Origin: Burkholderiales bacterium PBB1
GTDB taxonomy: Bacteria; Pseudomonadota; Gammaproteobacteria; Burkholderiales; Burkholderiaceae_C
Length of the DNA stretch: 64,000 nt
Direction of reading: 5' to 3'
NCBI GenBank assembly: GCA_002255905.1
Contig: NKIN01000004.1
Span: 1 to 64,000, forward strand
Shown here piece by piece: positions 1 to 64,000 of the stretch; position 1 is the first letter of the stretch, and each line of letters opens with the position of its first letter. Made by a program: the position numbers and the translations under genes. The notes below the pieces were generated by a model, which saw only the letters and a list, made by a program, of their open reading frames with translations, did not search any database and was not told the origin of the DNA.

Positions 1-330
1 CTGGCACTGTTCGACAGCCATCTGAAAGGCGAGAACTTCCTGAAGGCCCAGGAATTCCCCAGCGCGAAATTCGTCGGCGACAAATTCAGCTTCGACGGCG
101 ACAAGGTGACAGCCGTCAGCGGCACGTTGACGCTGCTGGGCAAGACGCGACCAGTCACCCTCACGGCGACGAACTACAACTGCTACGACAGCCCGTTCTT
201 CAAACGCGAGGTCTGCGGCGGTGATTTCGAGACCACCATTCAGCGCAGCGACTTCGGCATGGGCTACGGCCTGCCGGTCATTCCGGACGACATCAAGCTG
301 CTGATCCAGATCGAAGCCATCAAGCAGTGA
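1..330 (+). CDS. YceI family protein (C-terminal part; start lies outside the window)
   Basis: Reading frame 1 is open from the window edge to a TGA at 328-330 and gives 109 residues. The fragment has the alternating beta-strand pattern of the YceI lipocalin-like fold: FPSAKFVGDKFSF, then a turn, GTLTLLGKTRPVTLTA, then ETTIQRSDFGMGYGLP near the end. Known YceI proteins are periplasmic and bind isoprenoid-type lipids in a beta-barrel. Two cysteines (in NCYDSPF and EVCGGDF) could form a disulfide, as in many secreted members. The N-terminal signal peptide expected of the family is outside the window. Confidence in the family is high; the ligand is unknown. Confidence 0.85.
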   Translation: MALFDSHLKGENFLKAQEFPSAKFVGDKFSFDGDKVTAVSGTLTLLGKTRPVTLTATNYNCYDSPFFKREVCGGDFETTIQRSDFGMGYGLPVIPDDIKLLIQIEAIKQ

Positions 331-689
331 ACCGGGCGGCGCGCGCGCCGCTCAACTCTTGCGCCGGGCGCGATGCCCGGCGCTGCGCTCGGCACCCGAG
401 CGCCACCGCTGCGTCCTGCAGCGGCCACGCCATCGACTCGCCATGCGCCAGACCTCCCGGTTCTGGGGCACTTTGTATCCAGACGCCCGGCTGTGCAAGC
501 AGTTGTCAATGGACACCGCTGCCGGCACTGCGCCTGCATGAATGTGCTCCTGCTCCACCGGCACCGTGGCCATCGTGAACCAGTACACAGCGACGGACAA
601 ACGCGCGCCTCGGGCTGCCGTTTCACGTCACCACCCGCGGCCGCAGGTGACGGTTTCGAGCAGGTTTGTCAGTCCATGGAGGCGTGCCG
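331..689. other. Intergenic stretch with a strong GC hairpin, no gene seen
   Basis: No reading frame here looks coding. Just after the YceI stop there is a perfect 9-bp inverted repeat, GCGCCGGGC (361-369) and GCCCGGCGC (375-383), with a 5-base loop. No T-run follows, so it is at best a Rho-assisted or RNA-stabilising hairpin. The promoter of the following DUF1800 gene should lie in this stretch, but I see no convincing -10/-35 pair. Confidence 0.5.
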
Positions 690-2669
690 ATGGCTACGGG
701 ATACGGGTGGATACAAGGCGATGCAGCAGCGAACCTGCGACGGGTTCGAGGGATGCTGGCGCTGTTGGCGGGTGGTGTCCTCATGGGGGCGTCGGGCGCA
801 GGTGTTGCGGCCTCGACCCTGCAATGGGTGACCGTCGCCAGCGAGGGCAGCAACTTCAAGACCAGCGGCTCGCAAAGCGTGCGGTACGGCGTGACCGGCA
901 AGTGGGTACAAAAGACACGCTCGGGTGTGGTGGCCTGTACCAACGCCTCGTTCGGCCGCGATCCGGCGGTCGGCACGGTCAAGCGCTGCGAGGTGTACAG
1001 GGCGGTGGCCGCCACCACCCCGGTGGCGGTGGCACCGGTGGTGAAGACCGGTGCCACAGCGACGCCAACGGCCACGGTGACCGCCGACGCAGCAACCCGC
1101 AACGCCGCCCGGCTGGCCATGCAGGCGAGCTTCGGCAACACCGAAGCCCTGACGGCTGACATCAAGGCCAAAGGGGCGGCAGTCTGGATCGCCGCACAGA
1201 TGCAACTGGCCGCGTCGCGCTACAGCAGTGGCGGCAATGCCTCGGTGCATCAGAACACCAACACCACCTCCTACTGCGACCAACCGTCGCACGCCGGACC
1301 GAACTGCTGGCGCGACAACTTCTCGAGCATTCCGCTGGTCTGGGACTTCTACCGCAACGCCACCACACGGCAGGACCAGCTGCGCCAGCGCGTGGCGTTC
1401 GCGCTGCAGCAGATCCTGGTCGTCAGTGGCGTCGATGTCGATGGCACCTACGGGCTGCGCAACTACCAGAACACCCTGCTCGACAACGCCTTCGGCAACT
1501 ACCGGCAGATGCTGAAAAAGGTCGCGCTGTCGCCGGTGATGGGCGACTATCTGAACAACGTCAACAACGACAAGGCGGCGCCCAACGAGAACTTCGCGCG
1601 TGAGTTGCTGCAGCTGTTCTCGGTCGGCACCTGCCTGCTGAACGCGGACGGAAGCCTGCGCGGCGGCGCCTGTGCGCCCACCTACGACAACGACACGGTG
1701 CGCGCCTATGCCTACGCGCTGACCGGCTGGACTTACCCGGCCGGCGGTGCCACCCCGTGGGGCTGCTGGCCCAAAGGCACGAACTGCCGCTTCCACAACG
1801 GCGACATGGTGGCCGTCGAGGCGCGGCACGACACCGCCGCACGCCAGCTGCTCTCGGGCACCTCGCTGCGCGCAGGCCTGACGGCCCCGGCTGCGCTCGA
1901 GGTGGTGCTGGACAGCCTGATGGCCCACCCGAACACCGCGCCCTTCATCGGCCGGCAGCTGATCCAGCAACTGGTGAGCAGCAACCCATCGCCAGCCTAT
2001 GTGTCACGGGTGTCGGCGGCTTTCACCACCGGCAAGTACAGCACCTTCGGTACCGGTCAACGCGGCGATCTGGCGGCCACCGTGGCCGCCGTGCTGCTCG
2101 ACCCCGAAGCACGCAGCACCACCGTCATGGCCAATGGCGGCAAGCTGCGCGATCCGGTACTGATGTTCACCAGCGTTCTGCGCGGCCTGAATGGCCAGAG
2201 CGATGGCGACGCGCTCAGCTGGTGGTGGGGCGAAGAGTTGCGCGAGCATGTCTTTCGCCCGCCCACGGTGTTCAGCTTTTACTCGCCGGACTACCCGGTG
2301 CCCGGGACCACGCTGGTGGGCCCGAGCTTCGGCATCCACAACGCCGGATCCGCCTTGCAGCGGCTGAATTTCCTGACCTATCTGTTCGAATGGGGCGGCT
2401 CGACACCGGCAACGAGCGTGCCGAATGCCACCGGCACACGGATCGATCTGAGCCGTTTCACTGCCGACGCGGCCGACGCCGGCAAGCTGGTCGATCGACT
2501 GTCGGTGATCGCGACAGGCGTGCCACTGCCCGCGGCGACACGCACCGAGATCGTCAAGGCCGTGTCGTGGTGGACCGCGACAACCGACAAGACAAACTGG
2601 CAGACCAACCGCGTCAAGACGGCCGCCTACCTGGTGTTCGCCACGCCGAACTTCCAGGTCGAGCGCTGA
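690..2669 (+). CDS. DUF1800 domain-containing secreted protein
   Basis: 659 residues. I chose ATG 690 because GGAGG (678-682) sits 7 bases upstream; an in-frame TTG at 666 is less likely. A hydrophobic segment at about residues 22-42 ending in GAGVAAS looks like a Sec signal peptide. Residues about 44-104 form a compact module with one cysteine pair (VACTNASFGRDP ... VKRCEV), separate from the DUF1800 region that fills about 125-655 and shows NFARELLQLFSVG, YAYALTGWTY and FRPPTVFSFYSPDY. DUF1800 proteins are secreted, of unknown chemistry, and are typically encoded next to a DUF1501 protein, as here (21 bases apart, same strand). The two probably work together outside the cytoplasm. Confidence 0.88.
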   Translation: MATGYGWIQGDAAANLRRVRGMLALLAGGVLMGASGAGVAASTLQWVTVASEGSNFKTSGSQSVRYGVTGKWVQKTRSGVVACTNASFGRDPAVGTVKRCEVYRAVAATTPVAVAPVVKTGATATPTATVTADAATRNAARLAMQASFGNTEALTADIKAKGAAVWIAAQMQLAASRYSSGGNASVHQNTNTTSYCDQPSHAGPNCWRDNFSSIPLVWDFYRNATTRQDQLRQRVAFALQQILVVSGVDVDGTYGLRNYQNTLLDNAFGNYRQMLKKVALSPVMGDYLNNVNNDKAAPNENFARELLQLFSVGTCLLNADGSLRGGACAPTYDNDTVRAYAYALTGWTYPAGGATPWGCWPKGTNCRFHNGDMVAVEARHDTAARQLLSGTSLRAGLTAPAALEVVLDSLMAHPNTAPFIGRQLIQQLVSSNPSPAYVSRVSAAFTTGKYSTFGTGQRGDLAATVAAVLLDPEARSTTVMANGGKLRDPVLMFTSVLRGLNGQSDGDALSWWWGEELREHVFRPPTVFSFYSPDYPVPGTTLVGPSFGIHNAGSALQRLNFLTYLFEWGGSTPATSVPNATGTRIDLSRFTADAADAGKLVDRLSVIATGVPLPAATRTEIVKAVSWWTATTDKTNWQTNRVKTAAYLVFATPNFQVER

Positions 2670-2690
2670 ACCCCGCACAAGGATCACCCC

Positions 2691-4130
2691 ATGAACAAGA
2701 CGTCCACTTTCGATGCGCGCCGGCGCTGGTTGTTGCAATCCGGCGCCACCTGCGCCAGTGCGCTGGGCTTTGGCAGCGTCGGCAATCTGCTGCTGGGCGC
2801 CCGGCCCGCCCATGCGGCCGACTACAAGGCGCTGGTCTGCGTGTTTCTTTATGGCGGCAACGACGGCCTGAACACCATCGTCCCGAACGACGCTGCGCGG
2901 TATGCACAGTACGGCGCGGTGCGAGGCGCGCTGGCGATTCCGCGTGAACGCCTCGTGGCGCTGCCCGGCACCGAGTTCGGGTTGCACCCGTCGCTGGGCG
3001 CGCTGTCGGCGGCGGCCACAGCGGGCCACATCGCCCCGGTGTTCAACGTCGGACCGCTGTACGCACCGCTGACCAAGGCGCAGTACCGCAGCACCCCCAA
3101 CGGCGCAACCCTGAAACCCGACGGGCTGTTCTCGCACTCCGACCAGCAGGTGCTGTGGGAGACCGCGACCACCCACTCGCAGGAGCGCAGTGGCTGGGGC
3201 GGGCGCGCATCGACGGCACTGGGCACAGTGAACCCGGTGATCTCGGTCGGCGGCAACGCGCGCTTCGGCCTGACCACGCTGCAATCCCCACTGGTGCTGC
3301 CTGGCCCCGGGAGCACCTTCGGCGCTTATGGGCTGCAGCCGGCCGACCTGACCTGGGCGCCGCGCGTGGCCCGCAAGGCCGCCATCGACACGATGTATGC
3401 ACAGTCGCAAGACACCGTGCTGGCCGACGCCTACGTGCGCATGCAGCGCGAGGCCTTCGCGGTGTCGCAGCGGCTGGGCGCGCTGGTCAAGATCGAGCCC
3501 GGCACCGCCGGCGCCATTCCGGCGATCGATGCGGCCTTCGCTCCGATCACCTCCGGCGGGCACATCACGACCCCACTGGGCCGACAGCTGTATCAGGTGG
3601 CCAAGCTGATCGCCGGCAACGCAACGGTCGGTGGCGATCGGCAGATCTTCTTCGCGCAGGCAGGCGGGTTCGACACCCATGCGGGGCAGATCGCCGGCAA
3701 CGCCACCGATGGCGAACATGCGCGACGCCTGCAGGAGGTCGGCGACGCACTGGGCGCCTTCTACACAGCGATGCGCAACCTCGGTCTCGGACAGGCCGTC
3801 ACCACCTTCACCCAAAGCGACTTCGGCCGCACCTTCAAGCCCAACAGCAGCAACGGCACCGATCACGCCTGGGGCAATCAGCACCTGGTGATCGGCGGTG
3901 CGGTGCAAGGGCGCGCCACCTACGGCACCTACCCCCAGCTGGTGCTGGGCGGCGAGGACGACGTCGGCAGCGATCCGTGGGAGCAACAAGGGCGCTGGAT
4001 TCCGACCACCTCGGTCGACCAGTACGCCGCGACGCTGCTCGGCTGGTTCGGCGCCAGCGACGCACAGCTCGACTCGACGCTGCCGAACCTGCGCAACTTC
4101 GGCACGCAGCGCCGGCTGGGTTTCGTCTGA
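2691..4130 (+). CDS. DUF1501 domain-containing protein, Tat-type signal
   Basis: 479 residues; the ATG is preceded by an AAGGATCA stretch. The N-terminus ARRRWLLQSG followed by a small-residue hydrophobic run and ARPAHAAD resembles a twin-arginine signal with an AHA cleavage site. The body has the DUF1501 hallmarks FLYGGNDGLNTIVP near residue 50, a GGFDTHAGQ segment near 325, and DFGRTFKPN with DHAWGNQH near 380-400. The family belongs to the alkaline-phosphatase/sulfatase-like superfamily, and these Asp/His clusters are the probable metal site. It is the second gene of the DUF1800-DUF1501 pair. The substrate is unknown. Confidence 0.88.
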   Translation: MNKTSTFDARRRWLLQSGATCASALGFGSVGNLLLGARPAHAADYKALVCVFLYGGNDGLNTIVPNDAARYAQYGAVRGALAIPRERLVALPGTEFGLHPSLGALSAAATAGHIAPVFNVGPLYAPLTKAQYRSTPNGATLKPDGLFSHSDQQVLWETATTHSQERSGWGGRASTALGTVNPVISVGGNARFGLTTLQSPLVLPGPGSTFGAYGLQPADLTWAPRVARKAAIDTMYAQSQDTVLADAYVRMQREAFAVSQRLGALVKIEPGTAGAIPAIDAAFAPITSGGHITTPLGRQLYQVAKLIAGNATVGGDRQIFFAQAGGFDTHAGQIAGNATDGEHARRLQEVGDALGAFYTAMRNLGLGQAVTTFTQSDFGRTFKPNSSNGTDHAWGNQHLVIGGAVQGRATYGTYPQLVLGGEDDVGSDPWEQQGRWIPTTSVDQYAATLLGWFGASDAQLDSTLPNLRNFGTQRRLGFV

Positions 4131-4139
4131 GTCGCTCGG

Positions 4140-4160
4140 ATGGCGCCGCTATGGCGCCAT
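4140..4160. terminator. Inverted repeat between convergent genes
   Basis: ATGGCGCC (4140-4147) and GGCGCCAT (4153-4160) form an 8-bp stem with loop GCTAT. It lies just after the DUF1501 stop and contains the glpK stop (4149-4151 on the minus strand). There is no T-run on either side, so termination is only suggested by position. Confidence 0.35.
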
Positions 4161-5663
4161 GGTCTGACGCACGGCATGTTCCCAATGGCCCATCAGTTCG
4201 GCCACGCGGTCGTGCGGCATGCGGGGCTCGAAGCGACACTCGACCTGCCACAGCGCGCTGAGCTCCTCCAGACCACCGTAGATGCCGCTGCTGAGGCCGG
4301 CCAGGTAGGCCGCGCCCAAGGCGGTGGTCTCGATGACCTGGGGACGCACCACTGGAACGCCCAGCAGATCGGCCTGGAACTGCATCAGCAGGTCGTTGAC
4401 GCAGGCCCCACCGTCCACCCGCAGCTCGGCCACGGGGATCCCACCAGCGGCCACCGCATCGCGGCTCATCGCCTGCAGCAGCGTGGCGCTCTGGAAGGCG
4501 ATGCTTTCCAGCGCCGCACGGGCGATGTGCGCCACGGTGCTGCCGCGCGAGAGCCCGACGATCGCACCGCGCGCCTCGGGCTGCCAGTAAGGTGCACCGA
4601 GCCCGGTGAACGCCGGCACGAACATCACGCCGCCACTGTCGGGCACGCTCTCGGCCAGCGCCTGCACAGCGGCACTCTTGTCGATGGCGTGCAAGCCGTC
4701 GCGCAGCCACTGCACCACCGCACCGCCGATGAACACGCTGCCTTCCAGCGCGTACTGCGCCGCTGAGGCAGGCTGCGCCGCACGGGTGGTGATCAGGCCG
4801 TGGGCCGAACTCTGGCAGGCGCTGCCGGTGTGCATCAGCATGAAGCAGCCCGTGCCGTAGGTGTTCTTCGCCAGGCCGGCCCGGAAACAGGCCTGGCCGA
4901 ACAGTGCACTCTGCTGGTCACCGGCCACACCGCCGATCGCGATCGGCGCTCCAAACAGGGCCGCCGATGTGTGGCCATACCGGTGACTGGAAGGGCACAC
5001 CGACGGCAGCACCTCGCGCGGGACCTCGAGTGCCTGCAGCAAGTCGTCGTCCCAGTGGCCGGTGTGCACGTTCAGCATCAGCGTGCGCGAGGCGTTGCTG
5101 ATGTCGGTGGCATGCACCGCAGCACCAGATTGACCGCGCGTCAGCTGCCACAGCAGCCAGCTGTCGACCGTCCCGAAGGCCAGTTCGCCGCGCTCGGCGG
5201 CCGCGCGTGCGCCGGGCACCTGGTCGAGGATCCACTTCAGCTTGGTGCCTGAGAAGTACGGGTCGAGCAGCAGCCCGGTGCGCTGGCGGAACAGGTCTTC
5301 GAGCCCGCGCTCGCGCAGCGCGCTGCAGGTCGCCGTGGTGCGGCGGTCCTGCCAGACGATCGCGTTGTGGATGGGCTCGCCGGTACGGCGGTTCCACACC
5401 ACCGTGGTCTCGCGCTGGTTGGTGATGCCGATGGCAGCGATGTCGCGCGCTGCGAGCCCCGCAGTCGCCATCGCCTCGCGCGCAGTGGCCAGCTGCGTGG
5501 CCCACAACTCGAGCGGGTCATGCTCGACCCAGCCCGGCTGCGGATAGATCTGCTTGAACTCGCGCTGCGCCATCGCGACGATGCGCCCGCCGCGGTCGAA
5601 CACGATGCTGCGTGAGCTGGACGTGCCCTGGTCGAGCGCGAGGAGGTGGGTGGGTGCGGTCAT
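4149..5663 (-). CDS. glpK: Glycerol kinase
   Basis: 504 residues, the usual length. It phosphorylates glycerol with ATP to sn-glycerol 3-phosphate in the cytoplasm. Residues 11-19 read DQGTSSSRS, the FGGY-kinase nucleotide motif; further on come [25 protein letters not shown] cut by the usual loops, the [13 protein letters not shown] segment, and [18 protein letters not shown] near the C-terminus. The ATG at 5661-5663 has a TCATG context with no clear ribosome binding site. It faces glpD on the other strand, which oxidises the kinase product, so the pair makes a glycerol-to-dihydroxyacetone-phosphate route. No glpF or glpR gene is in the window. Confidence 0.96.
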
Positions 5664-5675
5664 GACCGACCGATC

Positions 5676-7271
5676 ATGTGCGGCATCGGGAAGATCCGTC
5701 AAACTGCACCCGTGCCTGCCTCTCCCAACCCCGCTGCGTTCGACGTACTGGTCGTCGGCGGCGGGATCAATGGCACCGGCATCGCGCGCGACCTGGCCGG
5801 CCGCGGTCAGCAGGTGCTGCTGTGCGAACAAGACGATCTGGCCGCGCACACCTCGTCGTCGTCGACCAAGCTGATCCACGGCGGGCTGCGCTACCTGGAG
5901 CACGGCGAGTTCGCGCTGGTGCGCAAGGCCCTCGCCGAGCGCGAACGCCTGATGCGCAGCGCGCCGCACATCATGTGGCCACTGCGCTTCGTGATGCCAC
6001 ACGACCCGGATCACGCCTCGGTGCGTCCGGCATGGCTGATCCGCCTCGGGCTGTTCCTCTACGACCACCTGGCCCGGCGCGCCTGGCTGCCCGACTCGCG
6101 CCGCGTCGATCTGCGCCGGCATGCGGCGGGCGCACCGCTGCAACCGCGCTTTCGACAGGGCTTCATCTATTCCGACGGCTGGGTCGACGACGCCCGGCTG
6201 GTGGTGCTGAATGCGATCGACGCGGCCGAGCACGGCGCCACGGTGCTGACGCGATGGCGCTGCGTCGATGCGCAGCGCGGCGCCGATCACTGGGAGGTCA
6301 CGCTGCGCAGCGGGGCAGGTGAGACACGGCACGTCAGCGCGCGCGCGCTGGTGAACGCAGCGGGCCCGTGGGCGGCACAGTTCCTCGGCGATCACGCGCA
6401 CCGGCCTCATCCAAGACCGCTGCGGCTGGTCAAGGGCAGCCACATCGTCGTCAGGAAGCTGTTCGACCACGACCATGCCTACCTGCTGCAGGCGCCCGAC
6501 CGCCGCGTCGTGTTCGCGATCCCCTACGAGGGCGAGTTCACGCTGATCGGCACCACCGAGGTCGAGCACCACGGTGCCATCGGTGAGGCGCACATCGACG
6601 AGGCCGAAGTGACCTACCTGTGCGAGCAGGTCAGCCGTTGCTTCGCGCGGCCCATCGGCCCCGAGGACGTGGTGTGGAGCTACGCCGGCGTGCGCCCGCT
6701 GCTCGAAGACGGCTCGGGCGATGCCGCTGCGGTGACGCGCGACTACGCGCTCGAACTCGACACGCAGGGGCCTGCGTTGCTGTCGGTGTGGGGCGGCAAG
6801 CTGACGACGTTCCGCAAGCTGGCCGAAGAGGCTGCCGATCTGCTGAGCGCGCCGCTGAACATTGCCGCGGGTGCATGGACCGCGACCGCCACGCTGCCCG
6901 GTGGCGACCTCGGCGACCGCATCGCCCGGACGGGTCGACCCGACGTCGACTTCGCACGCTTTGTCGAGGTGCTGCTCCGTCGCCACCCCGAGGTACCGAC
7001 CGCCGTCCTCAGACGCTGGGCGCGCAGCCACGGCTCACGCGTCGATCTGCTGGTCACCGCGCAGGGCCTGGGCGCCGAAATCGCCCCTGGCCTGTTCGAA
7101 GCCGAGCTGCACAGCCTGCACCGCCACGAATGGGCGCGCACGGCCACCGACGTGCTGTGGCGCCGCACCAAGCTCGGCCTGCACCTCACACCCGCGCAAC
7201 GCGAGACGGTGGCCCGCTGGTGCGAGGCGCACTGGGGTGCACCACAGTCCGTGCTCAGACCACCGGGGTGA
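5676..7271 (+). CDS. glpD: Glycerol-3-phosphate dehydrogenase (FAD, quinone-linked)
   Basis: About 531 residues from ATG 5676. A GTG at 5712 that begins [13 protein letters not shown] is an equally good start, and neither has a clear ribosome binding site. The FAD Rossmann motif [14 protein letters not shown] is at about residues 27-40, followed by [17 protein letters not shown]. The sequence continues through [24 protein letters not shown] and [17 protein letters not shown] to a helical C-terminal domain ([17 protein letters not shown]) typical of GlpD. It oxidises glycerol 3-phosphate at the inner membrane and passes electrons to quinone. Its 3' end overlaps the convergent rdgC gene by 17 bases, and it starts only 12 (or 48) bases from divergent glpK. 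Confidence 0.95.
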
Positions 7272-8220
7272 AGGCCCGGGCAGCACCTTCGGCGGACACC
7301 GCGGCAGCGCTCGGCGGCACGGTGGTGTCCAGCTCGCCACCGAGCGCCTCGATCAGGTCCGGGATCAATTGCACCAGCTCCCCGGTGGCGATCGCCGCAT
7401 CGGCATCGAAGGCGTCATCGGCCTTGTCGGTGCGCGCACGACCTTCGAACACCACGTCGAGGAAATCGATCTTCTTGATCTGCCCCGTCTCGGTCAGCAC
7501 GAAGGACACCCGGCCCTGCCAGGTCAGCGCCAGCCGCGTCGGGCGCTTGCCGCCGGTGATGTGCTGGCGCACCTCGTCGATGTCCAGCGGATGGCGGGCG
7601 TAGCGCACCACCGACTTCATCTCGTCTTCGGACTTCAGCTCGCACTCGCGATCGACCGAGAAGGCCGCCGGCGGCTCGCCGCTCAGCAGCCAGTCGGACA
7701 TCGCGACCGAGGCCGATTCGGTGGTCTGCAGCGGTGCGAGCGTCAGGCCTTCGATCGATTGGATCAGCTGGGTGACGACCTCGCCCGCGCGCGCCGGGCT
7801 GCTGGCATCGACCATCAGGAGCCGCTGCTTCGCATCGATCCACACCTTCAGCGTGGCGCGCTTGGTGAAGGCCATCGGCAACAGCTCCAGGGTGGCCTGC
7901 TCCTTCAGCTCCTTCGTCTGCTTCTTGCCCGGCTTGCGCCCGCTGGCCTGTTCGACCTGCTGTGCGAGCTCTTCGGTGCGGCGCTTCACCACGGCCGACG
8001 GCAAGGCCTTGCGTTCAACCATCAGCGTCATCAGCCACTGACCGCCCACGGATTCGATCAGCGGCGCATGTTCGGTGCCGCGCGGGGGCACCCAGCCCAG
8101 GGACTGGGGTTGCGTGGCGCCACATTCGACGAAACGGGCTGCTGCAAGGGCGTCTTCGATCTGCGCCAGCGTGGCCTGCCATTCGGGGCCCACGCGATAC
8201 ACCGTCAGGTTCTTGAACAA
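7255..8220 (-). CDS. rdgC: Recombination-associated protein RdgC
   Basis: 321 residues, slightly longer than the roughly 300 usual. The N-terminus FKNLTVYRVGPEW and the later segments QWLMTLMVERKALP, VVKRRTEELAQQ and LELLPMAFTKRATLKVWID are RdgC signatures. RdgC is a ring-shaped dimer that binds double-stranded DNA and restrains RecA. The start codon is TTG (8218-8220), fixed because family members begin M-(L)-FKNL and no ATG is upstream; GGAAAGAAG lies in front. The C-terminal 20 residues are Ala-rich and variable. The gene is convergent with glpD, with a 17-base overlap. Confidence 0.94.
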   Translation of the reverse strand: MFKNLTVYRVGPEWQATLAQIEDALAAARFVECGATQPQSLGWVPPRGTEHAPLIESVGGQWLMTLMVERKALPSAVVKRRTEELAQQVEQASGRKPGKKQTKELKEQATLELLPMAFTKRATLKVWIDAKQRLLMVDASSPARAGEVVTQLIQSIEGLTLAPLQTTESASVAMSDWLLSGEPPAAFSVDRECELKSEDEMKSVVRYARHPLDIDEVRQHITGGKRPTRLALTWQGRVSFVLTETGQIKKIDFLDVVFEGRARTDKADDAFDADAAIATGELVQLIPDLIEALGGELDTTVPPSAAAVSAEGAARAFTPVV

Positions 8221-8402
8221 GCGAATTCTTCTTTCCAGGGCTGCATGAGTAGCCCGGCGGGCAAGGCCGCCGGCGGGGGGGGGAGGCGGGATTGTCCACG
8301 GCCCGGAAGTCGCTGCGATGTTCTAGAGTGCCGGACTGCTGGCCAAGTTCAGGGCGACTCCGGCCAGCCCACCTCTCACGCCCGCGGACCCAGGAGACAC
8401 CG

Positions 8403-9587
8403 ATGAACGACCACCTCAAGCGAGCCGCCGACGCAGTGTTGGCCACCACCGTGGGAGCTGCGGGCGGTGCGCCCGGCGTCGTCGCGATGGCGACCGACCG
8501 CAACGGCAATTTCTACGAGGGTGCCGCTGGCCGGCGCTCTCTGGGTGGCGACGCACCGATGACCACCGATTCGGTGATGGCCATCTTCTCGACCACCAAG
8601 GCCATCACCGGCACGACGCTGATGCAGTTGGTGGAAGAGGGCAAGGTGCGCCTGGACGATCCGGTCAAGAAGTACGTGCCGGAGATCGCCGAGATCCAGG
8701 TGCTCGAGGGCTTCGATGCCAACGGCCAGCCGAAGCTGCGGGCGCCCAAGCGCGACATCACGATCGACCACCTGATGCTGCACACCGCCGGCTTCAGCTA
8801 CGAATTCTTCAGCCACGACGACCTGAAGCTGCGCGGCGCCAAAGGCATCCCGTCGGTGGTGTCCAGCACCTACGCCTCCATCAAGACCTGCCTGCTGTTC
8901 GACCCGGGCAGCCAGTGGGGCTATGGCGTCAACATCGACTGGGTCGGCAAGGTGGTCGAGGCGGTGCGCGGCAAGCGGCTGGGCGAGGTGATGCAGGAGC
9001 GCGTGCTGGCGCCGCTGGGCATGAGCGACACCGGCTTCGTGATGACGCCCTCGATGCAGAGCCGCCGCGCGGTGATCCACGACCGCGCGATGGACGGCAA
9101 GCTGACACCGCTGCCCGACCTGGTGCTGCCGCAGCCACCCGAGATGGACATGGGCGGCCACGGGCTGTACTCGACGGTGACCGACTACATGAAGTTCATC
9201 CGCATGATCTTGAACGACGGCGCCGGCCCGAACGGCCGCGTGCTGAAGCCGGAGACCGTCGAGCAGATGTCGCGCAACGGGTTGGGCACGCTGAAGTCCG
9301 GCGGCTGGATCACCTCGATACCCTCGCTGTCGAACGCCGGTGAGTTCTTCCCCGGCCTTGCAAAGTCGTGGGCCTACACCTTCCAGGTCAACGAGGAGCC
9401 GACCCCCTCGGGTCGCCCGGCAGGTTCGCTGATGTGGGCCGGTCTCGCCAACCTGTTCTACTGGATCGATCGCAAGAACGGCATCGGCGGCTACTGGGGC
9501 TCGCAGATCCTGCCGTTCCAGGACGTGTCGTCGTACCCGGGATTCGTCGATTTCGAGACCACGGTGTACCGACATTTGCAACGCTGA
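8403..9587 (+). CDS. Serine hydrolase of the beta-lactamase (class C/EstB-like) fold
   Basis: 394 residues. ATG 8403 has CAGGAGA upstream. The SxxK motif is S63-T-T-K66 in IFSTTKAITG and the second motif is Y174-G-V in QWGYGVNIDW, the Y-x-V form seen in EstB-type esterases rather than Y-x-N of true class C beta-lactamases. A GYWGSQ segment near the C-terminus takes the place of the third motif. There is no signal peptide, so it should be cytoplasmic, which also argues for an esterase or peptidase rather than an antibiotic-resistance enzyme. The gene stands alone, divergent from rdgC. The substrate cannot be read from sequence. Confidence 0.87.
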   Translation: MNDHLKRAADAVLATTVGAAGGAPGVVAMATDRNGNFYEGAAGRRSLGGDAPMTTDSVMAIFSTTKAITGTTLMQLVEEGKVRLDDPVKKYVPEIAEIQVLEGFDANGQPKLRAPKRDITIDHLMLHTAGFSYEFFSHDDLKLRGAKGIPSVVSSTYASIKTCLLFDPGSQWGYGVNIDWVGKVVEAVRGKRLGEVMQERVLAPLGMSDTGFVMTPSMQSRRAVIHDRAMDGKLTPLPDLVLPQPPEMDMGGHGLYSTVTDYMKFIRMILNDGAGPNGRVLKPETVEQMSRNGLGTLKSGGWITSIPSLSNAGEFFPGLAKSWAYTFQVNEEPTPSGRPAGSLMWAGLANLFYWIDRKNGIGGYWGSQILPFQDVSSYPGFVDFETTVYRHLQR

Positions 9588-9690
9588 GGCGCGGGCGTGG
9601 CACTTGCCGCGCACCCCCCGGAATCAGGGGGTTGACCCGTCGACACCGTCGAAGGACCATGCGCGATAACCCTAGGCTGGACCGTTTCCC

Positions 9691-10302
9691 ATGACCCACT
9701 CTCGCGCTGCCACGATCTTGCTGTCGGCATTGCTGGCCTGTGCATCCGCGTCGGCAGACACGCTGAATTTCGAGCCGCTGGGTCCAGCCGAATTGACACC
9801 AGCGAAGTTGGAACTTGACGGGACAGTCATTCAGGGCTCGGGCACAAGCCTCTACATCTTCGCCAGCGACATGGATCTCGGTCTCCTAACTGATGATGGC
9901 GGCGCCGTTTGTTCGGCCTTCCGGCCAGATCTGGACACTCTTAGCTGTGCCGCGGACATGCAGATTAGTTTCAAGACTGCCGTCAGCAACCTGAGTTTGC
10001 AAACGTTTGGTCATGACGACGGCGACAGCGTCACTATCTCAGCGTACGCCGGCAACACCATGCTGGGTACGCCGCAGATCGTCACATCCAACACTGTTGT
10101 TGATTTCAGTGCGCTCAGCGGTGTCACCAAGTTGGTTTTCGACGACCAGAGTGCTGGAGCCAACGGCGGTTCCGGCTACGCTTTCGGCAAGTTCAGCTTC
10201 ACGCCGCTGACCAGCCCGGTGCCTGAGCCGGCCACGGGGGTGCTGACGCTGCTGGGTGCCGCTGCCCTTGGCTGGTTCGTCCGGAGACGTCAGGCCGCCT
10301 GA
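9691..10302 (+). CDS. PEP-CTERM sorting domain-containing secreted protein
   Basis: 203 residues. Residues 1-22 form a Sec signal (ILLSALLACASASA). The C-terminus has the complete PEP-CTERM signal: VPEPATG, a hydrophobic helix LTLLGAAALGWFV, then RRRQ. Such proteins are taken to the surface and processed by exosortase, usually together with exopolysaccharide production; no exosortase gene is in this window. The middle is a beta-rich domain (ISFKTAVSNLSLQTFGHDDGDSV cut by turns) resembling lectin-like folds, with a CSAFRPD ... LSCAAD cysteine pair. By eye its codons are less GC-rich than its neighbours' (TCTCCTAAC, CTTAGC), which may mark a more recent arrival. Confidence 0.85.
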   Translation: MTHSRAATILLSALLACASASADTLNFEPLGPAELTPAKLELDGTVIQGSGTSLYIFASDMDLGLLTDDGGAVCSAFRPDLDTLSCAADMQISFKTAVSNLSLQTFGHDDGDSVTISAYAGNTMLGTPQIVTSNTVVDFSALSGVTKLVFDDQSAGANGGSGYAFGKFSFTPLTSPVPEPATGVLTLLGAAALGWFVRRRQAA

Positions 10303-10332
10303 GCGGTTGGAGCCTAGCGGTAGCGGGCCCCG

Positions 10333-11592
10333 CTAGACAGGCGACGTGCCCTGCAGCGCCTCGTCGAGCACCTCCACCCAGTGCCTCACCGGCGAGGTCG
10401 TTCCCGACTGCAGGTGCTGGATGCAGCCGATATTGGCCGACACGATGGTCTGCGCCTCGACCTCGGCCAGATGGGCCAGCTTGCGGTCGCGCAGCTGGTA
10501 CGCCAGCGTCGGCTGCAGCACCGAGTAGGTGCCCGCCGAGCCGCAGCACAGGTGGCTCTCGGATGGCGACAGCTGCACGTCGAACCCCAGCGCGCCCAGG
10601 TGCGTTTCGACGCCGCCGCGCAGTTGCTGGGCATGCTGCAAGGTACAGGGGGGGTGGAACGCCAGGCGCGCCGTGGGTTGGCGATGCATGCGCGATTTCA
10701 GCGTCGGCACGAGCTCGGGCAGCAACTCGCTCAGGTCCCGGGTCAGCTCGCTGATGCGGCGGGCCTTGTCGGCATAGGCTTCGTCGTGCGCGAGCGCGTG
10801 ACCATAGTCTTTGACGGTGGCGCCGCAGCCCGACGCGTTCATCACGATCGCCTCGACCTTGTTGGCCAGCACGCTGGGCCACCAGGCGTCGATGTTGCGG
10901 CGCATGTCAGCCAGGCCGCCTTCATGGTCGCCCAGGTGGCTGCGGATCGCGCCGCAGCAGCCGGCCTCTTCGGCCACCACCGTCTGGATGCCTGCTGCAT
11001 CGAGCACACGCGCCGTGGCGCTGTTGATGTTGGGCAGCATCGCCGGCTGCACGCAGCCCATCAGCATCAGCACCTTGCGCGGGTGCTCGCGCTGCGGCCA
11101 GCGGTTGGCCCGGGCCTGCTCAGCAGCGCCGGGCTTCGGTGCCACCTTGCTTTTCAGTGATCCAGGCAACAAGGGGCGAGCCAGCTGGCCGAGCTTCATC
11201 GCCGGTGCAAACAGCGGGGAGGTCAGCCCCTCCTTGAGCAGCCAGCGCACCGCCTGCTCTCCGCGCGGGCGCTCGACCTTCTTGTCGACGATGCGTCGGC
11301 CGATCTCGACCAGGTTGCCATACTGCACGCCCGACGGGCAGGTGGTCTCGCAGTTGCGGCAGGTCAGGCAGCGGTCCAGGTGCGACTGCGTCTTGCGGGT
11401 GGGCTCGGCGCCTTCGAGCACCTCCTTGATCAGGTAGATGCGGCCGCGCGGGCCGTCGAGTTCGTCGCCCAGCAATTGGTAGGTCGGGCAGGTGGCGGTG
11501 CAGAAGCCGCAGTGCACGCATTTGCGCAGGATGGCTTCGGCAGCCTCGCCGTCTGGCGTGCCCTTGAATTCGGATGACAGGTTCGTTTGCAT
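10333..11592 (-). CDS. glcF: Glycolate oxidase iron-sulfur subunit
   Basis: 419 residues. Two 4Fe-4S motifs stand near the N-terminus: C25-VH-C28-GF-C31-TAT-C35-P and the later CLTCRNCETTCP. Two cysteine-rich CCG modules follow (GCCGAIRSHLGDHEGG and LCCGSAGTYS), as in heterodisulfide-reductase-like subunits. It carries electrons from the flavin subunits GlcD/GlcE toward quinone during oxidation of glycolate to glyoxylate. It is the last gene of glcD-glcE-glcF, 17 bases after glcE. Convergent with the PEP-CTERM gene; the short palindrome TAGCGGGCCCCGCTA (10321-10335) covers its stop codon. Confidence 0.95.
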   Translation of the reverse strand: MQTNLSSEFKGTPDGEAAEAILRKCVHCGFCTATCPTYQLLGDELDGPRGRIYLIKEVLEGAEPTRKTQSHLDRCLTCRNCETTCPSGVQYGNLVEIGRRIVDKKVERPRGEQAVRWLLKEGLTSPLFAPAMKLGQLARPLLPGSLKSKVAPKPGAAEQARANRWPQREHPRKVLMLMGCVQPAMLPNINSATARVLDAAGIQTVVAEEAGCCGAIRSHLGDHEGGLADMRRNIDAWWPSVLANKVEAIVMNASGCGATVKDYGHALAHDEAYADKARRISELTRDLSELLPELVPTLKSRMHRQPTARLAFHPPCTLQHAQQLRGGVETHLGALGFDVQLSPSESHLCCGSAGTYSVLQPTLAYQLRDRKLAHLAEVEAQTIVSANIGCIQHLQSGTTSPVRHWVEVLDEALQGTSPV

Positions 11593-11609
11593 GGATGAGG
11601 GCTGGGGGG

Positions 11610-12725
11610 TCAGCCGCCAGGGTAGAGCCGACCGGGGTTGAACACGCCGTGCGGGTCGAACGAGCGCTTCAGTTCGCGGTGGATGCGGTCCAGCGGCGAG
11701 GTCAGCGGTGCGAACACACCGGCGGACTTGTCGGCGCTGCGGAACAGGGTCGCGTGGCCACCCGCCTGCCTGGCGATGTCGCGCAAGCGGGTCGCGGTCG
11801 GGGCATCGGCGCGGGGTGTCACGCACCAGCGTTGAGCGCCCGCCCATTCGATCAGCGGGGTGCCCGGCAGGTCCAGCACCGGTGCCGTCTGTGGCACCGA
11901 CAGCCGCCACAGCGCGCCGCCCGAGTCCACCGCGGCACGGGCTGCGGTGAAGAACTCGTCGCGGTGGTCGCGCAGGCCCTGCCAGAAGGTATCGGCCAGC
12001 GCAGGATCAGTGACCTCGCCGCCGAGCGCCTGTAATTTCGTGCTCGCGGCCTGCACCGCTGCGACCGCACCGCGCAGGCGCACCACCAGCTGGTCGTTCC
12101 ACATCGCGCTGGCGTTCAGCGGCAGCGGCTGTCCGCCCCATTGGTGCAACTGCGCCAACGCGGCGGATTGGGCCATGTCGAAGCGCAGCGTCACCGTGGA
12201 AGGCGCCACGGGCAGCACCTTGATCGACACCTCCAGGATCACGCCCAAGGTCCCGAGCGAGCCCGCGAGCAGCCGCGAGACGTCGTAGCCGGCGACGTTC
12301 TTGATCACCTGCCCGCCGAAGCTCAGCACCTCGCCCTGGCCATTGAGCAGCACGGCGCCCAGGATGTAGTCGCGGACCGCGCCGGTCGAGGCCCTAGACG
12401 GGCCCGACAAACCCGCAGCCACCATGCCGCCGACCGTTGCGCCCTCGGAAAAATGCGGTGGCTCGAACGGCAGGCACTGACCCTTGTCGGCCAGCACCGC
12501 TTCGAGTTCGGCCAGCGGCGTCCCGCAGCGCACGGTGACCACCAGCTCGGTCGGCTGGTAACTGGAGATGCCCGCCAGCTCGGTGGTGGACAGCAGATCC
12601 CCTTGCGGCGTCTCGCCGTAGAAATCCTTCGTGCCACCGCCTCGTATGCACAGCGGGGTGCCTGACGTCTGGGCAGCGCGGACGCGGTCGATCAGGCGCG
12701 CAAGCGCGGGGTCGTGTTCAGTCAT
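11610..12725 (-). CDS. glcE: Glycolate oxidase FAD-binding subunit GlcE
   Basis: 371 residues. It has the PCMH-type FAD-binding fold: PLCIRGGGTKDFYG near residue 25, FSEGATVGGMVAAGLSGP near 90 and GGQVIKNVAGYDVSRLL near 135. It is shorter than GlcD and lacks the full C-terminal oxidase domain, which is normal for GlcE. The start MTEHDPALARL is 5 bases after the glcD stop, and glcF follows 17 bases later, so the three are one operon. GlcE is required for the activity of the membrane-associated GlcDEF complex. Confidence 0.94.
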   Translation of the reverse strand: MTEHDPALARLIDRVRAAQTSGTPLCIRGGGTKDFYGETPQGDLLSTTELAGISSYQPTELVVTVRCGTPLAELEAVLADKGQCLPFEPPHFSEGATVGGMVAAGLSGPSRASTGAVRDYILGAVLLNGQGEVLSFGGQVIKNVAGYDVSRLLAGSLGTLGVILEVSIKVLPVAPSTVTLRFDMAQSAALAQLHQWGGQPLPLNASAMWNDQLVVRLRGAVAAVQAASTKLQALGGEVTDPALADTFWQGLRDHRDEFFTAARAAVDSGGALWRLSVPQTAPVLDLPGTPLIEWAGAQRWCVTPRADAPTATRLRDIARQAGGHATLFRSADKSAGVFAPLTSPLDRIHRELKRSFDPHGVFNPGRLYPGG

Positions 12726-12730
12726 CGAAT

Positions 12731-14254
12731 TCAGAAGCGTGGCAGGTCGGGAAATGGCAGCAGGCCCTTGCGCACGTGCATCTTTCCGTACTCGGCGCAG
12801 CGATGCAGTGTCGGGATCACCTTGCCAGGGTTCAGCAGCTCGACCGGGTCGAAGGCGCGCTTGACCGCCAGCATCTGCTCGCGCTCGGCCGGGGTGAACT
12901 GCACGCACATCGAGCTGAGCTTTTCGATGCCCACACCGTGCTCGCCGGTCACCGTGCCCCCGAGGCGCACGCTGGTCTCGAGGATGTCGGCGCCGAACAG
13001 CTCGCAGCGGTGCAGCTGGTCGGGGTCGTTGGCGTCGTACATGATCAGCGGATGCAGGTTGCCGTCGCCCGCATGGAACACATTGCAGCAGCGCAGGCCG
13101 TAGGTGACCTCCATCTCGGCGATGCGAACCAGGATCTCGGCCAGCTTGTTGCGCGGAATCGTCGAATCCATGCACATGTAGTCGGGGCTCATGCGCCCGC
13201 TGGCCGGGAAGGCGTTCATCCGGCCGCTCCAGAACTTCAGCCGCTCGGCCTCGTTTCGGCTGATGTCGAAGCGCGTGGCACCGGCAGATTCGAGCACCGC
13301 GACCATGCGGCCGATCTCCTCTTCGACCTCTTCCGGCGTGCCGTCGCTTTCGCAGATCAGGATCGCAGCGGCTTCGAGGTCGTAAGCGGCGTGCACATAG
13401 TCTTCGACGCAGGCCGTCATCGGCTTGTCCATCATTTCCAGGCCGGCCGGGATGATGCCGGCACCGATCAGCGCCGCCACCGCATGACCCGCCTTGCGCA
13501 CGTCGTCGAAGCTGGCGAGGATCGCGCGCGCCAGCTGCGGCTTGGGCACCAGCTTGACCGTCACTTCCACGGTGACCGCCAGCATGCCTTCGGAGCCGAT
13601 CACGATGGCCAGCAGATCGAGGCCGGCGACATCGAGCGCCTCGGAGCCGAACTCGACCGCCTCGCCTTCCACGGTGTAGCCGCGCACACGCAGCACGTTG
13701 TGGATCGTCAGGCCGTACTTCAGGCAGTGCATGCCACCGGAGTTCTCGGCCACATTGCCGCCGATCGTGCAGGCGATCTTGCTGCTCGGGTCCGGTGCGT
13801 AATACAGACCATATCGTGCCGCCGCTTCGCTGATCGCGGCGTTGCGCACGCCACCCTGCACGACCGCGGTGCGGCTGACCGGATCGATCTTCAGGATCTT
13901 GTTGAACTTGGCTAGGCTGAGCGTCACACCCAGCGCATGGGGCGTCGCACCGCCACTCAGGCCGGTGCCGGCGCCGCGGGCCACCACCGGCACGCCGAGG
14001 CGATGGCAGGCGGCCAGCACCGCCGACAACTGCGCCTCGGTTTCCGGCAGCGCGACGGCCAGCGGCAGTGCCCGATAGGCGGTCAGGCCGTCGCATTCGT
14101 AGGGCACCGTGTCCTCGTCCTGCCACAGCAGCGCATGGGCTGGCAGCAAGGGCGTCAGTGCGGCCACCACCTCGGCGCGCCGGGTGACGCGGTCAACCAC
14201 GGCCGCGCCCTCGGCAAGCGCTGCGAGATCCTGGGGGCTGGTCGGGGCGTTCAT
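12731..14254 (-). CDS. glcD: Glycolate oxidase subunit GlcD (FAD-linked)
   Basis: 507 residues. FAD-binding PCMH domain with VVARGAGTGLSGGATP near residue 95 and CTIGGNVAENSGGMHCLKYG cut across about 145-165. The C-terminal FAD-oxidase domain shows CNVFHAGDGNLHPL and GTVTGEHGVGIEKL, the catalytic-site histidine motifs of the glycolate/D-lactate dehydrogenase family. The start MNAPTSPQD was chosen over a GTG six codons upstream because GGAG lies 8 bases before it. It is the first gene of glcDEF. TACATT about 40 bases upstream could be the -10 element. No GlcC-type regulator is nearby. Confidence 0.95.
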   Translation of the reverse strand: MNAPTSPQDLAALAEGAAVVDRVTRRAEVVAALTPLLPAHALLWQDEDTVPYECDGLTAYRALPLAVALPETEAQLSAVLAACHRLGVPVVARGAGTGLSGGATPHALGVTLSLAKFNKILKIDPVSRTAVVQGGVRNAAISEAAARYGLYYAPDPSSKIACTIGGNVAENSGGMHCLKYGLTIHNVLRVRGYTVEGEAVEFGSEALDVAGLDLLAIVIGSEGMLAVTVEVTVKLVPKPQLARAILASFDDVRKAGHAVAALIGAGIIPAGLEMMDKPMTACVEDYVHAAYDLEAAAILICESDGTPEEVEEEIGRMVAVLESAGATRFDISRNEAERLKFWSGRMNAFPASGRMSPDYMCMDSTIPRNKLAEILVRIAEMEVTYGLRCCNVFHAGDGNLHPLIMYDANDPDQLHRCELFGADILETSVRLGGTVTGEHGVGIEKLSSMCVQFTPAEREQMLAVKRAFDPVELLNPGKVIPTLHRCAEYGKMHVRKGLLPFPDLPRF

Positions 14255-14362
14255 CTGACGACTCCATGGCACTGCGAAGAACCGAGCAATGTAGCCTCAT
14301 CGACCGCGGGCATGGGCCGCTCGGGCGACTTCACCCTGCACCGCACCGGGCCCCGAGCCCGT

Positions 14363-15583
14363 TCACGCATCGCGGGATGCGAACACCGTCAGCACGCCTG
14401 TGTAGCCGTACAGATGGCGGTGCGCGATCTCGCCGTTCGCGAAAAACCCGACCAAAGGCACGTCACCGAGCGCGCGCCGCACGATGGCGAGCTCGGCCGA
14501 TGGGGAGCCGAAGTGCGGGCCGCCCCGCCCAGCGCAACTGACGTAGATCGCACCGGCGACCTGCCTTGCCGCGTGGGGCGCGGCACCGGCATCACTGCCT
14601 TGCAGTGCCGCTGCGGCCTCGGGTGACAGCGTCTCGGGTTCCAGCTCCTCGCGGATCTCGGTGCAGATGCGCACCAGGTCGCGCCGTGCAGCGTCGGTGT
14701 TGCGCTGGCAGAAGGCCAGCTGCATGCCGCACTCCACCAGATCGGCCACCGCCACCGCGTGCCGCCCCGGATCGACACCGACCAGGTGGCGCACCCGTGT
14801 CTCGGTGCCGAAATTCCCACCGCGGGCGCGCTCGCCGCCGGGGTCGCTCAGGCCGACCAACGTGCCACGCAAGCGCGGCAAGGCTTCGCGGGGATCGCTG
14901 GCATCGACCTTCAGGTCGCGCAGCAGACAGGCCAGCGCCGGTTCATCGTCAAGCGACACCACGAGGTTGCGCTCGACGGCGGTGACGCGGCGCACCGCGC
15001 CGATCGGCTGACAACCCTGGGTCACGCGCGAGATCAGCGGCACCTGCGCGTCGAACGCGACGCCCGACAGCCCCCCGTGATAGACGCCATCGGCGATGTG
15101 CACGGCGCGCCCGCGTGCCGAAGCCACGCCGCCGAACAGGTAGCCGGTGCGGGTCTGGTCGGCCAGTTCGCCCACGAGATCGGCCACATCGTGCGCCGAC
15201 GTGTCGGCATGCACCAGCGCCGTGGCGGCCGTGAAGCCGGGCTGGCCCGACAGAGGCTGCACACCGGAGAAGACCCGGAAATGCGCGGGCGCGATGTCAC
15301 CGAGCATCAGCGAGAGCGCAGGTTCGTCGAAGTACTCGACGCCATTGGCCGCGATGCCCACACCGACGGAGCCCACCCAGGCCACACCGGGCCACAGGCT
15401 GCGCAGCGCGGTCAGCAGCGCCTCGGCTGCGACGCCATAGTGGTCACTCAGGTAGACCCAGCCCAGCGTCGGGGTGTCGATGTGATCGGGCAGGGCTCGC
15501 TGCGCCTCCAGCTGCGCGTTCGCCAGCGAGAGCGCAAACCGCCAGTCGGGATGCGTGGCGTGGGCATGCAGGAACAGTTTCAT
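14363..15583 (-). CDS. FIST domain-containing protein
   Basis: 406 residues, no signal peptide or membrane segment. The N-terminal half matches the FIST N domain (WVGSVGVGIAANGVEYFDEPALSLML cut by a turn, then YLFGGVASARGRAVHIADG). The C-terminal half matches FIST C (GAIYVSCAGRGGPHFGSPSAE, then GFFANGEIAH and YTGVLTVFA). FIST proteins are proposed sensors of small molecules such as amino acids, often linked to signal transduction. The start overlaps the end of the upstream phaM gene by 4 bases (ATGA), so the two are co-translated. Ligand and partner are not evident. Confidence 0.88.
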   Translation of the reverse strand: MKLFLHAHATHPDWRFALSLANAQLEAQRALPDHIDTPTLGWVYLSDHYGVAAEALLTALRSLWPGVAWVGSVGVGIAANGVEYFDEPALSLMLGDIAPAHFRVFSGVQPLSGQPGFTAATALVHADTSAHDVADLVGELADQTRTGYLFGGVASARGRAVHIADGVYHGGLSGVAFDAQVPLISRVTQGCQPIGAVRRVTAVERNLVVSLDDEPALACLLRDLKVDASDPREALPRLRGTLVGLSDPGGERARGGNFGTETRVRHLVGVDPGRHAVAVADLVECGMQLAFCQRNTDAARRDLVRICTEIREELEPETLSPEAAAALQGSDAGAAPHAARQVAGAIYVSCAGRGGPHFGSPSAELAIVRRALGDVPLVGFFANGEIAHRHLYGYTGVLTVFASRDA

Positions 15584-16227
15584 CGCGGACGGCGTGCCGC
15601 TGGCTTGCGCGCGGCCCGGTCGGGCGCGGGGGTCGCGCCCGACCGGGCGCCACGGACGGCGGCGCTCTTGGCGGCCGGCTGGCTTGCGCGGGGCGCGGCA
15701 ACCGGGGCTTTCGGAGCCTTGGATGACTGCGCCACCGACGCAGCCGCGCCATCTTTCAAGGCCGCGGCCGCCAGCTCACTGAACTGCTGGGTCACGGCGC
15801 CCCACCACTGCAACGGGTCGACCGCGGGCTTGGCCGCGGTGTCGGGCGCGGCGACCGCCTCTGCGCGCACCGGCGGCTTTTCGGGTGCGGGTGACGGCGC
15901 CGGGGCGGCGCTTGCTGCAGCTGCCGGCGTGCGTATCGTCAGGGCGTCGCGCAGGTCACCCATCTGCACATTCATGGTCTGCAGGGTCGTCAAGGTCATC
16001 TTTTGAACCTCGAGCGCCTGGATCGTCGTGCCCAGCATCCGCGCGTTCTGCTCAAGCCAGAACTGCACCGTGCGCAGCTCCTGGATGCGCTTGTCCAGCT
16101 CGTCGGGATCCAACGTCGGCGCGATCCACTGGCCCATGCCCGGCAGCGAGGCGCCGGCGTTCTTGACCAGGCCCTGCAGAAAATCGAAGCCGGGGGCGAA
16201 AGAGCTGAGGCTGGGCTGATCGGACAT
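15580..16227 (-). CDS. phaM: PhaM-type polyhydroxyalkanoate granule regulatory protein
   Basis: 215 residues. ATG 16225-16227 has AGGAGA in front. The N-terminal part is the PhaM signature: FDFLQGLVKNAG, a Gly/Met/Pro loop, LDPDELDKRIQELRTVQFWL and ARMLGTTIQALEVQKMTL. The rest is a low-complexity Ala/Pro tail ending in basic RAARKPAARRPR. In the known family the helical part binds and activates PHA synthase and the basic tail binds the nucleoid, so granules are shared between daughter cells. Here the tail is Arg-rich rather than Lys-rich. No PHA synthase is nearby. Its presence implies a PHA-storing betaproteobacterium. Confidence 0.85.
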   Translation of the reverse strand: MSDQPSLSSFAPGFDFLQGLVKNAGASLPGMGQWIAPTLDPDELDKRIQELRTVQFWLEQNARMLGTTIQALEVQKMTLTTLQTMNVQMGDLRDALTIRTPAAAASAAPAPSPAPEKPPVRAEAVAAPDTAAKPAVDPLQWWGAVTQQFSELAAAALKDGAAASVAQSSKAPKAPVAAPRASQPAAKSAAVRGARSGATPAPDRAARKPAARRPR

Positions 16228-16310
16228 GGGCGTCTCCTGGGCGGGTGTCTTCAGATTGTGCCGCGCAGGTGCCTGCACAGACGCCGACGGGCGACCTCCG
16301 CCGCCGGAAT

Positions 16311-16826
16311 TCACGGCCGCCGCAACTCGATGCGCAGCACACCGGGCTCCTGCGTCCAGCGCAGCCGACCCAGCACATCCATGCCCAGCAACGGGCGCTC
16401 ACCGAGACCAGGCAACGCAGTGATCTGCAGTCGCTCGGCGGTGACACCACCCTCCAGCACCACGTCGGCACGCACCACCTGCCCTGTCACCACGCCGCCG
16501 GCGGTGTTCGACTGCACCGAGCCGAGGGTTTCGAGCTGCAGCTCGCGTGCAAGCGCTGCAGAGATGGCGGTCGACGTGGCACCGGTGTCGATCAGGAAAT
16601 CGACCGCGCGGCCATTGATGCTGCCTGGCCAGTGGTAGTGGCCATCCGGGCCGCGCATGATCTCGATCGCACCGCCGTTGCTGTGAAACCGGGCGCGCTG
16701 CTGCTGATGCAACCACCACTGGACGCCCAGAAACACGACCAGCCCCAGCAGCAACCACAGCGTGATCACCTTGAAGGTACGGGGCAGTTCCTGGCTCATC
16801 GGCGCAGCGCCCGACAATGCGAGCAT
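16311..16826 (-). CDS. Membrane-anchored retropepsin-like aspartic protease
   Basis: 171 residues from ATG 16826, which has GGAG 7 bases upstream; MSQELPRT at 16799 is the alternative start but has no ribosome binding site. One transmembrane helix at about 19-36 (KVITLWLLLGLVVFLGVQ), then a small domain with the catalytic motif ID80-TGATS and a GVVTGQV flap-like segment, ending LLGMDVLGRLRW. This is the clan AA (TIGR02281-like) family, a single-lobe retropepsin-like protein that must dimerise. The topology puts the protease domain in the periplasm if the basic N-terminal residues stay inside. The natural substrate is unknown. Confidence 0.82.
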   Translation of the reverse strand: MLALSGAAPMSQELPRTFKVITLWLLLGLVVFLGVQWWLHQQQRARFHSNGGAIEIMRGPDGHYHWPGSINGRAVDFLIDTGATSTAISAALARELQLETLGSVQSNTAGGVVTGQVVRADVVLEGGVTAERLQITALPGLGERPLLGMDVLGRLRWTQEPGVLRIELRRP

Positions 16827-17024
16827 GAAACAGCTCCGTCAGCAGGCGAGTTGGCGACGCCCCCCGGGGAGTGATTCAACCCTGCGTGTAAACCATTCCG
16901 GGGGTCCGCGAGTTTCATGGCTATGGTGTGATGCATCGTGAGGGCGGACGGGTCTTCCGGGCTGCCGCACCGTCACGCACAGACCAGGACCCGTTGACTT
17001 CCTCCATTCTCGACGCACACGCCC

Positions 17025-18149
17025 ATGCACCCTGACGCTCCTGTGACGCTGCCGCGTGGTCGCCCGCCCGCCGCCGTCTTGCTCGCGCTGACGCTGATCG
17101 CGTCGCTGATGCACGGCTGCGTGCTCGATGGCATGCCGCTGGACGGCCTGCAGACCCCGGCGTATGCCGCGCTGCCCTCGCCGACGAGCCTCCAGGTACG
17201 GCAGATCGCCATGCCCGAGGCCGACGCAGACCGGACATCACCGGTCAGCCACCCGCTCGAGCCGCTGGCCACGATGCCCGCGCTGAAGAAAGCGCGGCCA
17301 CCGGCGAATCTCACCCGCACCGCCGGGCTGATGGATTCGGGTGCCCCCGAGGCCGAAGTGGTCAAGCTCGAGACCGCGCCGCTGGCCACGCCGGTGCCAA
17401 CTCCTCTGGCGGCGCTGGCACCGGCTTCGGCCGCGGTGGAGGCCTCGGTCACCACGCTCGAATCGCCTCTGCTGCGCCAGCCGGAGCGGCCGGTGCCGGT
17501 TTACAAGACCCGGATTCCGCCTTTGACCACGATCGAGTACGAGATCCGACGAGGCGGGCTGTCGGGAACGGGCGAGCTGAGCTGGCGGCCGACCAATGGG
17601 CATTACGAAGCCCGCCTGGCGGCCAGCATCGCAGGCTTCACGCTGCTGACACAGATCAGCCAGGGCGGCTTCGATGCCGCCGGGCTGGCGCCGACGCGCT
17701 TCACCGACCAGCGGGTGCGCAAGGCCGCCCGAGCAGCGAATTTCCAGCGCGACGCCGGCAAGATCACTTTTTCAGGGCCGCGTGATGAGTACGCCCTGGC
17801 CGCCGGCTCGCAAGACCGCCTGAGCTGGATGATCCAACTGCCCGCCGTGATCGCTGGCGAGCCCAAGCGGGCGGCCAGTGGCGGTGAAGTGGTGCTCTAC
17901 ATTGCCGGTGCGCGGGGAGACGTCGACCTCTGGGACCTGCGCTCCAGCGGCCTCGAGACGATTGAAACGCCCTCGGGTGCCTTGCAGACCGTCAAATTCA
18001 CCCGCACGCCGCGCAGCGCCCGCGACACGCTGGCCGAAGTCTGGCTCGACCCGAAGCGTCATTACCTGCCCGTTCGAGCGCGCCTCACCCAGAGCGACTC
18101 CGACGGCGCACTGGACCTCGTCTTGCGCGAACTGCACACGGCGCCCTGA
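17025..18149 (+). CDS. DUF3108 domain-containing periplasmic protein
   Basis: 374 residues. A hydrophobic segment (AAVLLALTLIASLMHGCVL) at about 15-34 is a signal or anchor; HGC could be a lipobox but is not canonical. Residues about 40-165 are Pro/Ala-rich linker. The C-terminal ~200 residues match DUF3108: TIEYEIRRGGLSGTGELSW, a FTDQRVRKAARAANFQRD stretch, and EVWLDPKRHYLPVRARL near the end. DUF3108 proteins look like beta-rich envelope proteins of unknown function. ATG 17025 lacks a clear ribosome binding site, and GTG 17043 is an alternative. Divergent from the protease gene, about 200 bases apart. Confidence 0.8.
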   Translation: MHPDAPVTLPRGRPPAAVLLALTLIASLMHGCVLDGMPLDGLQTPAYAALPSPTSLQVRQIAMPEADADRTSPVSHPLEPLATMPALKKARPPANLTRTAGLMDSGAPEAEVVKLETAPLATPVPTPLAALAPASAAVEASVTTLESPLLRQPERPVPVYKTRIPPLTTIEYEIRRGGLSGTGELSWRPTNGHYEARLAASIAGFTLLTQISQGGFDAAGLAPTRFTDQRVRKAARAANFQRDAGKITFSGPRDEYALAAGSQDRLSWMIQLPAVIAGEPKRAASGGEVVLYIAGARGDVDLWDLRSSGLETIETPSGALQTVKFTRTPRSARDTLAEVWLDPKRHYLPVRARLTQSDSDGALDLVLRELHTAP

Positions 18150-18252
18150 GCACCAGCGGCTTGAAAGCCGCGCCCGCGTACCCAAGTGCTCTCTGACGGT
18201 ACCTGACGCGCAGAACGGTCTGCGCGCAGGGCCCGCGTCACGGAGTCCCTCC

Positions 18253-18537
18253 ATGCACATGCTCTACAACTCGGACAGTTTCGTCGTGGTGCAGTTCGAA
18301 GTGCCGGCCGATGCCGAGCGGCCGCACAGCGACGGCACCCTGGTCCGCGGTGGCTTCGAGATCGTCGACAAGTTCGCACGCAAGGAAATCTTCATCGACG
18401 GCGCGATGGCGCAAAGCTTCAAGGACGGCGTCGAGGCGCTGATCGAAGCGCGTCCGGCCGGGCCCACGCAGGACGAGATGGACGACTACATCGAACGCTT
18501 CGCCTCGCTGATGCACCAGCCGGTGGTGATGCACTGA
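18253..18537 (+). CDS. DUF3567 family small protein
   Basis: 94 residues, with GGAG upstream of the ATG. The sequence MLYNSDSFVVVQFEVP ... GGFEIVDKFARKEIFIDG ... FKDGVEAL and the ending HQPVVMH matches the betaproteobacterial DUF3567 family, whose function is unknown. It is acidic and soluble, with no signal. The strong conservation and restricted distribution are useful as a taxonomic marker for Burkholderiales. It is about 100 bases after the DUF3108 gene and may be separately transcribed. Confidence 0.85.
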   Translation: MHMLYNSDSFVVVQFEVPADAERPHSDGTLVRGGFEIVDKFARKEIFIDGAMAQSFKDGVEALIEARPAGPTQDEMDDYIERFASLMHQPVVMH

Positions 18538-18658
18538 CCCGCCAGAACACACGCCAGACTGGCGATTCAGGCCATTAGGCGATCTTTCGCCCGGTATTCG
18601 GCACCGGACCACGGGTCCGCCCGCCTCAAGTCAACGGGGGCGAGGCCGATACCGACGA

Positions 18659-20758
18659 ATGACCGAAGCATTTGCGCCATCCGTCACTGCCTTGGGCTGC
18701 GTGCTGGCCTTCTTGGCGGCATTTGCCATGCTCGATCTTGTCAAGCGCCTCGAATCGAGGATGGATGGGTCCGCCTTCGGCTGGCTGGCCGGCGCCTCGG
18801 TGGCATTTGCCACTGGCCTGTGGTCGGCTCAGGTGGTGGGCACAGACAAGCTCGATCTTCCGTACGCCTTGGGCTACCACCCCGGGCTGAGCGTCGGCGT
18901 CTGGCTGGTGGCTGCGATGTTTTCCTCGCTGAGCCTCGCGGTGGCCTGCCGCCGGGCCACCGCCGCGGGACGCTGCCTGGTTGGCGCTGGCATGCTGGCC
19001 ACCGGCATGGTGGTCGCTGAGGTGTTGTTCGTGGAAGCATTGGGCCTGCGGCCCGGCATCACAGGACCCGGGCCTGCGGTGGCGGCAGCATGGATGGTCG
19101 CGGGCCTCGGCTGTGGCTGTGGCTTGTGGCTGCACACCGAAGTTCGCACTCGTGCCCCGCGCCACCTGATGGCAGGGCAGGCGCTGTCGGCGTTGCTCCT
19201 GGCGTCGGCGATCGTGGTGTCGCAAGGTCTGGTGCTGGGTGGGGCTGGACTCGATGCTCAAACCTCGTCCGCCTGGCGCGACCGGGTGCCCGCCGACAGC
19301 ATGGCGGTGCTGGTCACCGTCGGCTCGATCGCGTTGCTGTCGATGCTGCTGCTGTTGTCGAAACTGGAAACGCGCTGGCGCGACTCACTGCAGCGCGCGA
19401 AAGGCGAGCTGCAGACGCAGTCGCTGCGCGACCCGCTCACCGAACTGCCGAACCGACAGATCTTCGAGGGCACGATCGCGCAGGCGACGCTGCGCGCCGA
19501 TGTGTCGCAAGGTCGGGTGGCGCTGCTGTTGGTCAACCTCGACGGCTTCAAGCCCGTCAATGAATCATTCGGCCACCGGGCGGGCGACCGGGTGTTGCGC
19601 GAAATCGCGGCCCGACTGCGCAGCCTGGCTCAAACCCACATGGTGGCTCGGCTCGGTGGCGATGAATTCCTGCTGCTGATGCCGGACAACCCCAGTGTCG
19701 AAGACGCCTCGGGCATGGCGGCCCGTGTGCTGGCATCGACCTGCCTGCCGTGCCGCATCGACGGCCGCGAAGCGATCGTGACCGGCTCGATCGGCATCGT
19801 GATGTACCCGCAGCACGGCGCGCTGTCGACCTTGATCGCACATGCCGATGCGGCGATGCGCGTCGCCAAGGGCAGCGGCGGCGCGACCTACTGCTTCTTC
19901 GAGGCGCGCATGGTCAGCGGCCTGCGCGAGCAAACGGAGCTGCTGCGTGATCTGAGGCGCGCGCTGGCACAAGGCGAGCTGGAGCTGTATTACCAGCCCA
20001 AGATTCACGCACCGACCGGTGAGATCACCGGCGCCGAGGCGCTGATGCGCTGGCAGCACCCGAAGCTGGGCATGGTCAGCCCGACCCTCTTCATTCCAAT
20101 TGCCGAGCGCTACGGGCTGATCGGCTCGCTGGGCAATTGGCTGATCGACGAGGTGTGCCGGCAGATCCGCGTCTGGCGTGATGGCGGACTGCGCATGCGT
20201 GTGGCGATCAACCTGTCGGTGCACCAGCTGCGCCAGCCCGACCTTGTCGAGCGCGTCGGGAGCGCCCTGCGCACACACGATGTGAACCCTGGACTGCTGA
20301 CCTGTGAGATCACCGAGTCGGTGGCGATGGAAGACGCCGAAGGCACCATCGCCATCTTCAAGCGGCTGACCGATCTGGGCGTCAGCATCTCGATCGATGA
20401 TTTCGGCACCGGCCATTCGAGCCTGTCGTACCTGCGCAAGCTGCCCACCAGCGAGCTGAAGATCGACCGCAGCTTCGTGCTCGACCTGGAAACCAGCGAG
20501 GACGCGCGCAAGGTGGCGTCTGCCGTCATCAACCTGGCCAAGTCGCTGGATTTGAAGGTGGTGGCCGAAGGCGTCGAGACCGAAGGCCAAAACAAGATCC
20601 TGCGCGAGTTCGGCTGCGATCAGCTGCAGGGTTTCCTGTTCGCCAAGCCGATGTCGGCCAAGGCGCTGGCGCTGTGGGCGATGGACGATGTCGGCCCGCG
20701 CACGATGAGTTTCCGCTCCTCGCTGTTCAAGGAAACCTGCGCCGCTGAGCTGGTTTGA
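18659..20758 (+). CDS. Membrane GGDEF-EAL protein with degenerate MHYT-like sensor
   Basis: 699 residues. Residues 1-245 hold about seven hydrophobic helices laid out like an MHYT sensor, but the MHYT motifs themselves are missing (for example GLWSAQVVG where GIWSMHFVG is usual). The GGDEF domain has an intact active site G333-GDEF337 (ARLGGDEFLLL) and no RxxD inhibitory site just before it. The EAL domain has E460-A-L462 (GAEALMRW) and IDDFGTGHSSLSYL. Both diguanylate cyclase and c-di-GMP phosphodiesterase activities are therefore possible; which one dominates cannot be read from sequence. Likely role: setting c-di-GMP in response to a membrane signal. The gene stands alone. Confidence 0.9.
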   Translation: MTEAFAPSVTALGCVLAFLAAFAMLDLVKRLESRMDGSAFGWLAGASVAFATGLWSAQVVGTDKLDLPYALGYHPGLSVGVWLVAAMFSSLSLAVACRRATAAGRCLVGAGMLATGMVVAEVLFVEALGLRPGITGPGPAVAAAWMVAGLGCGCGLWLHTEVRTRAPRHLMAGQALSALLLASAIVVSQGLVLGGAGLDAQTSSAWRDRVPADSMAVLVTVGSIALLSMLLLLSKLETRWRDSLQRAKGELQTQSLRDPLTELPNRQIFEGTIAQATLRADVSQGRVALLLVNLDGFKPVNESFGHRAGDRVLREIAARLRSLAQTHMVARLGGDEFLLLMPDNPSVEDASGMAARVLASTCLPCRIDGREAIVTGSIGIVMYPQHGALSTLIAHADAAMRVAKGSGGATYCFFEARMVSGLREQTELLRDLRRALAQGELELYYQPKIHAPTGEITGAEALMRWQHPKLGMVSPTLFIPIAERYGLIGSLGNWLIDEVCRQIRVWRDGGLRMRVAINLSVHQLRQPDLVERVGSALRTHDVNPGLLTCEITESVAMEDAEGTIAIFKRLTDLGVSISIDDFGTGHSSLSYLRKLPTSELKIDRSFVLDLETSEDARKVASAVINLAKSLDLKVVAEGVETEGQNKILREFGCDQLQGFLFAKPMSAKALALWAMDDVGPRTMSFRSSLFKETCAAELV

Positions 20759-20791
20759 GCGGCGGCGCTCGGCCACGCAGGCCATCGTTCA

Positions 20792-20797
20792 TAAAAT
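20792..20797 (+). promoter_or_regulatory. Putative -10 element (TAAAAT) of a leaderless metH1 transcript
   Basis: TAAAAT ends 6 bases before ATG 20804 (spacer CAGGCG). Transcription would begin at or next to the A of the start codon. There is no Shine-Dalgarno sequence and only a weak -35 match (TCGGCC at 20769-20774). Confidence 0.45.
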
Positions 20798-20803
20798 CAG
20801 GCG

Positions 20804-21856
20804 ATGAATAGTCATCCCTACACCCGCGGCGCCGCGCTGCCCGAATTGCTGCGCCAGCGCATCGTGATCCTCGACGGCGCCATGGGCACGATGATCCAGC
20901 GCTACAAGCTCGGCGAGGCCGACTACCGCGGCGAGCGCTTCAAGGACCACCCGAAGGACCTGAAGGGCAACAACGAGCTGCTGCTGTTCACCCGGCCCGA
21001 TGTGATCTCGGAAATCCACGACCAGTACCTGGCCGCGGGCGCCGACATCATCGAGACCAACACCTTCGGCGCCACCCGCGTGGCGCAGGACGACTACGGC
21101 CTGGCCGCGGTGGCGCGCGAGATGAACGTGGTGGCGGCTCAGCTGGCGCGGGCGTCTTGCGAGCGCTACAGCACGCCCGACAAGCCGCGCTTCGCCGCCG
21201 GCGCGCTGGGCCCGACGCCGCGCACCGCGAGCATCAGCCCCGACGTCAACGACCCGGCCGCACGCAACGTCAGCTTCGACGAGCTGAAGGAGTCCTACCT
21301 GGAACAGGCCGCGGGCCTGCTCGAGGGCGGCTGCGATCTGTTCCTGGTGGAAACGATCTTCGACACGCTCAACGCCAAGGCAGCGATCTTCGCGCTGGAT
21401 GAATTGATGGAGAGCACCGGTGAACGCCTGCCGGTCATTATCTCCGGCACGGTCACCGACGCGTCGGGCCGCATCCTGTCGGGACAGACGGTGACGGCGT
21501 TCTGGCACAGCGTGCGCCATGCCCGGCCGCTGGCGATCGGCCTGAACTGCGCACTCGGTGCCACGCTGATGAGACCCTACATCGAAGAGCTCTCGAAGGT
21601 GGCCGGCGACACCTACATCAGCTGCTACCCGAACGCCGGGCTGCCCAACCCGATGAGCGACACCGGCTTCGACGAAACCCCCGAGATCACCGGGCGGCTG
21701 GTCGAAGAGTTCGCGAAGAGCGGGTTCCTGAACATCGCTGGCGGCTGCTGCGGCACGACACCGGCGCACATTGCAGAGATCGCACAGCGGGTGGGTCAGT
21801 ACCGCCCTCGCTGCTGCGATGCCGCCGGGTTGTTCAGCGGGCTGAAGGCGGCCTGA
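20804..21856 (+). CDS. metH: Homocysteine S-methyltransferase domain of a split methionine synthase
   Basis: 350 residues, corresponding to only the N-terminal homocysteine-binding barrel of MetH (the full enzyme is about 1200). It has [12 protein letters not shown] near residue 22, [13 protein letters not shown], and the zinc-binding cysteines GLNC and GGCCGTTP. Many Burkholderiales split MetH into this half and a folate/cobalamin half; here the next gene is ubiA and the second half is not in the window. It would methylate homocysteine to methionine with the missing partner. No riboswitch fits in the 45 bases upstream. A cob(I)alamin adenosyltransferase gene is 16 kb away. Confidence 0.9.
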
Positions 21857-21915
21857 GCCGAACAACAGACACCGCCGGAGACCGTGCGACGGGCCACCGC
21901 CCGTGAATGCGCCAC

Positions 21916-21921
21916 GACAAT
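21916..21921 (+). promoter_or_regulatory. Putative -10 element (GACAAT) before ubiA
   Basis: GACAAT is followed by 7 bases (CTGCCGC) and the ATG at 21929, with no ribosome binding site. It has the same layout as the metH1, 31175 and parB starts. Low confidence by itself. Confidence 0.35.
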
Positions 21922-21928
21922 CTGCCGC

Positions 21929-22813
21929 ATGCCTTCGTTGCCTGCTTCCTCACGGCTGTCGCTGTACCTGGACCTGATCCGCTGGAACCGGCCCGCGGGC
22001 AGCTACCTGCTGCTGTGGCCGACGTTGTCGGCGCTGTGGCTTGCGGCGGGTGGGTTTCCCGGCTGGCACCTGCTGGTCGTGTTCACGCTGGGCACGGTGT
22101 TGATGCGCAGCGCCGGCTGCTGCATCAACGACGTGGCCGACCGCCGATTCGACCGCCACGTGAAGCGCACCGCCGAACGACCGGTGACACGCGGCGCCAT
22201 CAGCGTGCGCGAGGCGCTGTGGTGCGGTGCGGCACTGGCCTTCGCGGCCTTCTTGCTGGTGCTGACGACCAACCCGCCGACGGTGCTGTGGAGCGTGGCG
22301 GCACTCGCGGTGACGCTGATCTACCCCTACACCAAACGCTTTTTCTCGATGCCGCAGGCCGTGCTGGGCGTCGCGTTCAGCTTCGGCATCCCGATGGCGT
22401 ACTCGGCCGTGCGCGGCGAGGTGCCGGCTGTCGCCTGGGCGCTGCTGCTGGGCAACCTGTGCTGGGTGCTGGCTTACGACACCGAGTACGCGATGGTCGA
22501 CCGCGACGACGACCTGAAGATCGGCATCCGCACCTCGGCGATCACACTCGGCCGCTTCGATGTCGCCGGGGTGATGGCGTTCTACGCGATCTACCTCATG
22601 GTGTGGGCGATCACAGGCGCGCGTCTCGACCTGGGCGCCATGTACTTCGTCGGGATCGCTGCCGCCGCCGCGCTGGCCGGCTGGCATTTCACACTGATCC
22701 GAGACCGCACGCGCGACGGTTGCTTTCGGGCCTTCCGACTCAACCACTGGCTCGGACTGGCGGTCTTCGCCGGGGTGGTGGTCGAGGCCGCCACGCGTCA
22801 GTGGGGTCAGTGA
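21929..22813 (+). CDS. ubiA: 4-hydroxybenzoate octaprenyltransferase
   Basis: 294 residues, eight or so membrane helices. The two Asp-rich prenyl-diphosphate motifs are clear: [19 protein letters not shown] near residue 70 and [17 protein letters not shown] near 185. It attaches the polyprenyl tail to 4-hydroxybenzoate at the inner membrane in ubiquinone synthesis. I chose ATG 21929 ([19 protein letters not shown]). An in-frame GTG at 21884 has GGAG only 3 bases ahead, too close. No ubiC partner is next to it. Converges with proC. Confidence 0.94.
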
Positions 22814-22901
22814 CTCCGCGAGCCGCCTGAGCGACTCGATGACTCGACCCCGACGGGGTTCCTGATTCGCGGCAAGGCAGCTCGACCGTGGCCGAGCAGG
22901 G

Positions 22902-23717
22902 TCAGCGACCGAACTCGTCGCCCAATTCAGCCGCGCGCCGATGCGCCGCCTTCAACGCGCGAAGGAACGCGGCCTTGACACCATCGGCGTCGAGCGAACT
23001 GATGGCCGCGTGGGTGGTGCCACCCTTGGAGGTGACGCGCTGGCGCAGGACCTCGGGGGGCTCGCCAGCGTCCTGCGCCAGCGCGGTGGCGCCCGCGAGC
23101 GTGGACAGCGCCAGTTGGCGGGATTGCGCCGGGCTGAGGCCCAGCTCGACGCCCGCGTCGATCCATGCCTCGAGCACATAGAACACATACGCCGGCCCCG
23201 AGCCCGACAGCGCGGTGACGGCATCGAGCTGCTCTTCGCGCTCGACCCACAGCGCCTCGCCCGTGGGGGCGAGCAATCGTTCGACCTCGACGCATTCATC
23301 GGGCGACACGGCCGGCCGGGCATACAGGCCAGAGATGCCTTTTCCGATCAGGGCCGGGGTGTTGGGCATGGCCCGCACCACGCGGTCGCTACCGGTGGCG
23401 CGCACGATGGCATCGCTGCGGATGCCGGCCATCACGCTCAATTGCAACGCGCCCGCAATGTGCGCAGCGCAGGGGGCTGCGGCGGCCTGGAACAGCTGTG
23501 GCTTCACCGCCCAGACCACGCACTCGGCATCACCCAAGGTGGGGTCGGCCGTGCCGAGCGCACGCACCCCCAAACTGGCCTCGAGCACCGCTCGGCGAGA
23601 CGCCTCCGGCTCGATGACGCTGATCGCGCTTGCCGCCCAGCCGCTGCGCACCAGCCCGCCCATCAAGGCGCCAGCCATGTTGCCGCCGCCCACGAACACC
23701 ACCGATGACAGCGTCAT
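22902..23717 (-). CDS. proC: Pyrroline-5-carboxylate reductase
   Basis: 271 residues. N-terminal Rossmann motif VVFVGGGNMAGALMGGL, then AVKPQLF, VRAMPNTPALIGKG near residue 120, SGSGPAYVFYVLEAW near 165 and the C-terminal signature RVTSKGGTTHAAI. It reduces pyrroline-5-carboxylate to proline with NAD(P)H. It lies in a minus-strand group yggS-putA-lipoprotein-proC; yggS and proC are neighbours in many bacteria, while putA catalyses the opposite direction. Sixteen bases separate it from the lipoprotein gene upstream. Confidence 0.95.
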   Translation of the reverse strand: MTLSSVVFVGGGNMAGALMGGLVRSGWAASAISVIEPEASRRAVLEASLGVRALGTADPTLGDAECVVWAVKPQLFQAAAAPCAAHIAGALQLSVMAGIRSDAIVRATGSDRVVRAMPNTPALIGKGISGLYARPAVSPDECVEVERLLAPTGEALWVEREEQLDAVTALSGSGPAYVFYVLEAWIDAGVELGLSPAQSRQLALSTLAGATALAQDAGEPPEVLRQRVTSKGGTTHAAISSLDADGVKAAFLRALKAAHRRAAELGDEFGR

Positions 23718-23733
23718 GGGCCGGCTTCGGGCG

Positions 23734-24708
23734 TCAAGGCGTCGTCGTGGCCGCCGGTTTGGCAACCGGCTTGGCGGCTGGCTTCGCTGCCGGCTTGGCA
23801 GCGGGTTTGGTCGCGGCCTTGGCAGCTGGCTTGGCGCCCGCCGCGTCCACATCCTTGGACGCAGCGGTCGAGCCGCCCGAGACGCCCAGCGCACCACCGG
23901 TGCCAAGGCCGCCCTTGACGGTCTGGGCCTTGTAGTTGCGCACGGCGCGCACGAGCTGGTTGTACGAGTCGGCGAATGCGGCGACGATGATCTTGCCTTC
24001 GGGCGACTTGGAGTAGCCGCCAGCGGCCCCGCCTGCCAAACCACCGAACAGGCCGCCCATGATGTTGAAGTCGGTGTTCTTGGCCGTGCCTTCTGCAGCG
24101 GCCAACTGAACGCCGGAGCGGTTGTCGATGAGGATCAAAGTCGTTGCCGCTTCGTTGGTTTTCATGCTGCCGGCCACGGCCCCGAGCACGCCGAGCCCCG
24201 GGCTGAAAGCACCCAGACCGCCGCCCACGCCACCGGTGTTCTGGCTGAACTGGATGCTCGGGCTCATCGTGTAGTCGGCCGCGACCATCTGGCCCTTGCC
24301 GAAGTTGCTGCCACCGCGCATCTCGCCGCTTTGCTGCAAGGCGCGCTCGGTGTTCATGTTCTGCATCGCGTTGCCGCGCTCGACGATGACGAAGCAATTG
24401 GATTGCTGGATCATCAGACGAATGACCGGAATCGTCGAGCCGAGCTTGTAGTTGCGCAGCTCCTGGAACCACGAGGCGTTCTGGTCTTCGACCACGCCGA
24501 GGGTGCCCAGCGTGGCGTCGCAATGCTCGAGCGTGCTGTTCTTGTTTTCGGTGGCTGCGCCACCTGCGGACCCAGTGACCGGGCCCTTCTCGCCACCGCC
24601 AACGACTGGCGCGGTGGACACACAGCCTGCCAGCAGTGCCGCAGCGACAGCAGCGCACAAAGATGCAGGACGAGACGCAAGGATGTGGGGGCGGTGTGAG
24701 CTTGGCAT
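23734..24708 (-). CDS. CsgG/HfaB-like lipoprotein with a Lys/Ala/Pro-rich tail
   Basis: 324 residues from the ATG at 24706-24708, which has AGGA 6 bases upstream. The lipobox LLAGC follows a hydrophobic signal, so it is a lipoprotein. Residues about 70-260 resemble CsgG/HfaB proteins: VIRLMIQQSNCFVIVERGN, QMVAADYTMSPSIQFSQNTGG cut by a turn, TTLILIDNRSGVQLAAAEGTA and FADSYNQLVRAVRNYK. The last ~50 residues are AKPAAK-type repeats (DNA 23740-23850) that look flexible and positively charged, perhaps touching peptidoglycan. CsgG makes curli pores, but no curli genes are near, so export is not implied; an LpoB-like or stress role is possible. Confidence 0.75.
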   Translation of the reverse strand: MPSSHRPHILASRPASLCAAVAAALLAGCVSTAPVVGGGEKGPVTGSAGGAATENKNSTLEHCDATLGTLGVVEDQNASWFQELRNYKLGSTIPVIRLMIQQSNCFVIVERGNAMQNMNTERALQQSGEMRGGSNFGKGQMVAADYTMSPSIQFSQNTGGVGGGLGAFSPGLGVLGAVAGSMKTNEAATTLILIDNRSGVQLAAAEGTAKNTDFNIMGGLFGGLAGGAAGGYSKSPEGKIIVAAFADSYNQLVRAVRNYKAQTVKGGLGTGGALGVSGGSTAASKDVDAAGAKPAAKAATKPAAKPAAKPAAKPVAKPAATTTP

Positions 24709-24799
24709 GGGTTTTCCTGAACGAGACATTAAGAACGGGCCGTCGAAAGGAACTGTAACCTCTTCAAACCCAGCGGTGGGTGCTTCGGCGCCCCTCAAA

Positions 24800-27700
24800 T
24801 CAATGCCCGGCAGGCGCTGGCGACGACAGCAGTTCGGCATTGCCTCCGGCAGCGGCCGTGTTGACGGTGTACGTCTGCTCCGCACAGAAGCGCAAGAGGT
24901 AATGCGGACCACCGGCTTTCGGGCCGGTGCCGCTGAGACCCTCGCCACCGAAGGGCTGGACGCCGACCACCGCACCGACCATGTTGCGGTTGACATAGAT
25001 GTTGCCGACCCGTGCCGCCTCGGCCAGGTGCTGTGCGCGGCGATCGATGCGGGTCTGCAGCCCGAGTGTCAGGCCGTAGCCCAGCGCGTTGATCTGCGCG
25101 ATCACGTCGGCGGGGTCGCCCTGCCATCGCACCACATGCAGCACGGGGCCGAAGATTTCCTGCGGCACGTCGGCGATCCGGTCGACCTCGAAGGCAATCG
25201 GCGCGATGAGCCTCGGCACGTTTGCACTGATGCGCGACGATTCGCCGATACATCGGGCCTCGGCTCGCAGCCTGGCAACATGCCGCTCGAGGCGCTCGAA
25301 CGCCTCGTCGTCGATCACAGGACCGACATCGGTGCTCCACAGCGCGGGGTCGCCAACGTTCAGTTCCTCCAGGGCGCCGCGAATCATCGACATGACACCA
25401 TCGGCCACGCTGTCGTGTACACACAGCAGGCGCAGCGCCGAGCAGCGCTGGCCAGCGCTGCGGAAGGCGCTTTGCACCACCGCATCGACGACCTGCTCGG
25501 GCAATGCGCTGCTGTCGACCACCATCGCATTGACACCGCCGGTTTCGGCGATCAGCGGCACGATCGGTCCGCCCTTGGCCGCCAGTGCGCGGTTGATGCG
25601 GCGGGCCACCGCCGTCGATCCGGTGAAGCACACGCCCGCCGTGTGCGCATCGGCCACCAGCGCGGCACCCACCGTCTCGCCCGGGCCGTGCAGCAGCAGC
25701 AAGGCTTCGGCGGGCACACCGGCTTCGTGCAGCACACCGACCATGCGCTGCGCCACGGCCGGCGTCTGCTCGGCCGGCTTGGCCGCCACCGTGTTGCCCG
25801 CCACCAGCGCGGCGGCGACCTGGCCGGCGAAGATGGCCAGCGGAAAATTCCACGGACTGATGCAGACGAACACGCCGCGTCCGTGCAACCACAGTTCGTT
25901 GCGCTCGCCGGTCGGGCCGGGCAGCAGCTGCGGTTTCAGGGTCGCTTCGGCCTGATCGGCGTAATAGCGGCAGAAGTCGATCGCCTCGCGCACCTCGGCA
26001 ACCGCATCGCCCCAGGTCTTGCGTGCTTCGCCCACCAGCAAGGCGCAGAACTCGGCTCGGCGGGATTCCAACGCATCGGCAGCGCGGCGCAACACGGCGG
26101 CGCGCGCGGCCAGCGGCGTCACGCGCCAGTCGCGGTGTGCGGCGTACAAGCGCGCCATCGCGGACACCGCGTCGCCCGGCGTTGCCGCCTCTGCGGGGTC
26201 GATCCGAAGCGCGTCCATGGCCCGACGCAACGGCACCCGGTCGGCGAGGCAGGTCAGATCGAGGCCCATGGAATTGCGCCGATGCGGGTCTGGGTCGTCA
26301 GCGCGCCAGCCGAACATCGACACCGGCAGCGGCACACCGGGTTCGTCGGCGGGCGAGAGCGGCGATGCAAGCACCTGATCGATCGTGATCGACTCATCGG
26401 CCAGCTGGTGCACGAACGACGAGTTGGCGCCGTTCTCCAGCAGCCGCCGAACCAGGTAGGCCAGCAGATCGCGGTGCTCGCCCACCGGGGCGTACGCCCG
26501 CACCGGCACTGGCGCCTGTTGCATCAGTTCGCGGTAGACGCCCACGCCCATGCCGTGCAGGCGTTGCAGTTCGTAGCGCGCGCCCGACGGCTGGGCCATC
26601 TGGGCGATGGCTGCGATGGTGCCCGCGTTGTGGGTGGCGAACTGGGGATAGATCACCGCGGCATGGCCGATCAGCGCGCGGGCGCAGGCGAGATAGGACA
26701 CGTCGGTGTGGTGCTTGTGGGTGTACACCGGGTAGCCCGACAGCCCCAGCTCTTGGGCGCGCTTGATCTCGGCGTCCCAGTAGGCGCCCTTGACCAGCCG
26801 CACCATGAGTCGCAGGCCGTGGGCGCGGGCAATGCGCGCGACTTCATCGACCACGTCGAGTGCGCGCGTCTGGTACGCCTGTATCGCCAGCCCGAAGCCG
26901 CGCCAGGTCGGCGACTCCTGGGCGACGCGCGACGCCAGCGCTTCGAACACGTCGAGTGAGAGTTCGAGCCGCTCGCTCTCCTCGGCGTCAATCGTCAGGT
27001 TGATGTCGGCCCGCGCTGCCTGCTCGACCAGCAGCCACACCCTCGGCAGCAGTTCGGCCATGACGCGCTCACGCTGCCCGGCCTCGTAGCGACTGAACAG
27101 GGCACTCAGCTTGATCGAGATGCCGTCGGACATTTCGGGCCCGCGCGCGCTGCCGCGTTGCGCCAGCACCTCGATCGCGTGCTGGTACGACGCCAGGTAG
27201 CGCAGCGCATCGTGGTCGTTGCGAGCCCCTTCGCCCAGCATGTCGTAGCTGAAGCACAGGGTGGACGGGGCAGGGCGTTGTGCATCGGCCTCGCGGACTG
27301 CCTCTTCGATCGAGCGTCCGAGCACAAACTGGCGCCCGAGCAGCTGGATCGCCCGCACCGTCGCAGCGACCACGGCTTGTGCACCCAGCCGCTGGACCAG
27401 CCCGCCGACGCCGGCGTCCGCATCGCCAGGCAGCAACCTTTTAGACAGCGCAATCACCTGGGCCGACAAGCTGGCCAGCACCGGGTGGTGTGCGTCGCGA
27501 TGGTCGCTGAAGTCGGCACGGCCGAGCTGGTCGGCGGTGAGCGCGATGGCGGTTTCGGTATCGGGCACGCGCAGCAGCGCCTCGGCCAGCCGCATCAGCG
27601 CCAGCCCTTGCGCACTGGAGATGGGGTACTCGCGCAGCAGCGACTCCAGCGCCCAGAACGGCGCCGGCTTGTCGCGCACAGCCTGCACCCAGGGCCGCGC

Positions 27701-27841
27701 CTGTGCCATCACGCGGGGCCAGTCCAGCGCTGCCTGCAGCGTCGGTACGCAGCCTGCCAGCACCTCGCGCTCGGGGCGCACCGGGTGCGGCAGGCGAGCG
27801 CGCTCAGGCACGGTGGCGAAGGTGGGCGCCGGGCGGGGCAT
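24800..27841 (-). CDS. putA: Bifunctional proline dehydrogenase / glutamate-semialdehyde dehydrogenase
   Basis: 1013 residues, the short two-domain form of PutA. Residues about 150-490 are the proline dehydrogenase barrel (SIKLSALFSRYE, LRLMVRLVKGAYWDAEIKRAQ cut at a turn, FATHNAGT). About 530-1005 are the aldehyde dehydrogenase, with FVCISPWNFPLAIF, FTGSTAVARRI, ETGGVNAM and catalytic Cys in SAGQRCSALRLL. It oxidises proline to glutamate at the membrane. There is no N-terminal ribbon-helix-helix domain, so unlike E. coli PutA it cannot repress its own gene. It begins 30 bases after yggS and probably shares its transcript. Confidence 0.96.
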   Translation of the reverse strand: MPRPAPTFATVPERARLPHPVRPEREVLAGCVPTLQAALDWPRVMAQARPWVQAVRDKPAPFWALESLLREYPISSAQGLALMRLAEALLRVPDTETAIALTADQLGRADFSDHRDAHHPVLASLSAQVIALSKRLLPGDADAGVGGLVQRLGAQAVVAATVRAIQLLGRQFVLGRSIEEAVREADAQRPAPSTLCFSYDMLGEGARNDHDALRYLASYQHAIEVLAQRGSARGPEMSDGISIKLSALFSRYEAGQRERVMAELLPRVWLLVEQAARADINLTIDAEESERLELSLDVFEALASRVAQESPTWRGFGLAIQAYQTRALDVVDEVARIARAHGLRLMVRLVKGAYWDAEIKRAQELGLSGYPVYTHKHHTDVSYLACARALIGHAAVIYPQFATHNAGTIAAIAQMAQPSGARYELQRLHGMGVGVYRELMQQAPVPVRAYAPVGEHRDLLAYLVRRLLENGANSSFVHQLADESITIDQVLASPLSPADEPGVPLPVSMFGWRADDPDPHRRNSMGLDLTCLADRVPLRRAMDALRIDPAEAATPGDAVSAMARLYAAHRDWRVTPLAARAAVLRRAADALESRRAEFCALLVGEARKTWGDAVAEVREAIDFCRYYADQAEATLKPQLLPGPTGERNELWLHGRGVFVCISPWNFPLAIFAGQVAAALVAGNTVAAKPAEQTPAVAQRMVGVLHEAGVPAEALLLLHGPGETVGAALVADAHTAGVCFTGSTAVARRINRALAAKGGPIVPLIAETGGVNAMVVDSSALPEQVVDAVVQSAFRSAGQRCSALRLLCVHDSVADGVMSMIRGALEELNVGDPALWSTDVGPVIDDEAFERLERHVARLRAEARCIGESSRISANVPRLIAPIAFEVDRIADVPQEIFGPVLHVVRWQGDPADVIAQINALGYGLTLGLQTRIDRRAQHLAEAARVGNIYVNRNMVGAVVGVQPFGGEGLSGTGPKAGGPHYLLRFCAEQTYTVNTAAAGGNAELLSSPAPAGH

Positions 27842-27871
27842 GGCAGGCTCCGGGGCTGGTCGTCAGCCCCG

Positions 27872-28558
27872 TCAGCGCGCGCCGAAGATCGCGGTGCCGA
27901 CCCGCACGATCGTGGCACCCTCGGCGATCGCAGCCTCGAGATCGGCCGTCATGCCCATCGACAGGGTGTCGACATCGAGACCATCGCGCTGCAATCCGGC
28001 CAGCAGTTCGCGCAGCCGCGCGTGCGGGCGTCGTTGCGCGGCCGGATCGCTGGCGGGCGCCGGCACGGCCATCAGGCCCCGCAGCCGCACCCGTGGCAAG
28101 ACCGCCACAGAACGCGCCACGGCCAGCACCTCGTCGACAGCCAGGCCACTCTTGCTGGCCTCGCCACTGATATTGACCTGCAGGCACAGCTGCAGCGGGG
28201 GCAAGGCGGCCGGGCGCTGCTCGCTCAGACGCTCGGCGATCTTCAGCCGATCGACGGTGTGCACCCAGTCGAAGGATTCGGCCACCACCCGGGTCTTGTT
28301 GCTCTGCAGCGGGCCGATCAGGTGCCACCGGAGCTTGTTGCGCAGATCGGCCAGCGCGGCGATCTTGTCGACCGCTTCCTGCACATAGTTCTCCCCAAAG
28401 CTGCGTTCCCCTGCGTCGTACGCCAAGCGCACCGCGTCGGCAGAGAACGTTTTGCCCACTGCCAGCAGCGTCACGCTGTCCACAGGCCGATGAGCGAGGG
28501 CGCAGGCCGCCGCGATGCGCCGACGCACCTCCTGTATGTTTTCAGCGATCGTCGCCAT
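27872..28558 (-). CDS. yggS: YggS family pyridoxal-phosphate homeostasis protein
   Basis: 228 residues. The PLP lysine is K36 in LLAVGKTFSADAV (most relatives have VSK). GERSFGENYVQEAVDKI, WHLIGPLQSNKTR, VNISGEASKSGL, SMGMTADLEAAIAEG and the ending VRVGTAIFGAR are family signatures. YggS is a single-domain PLP-binding protein that buffers PLP and affects amino- and keto-acid balance. It diverges from pilT with about 96 bases between, and putA follows 30 bases downstream. ATG 28558 was chosen by family length over an in-frame start 26 codons earlier. Confidence 0.94.
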   Translation of the reverse strand: MATIAENIQEVRRRIAAACALAHRPVDSVTLLAVGKTFSADAVRLAYDAGERSFGENYVQEAVDKIAALADLRNKLRWHLIGPLQSNKTRVVAESFDWVHTVDRLKIAERLSEQRPAALPPLQLCLQVNISGEASKSGLAVDEVLAVARSVAVLPRVRLRGLMAVPAPASDPAAQRRPHARLRELLAGLQRDGLDVDTLSMGMTADLEAAIAEGATIVRVGTAIFGAR

Positions 28559-28654
28559 AATCTTTTCCAGTATCTGCCGATAACAGCGGCATTGCGGCGA
28601 AATTGCTGCCGCTACAGTCCCCCAGCCCGTCGTCACCGCCTTCTAGCGAGCCCC

Positions 28655-29698
28655 ATGGACATCACACAACTGCTGGCGTTTTCGGTCAAGAACAAGGCCT
28701 CCGACCTGCACCTGTCATCCGGCTTGCCACCGATGATTCGGGTCAACGGCGACGTGCGCCGGATCAACGTGGACCCGCTGGAGCACAAGGACGTGCACTC
28801 GATGGTCTACGACATCATGAACGACTCGCAGCGCAAGGCGTACGAGGAAGTTCTCGAGTGCGACTTCTCGTTCGAGATCCAAGGCCTGGCGCGGTTCCGC
28901 GTCAACGCCTTCAATCACAACCGTGGCGCAGGCGCGGTGTTCCGGACGATTCCGTCGAAGATCCTGACGCTGGAACAGTTGAACGCACCCAAGATCTTTG
29001 CGGAGCTGGCCCTCAAGCCGCGCGGCATGGTGCTGGTGACCGGCCCGACCGGCTCGGGCAAGTCGACCACGCTGGCCGGCATGGTCAACCACCTGAACGA
29101 AAACGAATACGGCCACGTGCTGACGGTGGAAGACCCGATCGAGTTCGTGCACGAGTCGAAGAAGTGCCTGATCAACCAGCGCGAGGTCGGCCCGCACACT
29201 CTGAGCTTCAACAACGCGCTGCGCTCGGCGCTGCGCGAAGACCCGGATGCGATCCTGGTCGGCGAAATGCGCGACCTGGAAACCATCCGACTGGCGCTGA
29301 CCGCCGCCGAAACCGGCCACCTGGTGTTCGGAACGCTGCACACCTCGAGCGCGGCCAAGACGGTCGACCGGATCGTCGACGTGTTCCCGGCGGCCGAAAA
29401 GGAAATGGTGCGCGCGATGCTGTCGGAGTCGCTGATCGGCGTCATCTCGCAGACCCTGTGCAAGACCAAGGACGGCACCGGCCGCGTCGCTGCTCACGAG
29501 ATCATGCTGGGCACGGCCGCCATCCGCAACCTGATCCGCGAAAGCAAGATCGCGCAGATGTATTCGGCGATCCAGACCGGCAACAACGTCGGCATGCAGA
29601 CCCTTGATCAGAACCTCGCCGATCTGGTGCGACGCAATGTCGTGTCGCCCGCTGAAGCCCGCGCCAAGGCGAAGTTCCCGGAAAACTTCCCCGGATGA
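28655..29698 (+). CDS. pilT: Type IV pilus retraction ATPase PilT
   Basis: 347 residues, normal length. N-terminal PAS-like segment begins MDITQLLAFSVKNKASDLHLSSG. Walker A is GPTGSGKST at residues 130-138, Asp box LTVEDPIEFVH, Walker B ILVGEMRDLET, His box GTLHTSSAAKTVDRI, and the retraction motif AAIRNLIRE is intact near 285. It powers pilus retraction (twitching, DNA uptake) as a hexamer at the inner membrane. It is followed by pilU, with an intergenic repeat (29705-29788) in between. The start fits the family; the ribosome binding site is weak (AGCGAG). Confidence 0.97.
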   Translation: MDITQLLAFSVKNKASDLHLSSGLPPMIRVNGDVRRINVDPLEHKDVHSMVYDIMNDSQRKAYEEVLECDFSFEIQGLARFRVNAFNHNRGAGAVFRTIPSKILTLEQLNAPKIFAELALKPRGMVLVTGPTGSGKSTTLAGMVNHLNENEYGHVLTVEDPIEFVHESKKCLINQREVGPHTLSFNNALRSALREDPDAILVGEMRDLETIRLALTAAETGHLVFGTLHTSSAAKTVDRIVDVFPAAEKEMVRAMLSESLIGVISQTLCKTKDGTGRVAAHEIMLGTAAIRNLIRESKIAQMYSAIQTGNNVGMQTLDQNLADLVRRNVVSPAEARAKAKFPENFPG

Positions 29699-29704
29699 TG
29701 ACAA

Positions 29705-29788
29705 CCCCCCAGTCGCTGCGCTCCTGCCCCCGAGGGGCGCCACCCATCGGCCCGGCGTAGCCGTTGCCTTGGGTGTTGCTTGATGGGG
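29705..29788 (+). repeat. Intergenic repeat, copy 1 (between pilT and pilU)
   Basis: Begins with CCCCCCAGTCGCTGCGCTCC and TGCCCCC, then GAGGGGCGCCACCCATCG, and ends in GGGTGTTGCTTGATGGGG. The second copy after pilU has the same two ends. C-tract and G-tract halves can pair, giving an RNA hairpin. Not transposase-linked. Confidence 0.75.
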
Positions 29789-29842
29789 AGCACTTCGCTT
29801 CGCTGGCGCTCTTTTAGGTTCTAAGGACTCGAAGGAAATCTC

Positions 29843-30979
29843 ATGGAACGTGACCAGGCCTCGAAATTCGTCAACGACCTGCTGCGCCTGATGGTGTCGC
29901 GCAATGGCTCCGACCTGTTCCTGACCTCCGACTTCCCGCCGGCGATCAAGGTCGACGGCAAGGTCACCAAGGTATCGCCCCAACCACTGACCGGCCAGCA
30001 CACGATGGCGCTGGCGCGCGCGGTGATGAACGACAAGCAGTCGGGCGAGTTCGAGCGCACCAAGGAATGCAATTTCGCCATTTCGCCACAGGGCATCGGC
30101 CGATTCCGGGTCAACGCCTTCGTCCAGCAGGGCAATGTCGGGCTGGTGATGCGGACCATTCCGCAGACGCTGCCGACGATCGACGCGCTCAACCTGCCCA
30201 AGGTGCTCAAGGACATCGCGATGACCAAGCGCGGCCTGGTGATCTTCGTCGGCGCCACCGGCTCCGGGAAAAGCACCTCGCTGGCAGCGATGGTGGACTA
30301 CCGCAACGAAAACTCCTTTGGCCACATCATCACGATCGAAGACCCGGTCGAATTCGTGCATCCGCACAAGAACTGCATCGTCACCCAGCGCGAAGTCGGC
30401 ATCGACACCGAGGGCTGGGAAGCCGCGCTGAAGAACACGCTGCGCCAGGCGCCCGATGTGATCCTGATGGGTGAGATCCGCGACCGCGAGACGATGGAAC
30501 ACGCCGTGGCCTTTGCCGAAACCGGCCACCTGTGCATGGCCACGCTGCACGCCAACAGTGCCAACCAGGCACTCGACCGGATCATCAATTTCTTCCCCGA
30601 GGAGCGGCGCGCGCAGTTGCTGATGGACCTGTCGCTGAACCTGAAGGGTCTGGTGTCGCAGCGCCTGCTGCCGCGCCAGGAAGGCAAAGGCCGTGTCGCG
30701 GCCGTCGAGATCATGCTGAACACGCCGCTGATTTCGGATCTGATCTTCAAGGGCGAAGTGGCCGAGATCAAGGAAATCATGAAGCGCTCGCGCGAGCAGG
30801 GCATGCAGACCTTCGACCAGAGCCTGTTCGACCTGTACGAAGCACGCTCGGTGACCTACGAAGATGCGCTGCGCAACGCCGACTCGGTCAACGACCTGCG
30901 CCTGCAAATCAAGTTGAACAGCCAGCGTGCGCGCAACACCGACCTGTCGGCGGGCACCGAACACATGACGATTGTCTAG
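29843..30979 (+). CDS. pilU: PilT-like ATPase PilU
   Basis: 378 residues. Starts MERDQASKFVNDLLRLMVSR and shows GATGSGKST (Walker A), ITIEDPVEFVHPHKNC, ILMGEIRDRETMEHAV and TLHANSANQALDRIINFF. It differs from PilT in the Walker-A region and has an extended C-terminus. PilU works with PilT to boost retraction force. Preceded by a GAAGGAAATCTC ribosome binding region (AAGGA about 8 bases upstream). Located 144 bases after pilT, past the first repeat copy; the second copy starts right at its stop codon. Confidence 0.95.
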   Translation: MERDQASKFVNDLLRLMVSRNGSDLFLTSDFPPAIKVDGKVTKVSPQPLTGQHTMALARAVMNDKQSGEFERTKECNFAISPQGIGRFRVNAFVQQGNVGLVMRTIPQTLPTIDALNLPKVLKDIAMTKRGLVIFVGATGSGKSTSLAAMVDYRNENSFGHIITIEDPVEFVHPHKNCIVTQREVGIDTEGWEAALKNTLRQAPDVILMGEIRDRETMEHAVAFAETGHLCMATLHANSANQALDRIINFFPEERRAQLLMDLSLNLKGLVSQRLLPRQEGKGRVAAVEIMLNTPLISDLIFKGEVAEIKEIMKRSREQGMQTFDQSLFDLYEARSVTYEDALRNADSVNDLRLQIKLNSQRARNTDLSAGTEHMTIV

Positions 30980-31137
30980 CCCCCCAGTCGCTGCGCTCCT
31001 GCCCCCAAGGGGCCGAGGCTGCGCGCAAGGGCCCAGAGGGGCCAGGCGGCTGCCGAGGGCCAACGGGCCTCCTGCCAGCCCGTTGGCGCCACCCATCGAC
31101 CCGGGAGACCCGTGCCTGGGGCGTCGCTTGATCTGGG
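30980..31137 (+). repeat. Intergenic repeat, copy 2 (after pilU), with an internal insertion
   Basis: Starts CCCCCCAGTCGCTGCGCTCC, then TGCCCCCAAGGGG, and ends GCGCCACCCATCGACCCGG ... GCGTCGCTTGATCTGGG, matching both ends of copy 1. Between them lie about 70 extra bases with GGGCCCAGAGGGGCC and GCCAACGGGC/GCCCGTTGGC inverted arms, so the copies differ by an internal stem-rich piece. This suggests a mobile, REP-like unit rather than a chance similarity. Confidence 0.75.
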
Positions 31138-31162
31138 TACAGCGTGTTTCGGCGTGCGTCTG

Positions 31163-31168
31163 TAGCAT
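31163..31168 (+). promoter_or_regulatory. Putative -10 element (TAGCAT) of a leaderless transcript
   Basis: TAGCAT ends 6 bases (TCGGCG) before the ATG at 31175. There is no ribosome binding site. Same layout as at 20792 and 54802. Confidence 0.4.
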
Positions 31169-31174
31169 TCGGCG

Positions 31175-32068
31175 ATGAGCACACGAACCTACGATCCGAT
31201 TTCCCCGCAACGCGCCGCCTTTCTCGGCCTGGGCGTCATGGGCCACCCGATGGCGGGTCACCTGGCCCGTGCCGGGCACGAGGTCACCGTCTACAACCGC
31301 ACACGATCCAAGGCGGATGCCTGGGTGAGCGAGTACGGTGGCCGCGCGGCGTCCACGCCGCGTGAGGCGGTGGCCGGGGCGACACTTGTCTTCGCCTGCG
31401 TCGGCAATGACGACGACCTGCGTTCGGTCGTGCTGGGCGAACACGGCGCCTTTGCCGGCATGGCGCCCGGCGCTGTGTTCGTTGACCACACCACCGCCTC
31501 GGCTGCCGTGGCGCGGGAGTTGAGTGGGGCGGCCCTGCCGCTGGGTCTGCAGTTCATCGATGCCCCGGTGTCGGGCGGCAACCTCGGCGCCATCAATGGC
31601 ACGCTCACCGTGATGTGCGGTGGCGACGCTGTGGCCTTCGCACGCATGCAACCGGTGGCCATGGCTTATTCGAAGGCGGTGACGCTGCTGGGCGAGAGCG
31701 GCGCCGGCCAGCTGGCCAAGATGGTGAACCAGATCGCGATTGCCGGGCTCGTGCAGGGACTGGCCGAAGCCATTGCCTTCGGTGAAAAGGCCGGCCTCGA
31801 CATGAAGGCAGTGCTCGGGGTGATCGGCAAGGGGGCCGCGCAGAGCTGGCAAATGGACCAGCGCGGCCCGACGATGATCGACGGCCGATTCGACTTCGGC
31901 TTCGCCGTCGACTGGATGCGCAAGGACCTCGGGCTGGTGCTGGACGAGGCCCACCGCAATGGCGCACGGCTGCCGGTCACCGCGCTGGTCGATCAGTTCT
32001 ACGCCGATGTGCAGGCCGCAGGCGGGCGCCGGTGGGATACCTCGAGCCTGATCACGCGCTTGCGCTGA
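31175..32068 (+). CDS. NAD(P)-dependent oxidoreductase, 3-hydroxyisobutyrate dehydrogenase family
   Basis: 297 residues. N-terminal dinucleotide motif FLGLGVMGHPMAGHLARAGH near residue 17, then NRTRSKA (the residue pattern after beta-2 fits NADP or NAD), the substrate motif FIDAPVSGGNLGAINGTL near 128, and the catalytic-lysine segment GAGQLAKMVNQI near 185. The family contains 3-hydroxyisobutyrate, tartronate-semialdehyde and glyoxylate/succinate-semialdehyde reductases. The motif alone does not choose between them. With glcDEF elsewhere in the window a tartronate or glyoxylate link is imaginable, but that is speculation. Converges with the BON gene. Confidence 0.87.
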   Translation: MSTRTYDPISPQRAAFLGLGVMGHPMAGHLARAGHEVTVYNRTRSKADAWVSEYGGRAASTPREAVAGATLVFACVGNDDDLRSVVLGEHGAFAGMAPGAVFVDHTTASAAVARELSGAALPLGLQFIDAPVSGGNLGAINGTLTVMCGGDAVAFARMQPVAMAYSKAVTLLGESGAGQLAKMVNQIAIAGLVQGLAEAIAFGEKAGLDMKAVLGVIGKGAAQSWQMDQRGPTMIDGRFDFGFAVDWMRKDLGLVLDEAHRNGARLPVTALVDQFYADVQAAGGRRWDTSSLITRLR

Positions 32069-32095
32069 GCCGCTCCGGCCGGTGAGGCCGGGACG

Positions 32096-32737
32096 TCAGC
32101 GCTCGGGACGCGGCGGCGGCGGTGCCGGGGCCTGCATGTTCGCCAGTTCGGCCTCGGAGATGATCTCGAACACCCGCACGACCTTGTCGACGCCACTGAC
32201 GCCGCGGGCGATCTCGGTGGCTCGATTGGCCTCGCGCTCAGTCACGCGGCCCATCAGGTAAACCGTGCCGCGCTCAGTGACCACCTTCACCGACTGGGCA
32301 AAGATGTCCTTGGAGTCGACCAGCGAGGCCTTGACCTTGCTGGTCACCAGCGCATCGCTGGCCAGCGTGTTGGTCGGCTGGGCGCTGACCACGGTCACCT
32401 CATTGACGATGGAGCGCACGTTGTCGATGCTCGACACGATGCGGCCGACGACGGCCTTGTCGGCCTCGCCACTGACCTCGCCAGTCAGCAGCACCAGCCG
32501 GTTGTAGCTGACGGCGCTGACACGGGCGCGCTCACCGAGCTCCTTGCTCAGGCGGCTCGAGGCCTTCAACTCGATCGCCTCGTCCTCCAACTGGGTGCCC
32601 GAGGTGCGCCGGTCGGTGTAGACCACCGTTCCGCCAACCATCGCGCCGCCGAGCAGCAAGGGGAAGCAGCCTGTCAGGCTGGTCGACACCGTGACTGCGG
32701 CCAAGGTGGCAGCAGCAAGCTTCGAGATTCGATTCAC
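32096..32737 (-). CDS. Dual-BON-domain lipoprotein (DolP/YraP-like)
   Basis: 213 residues from GTG 32737, which has GGAG 7 bases upstream and overlaps the diaA stop by 4 bases (GTGA). Lipobox STSLTGC gives an outer-membrane lipoprotein. Two BON domains follow: about 60-130 (SRLSKELGERARVSAVSYN, LLTGEVSGEADKAVVGRI) and about 135-205 (TSKVKASLVDSKDIFAQSVK, TVYLMGRVTEREANRATEIA). The tail is Pro-rich and short (APAPPPPRPER). DolP binds anionic phospholipid and supports envelope integrity and BAM function. It follows diaA as in the E. coli yraN-diaA-dolP locus. Confidence 0.88.
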   Translation of the reverse strand: MNRISKLAAATLAAVTVSTSLTGCFPLLLGGAMVGGTVVYTDRRTSGTQLEDEAIELKASSRLSKELGERARVSAVSYNRLVLLTGEVSGEADKAVVGRIVSSIDNVRSIVNEVTVVSAQPTNTLASDALVTSKVKASLVDSKDIFAQSVKVVTERGTVYLMGRVTEREANRATEIARGVSGVDKVVRVFEIISEAELANMQAPAPPPPRPER

Positions 32738-33324
32738 TCTTGTTCTCCGAGTAACTGTTGGTCTACCGCATCGCACAGGCAGTGCAGAACCAGACCGTGG
32801 ATTTCCTGGATGCGGGCGGTGCGATCGTGAGGCACGCAGATGTGCACGTCCGTGTCAGTCAGTAACGAGGCCAGCTTCCCGCCAGCGCGACCGGTCAGCG
32901 CGACCACGGTCATGTCCTTCGCATGGGCGGCCTGCACGGCCGCCAGCACATTCGCCGAGTTGCCGCTGGTGGTGATGACCATCAACACGTCGCCCGGCGT
33001 GCCCAAGGCCTGCACCTGCTTCGAGTAGATGGCGTTGAAATCGTAGTCGTTGCCGATGGCCGTCAGGATGGCGGTGTCGGTGGTCAGTGCAAGGGCCGCC
33101 AGCCCGGGGCGCTCGCGCTCGAAACGGCCGACAAACTCGGCCGCGAAGTGCTGGGCATCGCTGGCTGAGCCACCGTTGCCGCAGACCATCACCTTGCCGC
33201 CGGCAGTGATGCAACCCATCATCGCGTCGACCGCGTCGGCGATCGGCTTGCTGAGCACGTCAGCCGCCGCATACATCAAGTCGGCACTGTCGAAAAATTG
33301 CTGCTGGATGCGTTGTTCAATCAT
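32734..33324 (-). CDS. diaA: SIS-domain protein DiaA / phosphoheptose isomerase-like
   Basis: 196 residues. A single SIS domain: CGNGGSASDAQHFAAEFVGRF near residue 50, LTTDTAILTAIGNDYDFN, VMVITTSGNSANVLAAV and IHGLVLHCLCDAVD. DiaA tetramers bind DnaA and time replication initiation; GmhA makes heptose precursors. The neighbours yraN and dolP favour DiaA. The sequence also keeps GmhA-type loop residues, so the two roles cannot be fully separated without a tree. Start MIEQRIQQQFFDSADL fits the family. Confidence 0.86.
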   Translation of the reverse strand: MIEQRIQQQFFDSADLMYAAADVLSKPIADAVDAMMGCITAGGKVMVCGNGGSASDAQHFAAEFVGRFERERPGLAALALTTDTAILTAIGNDYDFNAIYSKQVQALGTPGDVLMVITTSGNSANVLAAVQAAHAKDMTVVALTGRAGGKLASLLTDTDVHICVPHDRTARIQEIHGLVLHCLCDAVDQQLLGEQE

Positions 33325-33395
33325 GACGATCGATGATAGACGCCGATGTGGTGCACAGGTTCCGTGCGGTTGTGGTGCACCGCTGATTTCACCCG

Positions 33396-33770
33396 CTACC
33401 CAGCGTCGAAAGCTGCCTGCAGCCACTGCACGTGGTCACCTTCGATCGCAACGACATCGAAGCGGCAGGCCGGCGGCGTGGCGTAGCTCCTCAGAAAGCA
33501 CCGCGCAGCAAGCACCAGGCTGCGCTGCTTCGTGAGGCTCACCGTTGCCGCGGCTCCGCCAAAGCCCGCGTTCTTGCGGGTCTTGACCTCCACAAACACC
33601 AGCGTGCCATCGCGATCGCGCATCACCAGATCGATTTCACCGCCACGAGCCCTGGGCCCCGCAGCCACCCGATAATTGCGCTGCACGAGCACGAGCCCGT
33701 GGGCCAGCAGATGCGCCAGCGCGCGGGCCTCGCCGACATCTCCCACCGCCTTCGTCGTGACCACCAACAT
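33396..33770 (-). CDS. yraN: YraN family (UPF0102) endonuclease-like protein
   Basis: 124 residues. The core GEARALAHLLAHGLVLVQRNYR ... GGEIDLVMRDRDGTLVFVEVKTR contains a PD-(D/E)xK nuclease-like arrangement (E ... EID ... EVK). Function in vivo is not settled. Start could be ATG 33770 (GGGAGG is only 2 bases away) or GTG 33764 (better spacing, 8 bases). Either way the 5' end overlaps the rsmI start region on the other strand by 8-14 bases. Its neighbours diaA and dolP run in the same direction, a conserved set. Confidence 0.88.
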   Translation of the reverse strand: MLVVTTKAVGDVGEARALAHLLAHGLVLVQRNYRVAAGPRARGGEIDLVMRDRDGTLVFVEVKTRKNAGFGGAAATVSLTKQRSLVLAARCFLRSYATPPACRFDVVAIEGDHVQWLQAAFDAG

Positions 33771-34677
33771 CGCCTCCCTGCTGCTCCAGGCGGCTGCCGC
33801 AGCCGCGGGCAACCAACAGTATCCTGCCGGCGCACTGTATGTGGTGGCCACACCGATCGGCAACCTCGCCGACCTGACACTGCGTGCGATCCATGTGCTG
33901 TCGCAAGTCGACGCGGTGGCCTGCGAAGACACCCGCCACACGGCACCGCTGCTGCGCCATCTGGGCCTGGACAAGCCGCTGCTGGCCGTGCACCAGCACA
34001 ACGAGCAATCGTCGGCGGGCGACGTGATTGCACGCTTGGCTCGCGGCGAGCGCGTGGCCTATGTCAGCGATGCCGGCACGCCGGCGATCAGCGATCCAGG
34101 AGCGGCCCTGGTGGCTGCGGTCGCGGCGTCCGGACGCTTGGTGGTGGCAGTGCCCGGCGCCAGCAGTGCGACCACGGCCATCAGTGTGGCTGGCGACACC
34201 GTTGGCAACGGGTTTCGCTTCATCGGCTTCCTGCCTTCCAAAGGCAACGAACGCGCCCTGGCGCTGAAGGCGCTGGCCGCGGCCGACGAGACCCAGGTGC
34301 TGTTCGAGGCGCCGCACCGCATTGAATCGCTGGCCCAGGGGCTGGCCGAGGCCTGCGGCGACCGATCCGTCACGTTGTGCCGTGAGCTGACGAAACAGTT
34401 CGAGACAGTGGCCACCCTGCCGGCGTCGGCGCTGCCTGCGTGGCTGCTGTCCGACGCCAACCGCGTGCGCGGCGAGTTCGTGCTCGTGGTGCACGCGCTG
34501 GCACGCACGGCGCAGGCCGACGCCCTCTCGCGCCACGACGCCGTGCTGCAGGCCCTGCTGGCCGAGCTGCCGCTGAAGCAGGCGGTGTCGCTGGCAGCGT
34601 CGCTGACCGGCGCGCCGCGCAATGCGCTCTACGCACGGGCGCTTGCACTGAAGAACGAGCCTCCGGCAGACCCTTGA
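33757..34677 (+). CDS. rsmI: 16S rRNA 2'-O-methyltransferase RsmI
   Basis: 306 residues from GTG 33757. The signature ALYVVATPIGNLADLTLRA, then DAVACEDTRHTAPLLRHLG, VAYVSDAGTPAISDPGA and VFEAPHRIESLAQGL are diagnostic. It methylates the ribose of C1402 in 16S rRNA. GTG start is inferred because relatives begin with a short Ala-rich stretch before ALYVVATPIGN; an upstream in-frame ATG at 33676 would add 27 residues not found in the family. It diverges from yraN with overlapping starts, and lpoA, usually adjacent, is absent. Confidence 0.93.
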   Translation: MTTNIASLLLQAAAAAAGNQQYPAGALYVVATPIGNLADLTLRAIHVLSQVDAVACEDTRHTAPLLRHLGLDKPLLAVHQHNEQSSAGDVIARLARGERVAYVSDAGTPAISDPGAALVAAVAASGRLVVAVPGASSATTAISVAGDTVGNGFRFIGFLPSKGNERALALKALAAADETQVLFEAPHRIESLAQGLAEACGDRSVTLCRELTKQFETVATLPASALPAWLLSDANRVRGEFVLVVHALARTAQADALSRHDAVLQALLAELPLKQAVSLAASLTGAPRNALYARALALKNEPPADP

Positions 34678-34733
34678 GTCCACTGTCGAACGGGTCACTT
34701 CTACAATGAAATCCAGGCTTTGAAAGTGCTTCC

Positions 34734-36209
34734 ATGATTTCGCGCGAACCCACCCTCGAACGTCTGGCCGTTGCCCAGCAGTTGCTGATCGAGCCTTTCG
34801 GTCTGAGCGAGGCGTCTCTGTCGCGCGCCTTGCAGGCCATCGCCACCCACCGCATCGACGACGCTGATCTGTATTTCCAGTACACCCGCAGCGAGGGCTG
34901 GAGCCTGGAAGAGGGCATTGTCAAGAGCGGCAGCTTCGGCATCGACCAGGGCGTGGGCGTGCGTGCGGTGGCCGGCGAGAAGACGGCCTTCGCCTATTCC
35001 GACGACATCTCCGAAGCCGCGCTGATGGACGCAGCGCAGACGGTGCGCACGATCGCAGCGGCTGGCCAGAGCCGCCGAGTCAAGGTCAACACCGCGCGCA
35101 AGGTGGCCGGCAGCCGCCTGTTGTACGCCTCGATGGACCCGATTGCCTCGCTGGACAGCACGCAGAAGGTGGCACTGCTGGAGCGGGTCGAGAAGATGGC
35201 GCGGGCCAAGGATCCGCGCATCAAGCAGGTGATGGCCAGCCTGTCGGGCGAGTACGACGTGGTGCTGGTCGCGCGTGCTGACGGCACCCGGGCAGCCGAT
35301 GTGCGCCCCCTCGTCCGCATGAACGTCACGGTGATTGCAGAGCAGACCATCAAGGGCGCAGTGCGCCGCGAGACCGGCAGCAGTGGCGGCGGCGGCCGCT
35401 TCGGATACAGCCACTTCGACGACGCGCTGCTGGAGCGCTACGTCAGCGACGCGGTGAACGCGGCGCTGACCAACCTCTCCTCGCGCCCCGCGAAAGCCGG
35501 CGAGATGAGTGTGGTGCTCGGTTCCGGCTGGCCGGGTGTGCTGCTGCACGAAGCGATCGGGCACGGCCTGGAGGGCGACTTCAACCGCAAGGGATCGAGT
35601 GCGTTCAGCGGCCTGATCGGTCAGCGCGTTGCGGCCAAGGGCGTGACGGTGCTCGACGACGGCACGCTGCCTGACCGGCGCGGCTCGCTGAACGTCGACG
35701 ATGAAGGCAATGCCAGCCAGCGCAATGTGCTCATCGAAGACGGCATCCTGAAGGGCTACATACAGGACGCGATGAACGCGCGGCTGATGGGCGTCAAGCC
35801 CACCGGCAATGGCCGCCGCGAAAGCTACGCCGCGGTGCCGATGCCCCGCATGACCAACACCTACATGCTGTCGGGCGACAAGACGAAGGAAGAAATCATC
35901 GCGGGGCTCAAGCGTGGGTTGTACGCGTCGAACTTCGGCGGCGGTCAGGTCGATATCACCAGCGGCAAGTTCGTGTTCTCGGCGAGCGAGGCGTTCTGGG
36001 TCGAGAACGGCAAGATCCAGTACCCGGTCAAGGGCGCCACCATCATCGGCAATGGCCCGGACGCCCTGACGCGGGTCAGCATGATCGGCAACGACATGAA
36101 GCTCGACAGCGGCGTCGGCACTTGCGGCAAGGAAGGCCAGAGCGTTCCGGTCGGCGTGGGCCAGCCTACGCTGAGGCTGGAGGGCCTGACCGTCGGCGGC
36201 ACCGCCTGA
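34734..36209 (+). CDS. tldD: Metalloprotease TldD
   Basis: 491 residues, normal length. The metal motif is H272-E-A-I-G-H277 (HExxxH) in [51 protein letters not shown] and [21 protein letters not shown] are TldD features. TldD pairs with TldE to degrade unfolded peptides and mature modified peptides; tldE is not in the window. TACAAT (34702-34707) upstream is a good -10-like hexamer. Separated from rsmI by 56 bases. Confidence 0.95.
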
Positions 36210-36232
36210 GGCGGGTGGTCGGACCAGCGTGT

Positions 36233-36238
36233 TACATT
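36233..36238 (+). promoter_or_regulatory. Putative -10 element (TACATT) for the aroG leader transcript
   Basis: TACATT lies 7 bases before the leader-peptide ATG at 36246. A transcript starting there would have almost no 5' untranslated part before the leader peptide. No good -35. Confidence 0.4.
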
Positions 36239-36245
36239 GATCCGG

Positions 36246-36317
36246 ATGAAGTACCACTTTGCCTTCTTCTGCTTTTGGTTCTCAAACCGCACCGGCGGCG
36301 GAGAGGCCAGCGCATAG
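36246..36317 (+). CDS. Phenylalanine-rich leader peptide of the DAHP synthase gene
   Basis: A 23-codon frame beginning MKYHFAFFCFWFSNRTGG and ending TAG at 36315-36317. Five of codons 5-12 are Phe (36258, 36264, 36267, 36273 and 36279), with one Tyr and one Trp beside them, the classic control-codon cluster of an attenuator leader. The stop lies just past a segment that can pair with the terminator arm (36292-36298). It sits 112 bases before aroG. Too short for usual gene finders. Family assignment is inference from position, codons and RNA structure. Confidence 0.8.
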   Translation: MKYHFAFFCFWFSNRTGGGEASA

Positions 36318-36354
36318 ACAGACTGAAGCGCAGACCGAATCTCAGCACCGCCGG
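36292..36354 (+). promoter_or_regulatory. Predicted antiterminator arms of the aroG attenuator
   Basis: CCGGCGG (36292-36298) is the exact reverse complement of CCGCCGG (36348-36354), the 5' arm of the terminator. Pairing of the two would block the terminator. A ribosome stalled on the Phe codons (to 36281) leaves 36292-36298 free, while one reaching the stop at 36317 covers it. This is a standard attenuation layout, inferred from sequence only. Confidence 0.65.
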
Positions 36355-36376
36355 GCCTCCCCCGGCGGTTTTTTTT
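36348..36376 (+). terminator. Rho-independent terminator of the aroG attenuator
   Basis: CCGCCGGG (36348-36355), loop CCTCC, CCCGGCGG (36361-36368), then eight Ts (36369-36376). A perfect 8-bp GC stem and T-run, the clearest intrinsic terminator in the window. It lies before, not after, a gene, so it acts as a switch. Confidence 0.9.
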
Positions 36377-36429
36377 CGACTGCGCCGACTTCCAAACCCC
36401 CCTGATCGACCCGCCCCCTGGAGCCTCCC

Positions 36430-37545
36430 ATGCCTCACCAGAATGCCGCCTCCGAAGGCCGCTACGGCCTCATCGAAAAGACCAGCGAGACTGACAACCA
36501 GCGCATACGCGACGTCACGCCGCTGCCGCCGCCCGAGCACCTGATCCGCTTTTTCCCGATCCGCGGCACCGCCATCGAAACCCTGGTGGCCGACACCCGG
36601 CAGCGCATCCGTCGGATCATGTCCGGTCAGGACGATCGGTTACTGGTCATCGTCGGTCCGTGCTCGATCCATGACCCGGCCGCCGCGCTCGACTATGCCC
36701 GCCGACTCAAGGAGCAGCGCGAACGCCACGCAGACACGCTGGAAGTGGTGATGCGGGTCTACTTCGAGAAGCCACGCACCACCGTCGGCTGGAAGGGCCT
36801 GATCAACGATCCCTACCTCGACGAGAGCTACCGCATCGACGAAGGGCTGCGCATCGCGCGCCAATTGCTGGTGGAGATCAACCGCCTGGGCATGCCAGCG
36901 GGCAGCGAATTCCTCGACGTGATCTCGCCGCAATACATCGGCGACCTGATCAGCTGGGGCGCGATCGGAGCGCGCACCACCGAAAGCCAGGTGCACCGGG
37001 AACTGTCGTCGGGGCTGTCGGCGCCTATTGGGTTTAAAAATGGAACCGACGGCAACATCCGCATCGCCACCGACGCGATCCAGGCCGCCGCGCGCCCACA
37101 CCACTTCCTGAGTGTGCACAAGAACGGTCAGGTCGCGATCGTCGAAACCGCCGGCAACCCCGACTGCCACCTGATCCTGCGCGGCGGCAAGGCGCCCAAC
37201 TACGACGCCGTGCACGTGGAGGCGGCCGGCAAGGACCTGGAGGCGGCCAAGCTGCCGGGCACCTTGATGGTCGATTGCTCACACGCCAACAGCAGCAAGC
37301 AGCACGACAAGCAGATCGACGTGGCACGTGACATCGCCGCCCAGTTGGCCGGCGGTAGCCGCCGCATCTTCGGCGTGATGGTCGAAAGCCACCTGAACGC
37401 CGGCGCGCAGAAGTTCAGCCCGGGCAAGGACGACCCGTCGAAGCTGGCCTACGGGCAGAGCATCACCGATGCCTGCATCGGCTGGGACGACACGCTGAAG
37501 GTGCTGGACACCCTCGGCAGCGCGATCAAGGCACGCCGCCGCTGA
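36430..37545 (+). CDS. aroG: 3-deoxy-7-phosphoheptulonate synthase (class I, AroG/AroF/AroH type)
   Basis: 371 residues. GGAG lies 7 bases before the ATG. Conserved segments: RLLVIVGPCSIHDPAAALDYA near residue 75, RVYFEKPRTTVGWKG, FLDVISPQYIGDLISWGAIGART split across about 160-182, GFKNGTDGN, and VDCSHANSSK near 280. It condenses phosphoenolpyruvate and erythrose 4-phosphate, the first step of the shikimate pathway. The Phe-rich leader and attenuator upstream predict control by charged tRNA-Phe, so this is likely the Phe-responsive isozyme. An intrinsic terminator overlaps its stop codon. Confidence 0.95.
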   Translation: MPHQNAASEGRYGLIEKTSETDNQRIRDVTPLPPPEHLIRFFPIRGTAIETLVADTRQRIRRIMSGQDDRLLVIVGPCSIHDPAAALDYARRLKEQRERHADTLEVVMRVYFEKPRTTVGWKGLINDPYLDESYRIDEGLRIARQLLVEINRLGMPAGSEFLDVISPQYIGDLISWGAIGARTTESQVHRELSSGLSAPIGFKNGTDGNIRIATDAIQAAARPHHFLSVHKNGQVAIVETAGNPDCHLILRGGKAPNYDAVHVEAAGKDLEAAKLPGTLMVDCSHANSSKQHDKQIDVARDIAAQLAGGSRRIFGVMVESHLNAGAQKFSPGKDDPSKLAYGQSITDACIGWDDTLKVLDTLGSAIKARRR

Positions 37546-37561
37546 GAGCGGCGGCGTATTT
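37534..37561 (+). terminator. Terminator overlapping the aroG stop codon
   Basis: CGCCGCCGC (37534-37542), loop TGAGA containing the stop codon, GCGGCGGCG (37548-37556), then TATTT. The stem includes the last Arg codons of aroG. Confidence 0.75.
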
Positions 37562-37583
37562 CTGCCGCGCGGGCCGATCTGAC

Positions 37584-38165
37584 TTATTCGGTGGCGTCTT
37601 GTTGGGCGAGTCGTTCGCTGTTCCAGTAGACGTCGTCGCCGCCCAGACCATCGAGGTTGGCTCGGTTCAGCACCCGGGCCAGCACGAACAGCAGATCGCT
37701 CAGCCGGTTCAGGTAGTGCCGCGGCTCGGCGCGCACCGCCTCGCCTGCGGCCAGCGCCACCACCGCACGCTCAGCGCGCCGCGCGATCGTGCGTGCCACA
37801 TGAGCCAGCGCCGCGCTGCGCGTGCCGGCTGGCAGGATGAATTCCTTCAGGCGTGGTAACTGGTCGTTGTAGTGCGCCAGGGCTTCATCAAGCTGGATCA
37901 CGGCCGTGGTCTTCAGCAATTCGTAGCCGGGAATCGACAGCTCGCCGCCCAGGTTGAACAGCTCGTGCTGGATCACCACCAGCAGCTCGCGCACATCGCC
38001 TGGCAACGGCTCGGCCAGCAGCACGCCCAGCTGCGAGTTCAGCTCATCGACATCGCCCATCGCGTGCACGCGCAGACTGTCCTTCGACACCCGGTTGCCA
38101 TCGCCCAGGCCGGTGGTGCCATCGTCCCCGGTGCGGGTGGCGATCTGTGTGAGTCGGTTCGACAT
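37584..38165 (-). CDS. Cob(I)alamin adenosyltransferase (PduO/MMAB type)
   Basis: 193 residues. Motif ATRTGDDGTTGLGDG at residues 9-23 is the ATP-binding signature; NRLSDLLFVLARVLNR near 163 and RTIARRAERAVVALA complete the PduO family pattern. It transfers adenosyl from ATP to cob(I)alamin, giving adenosylcobalamin. ATG 38165 chosen by family length; weak ribosome binding site. It lies between aroG (convergent) and the spoVR operon (same strand, 128 bases downstream of spoVR). Client enzymes are not in this window. Confidence 0.92.
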   Translation of the reverse strand: MSNRLTQIATRTGDDGTTGLGDGNRVSKDSLRVHAMGDVDELNSQLGVLLAEPLPGDVRELLVVIQHELFNLGGELSIPGYELLKTTAVIQLDEALAHYNDQLPRLKEFILPAGTRSAALAHVARTIARRAERAVVALAAGEAVRAEPRHYLNRLSDLLFVLARVLNRANLDGLGGDDVYWNSERLAQQDATE

Positions 38166-38293
38166 GGGGGTCAGCCTGCTTCGTTGATGCGGCCGGCGCA
38201 AGGCCGGAACGGGGGCTGGATGATGCCCGAAGTCGGGCCCGGCTTCGCAGGACGACAAATCGCCCTCGGCCCGGGGACGTCAACGTCTGGCTG

Positions 38294-39898
38294 TCAGTTG
38301 TCCGGCGCACTCACCGACCAGCGCTTGCTGATCTCCCCGCTGCCCTTCACGCTCTCGAGGTGGACACCGAAGCCCCAGAGCCGGGCGACGTGCTTCAGCA
38401 CCTCGTGCGCGCTGTCGTTCAGCGGCCGGTCGTTGTGCTGCGTGTGACGCAGCGTCAGCGAGCGGTCGCCGCGCAGGTTGACGCTCCAGACCTGGATGTT
38501 CGGTTCGCGCTCGCCGAGGTCGTACTGGCGCGACAGCGATTCACGCAGGCGACGGTAGCCCGCTTCGTCGTGGATGGCCGAGACCTCGAGCTCCTTTTGT
38601 TTCTCGTCGTCGTGGATCGCGAACAGACGAAAATCGCGCATCAGCTTGGGCGACAGGTACTGGCCGATGAAGCTTTCATCCTTGAAGTTGCGCATCGCGT
38701 GGTCGAGTGTTTCCAGCCAGTCTCCGCCGGCGATCGCCGGGAACCACTGCCGGTCTTCCTCGGTCGGCGCCTCGCAGATCCGCTTGATGTCGGTGTACAT
38801 CGCGAAACCGAGCGCATACGGGTTGATGCCGCTGTAGGCGCGGTGGCCGACCGGCGGCTGGTAGACCACGTTGGTGTGCGACTTCAGCCACTCGATCATC
38901 ACGCCGTCGCTGAGGTGGCCACGGTCGTACATGGTGTTGAGCAGATGGTGGTGCCAGAAGGTGGCCCAGCCCTCGTTCATCACCTGCGTCTGGCGCTGCG
39001 GGTAGAAGTACTGCGCGATCTTGCGCACGATGCGCACCACCTCGCGCTGCCAGGGCTCGAGCAGCGGCGCGTTCTTCTCGATGAAGTACAGCAGGTTCTC
39101 CTGCGGCTCTTCGGGAAAGCGACGGACCTCGGCCTCTTCGGCGGCGGGCCCGGCCTTGCGCGGCAGCGTGCGCCACATCTCGTTGACCTGGCGCTGCGCG
39201 TAGGCCTCGCGGTCCTTGCGCGCGGCCAGCTCCTGCGCGAGGCTCTTGCGGCTCGGGCGGCGGTAGCGGTCGACGCCGTGGTTCATCAACGCATGGCAGC
39301 TGTCGAGAAAGGTCTCCACCGCGTCGAGGCCATGCTGCTCCTCGCAGTCGGCGATGTAGTTCTTCGCATAGACCAGGTAGTCGATGATCGACCCCGCGTC
39401 GGTCCACATGCGAAACAGGTAGTTGCCCTTGAAGAAGCTGTTGTGGCCATAGGCGGCGTGCGCGATCACCAGCGCCTGCATCGCCATCGTGTTCTCCTCC
39501 ATCAGGTAGCTGATGCAGGGGTTGGAGTTGATGACGATCTCGTAGGCCAGGCCCATGTGGCCGCGGCGGTAGTTCTTCTCGGTCGAGATGAACTCCTTGC
39601 CGTAGCTCCAGTGGCGGTAGTTCACCGGCATGCCGACCGACGCATACGCATCCATCATCTGCTCGGCGGTGATGATCTCGAGTTGGTTCGGGTAGGTGTC
39701 CAGGCCGAAGCTCTCGGCGGTCTCGCGAATCACGTCGTGGTAGCGATCGATCAACTCGAACGACCAGTCGTTGGGCGATGGCAGCGGCTCATGGCTGCGG
39801 GGTGGGGCGATCAGGTCGGCAGCGCGGCGGCGTGCGCCACCGACATGGTGTTCATGGCGGCGCTCGTCGCCCCAGGGTGGCGTGATGGCCGTAGTCAT
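38294..39898 (-). CDS. SpoVR family protein (YcgB-like)
   Basis: 534 residues. WSFELIDRYHDVIRETAESFGLD, PVNYRHWSYGKEF, YEIVINSNPCISYLMEEN and VMNEGWATFWHHHLLNTMYDRG are SpoVR landmarks. The family is named for a Bacillus cortex gene, but in non-sporulating proteobacteria it is linked to PrkA and YeaH. Third gene of the prkA-yeaH-spoVR operon; its start overlaps the yeaH stop by 4 bases (ATGA). Molecular function is unknown. The His/Glu-rich EGWATFWHHH could be a metal site, but that is only a guess. Confidence 0.93.
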   Translation of the reverse strand: MTTAITPPWGDERRHEHHVGGARRRAADLIAPPRSHEPLPSPNDWSFELIDRYHDVIRETAESFGLDTYPNQLEIITAEQMMDAYASVGMPVNYRHWSYGKEFISTEKNYRRGHMGLAYEIVINSNPCISYLMEENTMAMQALVIAHAAYGHNSFFKGNYLFRMWTDAGSIIDYLVYAKNYIADCEEQHGLDAVETFLDSCHALMNHGVDRYRRPSRKSLAQELAARKDREAYAQRQVNEMWRTLPRKAGPAAEEAEVRRFPEEPQENLLYFIEKNAPLLEPWQREVVRIVRKIAQYFYPQRQTQVMNEGWATFWHHHLLNTMYDRGHLSDGVMIEWLKSHTNVVYQPPVGHRAYSGINPYALGFAMYTDIKRICEAPTEEDRQWFPAIAGGDWLETLDHAMRNFKDESFIGQYLSPKLMRDFRLFAIHDDEKQKELEVSAIHDEAGYRRLRESLSRQYDLGEREPNIQVWSVNLRGDRSLTLRHTQHNDRPLNDSAHEVLKHVARLWGFGVHLESVKGSGEISKRWSVSAPDN

Positions 39899-41169
39899 GA
39901 GGCAGCGCCTTCCTTCTTGAACAGGTCACGGAACACTGGGTAGATCTGCGAGGCCTCGGTGGCCTTGCGCACCGCAAAGGCCTGGCTCTCGTCCGACAGC
40001 GCAGCGTACTCGTCCCACAGGTTCTGTTCCTCCTCGGCTACCTGCACATACGCGAAGTAGCGGCACAGCGGCAGGATGCGATTGGCCAGGATCTCGCGGC
40101 AGCGGCCGCTGTCGTGGTGCCAGTTGTCGCCGTCGCTGGCCTGCGCGCCGTAGATGTTCCATTCGGCCGTCGGGTAGCGCGCCCGGGCGATCTCGTCCAT
40201 CAACACCAGCGCGCTCGACACCACCGTGCCACCGGTTTCGGTCGAGTGGAAGAAGTTCTGCTCGTCGACCTCCTGCGCCTGGGTGTGGTGGCGGATGAAG
40301 ACGATGTCAATCTTTTCGTAGTGGCGTGTCAAGAACAAATAGAGCAGGATGAAGAAGCGCTTGGCCAAATCTTTGCGCCCCTCGTCCATCGAGCCCGAGA
40401 CGTCCATCAGGCAGAACATCACCGCCTTCGAGGTCGGCATCGGCACGCGCACGCGGCTGCGGTAGCGCAGGTCGATCGGGTCGAGGTAGGGGATGCGCTT
40501 CAAGCGCGCACGCAGCGCCTCGACTTCCAGCCGCAAGGGCGCGATCTCGGCCTCGTACGGGTTCGGATCGGGGTGGCTCAGCAGATGATCCAGGTGCGTT
40601 TCGAGCCGGTGCAGCTCGCGGCGGGACTCGCTGCCGATCGCAATCCGCCGGCCGATCGCGCCCCGCATCGAACGCACCACATGCAGGTTGCTCGGATTGC
40701 CGTCACTGCTGTAGCCGGCACGGTGCGTCTTGAACTCCGGGGTCTCCGCCAGCGTGGTGCGGGCCAGGTTCGGCAGCGCCAAGTCGTCGAAGAAGACCTG
40801 CATGAATTCCTCCTTGGTCAGGTGGAAGACGAAGTCGTCGTCGCCTTCACCGGAATCGCTCGCCTGCCCCCCACCGCTGCCGCCACCCTCCTTGGGTCGT
40901 GCGATGCGGTCGCCGCGCAGGTAATCCTGGTTGCCCGGATGCACCATGTCGCGCGTGCCCCCCTGGCCATGGCGGAACACCGGCTCGGAGATGTCGCGCT
41001 TGGGAATGTGGATGTCCTCGCCCTGCGCGAGGTCGCGGATGCTGCGACCATCGACCGCGCGCTTCACGGCTTCTCGGATCTGCTCCTTGTGGTGCCTCAG
41101 AAACCGCTCGCGGTTGCCGATCGACTTGTTCTTGCCCGCCAGTCGCCGGTCGATGATCTGCTGGAACAT
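39895..41169 (-). CDS. YeaH/YhbH family protein (DUF444, von Willebrand A-like)
   Basis: 424 residues. N-terminal FQQIIDRRLAGKNKSIGNRE and basic region, then a flexible Gly-rich stretch (EGGGSGGGQASDSGEGDDD) at about 93-112, and a VWA-like domain with a DVSGSMDEGRKDLAKRFF metal-ion-dependent adhesion motif near residue 255. It acts together with the kinase PrkA. Middle gene of the operon: 27 bases after prkA, ATGA overlap with spoVR. In E. coli, YeaG-YeaH are needed for long nitrogen starvation. Binding partner unknown. Confidence 0.93.
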   Translation of the reverse strand: MFQQIIDRRLAGKNKSIGNRERFLRHHKEQIREAVKRAVDGRSIRDLAQGEDIHIPKRDISEPVFRHGQGGTRDMVHPGNQDYLRGDRIARPKEGGGSGGGQASDSGEGDDDFVFHLTKEEFMQVFFDDLALPNLARTTLAETPEFKTHRAGYSSDGNPSNLHVVRSMRGAIGRRIAIGSESRRELHRLETHLDHLLSHPDPNPYEAEIAPLRLEVEALRARLKRIPYLDPIDLRYRSRVRVPMPTSKAVMFCLMDVSGSMDEGRKDLAKRFFILLYLFLTRHYEKIDIVFIRHHTQAQEVDEQNFFHSTETGGTVVSSALVLMDEIARARYPTAEWNIYGAQASDGDNWHHDSGRCREILANRILPLCRYFAYVQVAEEEQNLWDEYAALSDESQAFAVRKATEASQIYPVFRDLFKKEGAAS

Positions 41170-41196
41170 GAATTCCTTTCAGAGCGGCAACGGACC

Positions 41197-43119
41197 TCAG
41201 CTCGACTTGCGCACGCGCAGGTACCACTCGCACAGCAGGCGCACCTGCTTGCTGGTGTAGCCCTTGGCGACCATGCGGGTGACGAAGTCCTCGTGCTTCT
41301 TCGCTTCGTCGGCGCTGGCCTTGGCGTTGAAGCTGATCACCGGCAGCAGTTCCTCGGTGTTCGAGAACATCTTCTTCTCGATCACCGTGCGCAGCTTCTC
41401 GTAGCTGGTCCACACCGGGTTGTTGCCGGCGTTGTTGGCCCGCGCGCGCAGCACGAAGTTGACGATCTCGTTGCGGAAGTCCTTCGGATTGCTGATGCCC
41501 GCCGGCTTCTCGATCTTTTCCAGCTCGGCGTTCAGCGATCCGCGGTCGAACACCTCGCCGGTGTCGGTGTCGCGGTACTCGTGGTCCTGGATCCAGTAGT
41601 CGGCATAGGTGACGTAGCGATCGAAGATGTTCTGGCCGTACTCGCTGTAGCTCTCGAGGTAGGCGGTCTGGATCTCCTTGCCGATGAACTCCGCGTACTT
41701 GGTCGCCAGGTGCTCCTTGATGAACGAGAGGTACTTCTGCTCGGTCTCGGCCGGGAACTGCTCGCGCTCGATTTGCTGCTCGAGCACGTACATCAGGTGC
41801 ACCGGGTTGGCGGCGACCTCGGTGCTGTCGAAGTTGAACACCTTCGAGATGATCTTGAACGCGAAGCGCGTGCTGATGCCGCTCATGCCTTCATCGACGC
41901 CAGCGTAGTCGCGGTACTCCTGGAAGCTCTTGGCGCGCGGGTCGGTGTCTTTCAGGTTCTCGCCGTCGTAGACCAGCATCTTCGAGTACAGCGACGAGTT
42001 CTCGGGCTCCTTCAACCGTGTGAGCACTGCGAACTGGCTCATCATCTTCAGCGTACCGGGGGCGCAGGTGGCCTGGGCCAGCGATGAGCCGCGCAGCAGC
42101 TTCTCGTAGATCTTCACCTCTTCGCTCACGCGCAGGCAGTACGGCACCTTGACGATGTAGATGCGGTCGAGGAAGGCCTCGTTGTTCTTGTTGTTGCGGA
42201 ACGCCTTCCACTCGCTCTCGTTGCTGTGCGCCAGTACCACGCCGTCGAACGGGATTGCGCCGAAACCCTCGGTGCCCTTGAAGTTACCCTCCTGGGTGGC
42301 CGTCAGCAGCGGATGCAGCACCTTGATCGGCGCCTTGAACATCTCGACGAACTCGAGCAGGCCCTGGTTGGCCAGGCACAGCCCGCCGGAGAAGCTGTAG
42401 GCGTCAGGGTCGTCCTGCGCGTAGGTCTCGAGCTTGCGGATGTCGACCTTGCCGACCAGGCTGGAGATGTCCTGGTTGTTCTCGTCGCCCGGCTCGGTCT
42501 TGGCGATGCCGACCTGCTTGAGCACCGACGGATAGCGCCTGACGACCTTGAACTTGCGGATGTCGCCGCCGTATTCCTCGAGCCGCTTGACCGCCCAGGG
42601 TGAGAGCACGCGCTGCAGATAACGGCGCGGAATGCCGTACTCCTTTTCGAGGATCGGGCCGTCTTCATTCGCATCGAACAGGCCCAGCGGCGACTCGTTC
42701 ACCGGCGACCCCTTGATCGCGTAGAACGGCACCTCCTGCATCAGCTGTTTCAGCCGCTCGGCGATGCTGCTCTTGCCGCCACCCACCGGGCCGAGCAGGT
42801 AGAGGATCTGCTTCTTTTCTTCCAGGCCTTGTGCGGCATGGCGGAAGTAGCTCACCACCTGCTCGATCGCGTCTTCCATGCCGTAGAACTCGGCGAACGC
42901 GGGGTAGATCTTGATGACCTTGTTGGCGAACAACCTCGACAGGCGCGGATCGTTGCGGGTGTCCACCGTCTGAGGCTCGCCAATCGCCTGCAGCATGCGT
43001 TCTGCGGCGCTGGCGTAGGCCACCCGGTTGCGTTTGCATTCGGCGAGGTACTCCTCGATCGAGAGTTCCTCTTCGCGCGTGCGCTCGAACCGCGCAGCGA
43101 AATGACTGATCACGTCCAT
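41197..43119 (-). CDS. prkA: PrkA family serine protein kinase (YeaG-like)
   Basis: 640 residues, full length. N-terminal AAA-like domain with Walker A LLGPVGGGKSSIAERL at residues 109-124, then SNESEWKAFRNNKNNEAFLDRI cut mid-way, and the C-terminal kinase-like domain (FISKVFNFDSTEV region). The family phosphorylates itself and other proteins; some members also have AAA+ protease activity. First gene of prkA-yeaH-spoVR. A sigma-54 type promoter motif lies about 220 bases upstream (43342-43357), in line with the known NtrC/sigma-54 control of E. coli yeaGH. Confidence 0.94.
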   Translation of the reverse strand: MDVISHFAARFERTREEELSIEEYLAECKRNRVAYASAAERMLQAIGEPQTVDTRNDPRLSRLFANKVIKIYPAFAEFYGMEDAIEQVVSYFRHAAQGLEEKKQILYLLGPVGGGKSSIAERLKQLMQEVPFYAIKGSPVNESPLGLFDANEDGPILEKEYGIPRRYLQRVLSPWAVKRLEEYGGDIRKFKVVRRYPSVLKQVGIAKTEPGDENNQDISSLVGKVDIRKLETYAQDDPDAYSFSGGLCLANQGLLEFVEMFKAPIKVLHPLLTATQEGNFKGTEGFGAIPFDGVVLAHSNESEWKAFRNNKNNEAFLDRIYIVKVPYCLRVSEEVKIYEKLLRGSSLAQATCAPGTLKMMSQFAVLTRLKEPENSSLYSKMLVYDGENLKDTDPRAKSFQEYRDYAGVDEGMSGISTRFAFKIISKVFNFDSTEVAANPVHLMYVLEQQIEREQFPAETEQKYLSFIKEHLATKYAEFIGKEIQTAYLESYSEYGQNIFDRYVTYADYWIQDHEYRDTDTGEVFDRGSLNAELEKIEKPAGISNPKDFRNEIVNFVLRARANNAGNNPVWTSYEKLRTVIEKKMFSNTEELLPVISFNAKASADEAKKHEDFVTRMVAKGYTSKQVRLLCEWYLRVRKSS

Positions 43120-43523
43120 GTCGATCTCCTGTGGATGGAGGCGACGGTGGCCAGGCTGTTTCGCCTTGCCGCCGTCTGGGGAAGTTCTGATGAAGTCCTA
43201 GCTTCAGGGCTCCATCAGAGCTTTCCGCGACATCAACACGGATACCAACTGTGATTCAAGCTTCTTCCAAACCGCTGCAGATCAACTCACGAGAAGCAGG
43301 TGAACTGGCCTTCAGTTCCGAACACTCGGCTCGACATTACCAGCAATTTATATGCCGCTCGGTCGCAACGATTTTCGAAACCCAGCGGGTGTAGGGACTC
43401 TCGACCACCGCGCCCGGTTCCGTTCACGAGCACACCCTCGAACCCTCAACGCATCGCACCCTTGCGGCGCTGACAGCACGCGCAACAGGGCAGCAAGCAG
43501 GGCCGGCGCACCGCTGCGGCCGC
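43120..43523. other. Intergenic region upstream of prkA (promoter and leader), no gene seen
   Basis: About 400 bases separate prkA from cheB, both on the minus strand. The sigma-54 motif lies at 43342-43357, leaving a 5' untranslated part of roughly 210 bases before prkA. That leader contains an inverted repeat TCTGATG (43186-43192) / CATCAGA (43213-43219). The remainder (43358-43523), where an activator should bind, shows no palindrome I recognise. Confidence 0.55.
43342..43357 (-). promoter_or_regulatory. Sigma-54 promoter motif of the prkA-yeaH-spoVR operon
   Basis: On the minus strand the sequence is CGGCATATAAATTGCT. The consensus is TGGCAY-R-N4-TTGCW: every consensus base matches except the first T, with exact GG-N10-GC spacing (-24/-12). 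Reading direction is toward prkA. In E. coli the homologous yeaGH genes are sigma-54/NtrC dependent. Confidence 0.75.
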
Positions 43524-44579
43524 TCAGCCGCGTGCGTCGAATCCGCGGATCGCAGCGGCCATCTGCGACAGCGGCAGGATCTCGTCGACCCCCCCCAGCT
43601 TGATGGCTTCCTTGGGCATGCCGAAGACCACGCAGGTTTCCTCGTTCTGCGCGATGGTGCGTGCGCCTCGGTCGTGCAAGAGCTTCATGCCGCGTGCGCC
43701 GTCGTCGCCCATGCCGGTGAGGATGAGCGCCAGCAGGTCCTTGCCGGCGCAGTCGGCCGCCGAGCGGAACAACACATCGACCGAGGGCTTGTGGCGGTTC
43801 ACCGGCGGACCATCGGCAACCACGGCGTAGTACTGACCGCCGGCCTTGCGCAGCTGCATGTGCCGCCCTCCTGGCGCGATCAGCACGACGCCGCGTTCGA
43901 GGCGATCGCCATCCTTCGCTTCGCGGATGTTCATCTCGCAGAGGCCGTCGAGCCGCTGCGCATACATCGCGGTGAACTTCTCCGGCATGTGCTGCACGAT
44001 CGCAATGCCAGGGCTGTCGCCGGGCAACGAGGTCAGCACCAGCTCCAGCGCCTGCGTGCCCCCGGTCGAACTGCCGATCACCACCGGCTTGTTGACCGAC
44101 AGGGCATGCAGCCCGGCAATCGGTGGCTTCGGCGTGGCAGCAGGCGATGCGGCGCGCGTGGCCGACATGCCAGCCCGTGGCCGCGAACGGGCTGCCGTCT
44201 TCAGCGTCTGCAGCAGCTCGCGGCGCGAATCCTCGAGGAACTGCTTCAGCCCGAGCCGCGGCTTGGCGACGATCGCCACCGCCCCCGCCGACAGCGCCTC
44301 CAGGGCCATGCGGCTGCCGTCGGTGGTCAGCGTCGAGCAGATGACGGTCGGGATCGGCGACTCTTCCATGATCTGCCGCAGGAAGGTCAGGCCGTCCATG
44401 CCGGGCATCTCGATGTCGAGCAGCAGCACGTCGGGACGGTTCTTGCGAATCACCGGACCGGCGATCAGCGGGTTGGGCGCGCTGCCCATCAGCTCGATCT
44501 CGGCATCGCCTTGCAACAGGTGCATCAACGTCTGCCGAACCACTGCCGAGTCATCGACCACGTAGACCTTGATCGCCAT
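43524..44579 (-). CDS. cheB: Chemotaxis response regulator protein-glutamate methylesterase CheB
   Basis: 351 residues from ATG 44579 (AGGA 6 bases upstream; a GTG precedes it). Receiver domain with acidic pair D9-D10, phospho-acceptor D55 in LLLDIEMPGMDG and a lysine in VAKPRLG. A linker about 120-160 is Ala/Pro-rich. The catalytic domain has serine in VIGSSTGGTQAL, histidine in IVQHMPEKF and Asp in LTGMGDDGARGM. It removes methyl groups from chemoreceptors when phosphorylated by CheA. Last gene of the che cluster. Confidence 0.95.
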   Translation of the reverse strand: MAIKVYVVDDSAVVRQTLMHLLQGDAEIELMGSAPNPLIAGPVIRKNRPDVLLLDIEMPGMDGLTFLRQIMEESPIPTVICSTLTTDGSRMALEALSAGAVAIVAKPRLGLKQFLEDSRRELLQTLKTAARSRPRAGMSATRAASPAATPKPPIAGLHALSVNKPVVIGSSTGGTQALELVLTSLPGDSPGIAIVQHMPEKFTAMYAQRLDGLCEMNIREAKDGDRLERGVVLIAPGGRHMQLRKAGGQYYAVVADGPPVNRHKPSVDVLFRSAADCAGKDLLALILTGMGDDGARGMKLLHDRGARTIAQNEETCVVFGMPKEAIKLGGVDEILPLSQMAAAIRGFDARG

Positions 44580-44588
44580 CACATTTCC

Positions 44589-45092
44589 TTAAACAGGCAC
44601 CACAGCGACCTGCGGTGCATCCGGTCCGACGGTCCAGGAAAGCCGCCGATAGGATGGACCACCGAGGTCATGGAACAACACGCGTACGCCATCCTGCGCC
44701 AGCGCATCAAGCGCCCAGCGCGCATTGCGTTCCCCCACATGGGCAGTCGTGAACAGGCCGGGAAACATGTTGCCGCCACCGTAGACATAGGCTTGGCATT
44801 GGGTCGGATCGATGCCGCGCTCGCGCAGCAGCGCATACATCGTGTCCAGCGCCACCTCGGCATACGCGCCCGTTTCCGCCACACCGACCACTGCACGGCT
44901 GGCATGCACGATGTGACACATCGCACCGATGGTGCGCCGCGGGTCGGTCAACACGATCGCGACGCACGAACCGAGCAGGGTCTCGAGCCGATCACCGCGC
45001 TCAGCGCAGACCACATCGCCCGGGTGCAGGGTGTGCAGCGGGCCCAGCGGTTCGAGGATCATCGCTCGCATCGCTTCACGAACGCGGCTCAC
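44589..45092 (-). CDS. cheD: Chemoreceptor glutamine deamidase CheD
   Basis: About 167 residues from GTG 45092, which overlaps the cheR stop by 4 bases (GTGA); ATG 45071 is an alternative start. Catalytic Cys in ETLLGSCVAIVL and His in GAMCHIVHA match the CheD papain-like fold, followed by YVYGGGNMFP near the middle. It deamidates glutamines of receptors to glutamates. Located between cheR and cheB, as in the P. aeruginosa Che2 cluster order. Confidence 0.92.
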   Translation of the reverse strand: MSRVREAMRAMILEPLGPLHTLHPGDVVCAERGDRLETLLGSCVAIVLTDPRRTIGAMCHIVHASRAVVGVAETGAYAEVALDTMYALLRERGIDPTQCQAYVYGGGNMFPGLFTTAHVGERNARWALDALAQDGVRVLFHDLGGPSYRRLSWTVGPDAPQVAVVPV

Positions 45093-45898
45093 GCCGGTTT
45101 GCGGAACGCGCCGGGGGCAAGCGTCGTCAGCGGGGTGTTGCACGGCACACGGCCCTCGGCGGTGCCGATGAAGAACAAACCGCCGGGTCGCAGCTGCGTG
45201 AGCACGCGGTCGACGACATCGCGCTTGGTCGGCGCATCAAAATAGATCAGCACGTTGCGCAGGAAGATCACGTCGAACGGCCCGATGTCCTCGATCGGCT
45301 GGCACAGGTTGAGCTGGCCAAAGCGCACCCGCTCGCGCAACCTGGAATGCATCTGCACCAGGCCCTCGGAGGCCCCCTCGCCTCGCAAGCAGTGCCGCCG
45401 CAGGCGCTCGGGCGACACATGGCGTAAACGATCTTCCGGGTAGACAGCCTCGAGCGCGCTGCGCAGCACGCGGTCGCTGATGTCGGTGCCGAGGATGATC
45501 CAGTCGGCGCCGATGCGGCCCTGCTGCTGCAGATCGGCCAGCAGCATCGCGGTGCTGTAGGCCTCGTCGCCGAACGACGAGGCAGCGCTCCAGACCCGCA
45601 GCTGTGCGGGCTTGCCGCGCGTCAGCTCCTGCTCCAGCAACTCGTAGTGCGCGGGCTCGCGGAAGAAGTAGGTTTCATTGGTGGTCAGCAGATCGACCGC
45701 CACCTGGAACTCGCCACCGTCGTCCGGGGCAGAGATCAGCGCCAGGTAGTCCTCGAAGCCTCCGAGGCCCAGCCGCTGGATGCGCGGCGTGAGTCGCGAG
45801 GAGATCAACGGCTTCTTGTTGTCGGTGAAGGACAGGCCGATGGCCGTGTACATCAGTTCGGTGATGCGACGGAAGGTGGGGTCGCTGAGGGTCTGCAT
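45089..45898 (-). CDS. cheR: Chemotaxis protein methyltransferase CheR
   Basis: 269 residues, with no TPR extension. N-terminal helical domain (FRRITELMYTAIGLSFTDNKK cut at a turn), the TTNETYFFREP motif near 75, SAM-binding WSAASSFGDEAYSTAMLL and LGTDISDRVLRSA, and IFLRNVLIYFD near 215. It transfers methyl from SAM to receptor glutamates. The beta-subdomain should bind a C-terminal receptor pentapeptide; the receptor of this cluster ends in a matching aromatic pattern (NFRPY). Overlaps cheD by 4 bases. Confidence 0.94.
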   Translation of the reverse strand: MQTLSDPTFRRITELMYTAIGLSFTDNKKPLISSRLTPRIQRLGLGGFEDYLALISAPDDGGEFQVAVDLLTTNETYFFREPAHYELLEQELTRGKPAQLRVWSAASSFGDEAYSTAMLLADLQQQGRIGADWIILGTDISDRVLRSALEAVYPEDRLRHVSPERLRRHCLRGEGASEGLVQMHSRLRERVRFGQLNLCQPIEDIGPFDVIFLRNVLIYFDAPTKRDVVDRVLTQLRPGGLFFIGTAEGRVPCNTPLTTLAPGAFRKPA

Positions 45899-45988
45899 GC
45901 CGTCGTTCCGAGCAGTGAGTCCGGGGCCAGAAGCGCAGGCGAAGGGTCCTCGGCGTCATGCCGGAGACCTTCGCTGAACTCTGGGGTG

Positions 45989-46513
45989 TCAGGCGTGCAC
46001 AGGCTCCTGCGCCGCTTCGCACAGCTGGGCCATCTCGTTGACATCGAAGGCCTTGTCGGGCTCCAGGATGATCACGAAACGGCTCGCCACCTTGCCCATG
46101 CCGCTGATGAAATCGCGGCGCACCGAGGCGCCGAAGTTCGGCGGCGGCTCGATCTGGTCGAGCGGGATGTCGATCACCTCGCTCACCGCATCGACCAGCA
46201 GGCCGAGCTCGACGCGCTCGCCGTCACGCACTGCATCGAAGATCACGATGCAGGTCTTCTTGCCGATCTTCGCCGCAGGCCGGCCGAAGCGCGCCTGCAG
46301 ATCGATCACTGGCACCACCGCGCCGCGCAGGTTGATCACACCGCGCACGAAGCCCGGCATCAGTGGCACGGCGGTCATCGGGCCGTACTGGATAATTTCG
46401 CGCACGGTGCGGATGTCCATCGCGAACACCTCCTCACCGAGCGTGAACGTGAGGTATTGCGTCGGTGTGTCGTCGGCAGATGCGCTGCTTCGACTCAATG
46501 CGTTGGTGTTCAC
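45989..46513 (-). CDS. cheW: Chemotaxis coupling protein CheW
   Basis: 174 residues from GTG 46513, preceded by GAGGAG 6 bases away. YLTFTLGEEVFAMDIRTVREII, PGFVRGVINLRGAVVPVIDL and LLVDAVSEVIDI are CheW signatures. It joins receptors to CheA. It follows the receptor gene by 10 bases and precedes cheR by about 90 bases. The ATG or GTG choice was made from the ribosome binding site and the usual CheW length. Confidence 0.94.
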   Translation of the reverse strand: MNTNALSRSSASADDTPTQYLTFTLGEEVFAMDIRTVREIIQYGPMTAVPLMPGFVRGVINLRGAVVPVIDLQARFGRPAAKIGKKTCIVIFDAVRDGERVELGLLVDAVSEVIDIPLDQIEPPPNFGASVRRDFISGMGKVASRFVIILEPDKAFDVNEMAQLCEAAQEPVHA

Positions 46514-46523
46514 GTCACACTCC

Positions 46524-49067
46524 TCAATAGGGGCGGAAGTTGCCGTGGGTGCCAGTGGCAGCTGGCCGGACGGCCGTGCCACTGACCTTGCTCGCGCCAC
46601 GCAGCGGTGAGTTCGGCGCACGGCGCTCGGGGGTGGCCTCAGGCTTGCCCTTGCGCACTGGCGCGGCATCGCCGCCCAGGCTGAAGAAGGCCACCGACTG
46701 CTGCAGTTGCTCGGCTTGGCCGGACAGCTCTTCGGAGGTGGCCGCCAGCTCTTCGGACGCCGATGCGTTCTGTTGCGTCGCCTTGCTCAGCTGGCCCATC
46801 GCGCTGCCGATCTCGGTGACCGACTGGCTTTGCTCCTGCGAGGCCGCGGCGATCTCCTGCACCAGTTCGCTGGTCTTCTGGATGCTGGGCACGATCTCAT
46901 CGAGCAGCTTGCCGGCACGTTCGGCGGTGCTGACGCTGTTGCCAGCCAGATCACCGATTTCCTTGGCGGCCTCCTGGCTGCGCTCGGCCAGCTTGCGAAC
47001 CTCGGCCGCGACCACTGCGAAGCCCTTGCCGTGCTCGCCGGCGCGCGCTGCCTCGATGGCGGCGTTGAGCGCCAGCAGGTTGGTCTGGTAGGCGATGTCG
47101 TCGACGATGCTGATCTTCTGGGCAATCTGCTTCATGGCCTGCACCGTCTGCGTGACCGCGCTGCCACCTTCACCGGCTTCCTTGCTGGCCTTGGTAGCCA
47201 TGCCGTCGGTGACCTTGGCGTTGTCGCTGTTTTGTGCGATCGAAGCCGACATCAGATCGATCGACGCGGTGGTCTCCTCGACCGACGAGGCCTGCTCACT
47301 GGCCGACTGCGACAGGCTCTGCGCCGTGGCGCTGACCTGGTTGGCCGCCCCGGTCAGCGCATCGGCAGCGGCACGCACTTCTTCGATGATGCCGGCCAGC
47401 TTGTCGCAGCTGGAATTGGCGTCCTGCTTGACCTGGTCGAACGTGCCTTCGGCGTCGCGGGTGATGCGCTGAGACAGATCACCATTGGCCAGACCCGAGA
47501 ACACCCGGCCCACGTCCGCGATGATGCTGGCCAGCTTCTCGCTGGTCGCGTTGGCATCTTCCTTGACCTGCCCGAAGGTGCCGTCGTAGTCGCGGGTAAT
47601 CCGCTGCGTCAGATCGCCTTCAGCCAGTGCGCCGAAGACGCGGCCGACGTCGTCGAAGATCACCGAGGTGGTTTCCATCAGCGAGTTGACGCCGGCGCAC
47701 AGCTCGCCGATCGGGCCACTCTTGCCTTCCAGCGGAATGCGCTGCGTCAGGTCTCCTTCCTTGGCGGCGGTGGTGACCTGCTGGGCCTGCTCGACGGCCT
47801 GCCGCAGCATGTTGTTGGCGTTGACTTCGGCAGTCACGTCGGTGGCGTACTTGACCACTTTGAACGGCTTGCCATTGAGGTCCATGATGGGGTTGTAGGA
47901 AGCCTGGATCCAGATTTCCTTGCCCCCTTTGCCGATGCGCTTGTACTGGCCGGCGTCGTACTCTCCACGGCCCAGCTTCTCCCAGAACATGCGGTAGTCG
48001 ACAGTCGTGCGGTAAGCCGGGTCGACGAACATGCTGTGATGCTGGCCCTTGATCTCTGCCAGTGAATAGCCCAGTGTGGCCAGGAAATTCTCATTGGCGT
48101 GCAGGACCTTGCCGTCCAGGCTGAACTCGATCACGGCCTGGGCCTTGCTGATCGCGTCAAGCTGGCCCTCGAAGTCAGCAGCCTGCAGTCTTGCAGCGGT
48201 CACTTCGGTGGCGATCTTCACCACCTTGAACACGCGGCCCATCTCGTCCTTGACCGGTGCGTAGACCGCCTGGATCCAGATCTCCTGGCCCGTCTTGGTG
48301 ACGCGCTTGAACACGTCGTTCTGTGCCTTGCCCTCGGCCAGGTCGCGCCAGAACTGCGCGTAAGCTGCCGAGGTGGCCTGCGACGGCTCGACGAACATGC
48401 GGTGGTGCTTGCCCTGGATCTCGTCGAGCCGGTAGCCCACGGCCTTCAAGAAATTCTCGTTCGCCTTGATGATCGTGCCGTCGAGGTTGAACTCGATGTA
48501 GGCGTAGGACGCGTCAATCGCGCCCAATACGCCGCGGGCGTTCTGGCGCTCGATCTCGGATTCGGTGATGTCGTAGCGCACACCGAGGTATTTCACCGGC
48601 TTGCCGTTCTCGCCCAGGATCGGCGCGATCACCGCATCGACGTAGTACGGCGTGCCGTCCTTCGCGCGGTTCTTGACGATGCCGCGGAAGATCTCGCCGC
48701 GGCCGATCGTCGACCACATCTGCTTGAACACTTCCTTGGGCATGTCGGGGTGGCGCGTCGTGTTGTGGCCGTGCCCGATCAGTTCATGCTTGGGGTACTT
48801 CGAGACCTCGAGGAACTTCTCGTTCACGCACAGGATGTCGCCCTTCTTGTCGGCCTCCGAGACGATGCTGGTGACATTCATGATGTCGGTGCGCACCTTC
48901 AGCTCGGCCTCAACTTCGTCGAGCCGCGCCTTGACCTGCGCCAGCGTGGCCTCGGCGTCTGCGCGCGCACGCTCCTGTTCCTTCAATTGCTCAGCGACCT
49001 GCTGAAGTTGCTGAATTTCGGCGCCGGCCACCAGGCGCGCCATCCATGAGGGGGTGTTTGAATTCAT
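46524..49067 (-). CDS. Soluble methyl-accepting chemotaxis protein with three PAS and several HAMP units
   Basis: 847 residues, no membrane helix, so cytoplasmic. Domains: N-terminal coiled coil 15-58, PAS1 about 60-175 ([20 protein letters not shown]), PAS2 180-300 and PAS3 300-425. PAS2 and PAS3 are near repeats: IEFNLDG ... [11 protein letters not shown] against IEFSLDG ... [11 protein letters not shown], with EIWIQA in both. HAMP units about 430-570 are marked by three EGDLTQRI-type motifs. The signalling domain has [20 protein letters not shown]. The disordered tail ends NFRPY. It resembles P. aeruginosa Aer2 in overall layout. PAS ligand (heme, FAD or none) not evident. ATGA overlap with cheA. 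Confidence 0.93.
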
Positions 49068-51325
49068 GATGCTTGTCCTTGTGATGCGGAGCTTGCGTGA
49101 GGTGCAGGGTTGACAGTGGGCGACTGCGGCGTGGAGGCCCGCCCGGGGGGTGGCTGTTCGGCCAGTTGGCACAGTGAGCCGACATCGAAGATCAATGCCA
49201 CTTCACCGTTGCCGAGGATCGACGAGCCGGACATCCCGCGAAGGCTGCGGAACATGCGGCCCAGCGGCTTGATGACGGTCTGGTGCTGGCCGAGCAACTG
49301 GTCGACCATGACGCCGTAGCGGCGCCCTCCCGACTGGATGACGACCACACTGCTGCGCTCGGGCTCCGGCGAGTCCAGCGCATACAGCGAGCGCAAGCTG
49401 ACCACCGGCAGCACCTGGCCACGCAGCTCGACCATGCTGCGGCCGCTGGCGTCGAGGGCGGTTTCGGTCAGGCGGTTCTCGATCACCTCGACCACCGCGT
49501 CGAGCGGGAAGATGAATTTGGACGGGCCGACACCGATCAGGAAGCCGTCGATGATGGCCAGCGTCAGCGGCAAGCGGATTTCAATGCGCGAGCCACAGCC
49601 CGGCTCGCTGTGGATGTTGACCGAGCCGCGCAGCGCCTCGATGTTGCGGCGGACCACGTCCATGCCGACACCGCGTCCGCTGAGGTTGGTGATCTTCTCG
49701 GCGGTCGAAAAGCCCGGCTCGAAAATCAGCTTGAGGATGTCAGCCTCGGGCGGCACGACACCGCGCTCGACCAGGCCCCGATCCCAGGCACGTTCGAGCA
49801 CCTTCTCGCGCTGGATGCCGCGGCCGTCATCGAGGATGCGGATCAGGATGCTGCCCGATTCATGGCAGGCGCTGAGGGTCAGCTTGCCTTGCGGTGCCTT
49901 GCCCGCGGCAACCCGCTGTTCCGGCGTTTCCAGCCCGTGGTCGAGCGCGTTGCGCACCAGGTGCATCAATGGATCGGCGATGCGCTCGACCACCGATTTG
50001 TCCAGCTCCGTCTCGCCGCCCACGATGTCGAGCAGCACGTCCTTGCCCAGCTCGGCCGCGGTGTCGCGCACCACGCGCCGGAAGCGCGAGAAGGTCTCGC
50101 CGATCGGCACCATGCGCAGCTGCAGCGTGCCATTGCGGATTTCCTCGATGAGGCTGCCGATCTGCGCAGTGGCCTCGATCAACGTGCCCTGGCGCGCTTG
50201 GCGCGCCAGCAGCGACGCGCCAGCGCCGGCGATCACCAGCTCGCCGAGCAGGTTGATCACCGCGTCGAGCCGGTCGGCCTGCACGCGGATGAAGCGGTTG
50301 TCGTCGCCCGGCGCCGCGGTGGCAGTGCCCTCGCGCTGCTTGCTCTGCTTGTTCAATGCGGCGGTCACGACCTGCGGGCTCAGGCCACTCTTGGCCTGCA
50401 GGATTTCGCCCAGGGGTGGAGCAAGGCCATCCGTGGCGGTCGCCATGCGCTGGTCTGTCAGCGCCTGTTGGAGTTGCACGCGGGTGATCGCGCCGACGGC
50501 GATCAGGATGTCGCCGAGCCGCGGGTTGTCGGGCATCTCCTCGATCAGCGCGGCAAAGTCGTTCGGTGTTCCACCGGGTTCGATCAGGTGCAGGGTGCAG
50601 TCATCGCGCACGAAGCTGAAGGCGGATTCGATCTCCTCGCGGGAGGCCGCTGTCTCGAGGCTGAACTCGAAGCCGAGGTGACAGCTTTCGGGGTCGATGG
50701 CTTCCAGTGACGGCACACCCGCCAGGTCACAGGCGAGCCGAGGAATCGTGCCCAGGCCGCGCACGTAGTTGAGGATCGCCAGCGGATCCATGCCGTTGCG
50801 GAAGGTGTCCGTGCCGAAGTAGACGGACAGATGCCAGCGGCGTGCGCTCGCGGCAGCAGGAGTGTCTGGTGTTGCGACGACAGGCGCAGCAGCAGCCGTG
50901 GCATCGCCGTCACCGCTGGCTGCCTGCAGCCGCAGAACCAGCGCCTCGCGCGCCTGCGCACCGGTCGCGGCTTCGGCCTGCGGGTCCTGGGCCGCAGCGA
51001 TCAAGGCGCGGATCTGGTCGTTGCATTGCAGCAGCAACGTGCTCAGCTCGGGCGTCAGCGCGACGCGGCCCTCCCGCAGGCGGTCGAGCAGCGTTTCGAC
51101 ATGGTGGGTGAACGCCACCACCTGGTCGAGACCAAAGATGCCGGCCGATCCCTTGACGGTGTGGGCACAACGGAACAACGCGCCGAGCAACTCCTGGTCG
51201 TCCGGCGCGTCTTCGAGTTGCAGCAGCAACTGCTCCAGCGTCTCGATCTGCTCCTGCGCCTCGCTGATGAAGGCAGGCAAGGCCTCGGCGATGAAGCTGT
51301 TGTCCTGGTCCTGCTGCTTTTTCAT
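49064..51325 (-). CDS. cheA: Chemotaxis histidine kinase CheA
   Basis: 753 residues from ATG 51325 (GGAG 7 bases upstream). P1 domain with phospho-acceptor H55 in [11 protein letters not shown] middle module about 170-275 ([31 protein letters not shown]) is the accessory domain seen in CheA2-like kinases. Dimer domain, then ATPase with [16 protein letters not shown] (N box), [11 protein letters not shown] (G1) and [10 protein letters not shown] (G2), then the CheW-like P5 domain ([15 protein letters not shown]). It phosphorylates CheY and CheB. Overlaps the STAS gene and the receptor gene by ATGA. Confidence 0.96.
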
Positions 51326-51633
51326 GGGGCGTCTCCGTTCGCCTCGGCACTGCACTGCGGCGCCGGCAGACCCAGGGCTTCGCAGGCGCCGATCAATACC
51401 TCGCTGGGGTTGACGAATTGCAACGAGCGCTGCGCGGCGCTCAGTGAGCGCGACAGCGCGACCAGCAGTTGCACGCCGGCCGCATCGATCTGGTCGACGG
51501 CCGCACCGTCGACCTTCGCCTCGGTCGGTGCATCGCTGGCGACCAGGCCACCCAGCCAAGCCAGCCACTGCGGGCGCAGCTCGCCGACGGTGTAGATGGT
51601 CAATTCCTCAGGCAGGGACAGGGTGGGTGCCAT
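51322..51633 (-). CDS. STAS-domain protein in the chemotaxis operon
   Basis: 103 residues. A single STAS fold: LSLPEELTIYTVGELR, VDGAAVDQIDAAGVQLLVAL and LQFVNPSEVLIGACEALGL. At the site where anti-anti-sigma factors carry a phosphorylated Ser (D-S-S-G) this protein has D-A-A-G, so it probably is not controlled by phosphorylation. Its stop overlaps the cheA start by 4 bases, indicating a tight stoichiometric link with CheA. Role unknown: a scaffold or interaction partner is more likely than a sigma-factor switch. Confidence 0.85.
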   Translation of the reverse strand: MAPTLSLPEELTIYTVGELRPQWLAWLGGLVASDAPTEAKVDGAAVDQIDAAGVQLLVALSRSLSAAQRSLQFVNPSEVLIGACEALGLPAPQCSAEANGDAP

Positions 51634-51642
51634 CGCGCGCTC

Positions 51643-52014
51643 CTACGGCAGGATCAGCTTGGAGACCGCATCCAGCAGCTGCGGCGGATTGAACGGCTTG
51701 ACGATCCAGGCCTTGGCGCCGGCGGCGCGGCCCTGCTCCTTCTTGGCGTCCTGGCCTTCGGTGGTCAGCATGATCACCGGGGTGAACTTGTGCCGTGGGT
51801 GCGCCTTGACGTGCGTCACGAAGGTGATCCCATCCATGTTGGGCATGTTCACGTCGCTGACGATCAGGTTCACCTTGCCCGCCTTGTCGAGCTGGGCCAG
51901 GCCCTCTTTGCCGTCACCGGCTTCGAGCACCTCGTAGCCTGCACGCACCAGGGCCAGCTTGACCACCGTGCGCAAGGAGCTGGAGTCATCGACGATCAGG
52001 ATGGTCTTGGCCAT
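51643..52014 (-). CDS. cheY: CheY-like response regulator
   Basis: 123 residues, a stand-alone receiver. Acidic pair D9-D10, phospho-acceptor D54 (VSDVNMPNMDG), switch Thr in MLTTEG and Lys in WIVKPFNPP. Phosphorylated by CheA, it would bind the flagellar switch or another output. No output domain. It lies 9 bases before the STAS gene. ATG 52014 fits the family; upstream in-frame extensions are not conserved. Confidence 0.94.
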   Translation of the reverse strand: MAKTILIVDDSSSLRTVVKLALVRAGYEVLEAGDGKEGLAQLDKAGKVNLIVSDVNMPNMDGITFVTHVKAHPRHKFTPVIMLTTEGQDAKKEQGRAAGAKAWIVKPFNPPQLLDAVSKLILP

Positions 52015-52039
52015 GGGTTGCCCGGTGTCACGAGGAAGG

Positions 52040-53104
52040 TCAGAAGAAGGTGGTGTCGTTGCTGCTCGGCGCGGCGACAGGTGCATCGGCGCTCGATGCA
52101 TTGCGCTGCTCGTCAGTGGTGTAGCCGGCACTCAACAGCGCGGCCCACTCCTCGGCGCTGGGCGCGGTGCCATCCGCCAGCGACTGCTGGAGCCGCGCGA
52201 CGGCGCTGGCAATGGAGGAATTGACCTGGTCCATGATCTGGTGAACGCGGTCCTGGAACTGGAACGCGATCATCAGTTGCTCGACCTGCGCCCGCACCGC
52301 TTCGCCACGGGCGCTGAGTTCGGCGGCGCGCTCGTTGAGCTGTGACACAGCCGTGTCGACCTGCTCGACCACCTGGTTGATGGTCTGCTCGGATGCGCGG
52401 ATCACATCGGCGTCATGCTCGGTGTGCTCTGCCGCTTGGGTCAAGGCGGTGCGCATGCGTTGGCCGAAGTCCCTGACGTGCTCACCAATGCGCCGGCCGG
52501 TGTCGCCCGACTCGGTCGAGAGGCGCCGCACCTCGGTGGCGACCACCGCGAAGCCCCGGCCGCTGGGGCCGGCTCGTGCGGCCTCGATGGCGGCGTTGAG
52601 CGACAGCAGGTTGGTCTGACGCGCGATCTTCGCCACGTCCTCGGCCATACCGCCGAGGCTGGTCGACTCGCTGGCCAGCAGGCGCACCGACTGCATGACC
52701 TCGTCGCGCGACTGCACGAAGCCGTGGAAATTCTGGATCAGCCCTTGCAGGCGGGATTCACATGCCGCCAGTACCTCGGCGCGCTGGTCCAGCCCGCTGG
52801 CGTTGACCGGCTGACCGGCGCCGCGGTTTGGATCGATGATCGCGTCGAGCTGCTCGAGGATCTGCGCGAAGCCCGACAACAATGTTTCGGTGGCCTCCCG
52901 CATCTGCGTCTGGGCGGTGCCGAGGTGCGTGGTCCAGATCTGTGAGGCCTCGTCGAGCCGTGCGGCCAGCTCATGCGCACCAGCGATCGGGGCGTGTTCT
53001 GTGCGATGCCCACCCAGGCCACGCACGGCTTGAACAATCGTCGCCAGCAGGCTGCCGTTTGGCTCGCCATTCAGCGGAGAAGTGGCAATCGTCGTTGCAT
53101 TCAT
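52040..53104 (-). CDS. Short soluble methyl-accepting chemotaxis protein
   Basis: 354 residues, no membrane segment. The signalling tip is [34 protein letters not shown] (split for length) near 165-200. The N-terminal ~100 residues and the part after 280 are helical with an unassigned fold. It has no PAS, HAMP or periplasmic domain and no methylation-helix expansion typical of long receptors. Probably a cytoplasmic receptor or scaffold for CheA/CheW. First gene of the che cluster; its upstream region (53105-53375) contains the divergent promoters for it and the BLUF gene. Confidence 0.88.
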
Positions 53105-53375
53105 GGCAGGGCAGTGAAGTCGAGGGGCTTGTGCACCGCGCCGGCGATTCAGATCTCGGACGGTGCTTCGACGTCTATCGACATTCGGCGCTGTTACTGA
53201 AGGTGCGCAAGGGTTAGACGGGACTGCTCATGGTGCTTAATCTAAAACTGGGGCGACGACCCGAAACCGCGATGAGAGGAGGATTTCCGGTGCTTCTGCG
53301 GCGCTGCACCTGAGGGGGCGCTGCTTAGCATGGCTCGGTGACCGGGCGAGGGCTCGGTACCAGGAGGGATACCCC

Positions 53376-53816
53376 ATGCTTGCTCGACTGATCTATGCCA
53401 GTGAGGCTGCGGCGTCACTCACGCCGGACAGCGTCCAGGCCCTGCTGGCCCACGCGCGCCGCAACAACCGGCTGCGCGACATCACTGGCATGCTGGCTTT
53501 CGACAGTCGCTACTTCTTGCAAGCGATCGAAGGTGGGCGTCAGCCGCTGAGCGACCTGTACGCAAGGCTGGTGCAAGACCCGCGGCACCAACGGCTGATG
53601 ATCATCAGCTTCGAGGCGGTGCTTCGGCGCAGCTTCTCGAGCTGGACCATGGGGTTTGCCGGCGCCGACGCCAGCCGCCGCGGCCTGTACCTGCTGCATG
53701 GCGCTTCCGGTCAGTTCGAACCGCACAGCCTGAGCGGCCCAGCCGCGCTGGCGCTGCTGTCCGAATTGGCTGAGGGCGCTGAACACGATTCTCGCGAGGC
53801 AGCGCCGGTCGGCTGA
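53376..53816 (+). CDS. BLUF-domain blue-light photoreceptor
   Basis: 146 residues, essentially the BLUF domain only. ATG 53376 has AGGAGG about 9 bases upstream. The key flavin-pocket residues are all present at AppA-equivalent places: Y7, N31, Q49, W90 and M92 (AppA Y21, N45, Q63, W104, M106, a constant shift of 14). Around them: RLIYASEA, NNRLRDITGML, YFLQAIEGG and SWTMGF. It should bind FAD and respond to blue light; output must go through a partner. It diverges from the che cluster with 271 bases between and faces parB at its 3' end. Confidence 0.92.
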   Translation: MLARLIYASEAAASLTPDSVQALLAHARRNNRLRDITGMLAFDSRYFLQAIEGGRQPLSDLYARLVQDPRHQRLMIISFEAVLRRSFSSWTMGFAGADASRRGLYLLHGASGQFEPHSLSGPAALALLSELAEGAEHDSREAAPVG

Positions 53817-53865
53817 CGCGTCAACGGCGACACCACGGCCGCCGCGGCCTCGCTGCTCGGCGCGT

Positions 53866-54795
53866 TCAGTGCTGGGACAGTCCGAGCTTGTCGAGCAGGC
53901 CGTTGAGTTCGTCGAGCGAGCCGAAGGAAATCACCACATCGCCCTGCTCACCGCGGGCGGTGCGCTTTTTCACCCGAACCTCGACGCGAGCGGTCAGCGC
54001 GTCGGACAGTTCTTGCTCTATGCGGATGAGATCGCGTGATTTAGCGGCTGGTGTCCGTGCGGAGGCTTTCTTGCGCCCACTGTCGTCACTCCGGGCGACC
54101 AGCCGTTCAGCCTCGCGCACGCTGAGCTTCTTGGCGACGATCTCGCCGGCGGCCAGGATCTGGCGCGCGCCATCGAGCGGCAGCAGCGCACGCGCGTGGC
54201 CCATGTCAAGATCGCCAGCCATCAGCATCTGCTGCACCGGCTCGACCAGGTTCAACAAGCGCAGCAGGTTGCTGGCTGCGCTGCGTGACCGGCCGACCGC
54301 CTGCGCGGCGCGCTCGTGCGTCATGCCGAACTCGTCTATGAGGCGCTTGAGGCCTTGGGCCTCTTCCAGCGGGTTCAGGTCTTCGCGCTGGATGTTCTCG
54401 ATCAGCGACATCGCCGCGGCGGCCTCGTCGGGCACGTCGCGGACCAGCACCGGAACCTCGTCCAGCCCCGCCAGCTTCGCGGCCCGCGCACGGCGCTCGC
54501 CGGCGATGATTTCGTAGCGCGGTGCATCGGGTGGCGCGTCGTCCAGCAGGTCATGTACGCGGCGTACCAGGATCGGCTGCATGATCCCCTGTGCCTTGAT
54601 GCTTTCGGCCAGTTCGTACAGCGAACCCTCGTCCATCCGCGTGCGCGGCTGGTACTTGCCGGGCCGCAGCTGCGCGAGCTTCAGGCGGTGCGGGACACCG
54701 GCTTCGGTGACCGCCGCCTCGACAGGCTCCTTGACGCGGGGGCCGAGCAGCGCTTCAAGGCCGAGGCCGAGGCCTTTGGGTTTCTTCGTGACCAT
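53866..54795 (-). CDS. parB: Chromosome partitioning protein ParB
   Basis: 309 residues. Begins [40 protein letters not shown] is the CTP/arginine box region, [16 protein letters not shown] and the HTH segment [22 protein letters not shown] follow, and a C-terminal dimer domain ends the protein. It binds parS sites (three are in mnmG/rsmG, about 3-4 kb away) and spreads as a CTP-loaded clamp. ATG 54795 has GACAAT six bases ahead and no ribosome binding site. Separated from parA by a hydrolase gene and argC. Confidence 0.96.
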
Positions 54796-54801
54796 GTGCA
54801 G

Positions 54802-54807
54802 ATTGTC
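54802..54807 (-). promoter_or_regulatory. Putative -10 element (GACAAT) of a leaderless parB transcript
   Basis: On the minus strand GACAAT ends 6 bases (CTGCAC) before the parB ATG; no ribosome binding site. Same layout as for metH1, ubiA and the gene at 31175. Confidence 0.4.
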
Positions 54808-54836
54808 CGGTATCGCCGCGCTGCGCCCGCGGGCAC

Positions 54837-55379
54837 TCACGCGATCGACTTCAGCAAGGCCACACCCTCTTCCCAGTCGCCGAGCCCGGAGTCTGCGTTG
54901 ATGTGGCCGCGAGCACCCAGCAGGCACCACGCGCTGCCCCAGTCGGCTGCGAACGCCGCCGCCTGCGCCAGACTGCACATCGCATCGTTGCTGCTGGCGA
55001 CCAGCAGACTGGGGAAAGGCAGCCGTTGGCGCACCACCGGGCGCCAGTTGTAGAGCTGTGGCGGCGCGTCATCGCGCTGGGGGTCGGCCGGGGCCACCAG
55101 CAACGCGGCACAGACACGAGCCACATGCCGGGAATGCGCCGCCCAGGCGGCGACCAGGTGACAACCCAGGCTGTGTGCGACCAGCACATTGGGCGCCTCG
55201 CTCGCCAACAGCACCTCGTCGAGCCGCGCCATCCAGTCGCCTCGGCGCGGCCAGTGCCAGTCGTCTTGCTCGACGCGCTGGTGGCCATGCAGCACTTCCC
55301 AGCGGCTTTGCCAATGGGAGGGGCCCGAGCCCTGCCACCCTGGCAGCAGCAGCACGCGGGGTCGTGCGGGCTCGCTCAT
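54837..55379 (-). CDS. RBBP9/YdeN-type alpha/beta hydrolase
   Basis: 180 residues. [21 protein letters not shown] is the family start; nucleophile S70 in [16 protein letters not shown], acid in SSNDAMCS and His in [13 protein letters not shown]. The C-terminus [11 protein letters not shown] is also typical. Small cytoplasmic serine hydrolases of this type have unknown substrates. It sits 41 bases upstream of parB on the same strand and may be co-transcribed with it in part. No signal peptide. Confidence 0.88.
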
Positions 55380-55457
55380 GCCGCGGGCCCTGGCGCAGAT
55401 CGCGATCGGTTCATCGTGCTCGCTTATCCTCGCCGCTCAGTCTTTTGGGAGTGCCAC

Positions 55458-56417
55458 ATGAAACACCGCGTGTTCGTCGACGGCCAGGAAGGCACGACCG
55501 GCCTGCGCATCCACGAGTATCTCGCGCAGCGAGATGACATCGAGGTGCTGCGCATCGATCCCGAGCGGCGCAAGGACGCCTCTGAGCGCGCTCGCCTGTT
55601 GAACGCGGCCGATGTGGCCTTTCTGTGCCTGCCCGATGCCGCCTCGCGCGACGCAGCCGCCCTGGTCACCAACCCGCATACCTGCCTGATCGATGCCAGC
55701 ACCGCCCACCGCACCGCGCCGGGGTGGGCGTTCGGCTTGCCCGAGTTGGCGCCGGGCCAGCGGGCAGCGATCCGCACCAGCAAGCGCATCGCGAACCCTG
55801 GCTGCCACGCCAGTGCCTTCATCGTGCTGCTGCGGCCACTGGTCGATGCCGGGTTGATTGCGAGCACCACGCCCATCACCGCCACCTCGCTCACCGGCTA
55901 CTCGGGCGGCGGCAAAAGCATGATCCGCGACTACGAGACCGCGTTGGCCGGCGGCCAGGCGCCGAATGCGCCACTGTCCGCGCCGCGCCCCTATGCGCTG
56001 GCGCTGGCCCACAAGCACCTGCCGGAGATGACCACCCACACCGGGCTGGCCTCGCCACCGGTCTTCATGCCTGTCGTTGGTCCGTTTTATAAGGGCCTAA
56101 CCGTGAGTGTGCCCTTACATCTTTCGCAAATGAACCACTCGGCGAGCGCCGCCGATCTGCACGCGGCGCTGCAGGCGCGCTACGCCGGTGAACGCTTCAT
56201 CCGCGTGATGCCGCTGCGCGACGAGGCCACGCTGGCGGATGGCTTCTTCGATGTGCAGGGCTGCAACGACACGAACCGCGTCGATCTGTTCGTCTTCGCC
56301 AGCGACACGCAGGTGCTGCTGATGGCGCGGCTCGACAACCTGGGCAAGGGTGCCAGTGGCGCGGCGGTGCAAGCAATGAACGTGCACCTCGGCATCGACG
56401 AGAGCCTGGGGCTTTGA
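55458..56417 (+). CDS. argC: N-acetyl-gamma-glutamyl-phosphate reductase (short type)
   Basis: 319 residues. [21 protein letters not shown] is the N-terminal NADP motif of the short ArgC form; catalytic C116 is in [12 protein letters not shown], and [11 protein letters not shown] and HLPEM follow. It makes N-acetyl-glutamate semialdehyde in arginine synthesis. ATG 55458 has GGGAG 6 bases upstream. It is oriented opposite to parA and the hydrolase, between parA and parB. No other arg gene is close. Confidence 0.94.
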
Positions 56418-56453
56418 CCTTCACCTGGGCGATGCCAAGGTGACGGCGATCGC

Positions 56454-57224
56454 TCACATCGAGTCGATGCGGCCGACCATCTCCTGCGCAAAGGCCACGA
56501 AGGCCTGAGCACCCTTGGACGCTGGATCGAACACGACGCCCGGCAGCCCGTAGCTCGGAGCTTCGGCCAACCGCACATTGCGCGGGATCACGGTGTCGAA
56601 CACCTTGTTGCCGAAGTGCGCCTTGAGTTGCTCGCTGACCTGCTGCTGCAGCGTGATGCGGGGGTCGAACATCACCCGCAGCAAGCCGATGATCTTCAGG
56701 GCGGGGTTCAGGTTGGCATGCACCTGCTTGATGGTGTTCACCAGATCCGACAAGCCTTCCAGCGCGAAGTACTCGCACTGCATCGGCACGATCACCCCAT
56801 GCGCGCTGCACAGCCCGTTCAGGGTCAGCATGCTGAGCGACGGCGGGCAGTCGATCAGCACGAAGTCGTAGTCGCTGGCCACCGCAGCGAGCGCCGTCTT
56901 GAGTCGTTGATCACGGCGCTCCAGCTCGACCAGCTCGACCTCGGCCCCGGCCAACTCCCGGTTGGCGCCGACGACGTCGTAGCCCACTGCCGCCGTGCGC
57001 TGCCGAACCTCGGCAATCGAGGCGTTTTCCAGCAGCACGTCGTACACCGTCAATTCCAGCGTGCGCTTGTCGATGCCCGAGCCCATCGTGGCGTTGCCCT
57101 GTGGATCGAGATCGACCACCAGCACGCGCTGGCCGACCTTGCTCAGGCCAGCGGCCAGATTGACCGTTGTCGTCGTCTTGCCGACCCCGCCCTTTTGATT
57201 GGCAACGCAGAAGATTCGGGCCAT
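56454..57224 (-). CDS. parA: Chromosome partitioning ATPase ParA
   Basis: 256 residues, no N-terminal HTH, as in chromosomal ParA/Soj. Walker A is NQKGGVGKTTTTVNLA at residues 9-24, DLDPQGNATMG near 40 and DFVLIDCPPSLSMLT near 120. It forms ATP-dependent patches on the nucleoid and is stimulated by ParB at parS. It follows rsmG (108 bases) on the same strand in the order mnmG-rsmG-parA. The partner parB is 1.7 kb further, not adjacent. Confidence 0.96.
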   Translation of the reverse strand: MARIFCVANQKGGVGKTTTTVNLAAGLSKVGQRVLVVDLDPQGNATMGSGIDKRTLELTVYDVLLENASIAEVRQRTAAVGYDVVGANRELAGAEVELVELERRDQRLKTALAAVASDYDFVLIDCPPSLSMLTLNGLCSAHGVIVPMQCEYFALEGLSDLVNTIKQVHANLNPALKIIGLLRVMFDPRITLQQQVSEQLKAHFGNKVFDTVIPRNVRLAEAPSYGLPGVVFDPASKGAQAFVAFAQEMVGRIDSM

Positions 57225-57332
57225 GAGGACGTAGGGAGTCGGAGGCGAAGTCGTGGGGGCGTCTCCCGGGGGCCGAAAATCGCTATTTCGGGCCCGGAAG
57301 CGTGTCCGATTATAGGAAGCGGGTTTTGTGGC

Positions 57333-58037
57333 TCAGACCTGATTCGAGGCCGCCCAGCGCATCCAGACCAGACAGCGTTCGGCATTCAACCCAGGAACCG
57401 ACAACGGTTCCACGTGAAACACCTCGATGTCCTGCGGCAAGGCTGACAACTCATCGGCCGGCGTCTTGCCTTTCATGGCCATCCAGACGCCCTTCGATGC
57501 AAGCGCAGCGCGGCTGAGCCGGGTGAAGTCGGCCAGAGATGCGAATGCCCGAGACGTGATGACGTCGAACGGCTCGCATTTCAGGGCCTCCACACGGGCG
57601 TGCTCGGCACCCAGATTGCGCAATCCCAGCTCGACCGCCACCTGGCGTATGAACGCCGCCTTCTTGCCGACGGTATCGACGCACACCACCTGCCAACGCG
57701 GAAACATCATCGCCAGCACCACGCCGGGCAGGCCACCCCCACTGCCCACATCGAGCACCCGCAGTGAGCCACCCGCAGGCGCACGGGCCTCGCCGACGGT
57801 CTCACCGAGTTGCCGCGCCATCGGTGCGATCACCGCCAGGCAATCGGCGAGGTGTTGGCGCAGCATGTCCTGCGGATCACGCACTGCCGTCAGGTTGTAG
57901 GTGCTGTTCCAGCGCTGCAGCAGCTCGAGGTAGGCCAACAACCGGTCAAGCACCTCTGGCGCCGCGGGCAAACGCAACTCGGAAACGACCTCGGCCAGCG
58001 CCCCGCGCAACGGATGAACGGACGACTCAGGCGGCAT
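57333..58037 (-). CDS. rsmG: 16S rRNA (guanine527-N7)-methyltransferase RsmG (GidB)
   Basis: 234 residues from ATG 58037, which overlaps the mnmG end by 11 bases; a TTG start at 58061 is possible. [40 protein letters not shown] and [14 protein letters not shown] are RsmG signatures. It methylates G527 of 16S rRNA. Contains one parS-like site at 57406-57421 near its 3' end (within FHVEPL). Part of the mnmG-rsmG-parA group. Confidence 0.95.
57406..57421. promoter_or_regulatory. parS-like site 3 (in rsmG)
   Basis: GGTTCCACGTGAAACA on the plus strand, 14 of 16 match to the ParB consensus TGTTTCACGTGAAACA; one change in the 14-bp core. In rsmG it encodes FHVE. Confidence 0.7.
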
Positions 58038-60009
58038 GGGCCAGATCGGCAAACCCGGCAAAGCGCCCCTTCTTCAGGTGCACCAGCAGCAACGACACGG
58101 CCGCAGGCGTGATACCCGAGATCCGCGACGCCTGCCCCAGGGTTTCCGGCCGATGTCGGCTCAGCGTCTGGCGCACCTCGAAGCTGAGCGCCGAGACCTG
58201 CGCGTAATCCAGGTCGGCCGGCAGCGCCAGATGCTCGTAGCGCGCCACCCGCTCGACCTCGTCGTTCTGCTTGACGATGTAGCCGGCGTACTTCGCACTG
58301 ATCTCGACCTGCTCGATCACCGCATCGGCCAGCACCGACCCCAGCTCCGTGCGCAAGGTTTCACGTGAAACCGCAGCGTCCGGACACGCAACGGCGGCCA
58401 CGGCGCTCAGCACATCGTGGTTGACCTCGGGGCGGCGCAGCAGGTCCATCAGGCTGTATTCATGCTCCAGCGGCTTCCCGAGCAGCCGCTCCGCGTCGGC
58501 GGCAGGCAGGGTTTGCGGCCGGACCCAGGTCGACTTCAGGCGCTGCGTTTCACGTGAAACCGCATCGCGCTTGCGGCTGAACGCCGCCCAGCGCGCATCG
58601 TCGACGAGACCCAGCCGGCGGCCGTGCTCAGTGAGACGCGCATCGGCGTTGTCTTCCCGCAGCTGAAGCCGGAACTCAGCCCGGCTGGTGAACATGCGGT
58701 AAGGCTCGGTCACGCCCTTGGTGATCAGGTCGTCGACCAGCACGCCCAGATAGGCCTCGTCACGGCCGGGCGTCCAGGCGGGTTGGTCCCGCACCTGCAA
58801 GGCGGCGTTCAAGCCGGCAAACAGCCCCTGGGCCGCCGCCTCCTCGTAGCCGGTCGTGCCATTGATCTGGCCAGCAAAGAAGAGCCCGCGGATCGATTTG
58901 GTCTCGAAGCTTGCCTTCAGCGCGCGTGGATCGAAGTAGTCGTACTCGATCGCATAGCCCGGCCGCAGGATGTGCGCCTGCTCGAGGCCGAGCATCGAGT
59001 GCACCGCGGCCAACTGGATGTCGAAGGGCAGCGAGGTCGAAATGCCGTTCGGATAGAACTCGTGCGTCGTCAGGCCCTCGGGCTCCAGGTAGATCTGGTG
59101 CGAGGTCTTGTCGGCAAAGCGATTGACCTTGTCCTCGATGCTCGGGCAGTAGCGCGGCCCCACCCCCTCGATCACGCCGGTGAACATCGGGCTGCGGTCG
59201 AAGCCCGAGCGAATGATCTCGTGCGTGCGCTCGTTGGTGTGGGTGATCCAGCACGGCACCTGCTGCGGGTGCTGTGACACATCGCCCAGGTAGCTGAACA
59301 CGGGCATTGGCGTTTCAGGGAGTGCGCCGTCGGGCCCGGGAACGCCGTCGCCATGCTGCGGCGTCAGCCGGCTGAAGTCGATGCTGCGGCCATCGATGCG
59401 CGGCGGCGTGCCGGTTTTCAGACGGCCTTGCGGCAGTTTCAACTCCTTCAGCCGCGACGACAAGGTGATCGCTGGCGGATCGCCCGCACGGCCTGCCGCG
59501 TGGTTGTCGAGGCCCACATGCACCTTGCCGTTCAGGAACGTTCCAGCCGTCAGCACCACAGCCCGGGACCTGAAGCGAACGCCCACTTGCGTGATAACAC
59601 CCGCTGCCGCGTCGCCCTCAACGATCAGATCATCGCAAGCGCCTTGAAACAGCCACAGGTTGGGCTGGTTCTCCAGCCGGCGCCGAATGGCTGCCCGGTA
59701 CAGCACGCGATCGGCCTGGGCGCGGGTCGCGCGCACCGCGGGGCCCTTCGAACCATTCAGGATGCGGAACTGGATGCCGGCCTCATCGGTGGCGGCCGCC
59801 ATCGCGCCACCCAGCGCATCGATCTCCTTGACCAGATGCCCTTTGCCGATGCCGCCGATCGAGGGGTTGCAGCTCATCTGGCCCAGCGTCTCGATGTTGT
59901 GTGTCAGCAGCAGCGTGGCGCAACCCAGCCGCGCCGACGCCAGCGCCGCCTCGGTGCCGGCATGGCCACCACCGATCACAATGACGTCGAAGACTTGGGG
60001 GAACCACAT
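58027..60009 (-). CDS. mnmG: tRNA uridine-5-carboxymethylaminomethyl modification enzyme MnmG (GidA)
   Basis: 660 residues, about 30 longer than E. coli. [16 protein letters not shown] at residues 9-24 binds [34 protein letters not shown] and [20 protein letters not shown] are diagnostic. With MnmE it modifies U34 of several tRNAs. VSRET appears twice (about 484-488 and 547-551) because both positions are parS sites. The promoter lies at 60039-60067; its -35 overlaps the ykgJ-like gene start on the other strand. First gene of mnmG-rsmG-parA. Confidence 0.96.
58357..58372. promoter_or_regulatory. parS site 1 (in mnmG)
   Basis: GGTTTCACGTGAAACC; the 14-bp core GTTTCACGTGAAAC is a perfect palindrome, and only the outer two bases differ from TGTTTCACGTGAAACA. 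Encodes VSRET in MnmG. Confidence 0.9.
58546..58561. promoter_or_regulatory. parS site 2 (in mnmG)
   Basis: CGTTTCACGTGAAACC; perfect 14-bp core, only the outer bases differ from the consensus. Lies 189 bases from site 1 and also encodes VSRET. Confidence 0.9.
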
Positions 60010-60038
60010 GGTGCTGCCTGTTTTTTGAGCAATCCACG

Positions 60039-60067
60039 ATTGTAGGGAGCGCCCCGCGTGAAGTCAC
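60039..60067 (-). promoter_or_regulatory. Sigma-70 type promoter of mnmG
   Basis: On the minus strand: -35 GTGACT (60062-60067), spacer of 17, -10 TACAAT (60039-60044). Transcription would begin about 22 bases before the mnmG ATG. It overlaps the first codons of the YkgJ gene on the plus strand. Confidence 0.6.
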
Positions 60068-60405
60068 TCCACAGCCCGCAACCCCCGGACACCCACGCCG
60101 CCGTGCAGGCGAGCTGTCGACCCGGCTGCGGCGCCTGCTGCACCGCACCGTCGATTTCCAGCCCGATCCCCGGTATGCCGTTCATCGACGGCCTCGGCAA
60201 GGCCGCTGGCGTGCCGTGCATACAACTGACCGCCGACCTGCGTTGCGCGCTCTTCGGTTTGCCGCAACGCCCGGCGGTGTGCACATCGCTGAGACCGAGT
60301 GCCGAGATGTGCGGCGAGACGCGCGAACACGCCATCGCCTGGCTCACGAAACTCGATCGGGACACCGCACCGCAGCCGGTGCACGCGCGTCATCGCGCAG
60401 ACTGA
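60058..60405 (+). CDS. YkgJ family cysteine-cluster protein
   Basis: 115 residues from GTG 60058, with AGGGAG about 10 bases ahead. Cysteine motif CRPGCGACC at about 20-28, then C54 in GVPCIQL, C63, C75 and C85; the family binds zinc or an Fe-S cluster. Function is unknown. Diverges from mnmG, whose promoter -35 overlaps its start, so the two may interfere. Ends 13 bases before the end of the ABC exporter gene on the other strand. Confidence 0.85.
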
Positions 60406-60418
60406 GCCGGACGCGCCC

Positions 60419-62587
60419 TCACCGACCGATCGCGCCACTCGCGGGCACGCTGCGCAAATCCTGCGCGACTCGACCCTCATTGAGCACGATCACCCGGCTG
60501 GCGGTGGCGATCGTCTCCGGCCGGTGCGCCACGATGACGCGCGTCAGATCCAGCTGGCGCACCGCCTGGTTGACCAGTCGCTCACGATCGACATCGAGCG
60601 CGCTGGTCGCCTCATCGAGGAACAGGATGCGCGGGCGCTTGTACAGCGCGCGCGCCAGCAGGATGCGCTGCTTCTGTCCGCCCGACACGCTGGTGCCCAT
60701 GTCGCCGATCAGCGTGTGGAAGCCCATGGGCATGGCCTCGATCTCCTCGTGGACGGCCGCCAGCCGGGCGCATTCCTCGACCCATGCCTGATCGGGGGCG
60801 GCGTCGAAGAAGCTGATGTTGTCGATGATCGAGCCGGCGAAAAGCTGATCGTCCTGCATCACCGTGCCGATCATGTCGCGCCAGGCGCGCGTGCCCAGCC
60901 TCGCCAGCGGCCAGCCACCGACACGCACCTCGCCGGCCTGCGCCTCCAGCGTGCCCAGCATCAGCTTGAGCAGCGTGGTCTTGCCACAGCCCGAGGGCCC
61001 GGCGATGGCCACCGATTCGCCCGGCTCGATGGTCAGACTGAGGCCGTCGATGACCCAGGGCTCACCGTCGGCGTAGCGGAAACGCATGCCACTGAGTTCG
61101 ATGCGGGCGCCCACCTTGTCGACATCGACCGAGGCCGCCATGTCGGCCTCCGGCGCGGTCAGCACGATGTCGGCCAGGCGCTCGCCCTGCAGCTTCAGCA
61201 TCCGCAGTTCGACCAGCTTGTCGATCAAGCCACTGACGCGCAACGCGAACTGTTCCTTGTAGGCAAAGAACGCGAACAACATGCCGACCGAGAAGCTGCG
61301 GTCCAGCACCAACAGGGCGCCGACCCAGATCACCGCCACCCGCTCCAGCCCGAACACCAGCTTGTGCGACACCGCGAAGGTCAGATCGAGCTTGCGCATC
61401 ACGATGTGGGCGTTCAGCGCATCGACCGCGCGGTTCATGTACTGGCCCTGCCGCTCTTCCTGCCGGTTGAACAGCTTGATGGATTGCACGCCGCGCAGTG
61501 ATTCCAGGAAGTGAGTGGACGCTTTCGCGTCATGCACGATGGATTCTTCAGTGGCTTCCCTCAGCGGGCGAAAGAAGGCCCAGCGCAACAGCGCGTACAG
61601 GCCCACGGCGGTCAGCGCGATCAGCGTCAACCTGGGGCTGTAGAACGCCATCATCGCCAACGTCAGCACCACCAGCAGCCCATCGAGCACCACCTCGATG
61701 AAGCTCGTGGTCAGCGTCTGCTGGATCTGCTGGATCGCGCCGAAACGCGACATCACGTCGCCGGTATGGCGCTTCTCGAACCAGACCACCGGCAGGCGCA
61801 TCAGGTGCGCGAACACATTCGACAGCCACTGCAGGTTCAGCGTGGCCGACAGGTAGAGCACTGCCCACGACCGGATCGCACCGGTCGCCACCTGCACCAG
61901 CACCAGCAAGCCGAAGCCCAGCCCCAGCGTGACCAGCAGATCGCGGTCGGCGCTGACCAGCACACTGTCGACCACCCACTGCATGAAAAACGGCGACAGC
62001 AGCATGAACAGCTCGAGCGCCAGCGCCAGCACCATGATCTGGAACAACGAGCGTTTCAGACCACTGACCCCGCCGAGCAGCTGCCGCACCGTCACCGACT
62101 GCCGCTCGACACGCGGCCGAAACTCGGGCGTGGGCGTCAGCTCCAGCACCACGCCGGTGTAGTGGTCCGACAACTCGGCCATCGTCAGCCGCCGGATACC
62201 ACGCGCTGGATCATGCAGCACGGCCTTGCCGCCACGCAAGGCCACCAGCACGACGAAATGGTTCAGGTCCCAGTGCAGCACGCAGGGCAGCTGCAGCTGC
62301 GGCAGGTGCTCGAGATCGGCGCGCAGCGCACGCGGCATCAGCTGCATCTGGCCGGCCATGCGGGTCAGGTCCATCATCGTGGCACCCTTGAGCGACAGCG
62401 AGAAGCGCTTGCGCAGCGTCGGCAGGTCGGTCTTCAGCCCGTGGTGCGTGGCCACCATGGCCAGGCAGGCGAGACCGCATTCGGCCTCCTCGGTCTGCAA
62501 CAGCATCGGCACCCGCGATTTGCCCCATCCGAGGCGCAGCGCCGACAGCGCGGCTGCCGCCCATCCAGGCCCGTTCGCCTCCTTCAC
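60419..62587 (-). CDS. Peptidase-containing ABC exporter (C39 domain, bacteriocin/microcin type)
   Basis: 722 residues from GTG 62587, overlapping the hlyD stop by 4 bases (GTGA); a GTG at 62626 would add 13 residues. N-terminal C39 peptidase with all catalytic residues: Q31 and C37 in LLQTEEAECGLACLA, H110 in HWDLNHFVVL and D126 in VLHDPARG. Then a six-helix membrane domain (about 165-430) and an ATPase with GPSGCGKTTLLKL, VSGGQKQRILLARAL and LDEATSALD. It should cut leader peptides after a double glycine and export the rest. A candidate substrate frame is at 63933-64000. Confidence 0.94.
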   Translation of the reverse strand: MKEANGPGWAAAALSALRLGWGKSRVPMLLQTEEAECGLACLAMVATHHGLKTDLPTLRKRFSLSLKGATMMDLTRMAGQMQLMPRALRADLEHLPQLQLPCVLHWDLNHFVVLVALRGGKAVLHDPARGIRRLTMAELSDHYTGVVLELTPTPEFRPRVERQSVTVRQLLGGVSGLKRSLFQIMVLALALELFMLLSPFFMQWVVDSVLVSADRDLLVTLGLGFGLLVLVQVATGAIRSWAVLYLSATLNLQWLSNVFAHLMRLPVVWFEKRHTGDVMSRFGAIQQIQQTLTTSFIEVVLDGLLVVLTLAMMAFYSPRLTLIALTAVGLYALLRWAFFRPLREATEESIVHDAKASTHFLESLRGVQSIKLFNRQEERQGQYMNRAVDALNAHIVMRKLDLTFAVSHKLVFGLERVAVIWVGALLVLDRSFSVGMLFAFFAYKEQFALRVSGLIDKLVELRMLKLQGERLADIVLTAPEADMAASVDVDKVGARIELSGMRFRYADGEPWVIDGLSLTIEPGESVAIAGPSGCGKTTLLKLMLGTLEAQAGEVRVGGWPLARLGTRAWRDMIGTVMQDDQLFAGSIIDNISFFDAAPDQAWVEECARLAAVHEEIEAMPMGFHTLIGDMGTSVSGGQKQRILLARALYKRPRILFLDEATSALDVDRERLVNQAVRQLDLTRVIVAHRPETIATASRVIVLNEGRVAQDLRSVPASGAIGR

Positions 62588-63870
62588 AGCCGACCCGTGA
62601 CGCTCAACAGCGGCTCGAAGATCCACTCGATCAGCCGGCGGCGATCAAGCAAGACGTCGGCCTCGAGCTGCATCCCGGCGACCAGGGGCTGCGCGACACC
62701 ATAGGCCTGCACGGACTGCTGATCGAGCGAGACGGTGATTCGGTACAACGGCTCGGCCGTCGCCAACGCACCCTCCGCATTCACGCCAGACACCGCACCG
62801 ATCGACAACGGCAGGCTCGCCAGCTCCGCGGCCTGCAAGGGGGTGCGCGAGACTTGCAGCACCTGCCCGGGGTGATGGCCAAACTTTTGGTACGGAAAGG
62901 CCTGGTACCGCAGCTGCACCGTCTGCTCGGGTCGCAGGAAGCCAACCGCACTCGAGGGCGCGAACAGCTGCGCCTGCATCTTCGCGCCTTCCGGCAGCAG
63001 GCTGGCCAGCGCGGCTGTGGGGGTGACGCTGTCGCCGGGTGCCGCCAGCACGGCGGTGACCACGCCGGCTCGCGGGGCCCGCACGACGATGCGCTGCAGC
63101 GCGCCGCTCTCGACCGAGGCCTGTGTCAGTTCGGCGAGGCTGCGCTCGATGCCACCGCGTTGCGACTGCGCCTCGAGCTTGCGTTCCTGGCGCTGGGCCT
63201 CGAGCACCCCGATCTCGCGCTGCTGGGCGAGACGCTGGCGTTCGAGCGCCTGGGCCTGCGCGCGCAAACCCAGGATCTCCTCGGCCTTGGTCTGCACATG
63301 GGCGCTCGAGACGAAGTTGTCGGCCTGCAGCGACTGCAGCTGGGCCATGGCTTTCTGCGCCAACGCCAGCCGCTCCTGCTGGAGCGCCGCTTCGGCATCC
63401 ATCTGCTTCAGTTCGCGACGCATGTCCGCGATCTGCTGCGTCAAGGCGGCCACCCGCTCGCTTTCGAGGCGCTGACTCTGTTGGCTGGCTTCTTTCAGGC
63501 TGCGCGCCCGCGCCTCGATGCTGTCCTGCACGGCCGCCTGGGCATCGCCAGAAGCGGTGGACCGGTCGACAGAGATCACGAACAGGATGTCGCCCGAACG
63601 GACCGAGTCGCCCTCGGCCACCCGCCGCTCTACGACGGTACCCGCCTGGGGCGATGGCAGCCGCAGCACACCCTGGTCAGGCACCAGAACGCCGACGACG
63701 TGGGCCTTGCGGGTGTACTCGCCGTGAAACAGGAACCATCCGGTCGCCAGGGCCGTGACGGCGACCAGTCCCGTCAAGACCGAAAACGAAACTGGCCGGA
63801 CCAGTTGGATCCGGCCCAGCCAGGTGTTGCTGCGGTGTTCCAGCGCCTCAAGGCGAAACAGGTCGCTCAT
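62584..63870 (-). CDS. HlyD family membrane-fusion adaptor
   Basis: 428 residues. One transmembrane helix near 30-50 (FSVLTGLVAVTALATGWFLF), a lipoyl-like half VLRLPSPQAGTVVERRVAEGD, a long coiled coil about 110-235, and RAPRAGVVTAVLAAPGDSV near 265. It links the ABC exporter in the inner membrane to an outer-membrane channel, as CvaA does for CvaB; the channel gene (TolC type) is not in the window. ATG 63870 by family fit; a TTG or GTG upstream is possible. Followed directly by the exporter. Confidence 0.93.
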   Translation of the reverse strand: MSDLFRLEALEHRSNTWLGRIQLVRPVSFSVLTGLVAVTALATGWFLFHGEYTRKAHVVGVLVPDQGVLRLPSPQAGTVVERRVAEGDSVRSGDILFVISVDRSTASGDAQAAVQDSIEARARSLKEASQQSQRLESERVAALTQQIADMRRELKQMDAEAALQQERLALAQKAMAQLQSLQADNFVSSAHVQTKAEEILGLRAQAQALERQRLAQQREIGVLEAQRQERKLEAQSQRGGIERSLAELTQASVESGALQRIVVRAPRAGVVTAVLAAPGDSVTPTAALASLLPEGAKMQAQLFAPSSAVGFLRPEQTVQLRYQAFPYQKFGHHPGQVLQVSRTPLQAAELASLPLSIGAVSGVNAEGALATAEPLYRITVSLDQQSVQAYGVAQPLVAGMQLEADVLLDRRRLIEWIFEPLLSVTGRL

Positions 63871-63932
63871 GGCTGCAAGTGTCACCGCCCGAGAGGCGGC
63901 GTCTCACGTTCACCGCCGAGAAAAAACCGGAA

Positions 63933-64000
63933 TCACCAGCGGCGGCCGGGTGCACCACCGCTGACTTCGCGCAGCTCTTCGGCTTTCAACTCGCGGGGGC
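63933..64000 (-). CDS. Putative double-glycine leader peptide (3' part; start beyond the window)
   Basis: Minus-strand frame open from the window edge to TGA at 63933-63935. Visible residues end LKAEELREVSGG APGRRW (split for length). The first twelve fit the double-glycine consensus: L(-12), E(-8), L(-7), V(-4), G(-2), G(-1). The mature part after GG would be only APGRRW. It lies 62 bases before the hlyD adaptor on the same strand, and the next gene is the C39 exporter that cuts such leaders. Cut by the window, so start and full length are unknown; a short bacteriocin or signalling peptide is the leading guess. Confidence 0.6.
   Translation of the reverse strand, partial: PRELKAEELREVSGGAPGRRW

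Follow-up and report, generated by a model that had tools for sequence, protein, structure and literature searches.

Ribosome-mediated attenuation of transcription is a classical mechanism, and in the pheL-type design of E. coli a run of Phe codons is combined with mutually exclusive antiterminator and terminator structures. The aroG locus of Burkholderiales bacterium PBB1, which lies within the 64,000-nt stretch of contig NKIN01000004.1 analysed here (the window), resembles the E. coli pheL-pheA and pheST attenuators in its Phe codon run and its alternative antiterminator and terminator. However, the E. coli attenuators act on pheA and pheST and not on a DAHP synthase gene. These two systems are mentioned in PMC11802643. 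In C. glutamicum, aroR encodes a leader with a Phe-Tyr-Phe motif before the DAHP synthase gene aroF and works by ribosome-mediated attenuation (PMC11802643, PMC4046766), with aroR-aroF answering to Phe limitation and not to Tyr availability (PMC11802643). Like aroR, the window locus has a leader peptide with Phe and Tyr before a DAHP synthase gene; however, C. glutamicum belongs to another phylum, Trp is unmentioned in the portions of these sources used here, and the likeness is one of description. In S. meliloti, transcription of trpL-trpE(G) begins at the leader AUG itself, making trpL a leaderless leader peptide gene (PMC7298713). A start at the leader AUG is likewise predicted for the window, whereas trpL is a Trp leader of trpE(G) in Alphaproteobacteria and the window codons are those of Phe, Tyr and Trp. 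In addition, a putative attenuator precedes a DAHP synthase-tyrA operon in two Vibrio species (PMC1173090), conserved complementary triples occur in trp attenuators of Actinobacteria (PMC1262725), and in gammaproteobacterial lineages TyrR and TrpR are described as aromatic regulators (PMC5343134). Titles and abstract openings revealed no Burkholderiales aroG leader; surveys (Vitreschak et al. 2004 and the lists of PMC2965389) could contain one, and the words "phenylalanine" and "DAHP" are absent from the main text of PMC2965389. The combination of three aromatic residues with a probable leaderless start is unusual.

In the window, a 220-nt gap separates tldD (34734-36209) from aroG. We interpret this region as a ribosome-mediated transcription attenuator that would control aroG according to how fully the aromatic tRNAs, tRNA-Phe foremost, are charged, a reading to which we assign a probability of roughly 0.88 (Table 1). 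A short ORF dense in aromatic codons precedes a biosynthetic gene, with an intrinsic terminator before this structural gene. The 23-codon frame described in the sequence-only reading is exact to the base, with five Phe (codons 5, 7, 8, 10 and 12), one Tyr (codon 3) and one Trp (codon 11). The GC terminator also lies where that reading had placed it, its stem of nine pairs (eight of them GC) being formed by ACCGCCGGG (36347-36355) and CCCGGCGGT (36361-36369), followed by eight Ts (36369-36376), and aroG indeed starts 53 nt past the last T, at 36430. Segment 2 is located inside the leader ORF, and its CCGGCGG core is complementary to CCGCCGG at 36348-36354, which segment 3 shares with the terminator 5' arm; the pairing proposed for 36292-36298 is therefore borne out as complementarity in the sequence. 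The promoter-like TGTTACATT did not figure in the earlier description.

Table 1. Features of the tldD-aroG intergenic region and of aroG in the window
Feature	Position	Strand	Basis
Probable extended -10 promoter element TGtTACATT, TGTTACATT	36230-36238	+	sequence; box shared among related loci
Leader peptide ORF, 23 codons, MKYHFAFFCFWFSNRTGGGEASA, stop TAG	36246-36317	+	translation, related leaders, profile matches
Aromatic control codons 5-12 (F A F F C F W F)	36258-36281	+	sequence; stalling model
Segment 1, UUGGUUCUC; predicted partner GAGAGGCCAG, which overlaps segment 2	36275-36283	+	predicted fold
Segment 2, antiterminator 5' part, CCGGCGGCGGAGAGG; core CCGGCGG 36292-36298	36292-36306	+	comparison; fold
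Segment 3, antiterminator 3' part: UCUC (36340-36343) and CCGCCGG	36340-36354	+	
Intrinsic terminator, 9-bp stem, 5-nt loop, eight Ts	36347-36376	+	sequence; terminator type conserved in 37-locus alignment
GGAG, likely Shine-Dalgarno sequence of aroG	36420-36423	+	sequence
aroG, class I DAHP synthase, 371 aa	36430-37545	+	sequence, relatives

The evidence that this element is more than chance is comparative. In a sample of 80 of the 588 aroG-related loci, a leader ORF followed by a terminator precedes aroG in 63, in addition to the window. Among the remaining 17 loci, L028 begins too near a contig end to judge, four (three Polynucleobacter records and a similar one) have aroG directly after tldD, two are Cupriavidus loci (L038 on chromosome 2, and L042), and the last ten come from records titled as other groups, among them Planctomycetota, Rhodocyclus and Enterovibrio. 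In the four loci where aroG directly follows tldD (L030, L034, L035 and L070), a TTAAAATA-like box lies a few nt before the aroG ATG. Neither a leader nor a terminator was seen at these loci, and aroG itself may be leaderless and unattenuated there. At E<=0.01, a profile (A1) built from 56 leader peptides finds matches in 168 of the 200 genomes searched from the window's family, in 123 of 141 genera; it misses some true leaders (L100 and L104, whose genomes have no profile match). Among the 150 leaders listed (149 genomes, with 19 further matching genomes outside the list), 27 have no AroG listed, and each of the 123 comparable listed leaders (122 genomes) lies 90-207 nt upstream of aroG on the same strand. 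Class-wide, the profile matches four of 274 genomes at E<=0.02, three of them within the family (the window's own genome included) and the fourth borderline (E=0.02). Among order-level loci outside the family, a leader precedes aroG in five of nine (L106-L109 and L114, not L110-L113); an order-wide profile search of 150 genomes at E<=1 matched 46 genomes, with eight places at E<=0.002, and most of the E<=1 matches, being weak and short, were presumed to be chance; this search was left out of the counts. The leader goes with aroG, since it is still present in the 22 of 63 leader loci that have no TldD C-terminal motif in the 900 nt upstream. The Phe leader and attenuator of aroG put forward in the sequence-only reading are thus well supported by the family-wide matches, the linkage to aroG and the conserved pairing core described below. 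An absence of conservation, which that reading had named as grounds for rejection, is not seen in the family overall, but it does hold for eight of the 12 same-genus loci.

Within the genus, the element is present at four aroG loci (the window, L093, L094 and L095) and missing from L086-L092 and L096, including the closest relative (97% AroG identity). In seven of these element-less loci, tldD and aroG are spaced by 42-47 nt with no hairpin-plus-T-run terminator in the gap, and L087 has only 60 nt upstream, beginning like the end of tldD. The window stands beside L086, which lacks the element, in both the aroG tree and the tldD tree (bootstrap 100 and 65; L087 in the aroG tree only). The leader region of the window is 79-82% identical to the three same-genus leaders, and its aroG differs by 14-16% from the same three; these figures show no sign of recent transfer, and a recent regain of the leader by the window was discarded. 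The distribution points to either several losses or an old regain in the genus.

The segment that follows the control codons can pair with the terminator 5' arm across most of the related loci, the series GGCGG/CCGCC/GGCGG (segment 2, terminator 5' arm and 3' arm) occurring in 78 of 81 and the GGCGG core after the aromatic block being absent from L006, L014 and L107. In the 64-locus set, the core follows the aromatic block in 62 loci. Counted from the initial base of the final aromatic codon, it starts after 11-20 nt in 61 of these 62 (6 nt in one), a spacing that we take to approximate the leading edge of a stalled ribosome. The flanks of the core are mostly CCGGCGG/CCGCCGG in Comamonadaceae-type loci and CTGGCGG/CCGCCAG in Burkholderia types, and AGGCGG/CCGCCT in L075 and L076. 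At the position adjoining the core, standard pairs are formed in 64 of 78 loci (shuffle mean 51.4, a count reached in 0 of 2000 shuffles), the position beyond it gives a weaker signal (56 of 78, shuffle mean 52.3, reached in 88 of 2000), and pairing at the other three flanking positions of the 78 loci is at the chance level of the shuffles, which ignore relatedness, the flanking covariation tracking clades. The core GGCGG/CCGCC is invariant by the way it was counted and thus yields no covariation signal.

When cut before the 3' arm, the RNA of 36292-36360 is predicted to fold 36292-36298 onto 36348-36354 and GAGA onto UCUC. The fold of the 141-nt region is unexceptional (z -1.76, with 12 of 200 shuffles equally stable), and single-sequence folding was therefore dropped as proof. 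For 37 aligned loci, RNAalifold recovered the terminator only, with 0 of 10 pairs changed on both sides, and found no consensus hairpin between segments 1 and 2; the sequence of segment 1 is largely conserved in this alignment, its pairing lying outside the consensus. The element has no above-threshold match in Rfam 15: no family reached the gathering score in the window region, where two of the three sub-threshold matches lie on the terminator, and 20 related loci gave no match at the gathering threshold. The best Rfam match in the window, at 36323-36376, is the Burkholderia sRNA ncS54; it rests on the terminator hairpin and scores 16.9 bits, where the gathering score is 43.

The leaders are distinguished by their reading frame and amino-acid make-up. 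Over codons 1-17 of the 64 leaders, aromatic residues make up a fraction of 0.408 in frame 0 versus 0.147 and 0.133 in the other frames. In 75 distinct leaders from 81 loci (the 64 plus 17 further), the 605 positions of the aromatic block comprise 319 Phe, 133 Tyr and 59 Trp, an aromatic total that is biased upward because the block is bounded by aromatic ends and the loci were picked for aromatic content. The other block residues are Ala (34), Gly (20), Ser (13), His (9), Thr (9), Arg (5), Cys (3) and Ile (1), with no Leu and no Val in the 75 leaders. Tyr occurs in all 75, encoded by both TAT (58) and TAC (75), and Trp in 59. That Leu, Val and Ile are almost lacking, although each lies one base change from Phe, is harder to ascribe to this sampling bias and argues for selection acting on aromatic residues as a class and not on Phe alone. 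Trp is missing from the first 17 codons in 16 of 64 leaders, including the ten Oxalobacteraceae-type leaders. The window leader has Cys where the three same-genus leaders have Tyr, and its Tyr remains only at codon 3. Outside the aromatic block, the peptides differ. The leader at L014:2338-2415, MRTTVRYHFWHFHIQHLTGAGVANA, has four His amid its aromatic codons and no intact GGCGG core, with the terminator present.

The TGTTACATT element ends 7 nt before the leader AUG, and transcription should therefore start at or next to the A of this AUG. A scan of up to 100 nt upstream of 81 leaders returned 72 TANANT boxes, 48 of them with a gap of 6-8 nt to the AUG; the extended form TGnTANANT stands at a 6-8 nt gap in 44 of 81 loci and at 6-9 nt in 48. 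A Shine-Dalgarno-like 4-mer before the AUG was found in none of the 44 box-bearing loci and in one of the 37 others. Given the distance of the box from the AUG and the lack of such a 4-mer, the leader mRNA is probably leaderless in the loci of the 44-locus group. A consensus promoter scan of the window region returned no sigma-70 promoter. In many Burkholderia and Oxalobacteraceae-type loci, inspected by eye, TATAAA or TATAGT lies ~25-40 nt upstream. Two studies, one on B. cenocepacia (PMC4603805) and one on C. metallidurans (PMC7563307), report leaderless mRNAs; their main texts are free of the string "attenuat" and do not name aroG.

With a promoter directly before the leader, the mRNA would probably start at the leader AUG, and the first ribosome would load without a Shine-Dalgarno sequence. 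A ribosome waiting at a Phe, Trp or Tyr codon would leave segment 2 (CCGGCGGcgGAGAG), just ahead of it, free to pair with segment 3 (UCUC..CCGCCGG), preventing the terminator and allowing aroG to be transcribed. Should the ribosome pass the aromatic codons without pausing, it would cover segment 2, segment 3 would pair with the terminator 3' arm, and transcription would end before aroG. The signal would be a shortage of charged tRNA-Phe, and perhaps of charged tRNA-Tyr and tRNA-Trp as well. In this scheme the layout of the parts, their conservation, the tie to aroG and the type and place of the codons are established by the sequences, whereas the start of the transcript, the alternative folding inside the cell and how each amino acid acts are predictions.

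To model this switch, the ribosome footprint was masked at each leader codon in turn. For a transcript that stops short of the 3' arm of the terminator, we then computed how probably CCGCC pairs with RNA upstream of it, and codons were regarded as permissive when this antiterminator probability (P) was at least 0.6. Across 64 loci, 430 of 453 aromatic codons were permissive in this folding model, versus 113 of 660 codons past the block. Permutation of residues within leaders gave a mean permissive fraction of 0.594 (maximum of 500 permutations, 0.656) against 0.949 observed, and in 47 of 64 loci the last permissive codon coincided with the last aromatic codon or lay at most one codon away from it. 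For the window, P was ~0.97 for A-site codons up to 12 and dropped from codon 13. Averaged over the 64 loci, P was 0.95 when the ribosome stalled on aromatic codons, 0.72 when it stood at the stop codon and 0.64 when there was none, and aromatic stalling exceeded the no-ribosome state in 46 of 64 loci and the stop state in 47. The outcome is sensitive to the footprint: a ribosome at the stop codon of the window leader gave P 1.0 with an upstream footprint of -16 and 0.04 with -19, and for a ribosome at the last aromatic codon the mean P fell from 0.82 to 0.61 (window 0.97) when the leading edge was set at +15 in place of +13. Folding with and without a leader ribosome, a check suggested in the sequence-only reading, gave a divided answer: stalling at aromatic codons keeps the antiterminator, but in the model the window RNA also formed the antiterminator without a ribosome (P 0.97). 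Within this footprint-sensitive model, the first two switch steps are supported, in that a stall at the control codons would free the antiterminator and moving on would hide it, whereas the default-off state of the textbook scheme, in which pairing of segments 1 and 2 would bring about termination when the leader is not translated, is not reproduced either in the window or in the 64-locus mean.

The best-scoring solved relatives of the encoded AroG are E. coli-type Phe-sensitive AroG chains, and the protein keeps the FLSV stretch that holds E. coli Ser211, a residue with a role in Phe binding. An AroG-like paralogue in the genome (L002, 55% identical, about 1320 onward) directly follows another gene, and no leader or terminator was seen there by eye. 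TrpR had no match in the genome. Upstream of the genes for prephenate dehydratase and two chorismate-binding enzymes, whose starts were crudely guessed and one of whose upstream stretches was short, there was no 9-codon window with at least four aromatic codons (or three Trp) and no five-T run.

Two readings would deny or extend the role of the element as a cis-acting attenuator. The hairpin might be the terminator of tldD, which ends at 36209, upstream of the leader, the ORF being a product of chance. This is highly implausible and contradicted by the comparative data, as the leader is conserved along with its promoter box and antiterminator, even at the 22 loci without a TldD motif upstream, and the seven element-less same-genus loci with a short tldD-aroG gap do without a hairpin-plus-T-run terminator. 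Alternatively, the ~130-nt RNA released at the terminator, or the leader peptide, could act in trans, besides or instead of in cis. The predicted layout is that of S. meliloti trpL, where the RNA begins with the AUG and the products rnTrpL and peTrpL act in trans (PMC7298713); nevertheless, the divergence of the peptides outside the aromatic block and the tie of the leader to aroG make such an action improbable here.

Within the cis-acting attenuator, the readings differ in the amino acids that would be sensed. If only tRNA-Phe charging matters, Tyr and Trp would be tolerated fillers or be kept for RNA pairing. This reading, to which we give close to an even chance, is in line with C. glutamicum AroR, where only Phe limitation alters aroF transcription despite a Phe-Tyr-Phe leader (PMC11802643), and with Phe as the commonest block residue, the kinship of the window AroG to Phe-sensitive AroG, the loss of the mid-block Tyr from the window leader, and the location of the window Trp codon inside segment 1, which may pair. 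It is at odds with the presence of Tyr in every distinct leader and of Trp in most, the use of both Tyr codons, and the rarity of the residues one base from Phe except Tyr (Leu 0, Val 0, Ile 1, Cys 3, Ser 13). In addition, Trp is placed elsewhere in the block in L010, L033 and L084, and such shifts in position speak against its conservation for pairing alone. The sequence-only reading had considered a mixed aromatic response; the block composition makes a mixed Phe/Tyr/Trp response of the window attenuator more likely, whereas the indifference to Tyr of AroR, the nearest tested analogue (PMC11802643), counts against it. In its fullest form, the mixed reading is a leaderless pan-aromatic attenuator, in which one peptide would sense Phe, Tyr and Trp, and whichever is short would set the first step of the shared pathway. 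Such an attenuator would be family-wide in Burkholderiaceae (in the GTDB sense, as inferred here), may stand in for TyrR- or TrpR-type regulators, and could be lost within a genus. We hold this fuller form tentatively, at somewhat less than even odds.

If it acts as a ribosome-mediated attenuator responding to aromatic tRNA charging, the element could be one of the main controls, at the level of transcription, over how much carbon enters the shikimate pathway in a large bacterial group. The natural losses inside one genus provide ready comparisons, and the probable lack of a 5' UTR raises the question of how a ribosome loads in time on so short a nascent RNA. A leader for three amino acids before their shared first step would offer a test of how one ribosome combines several tRNA signals.
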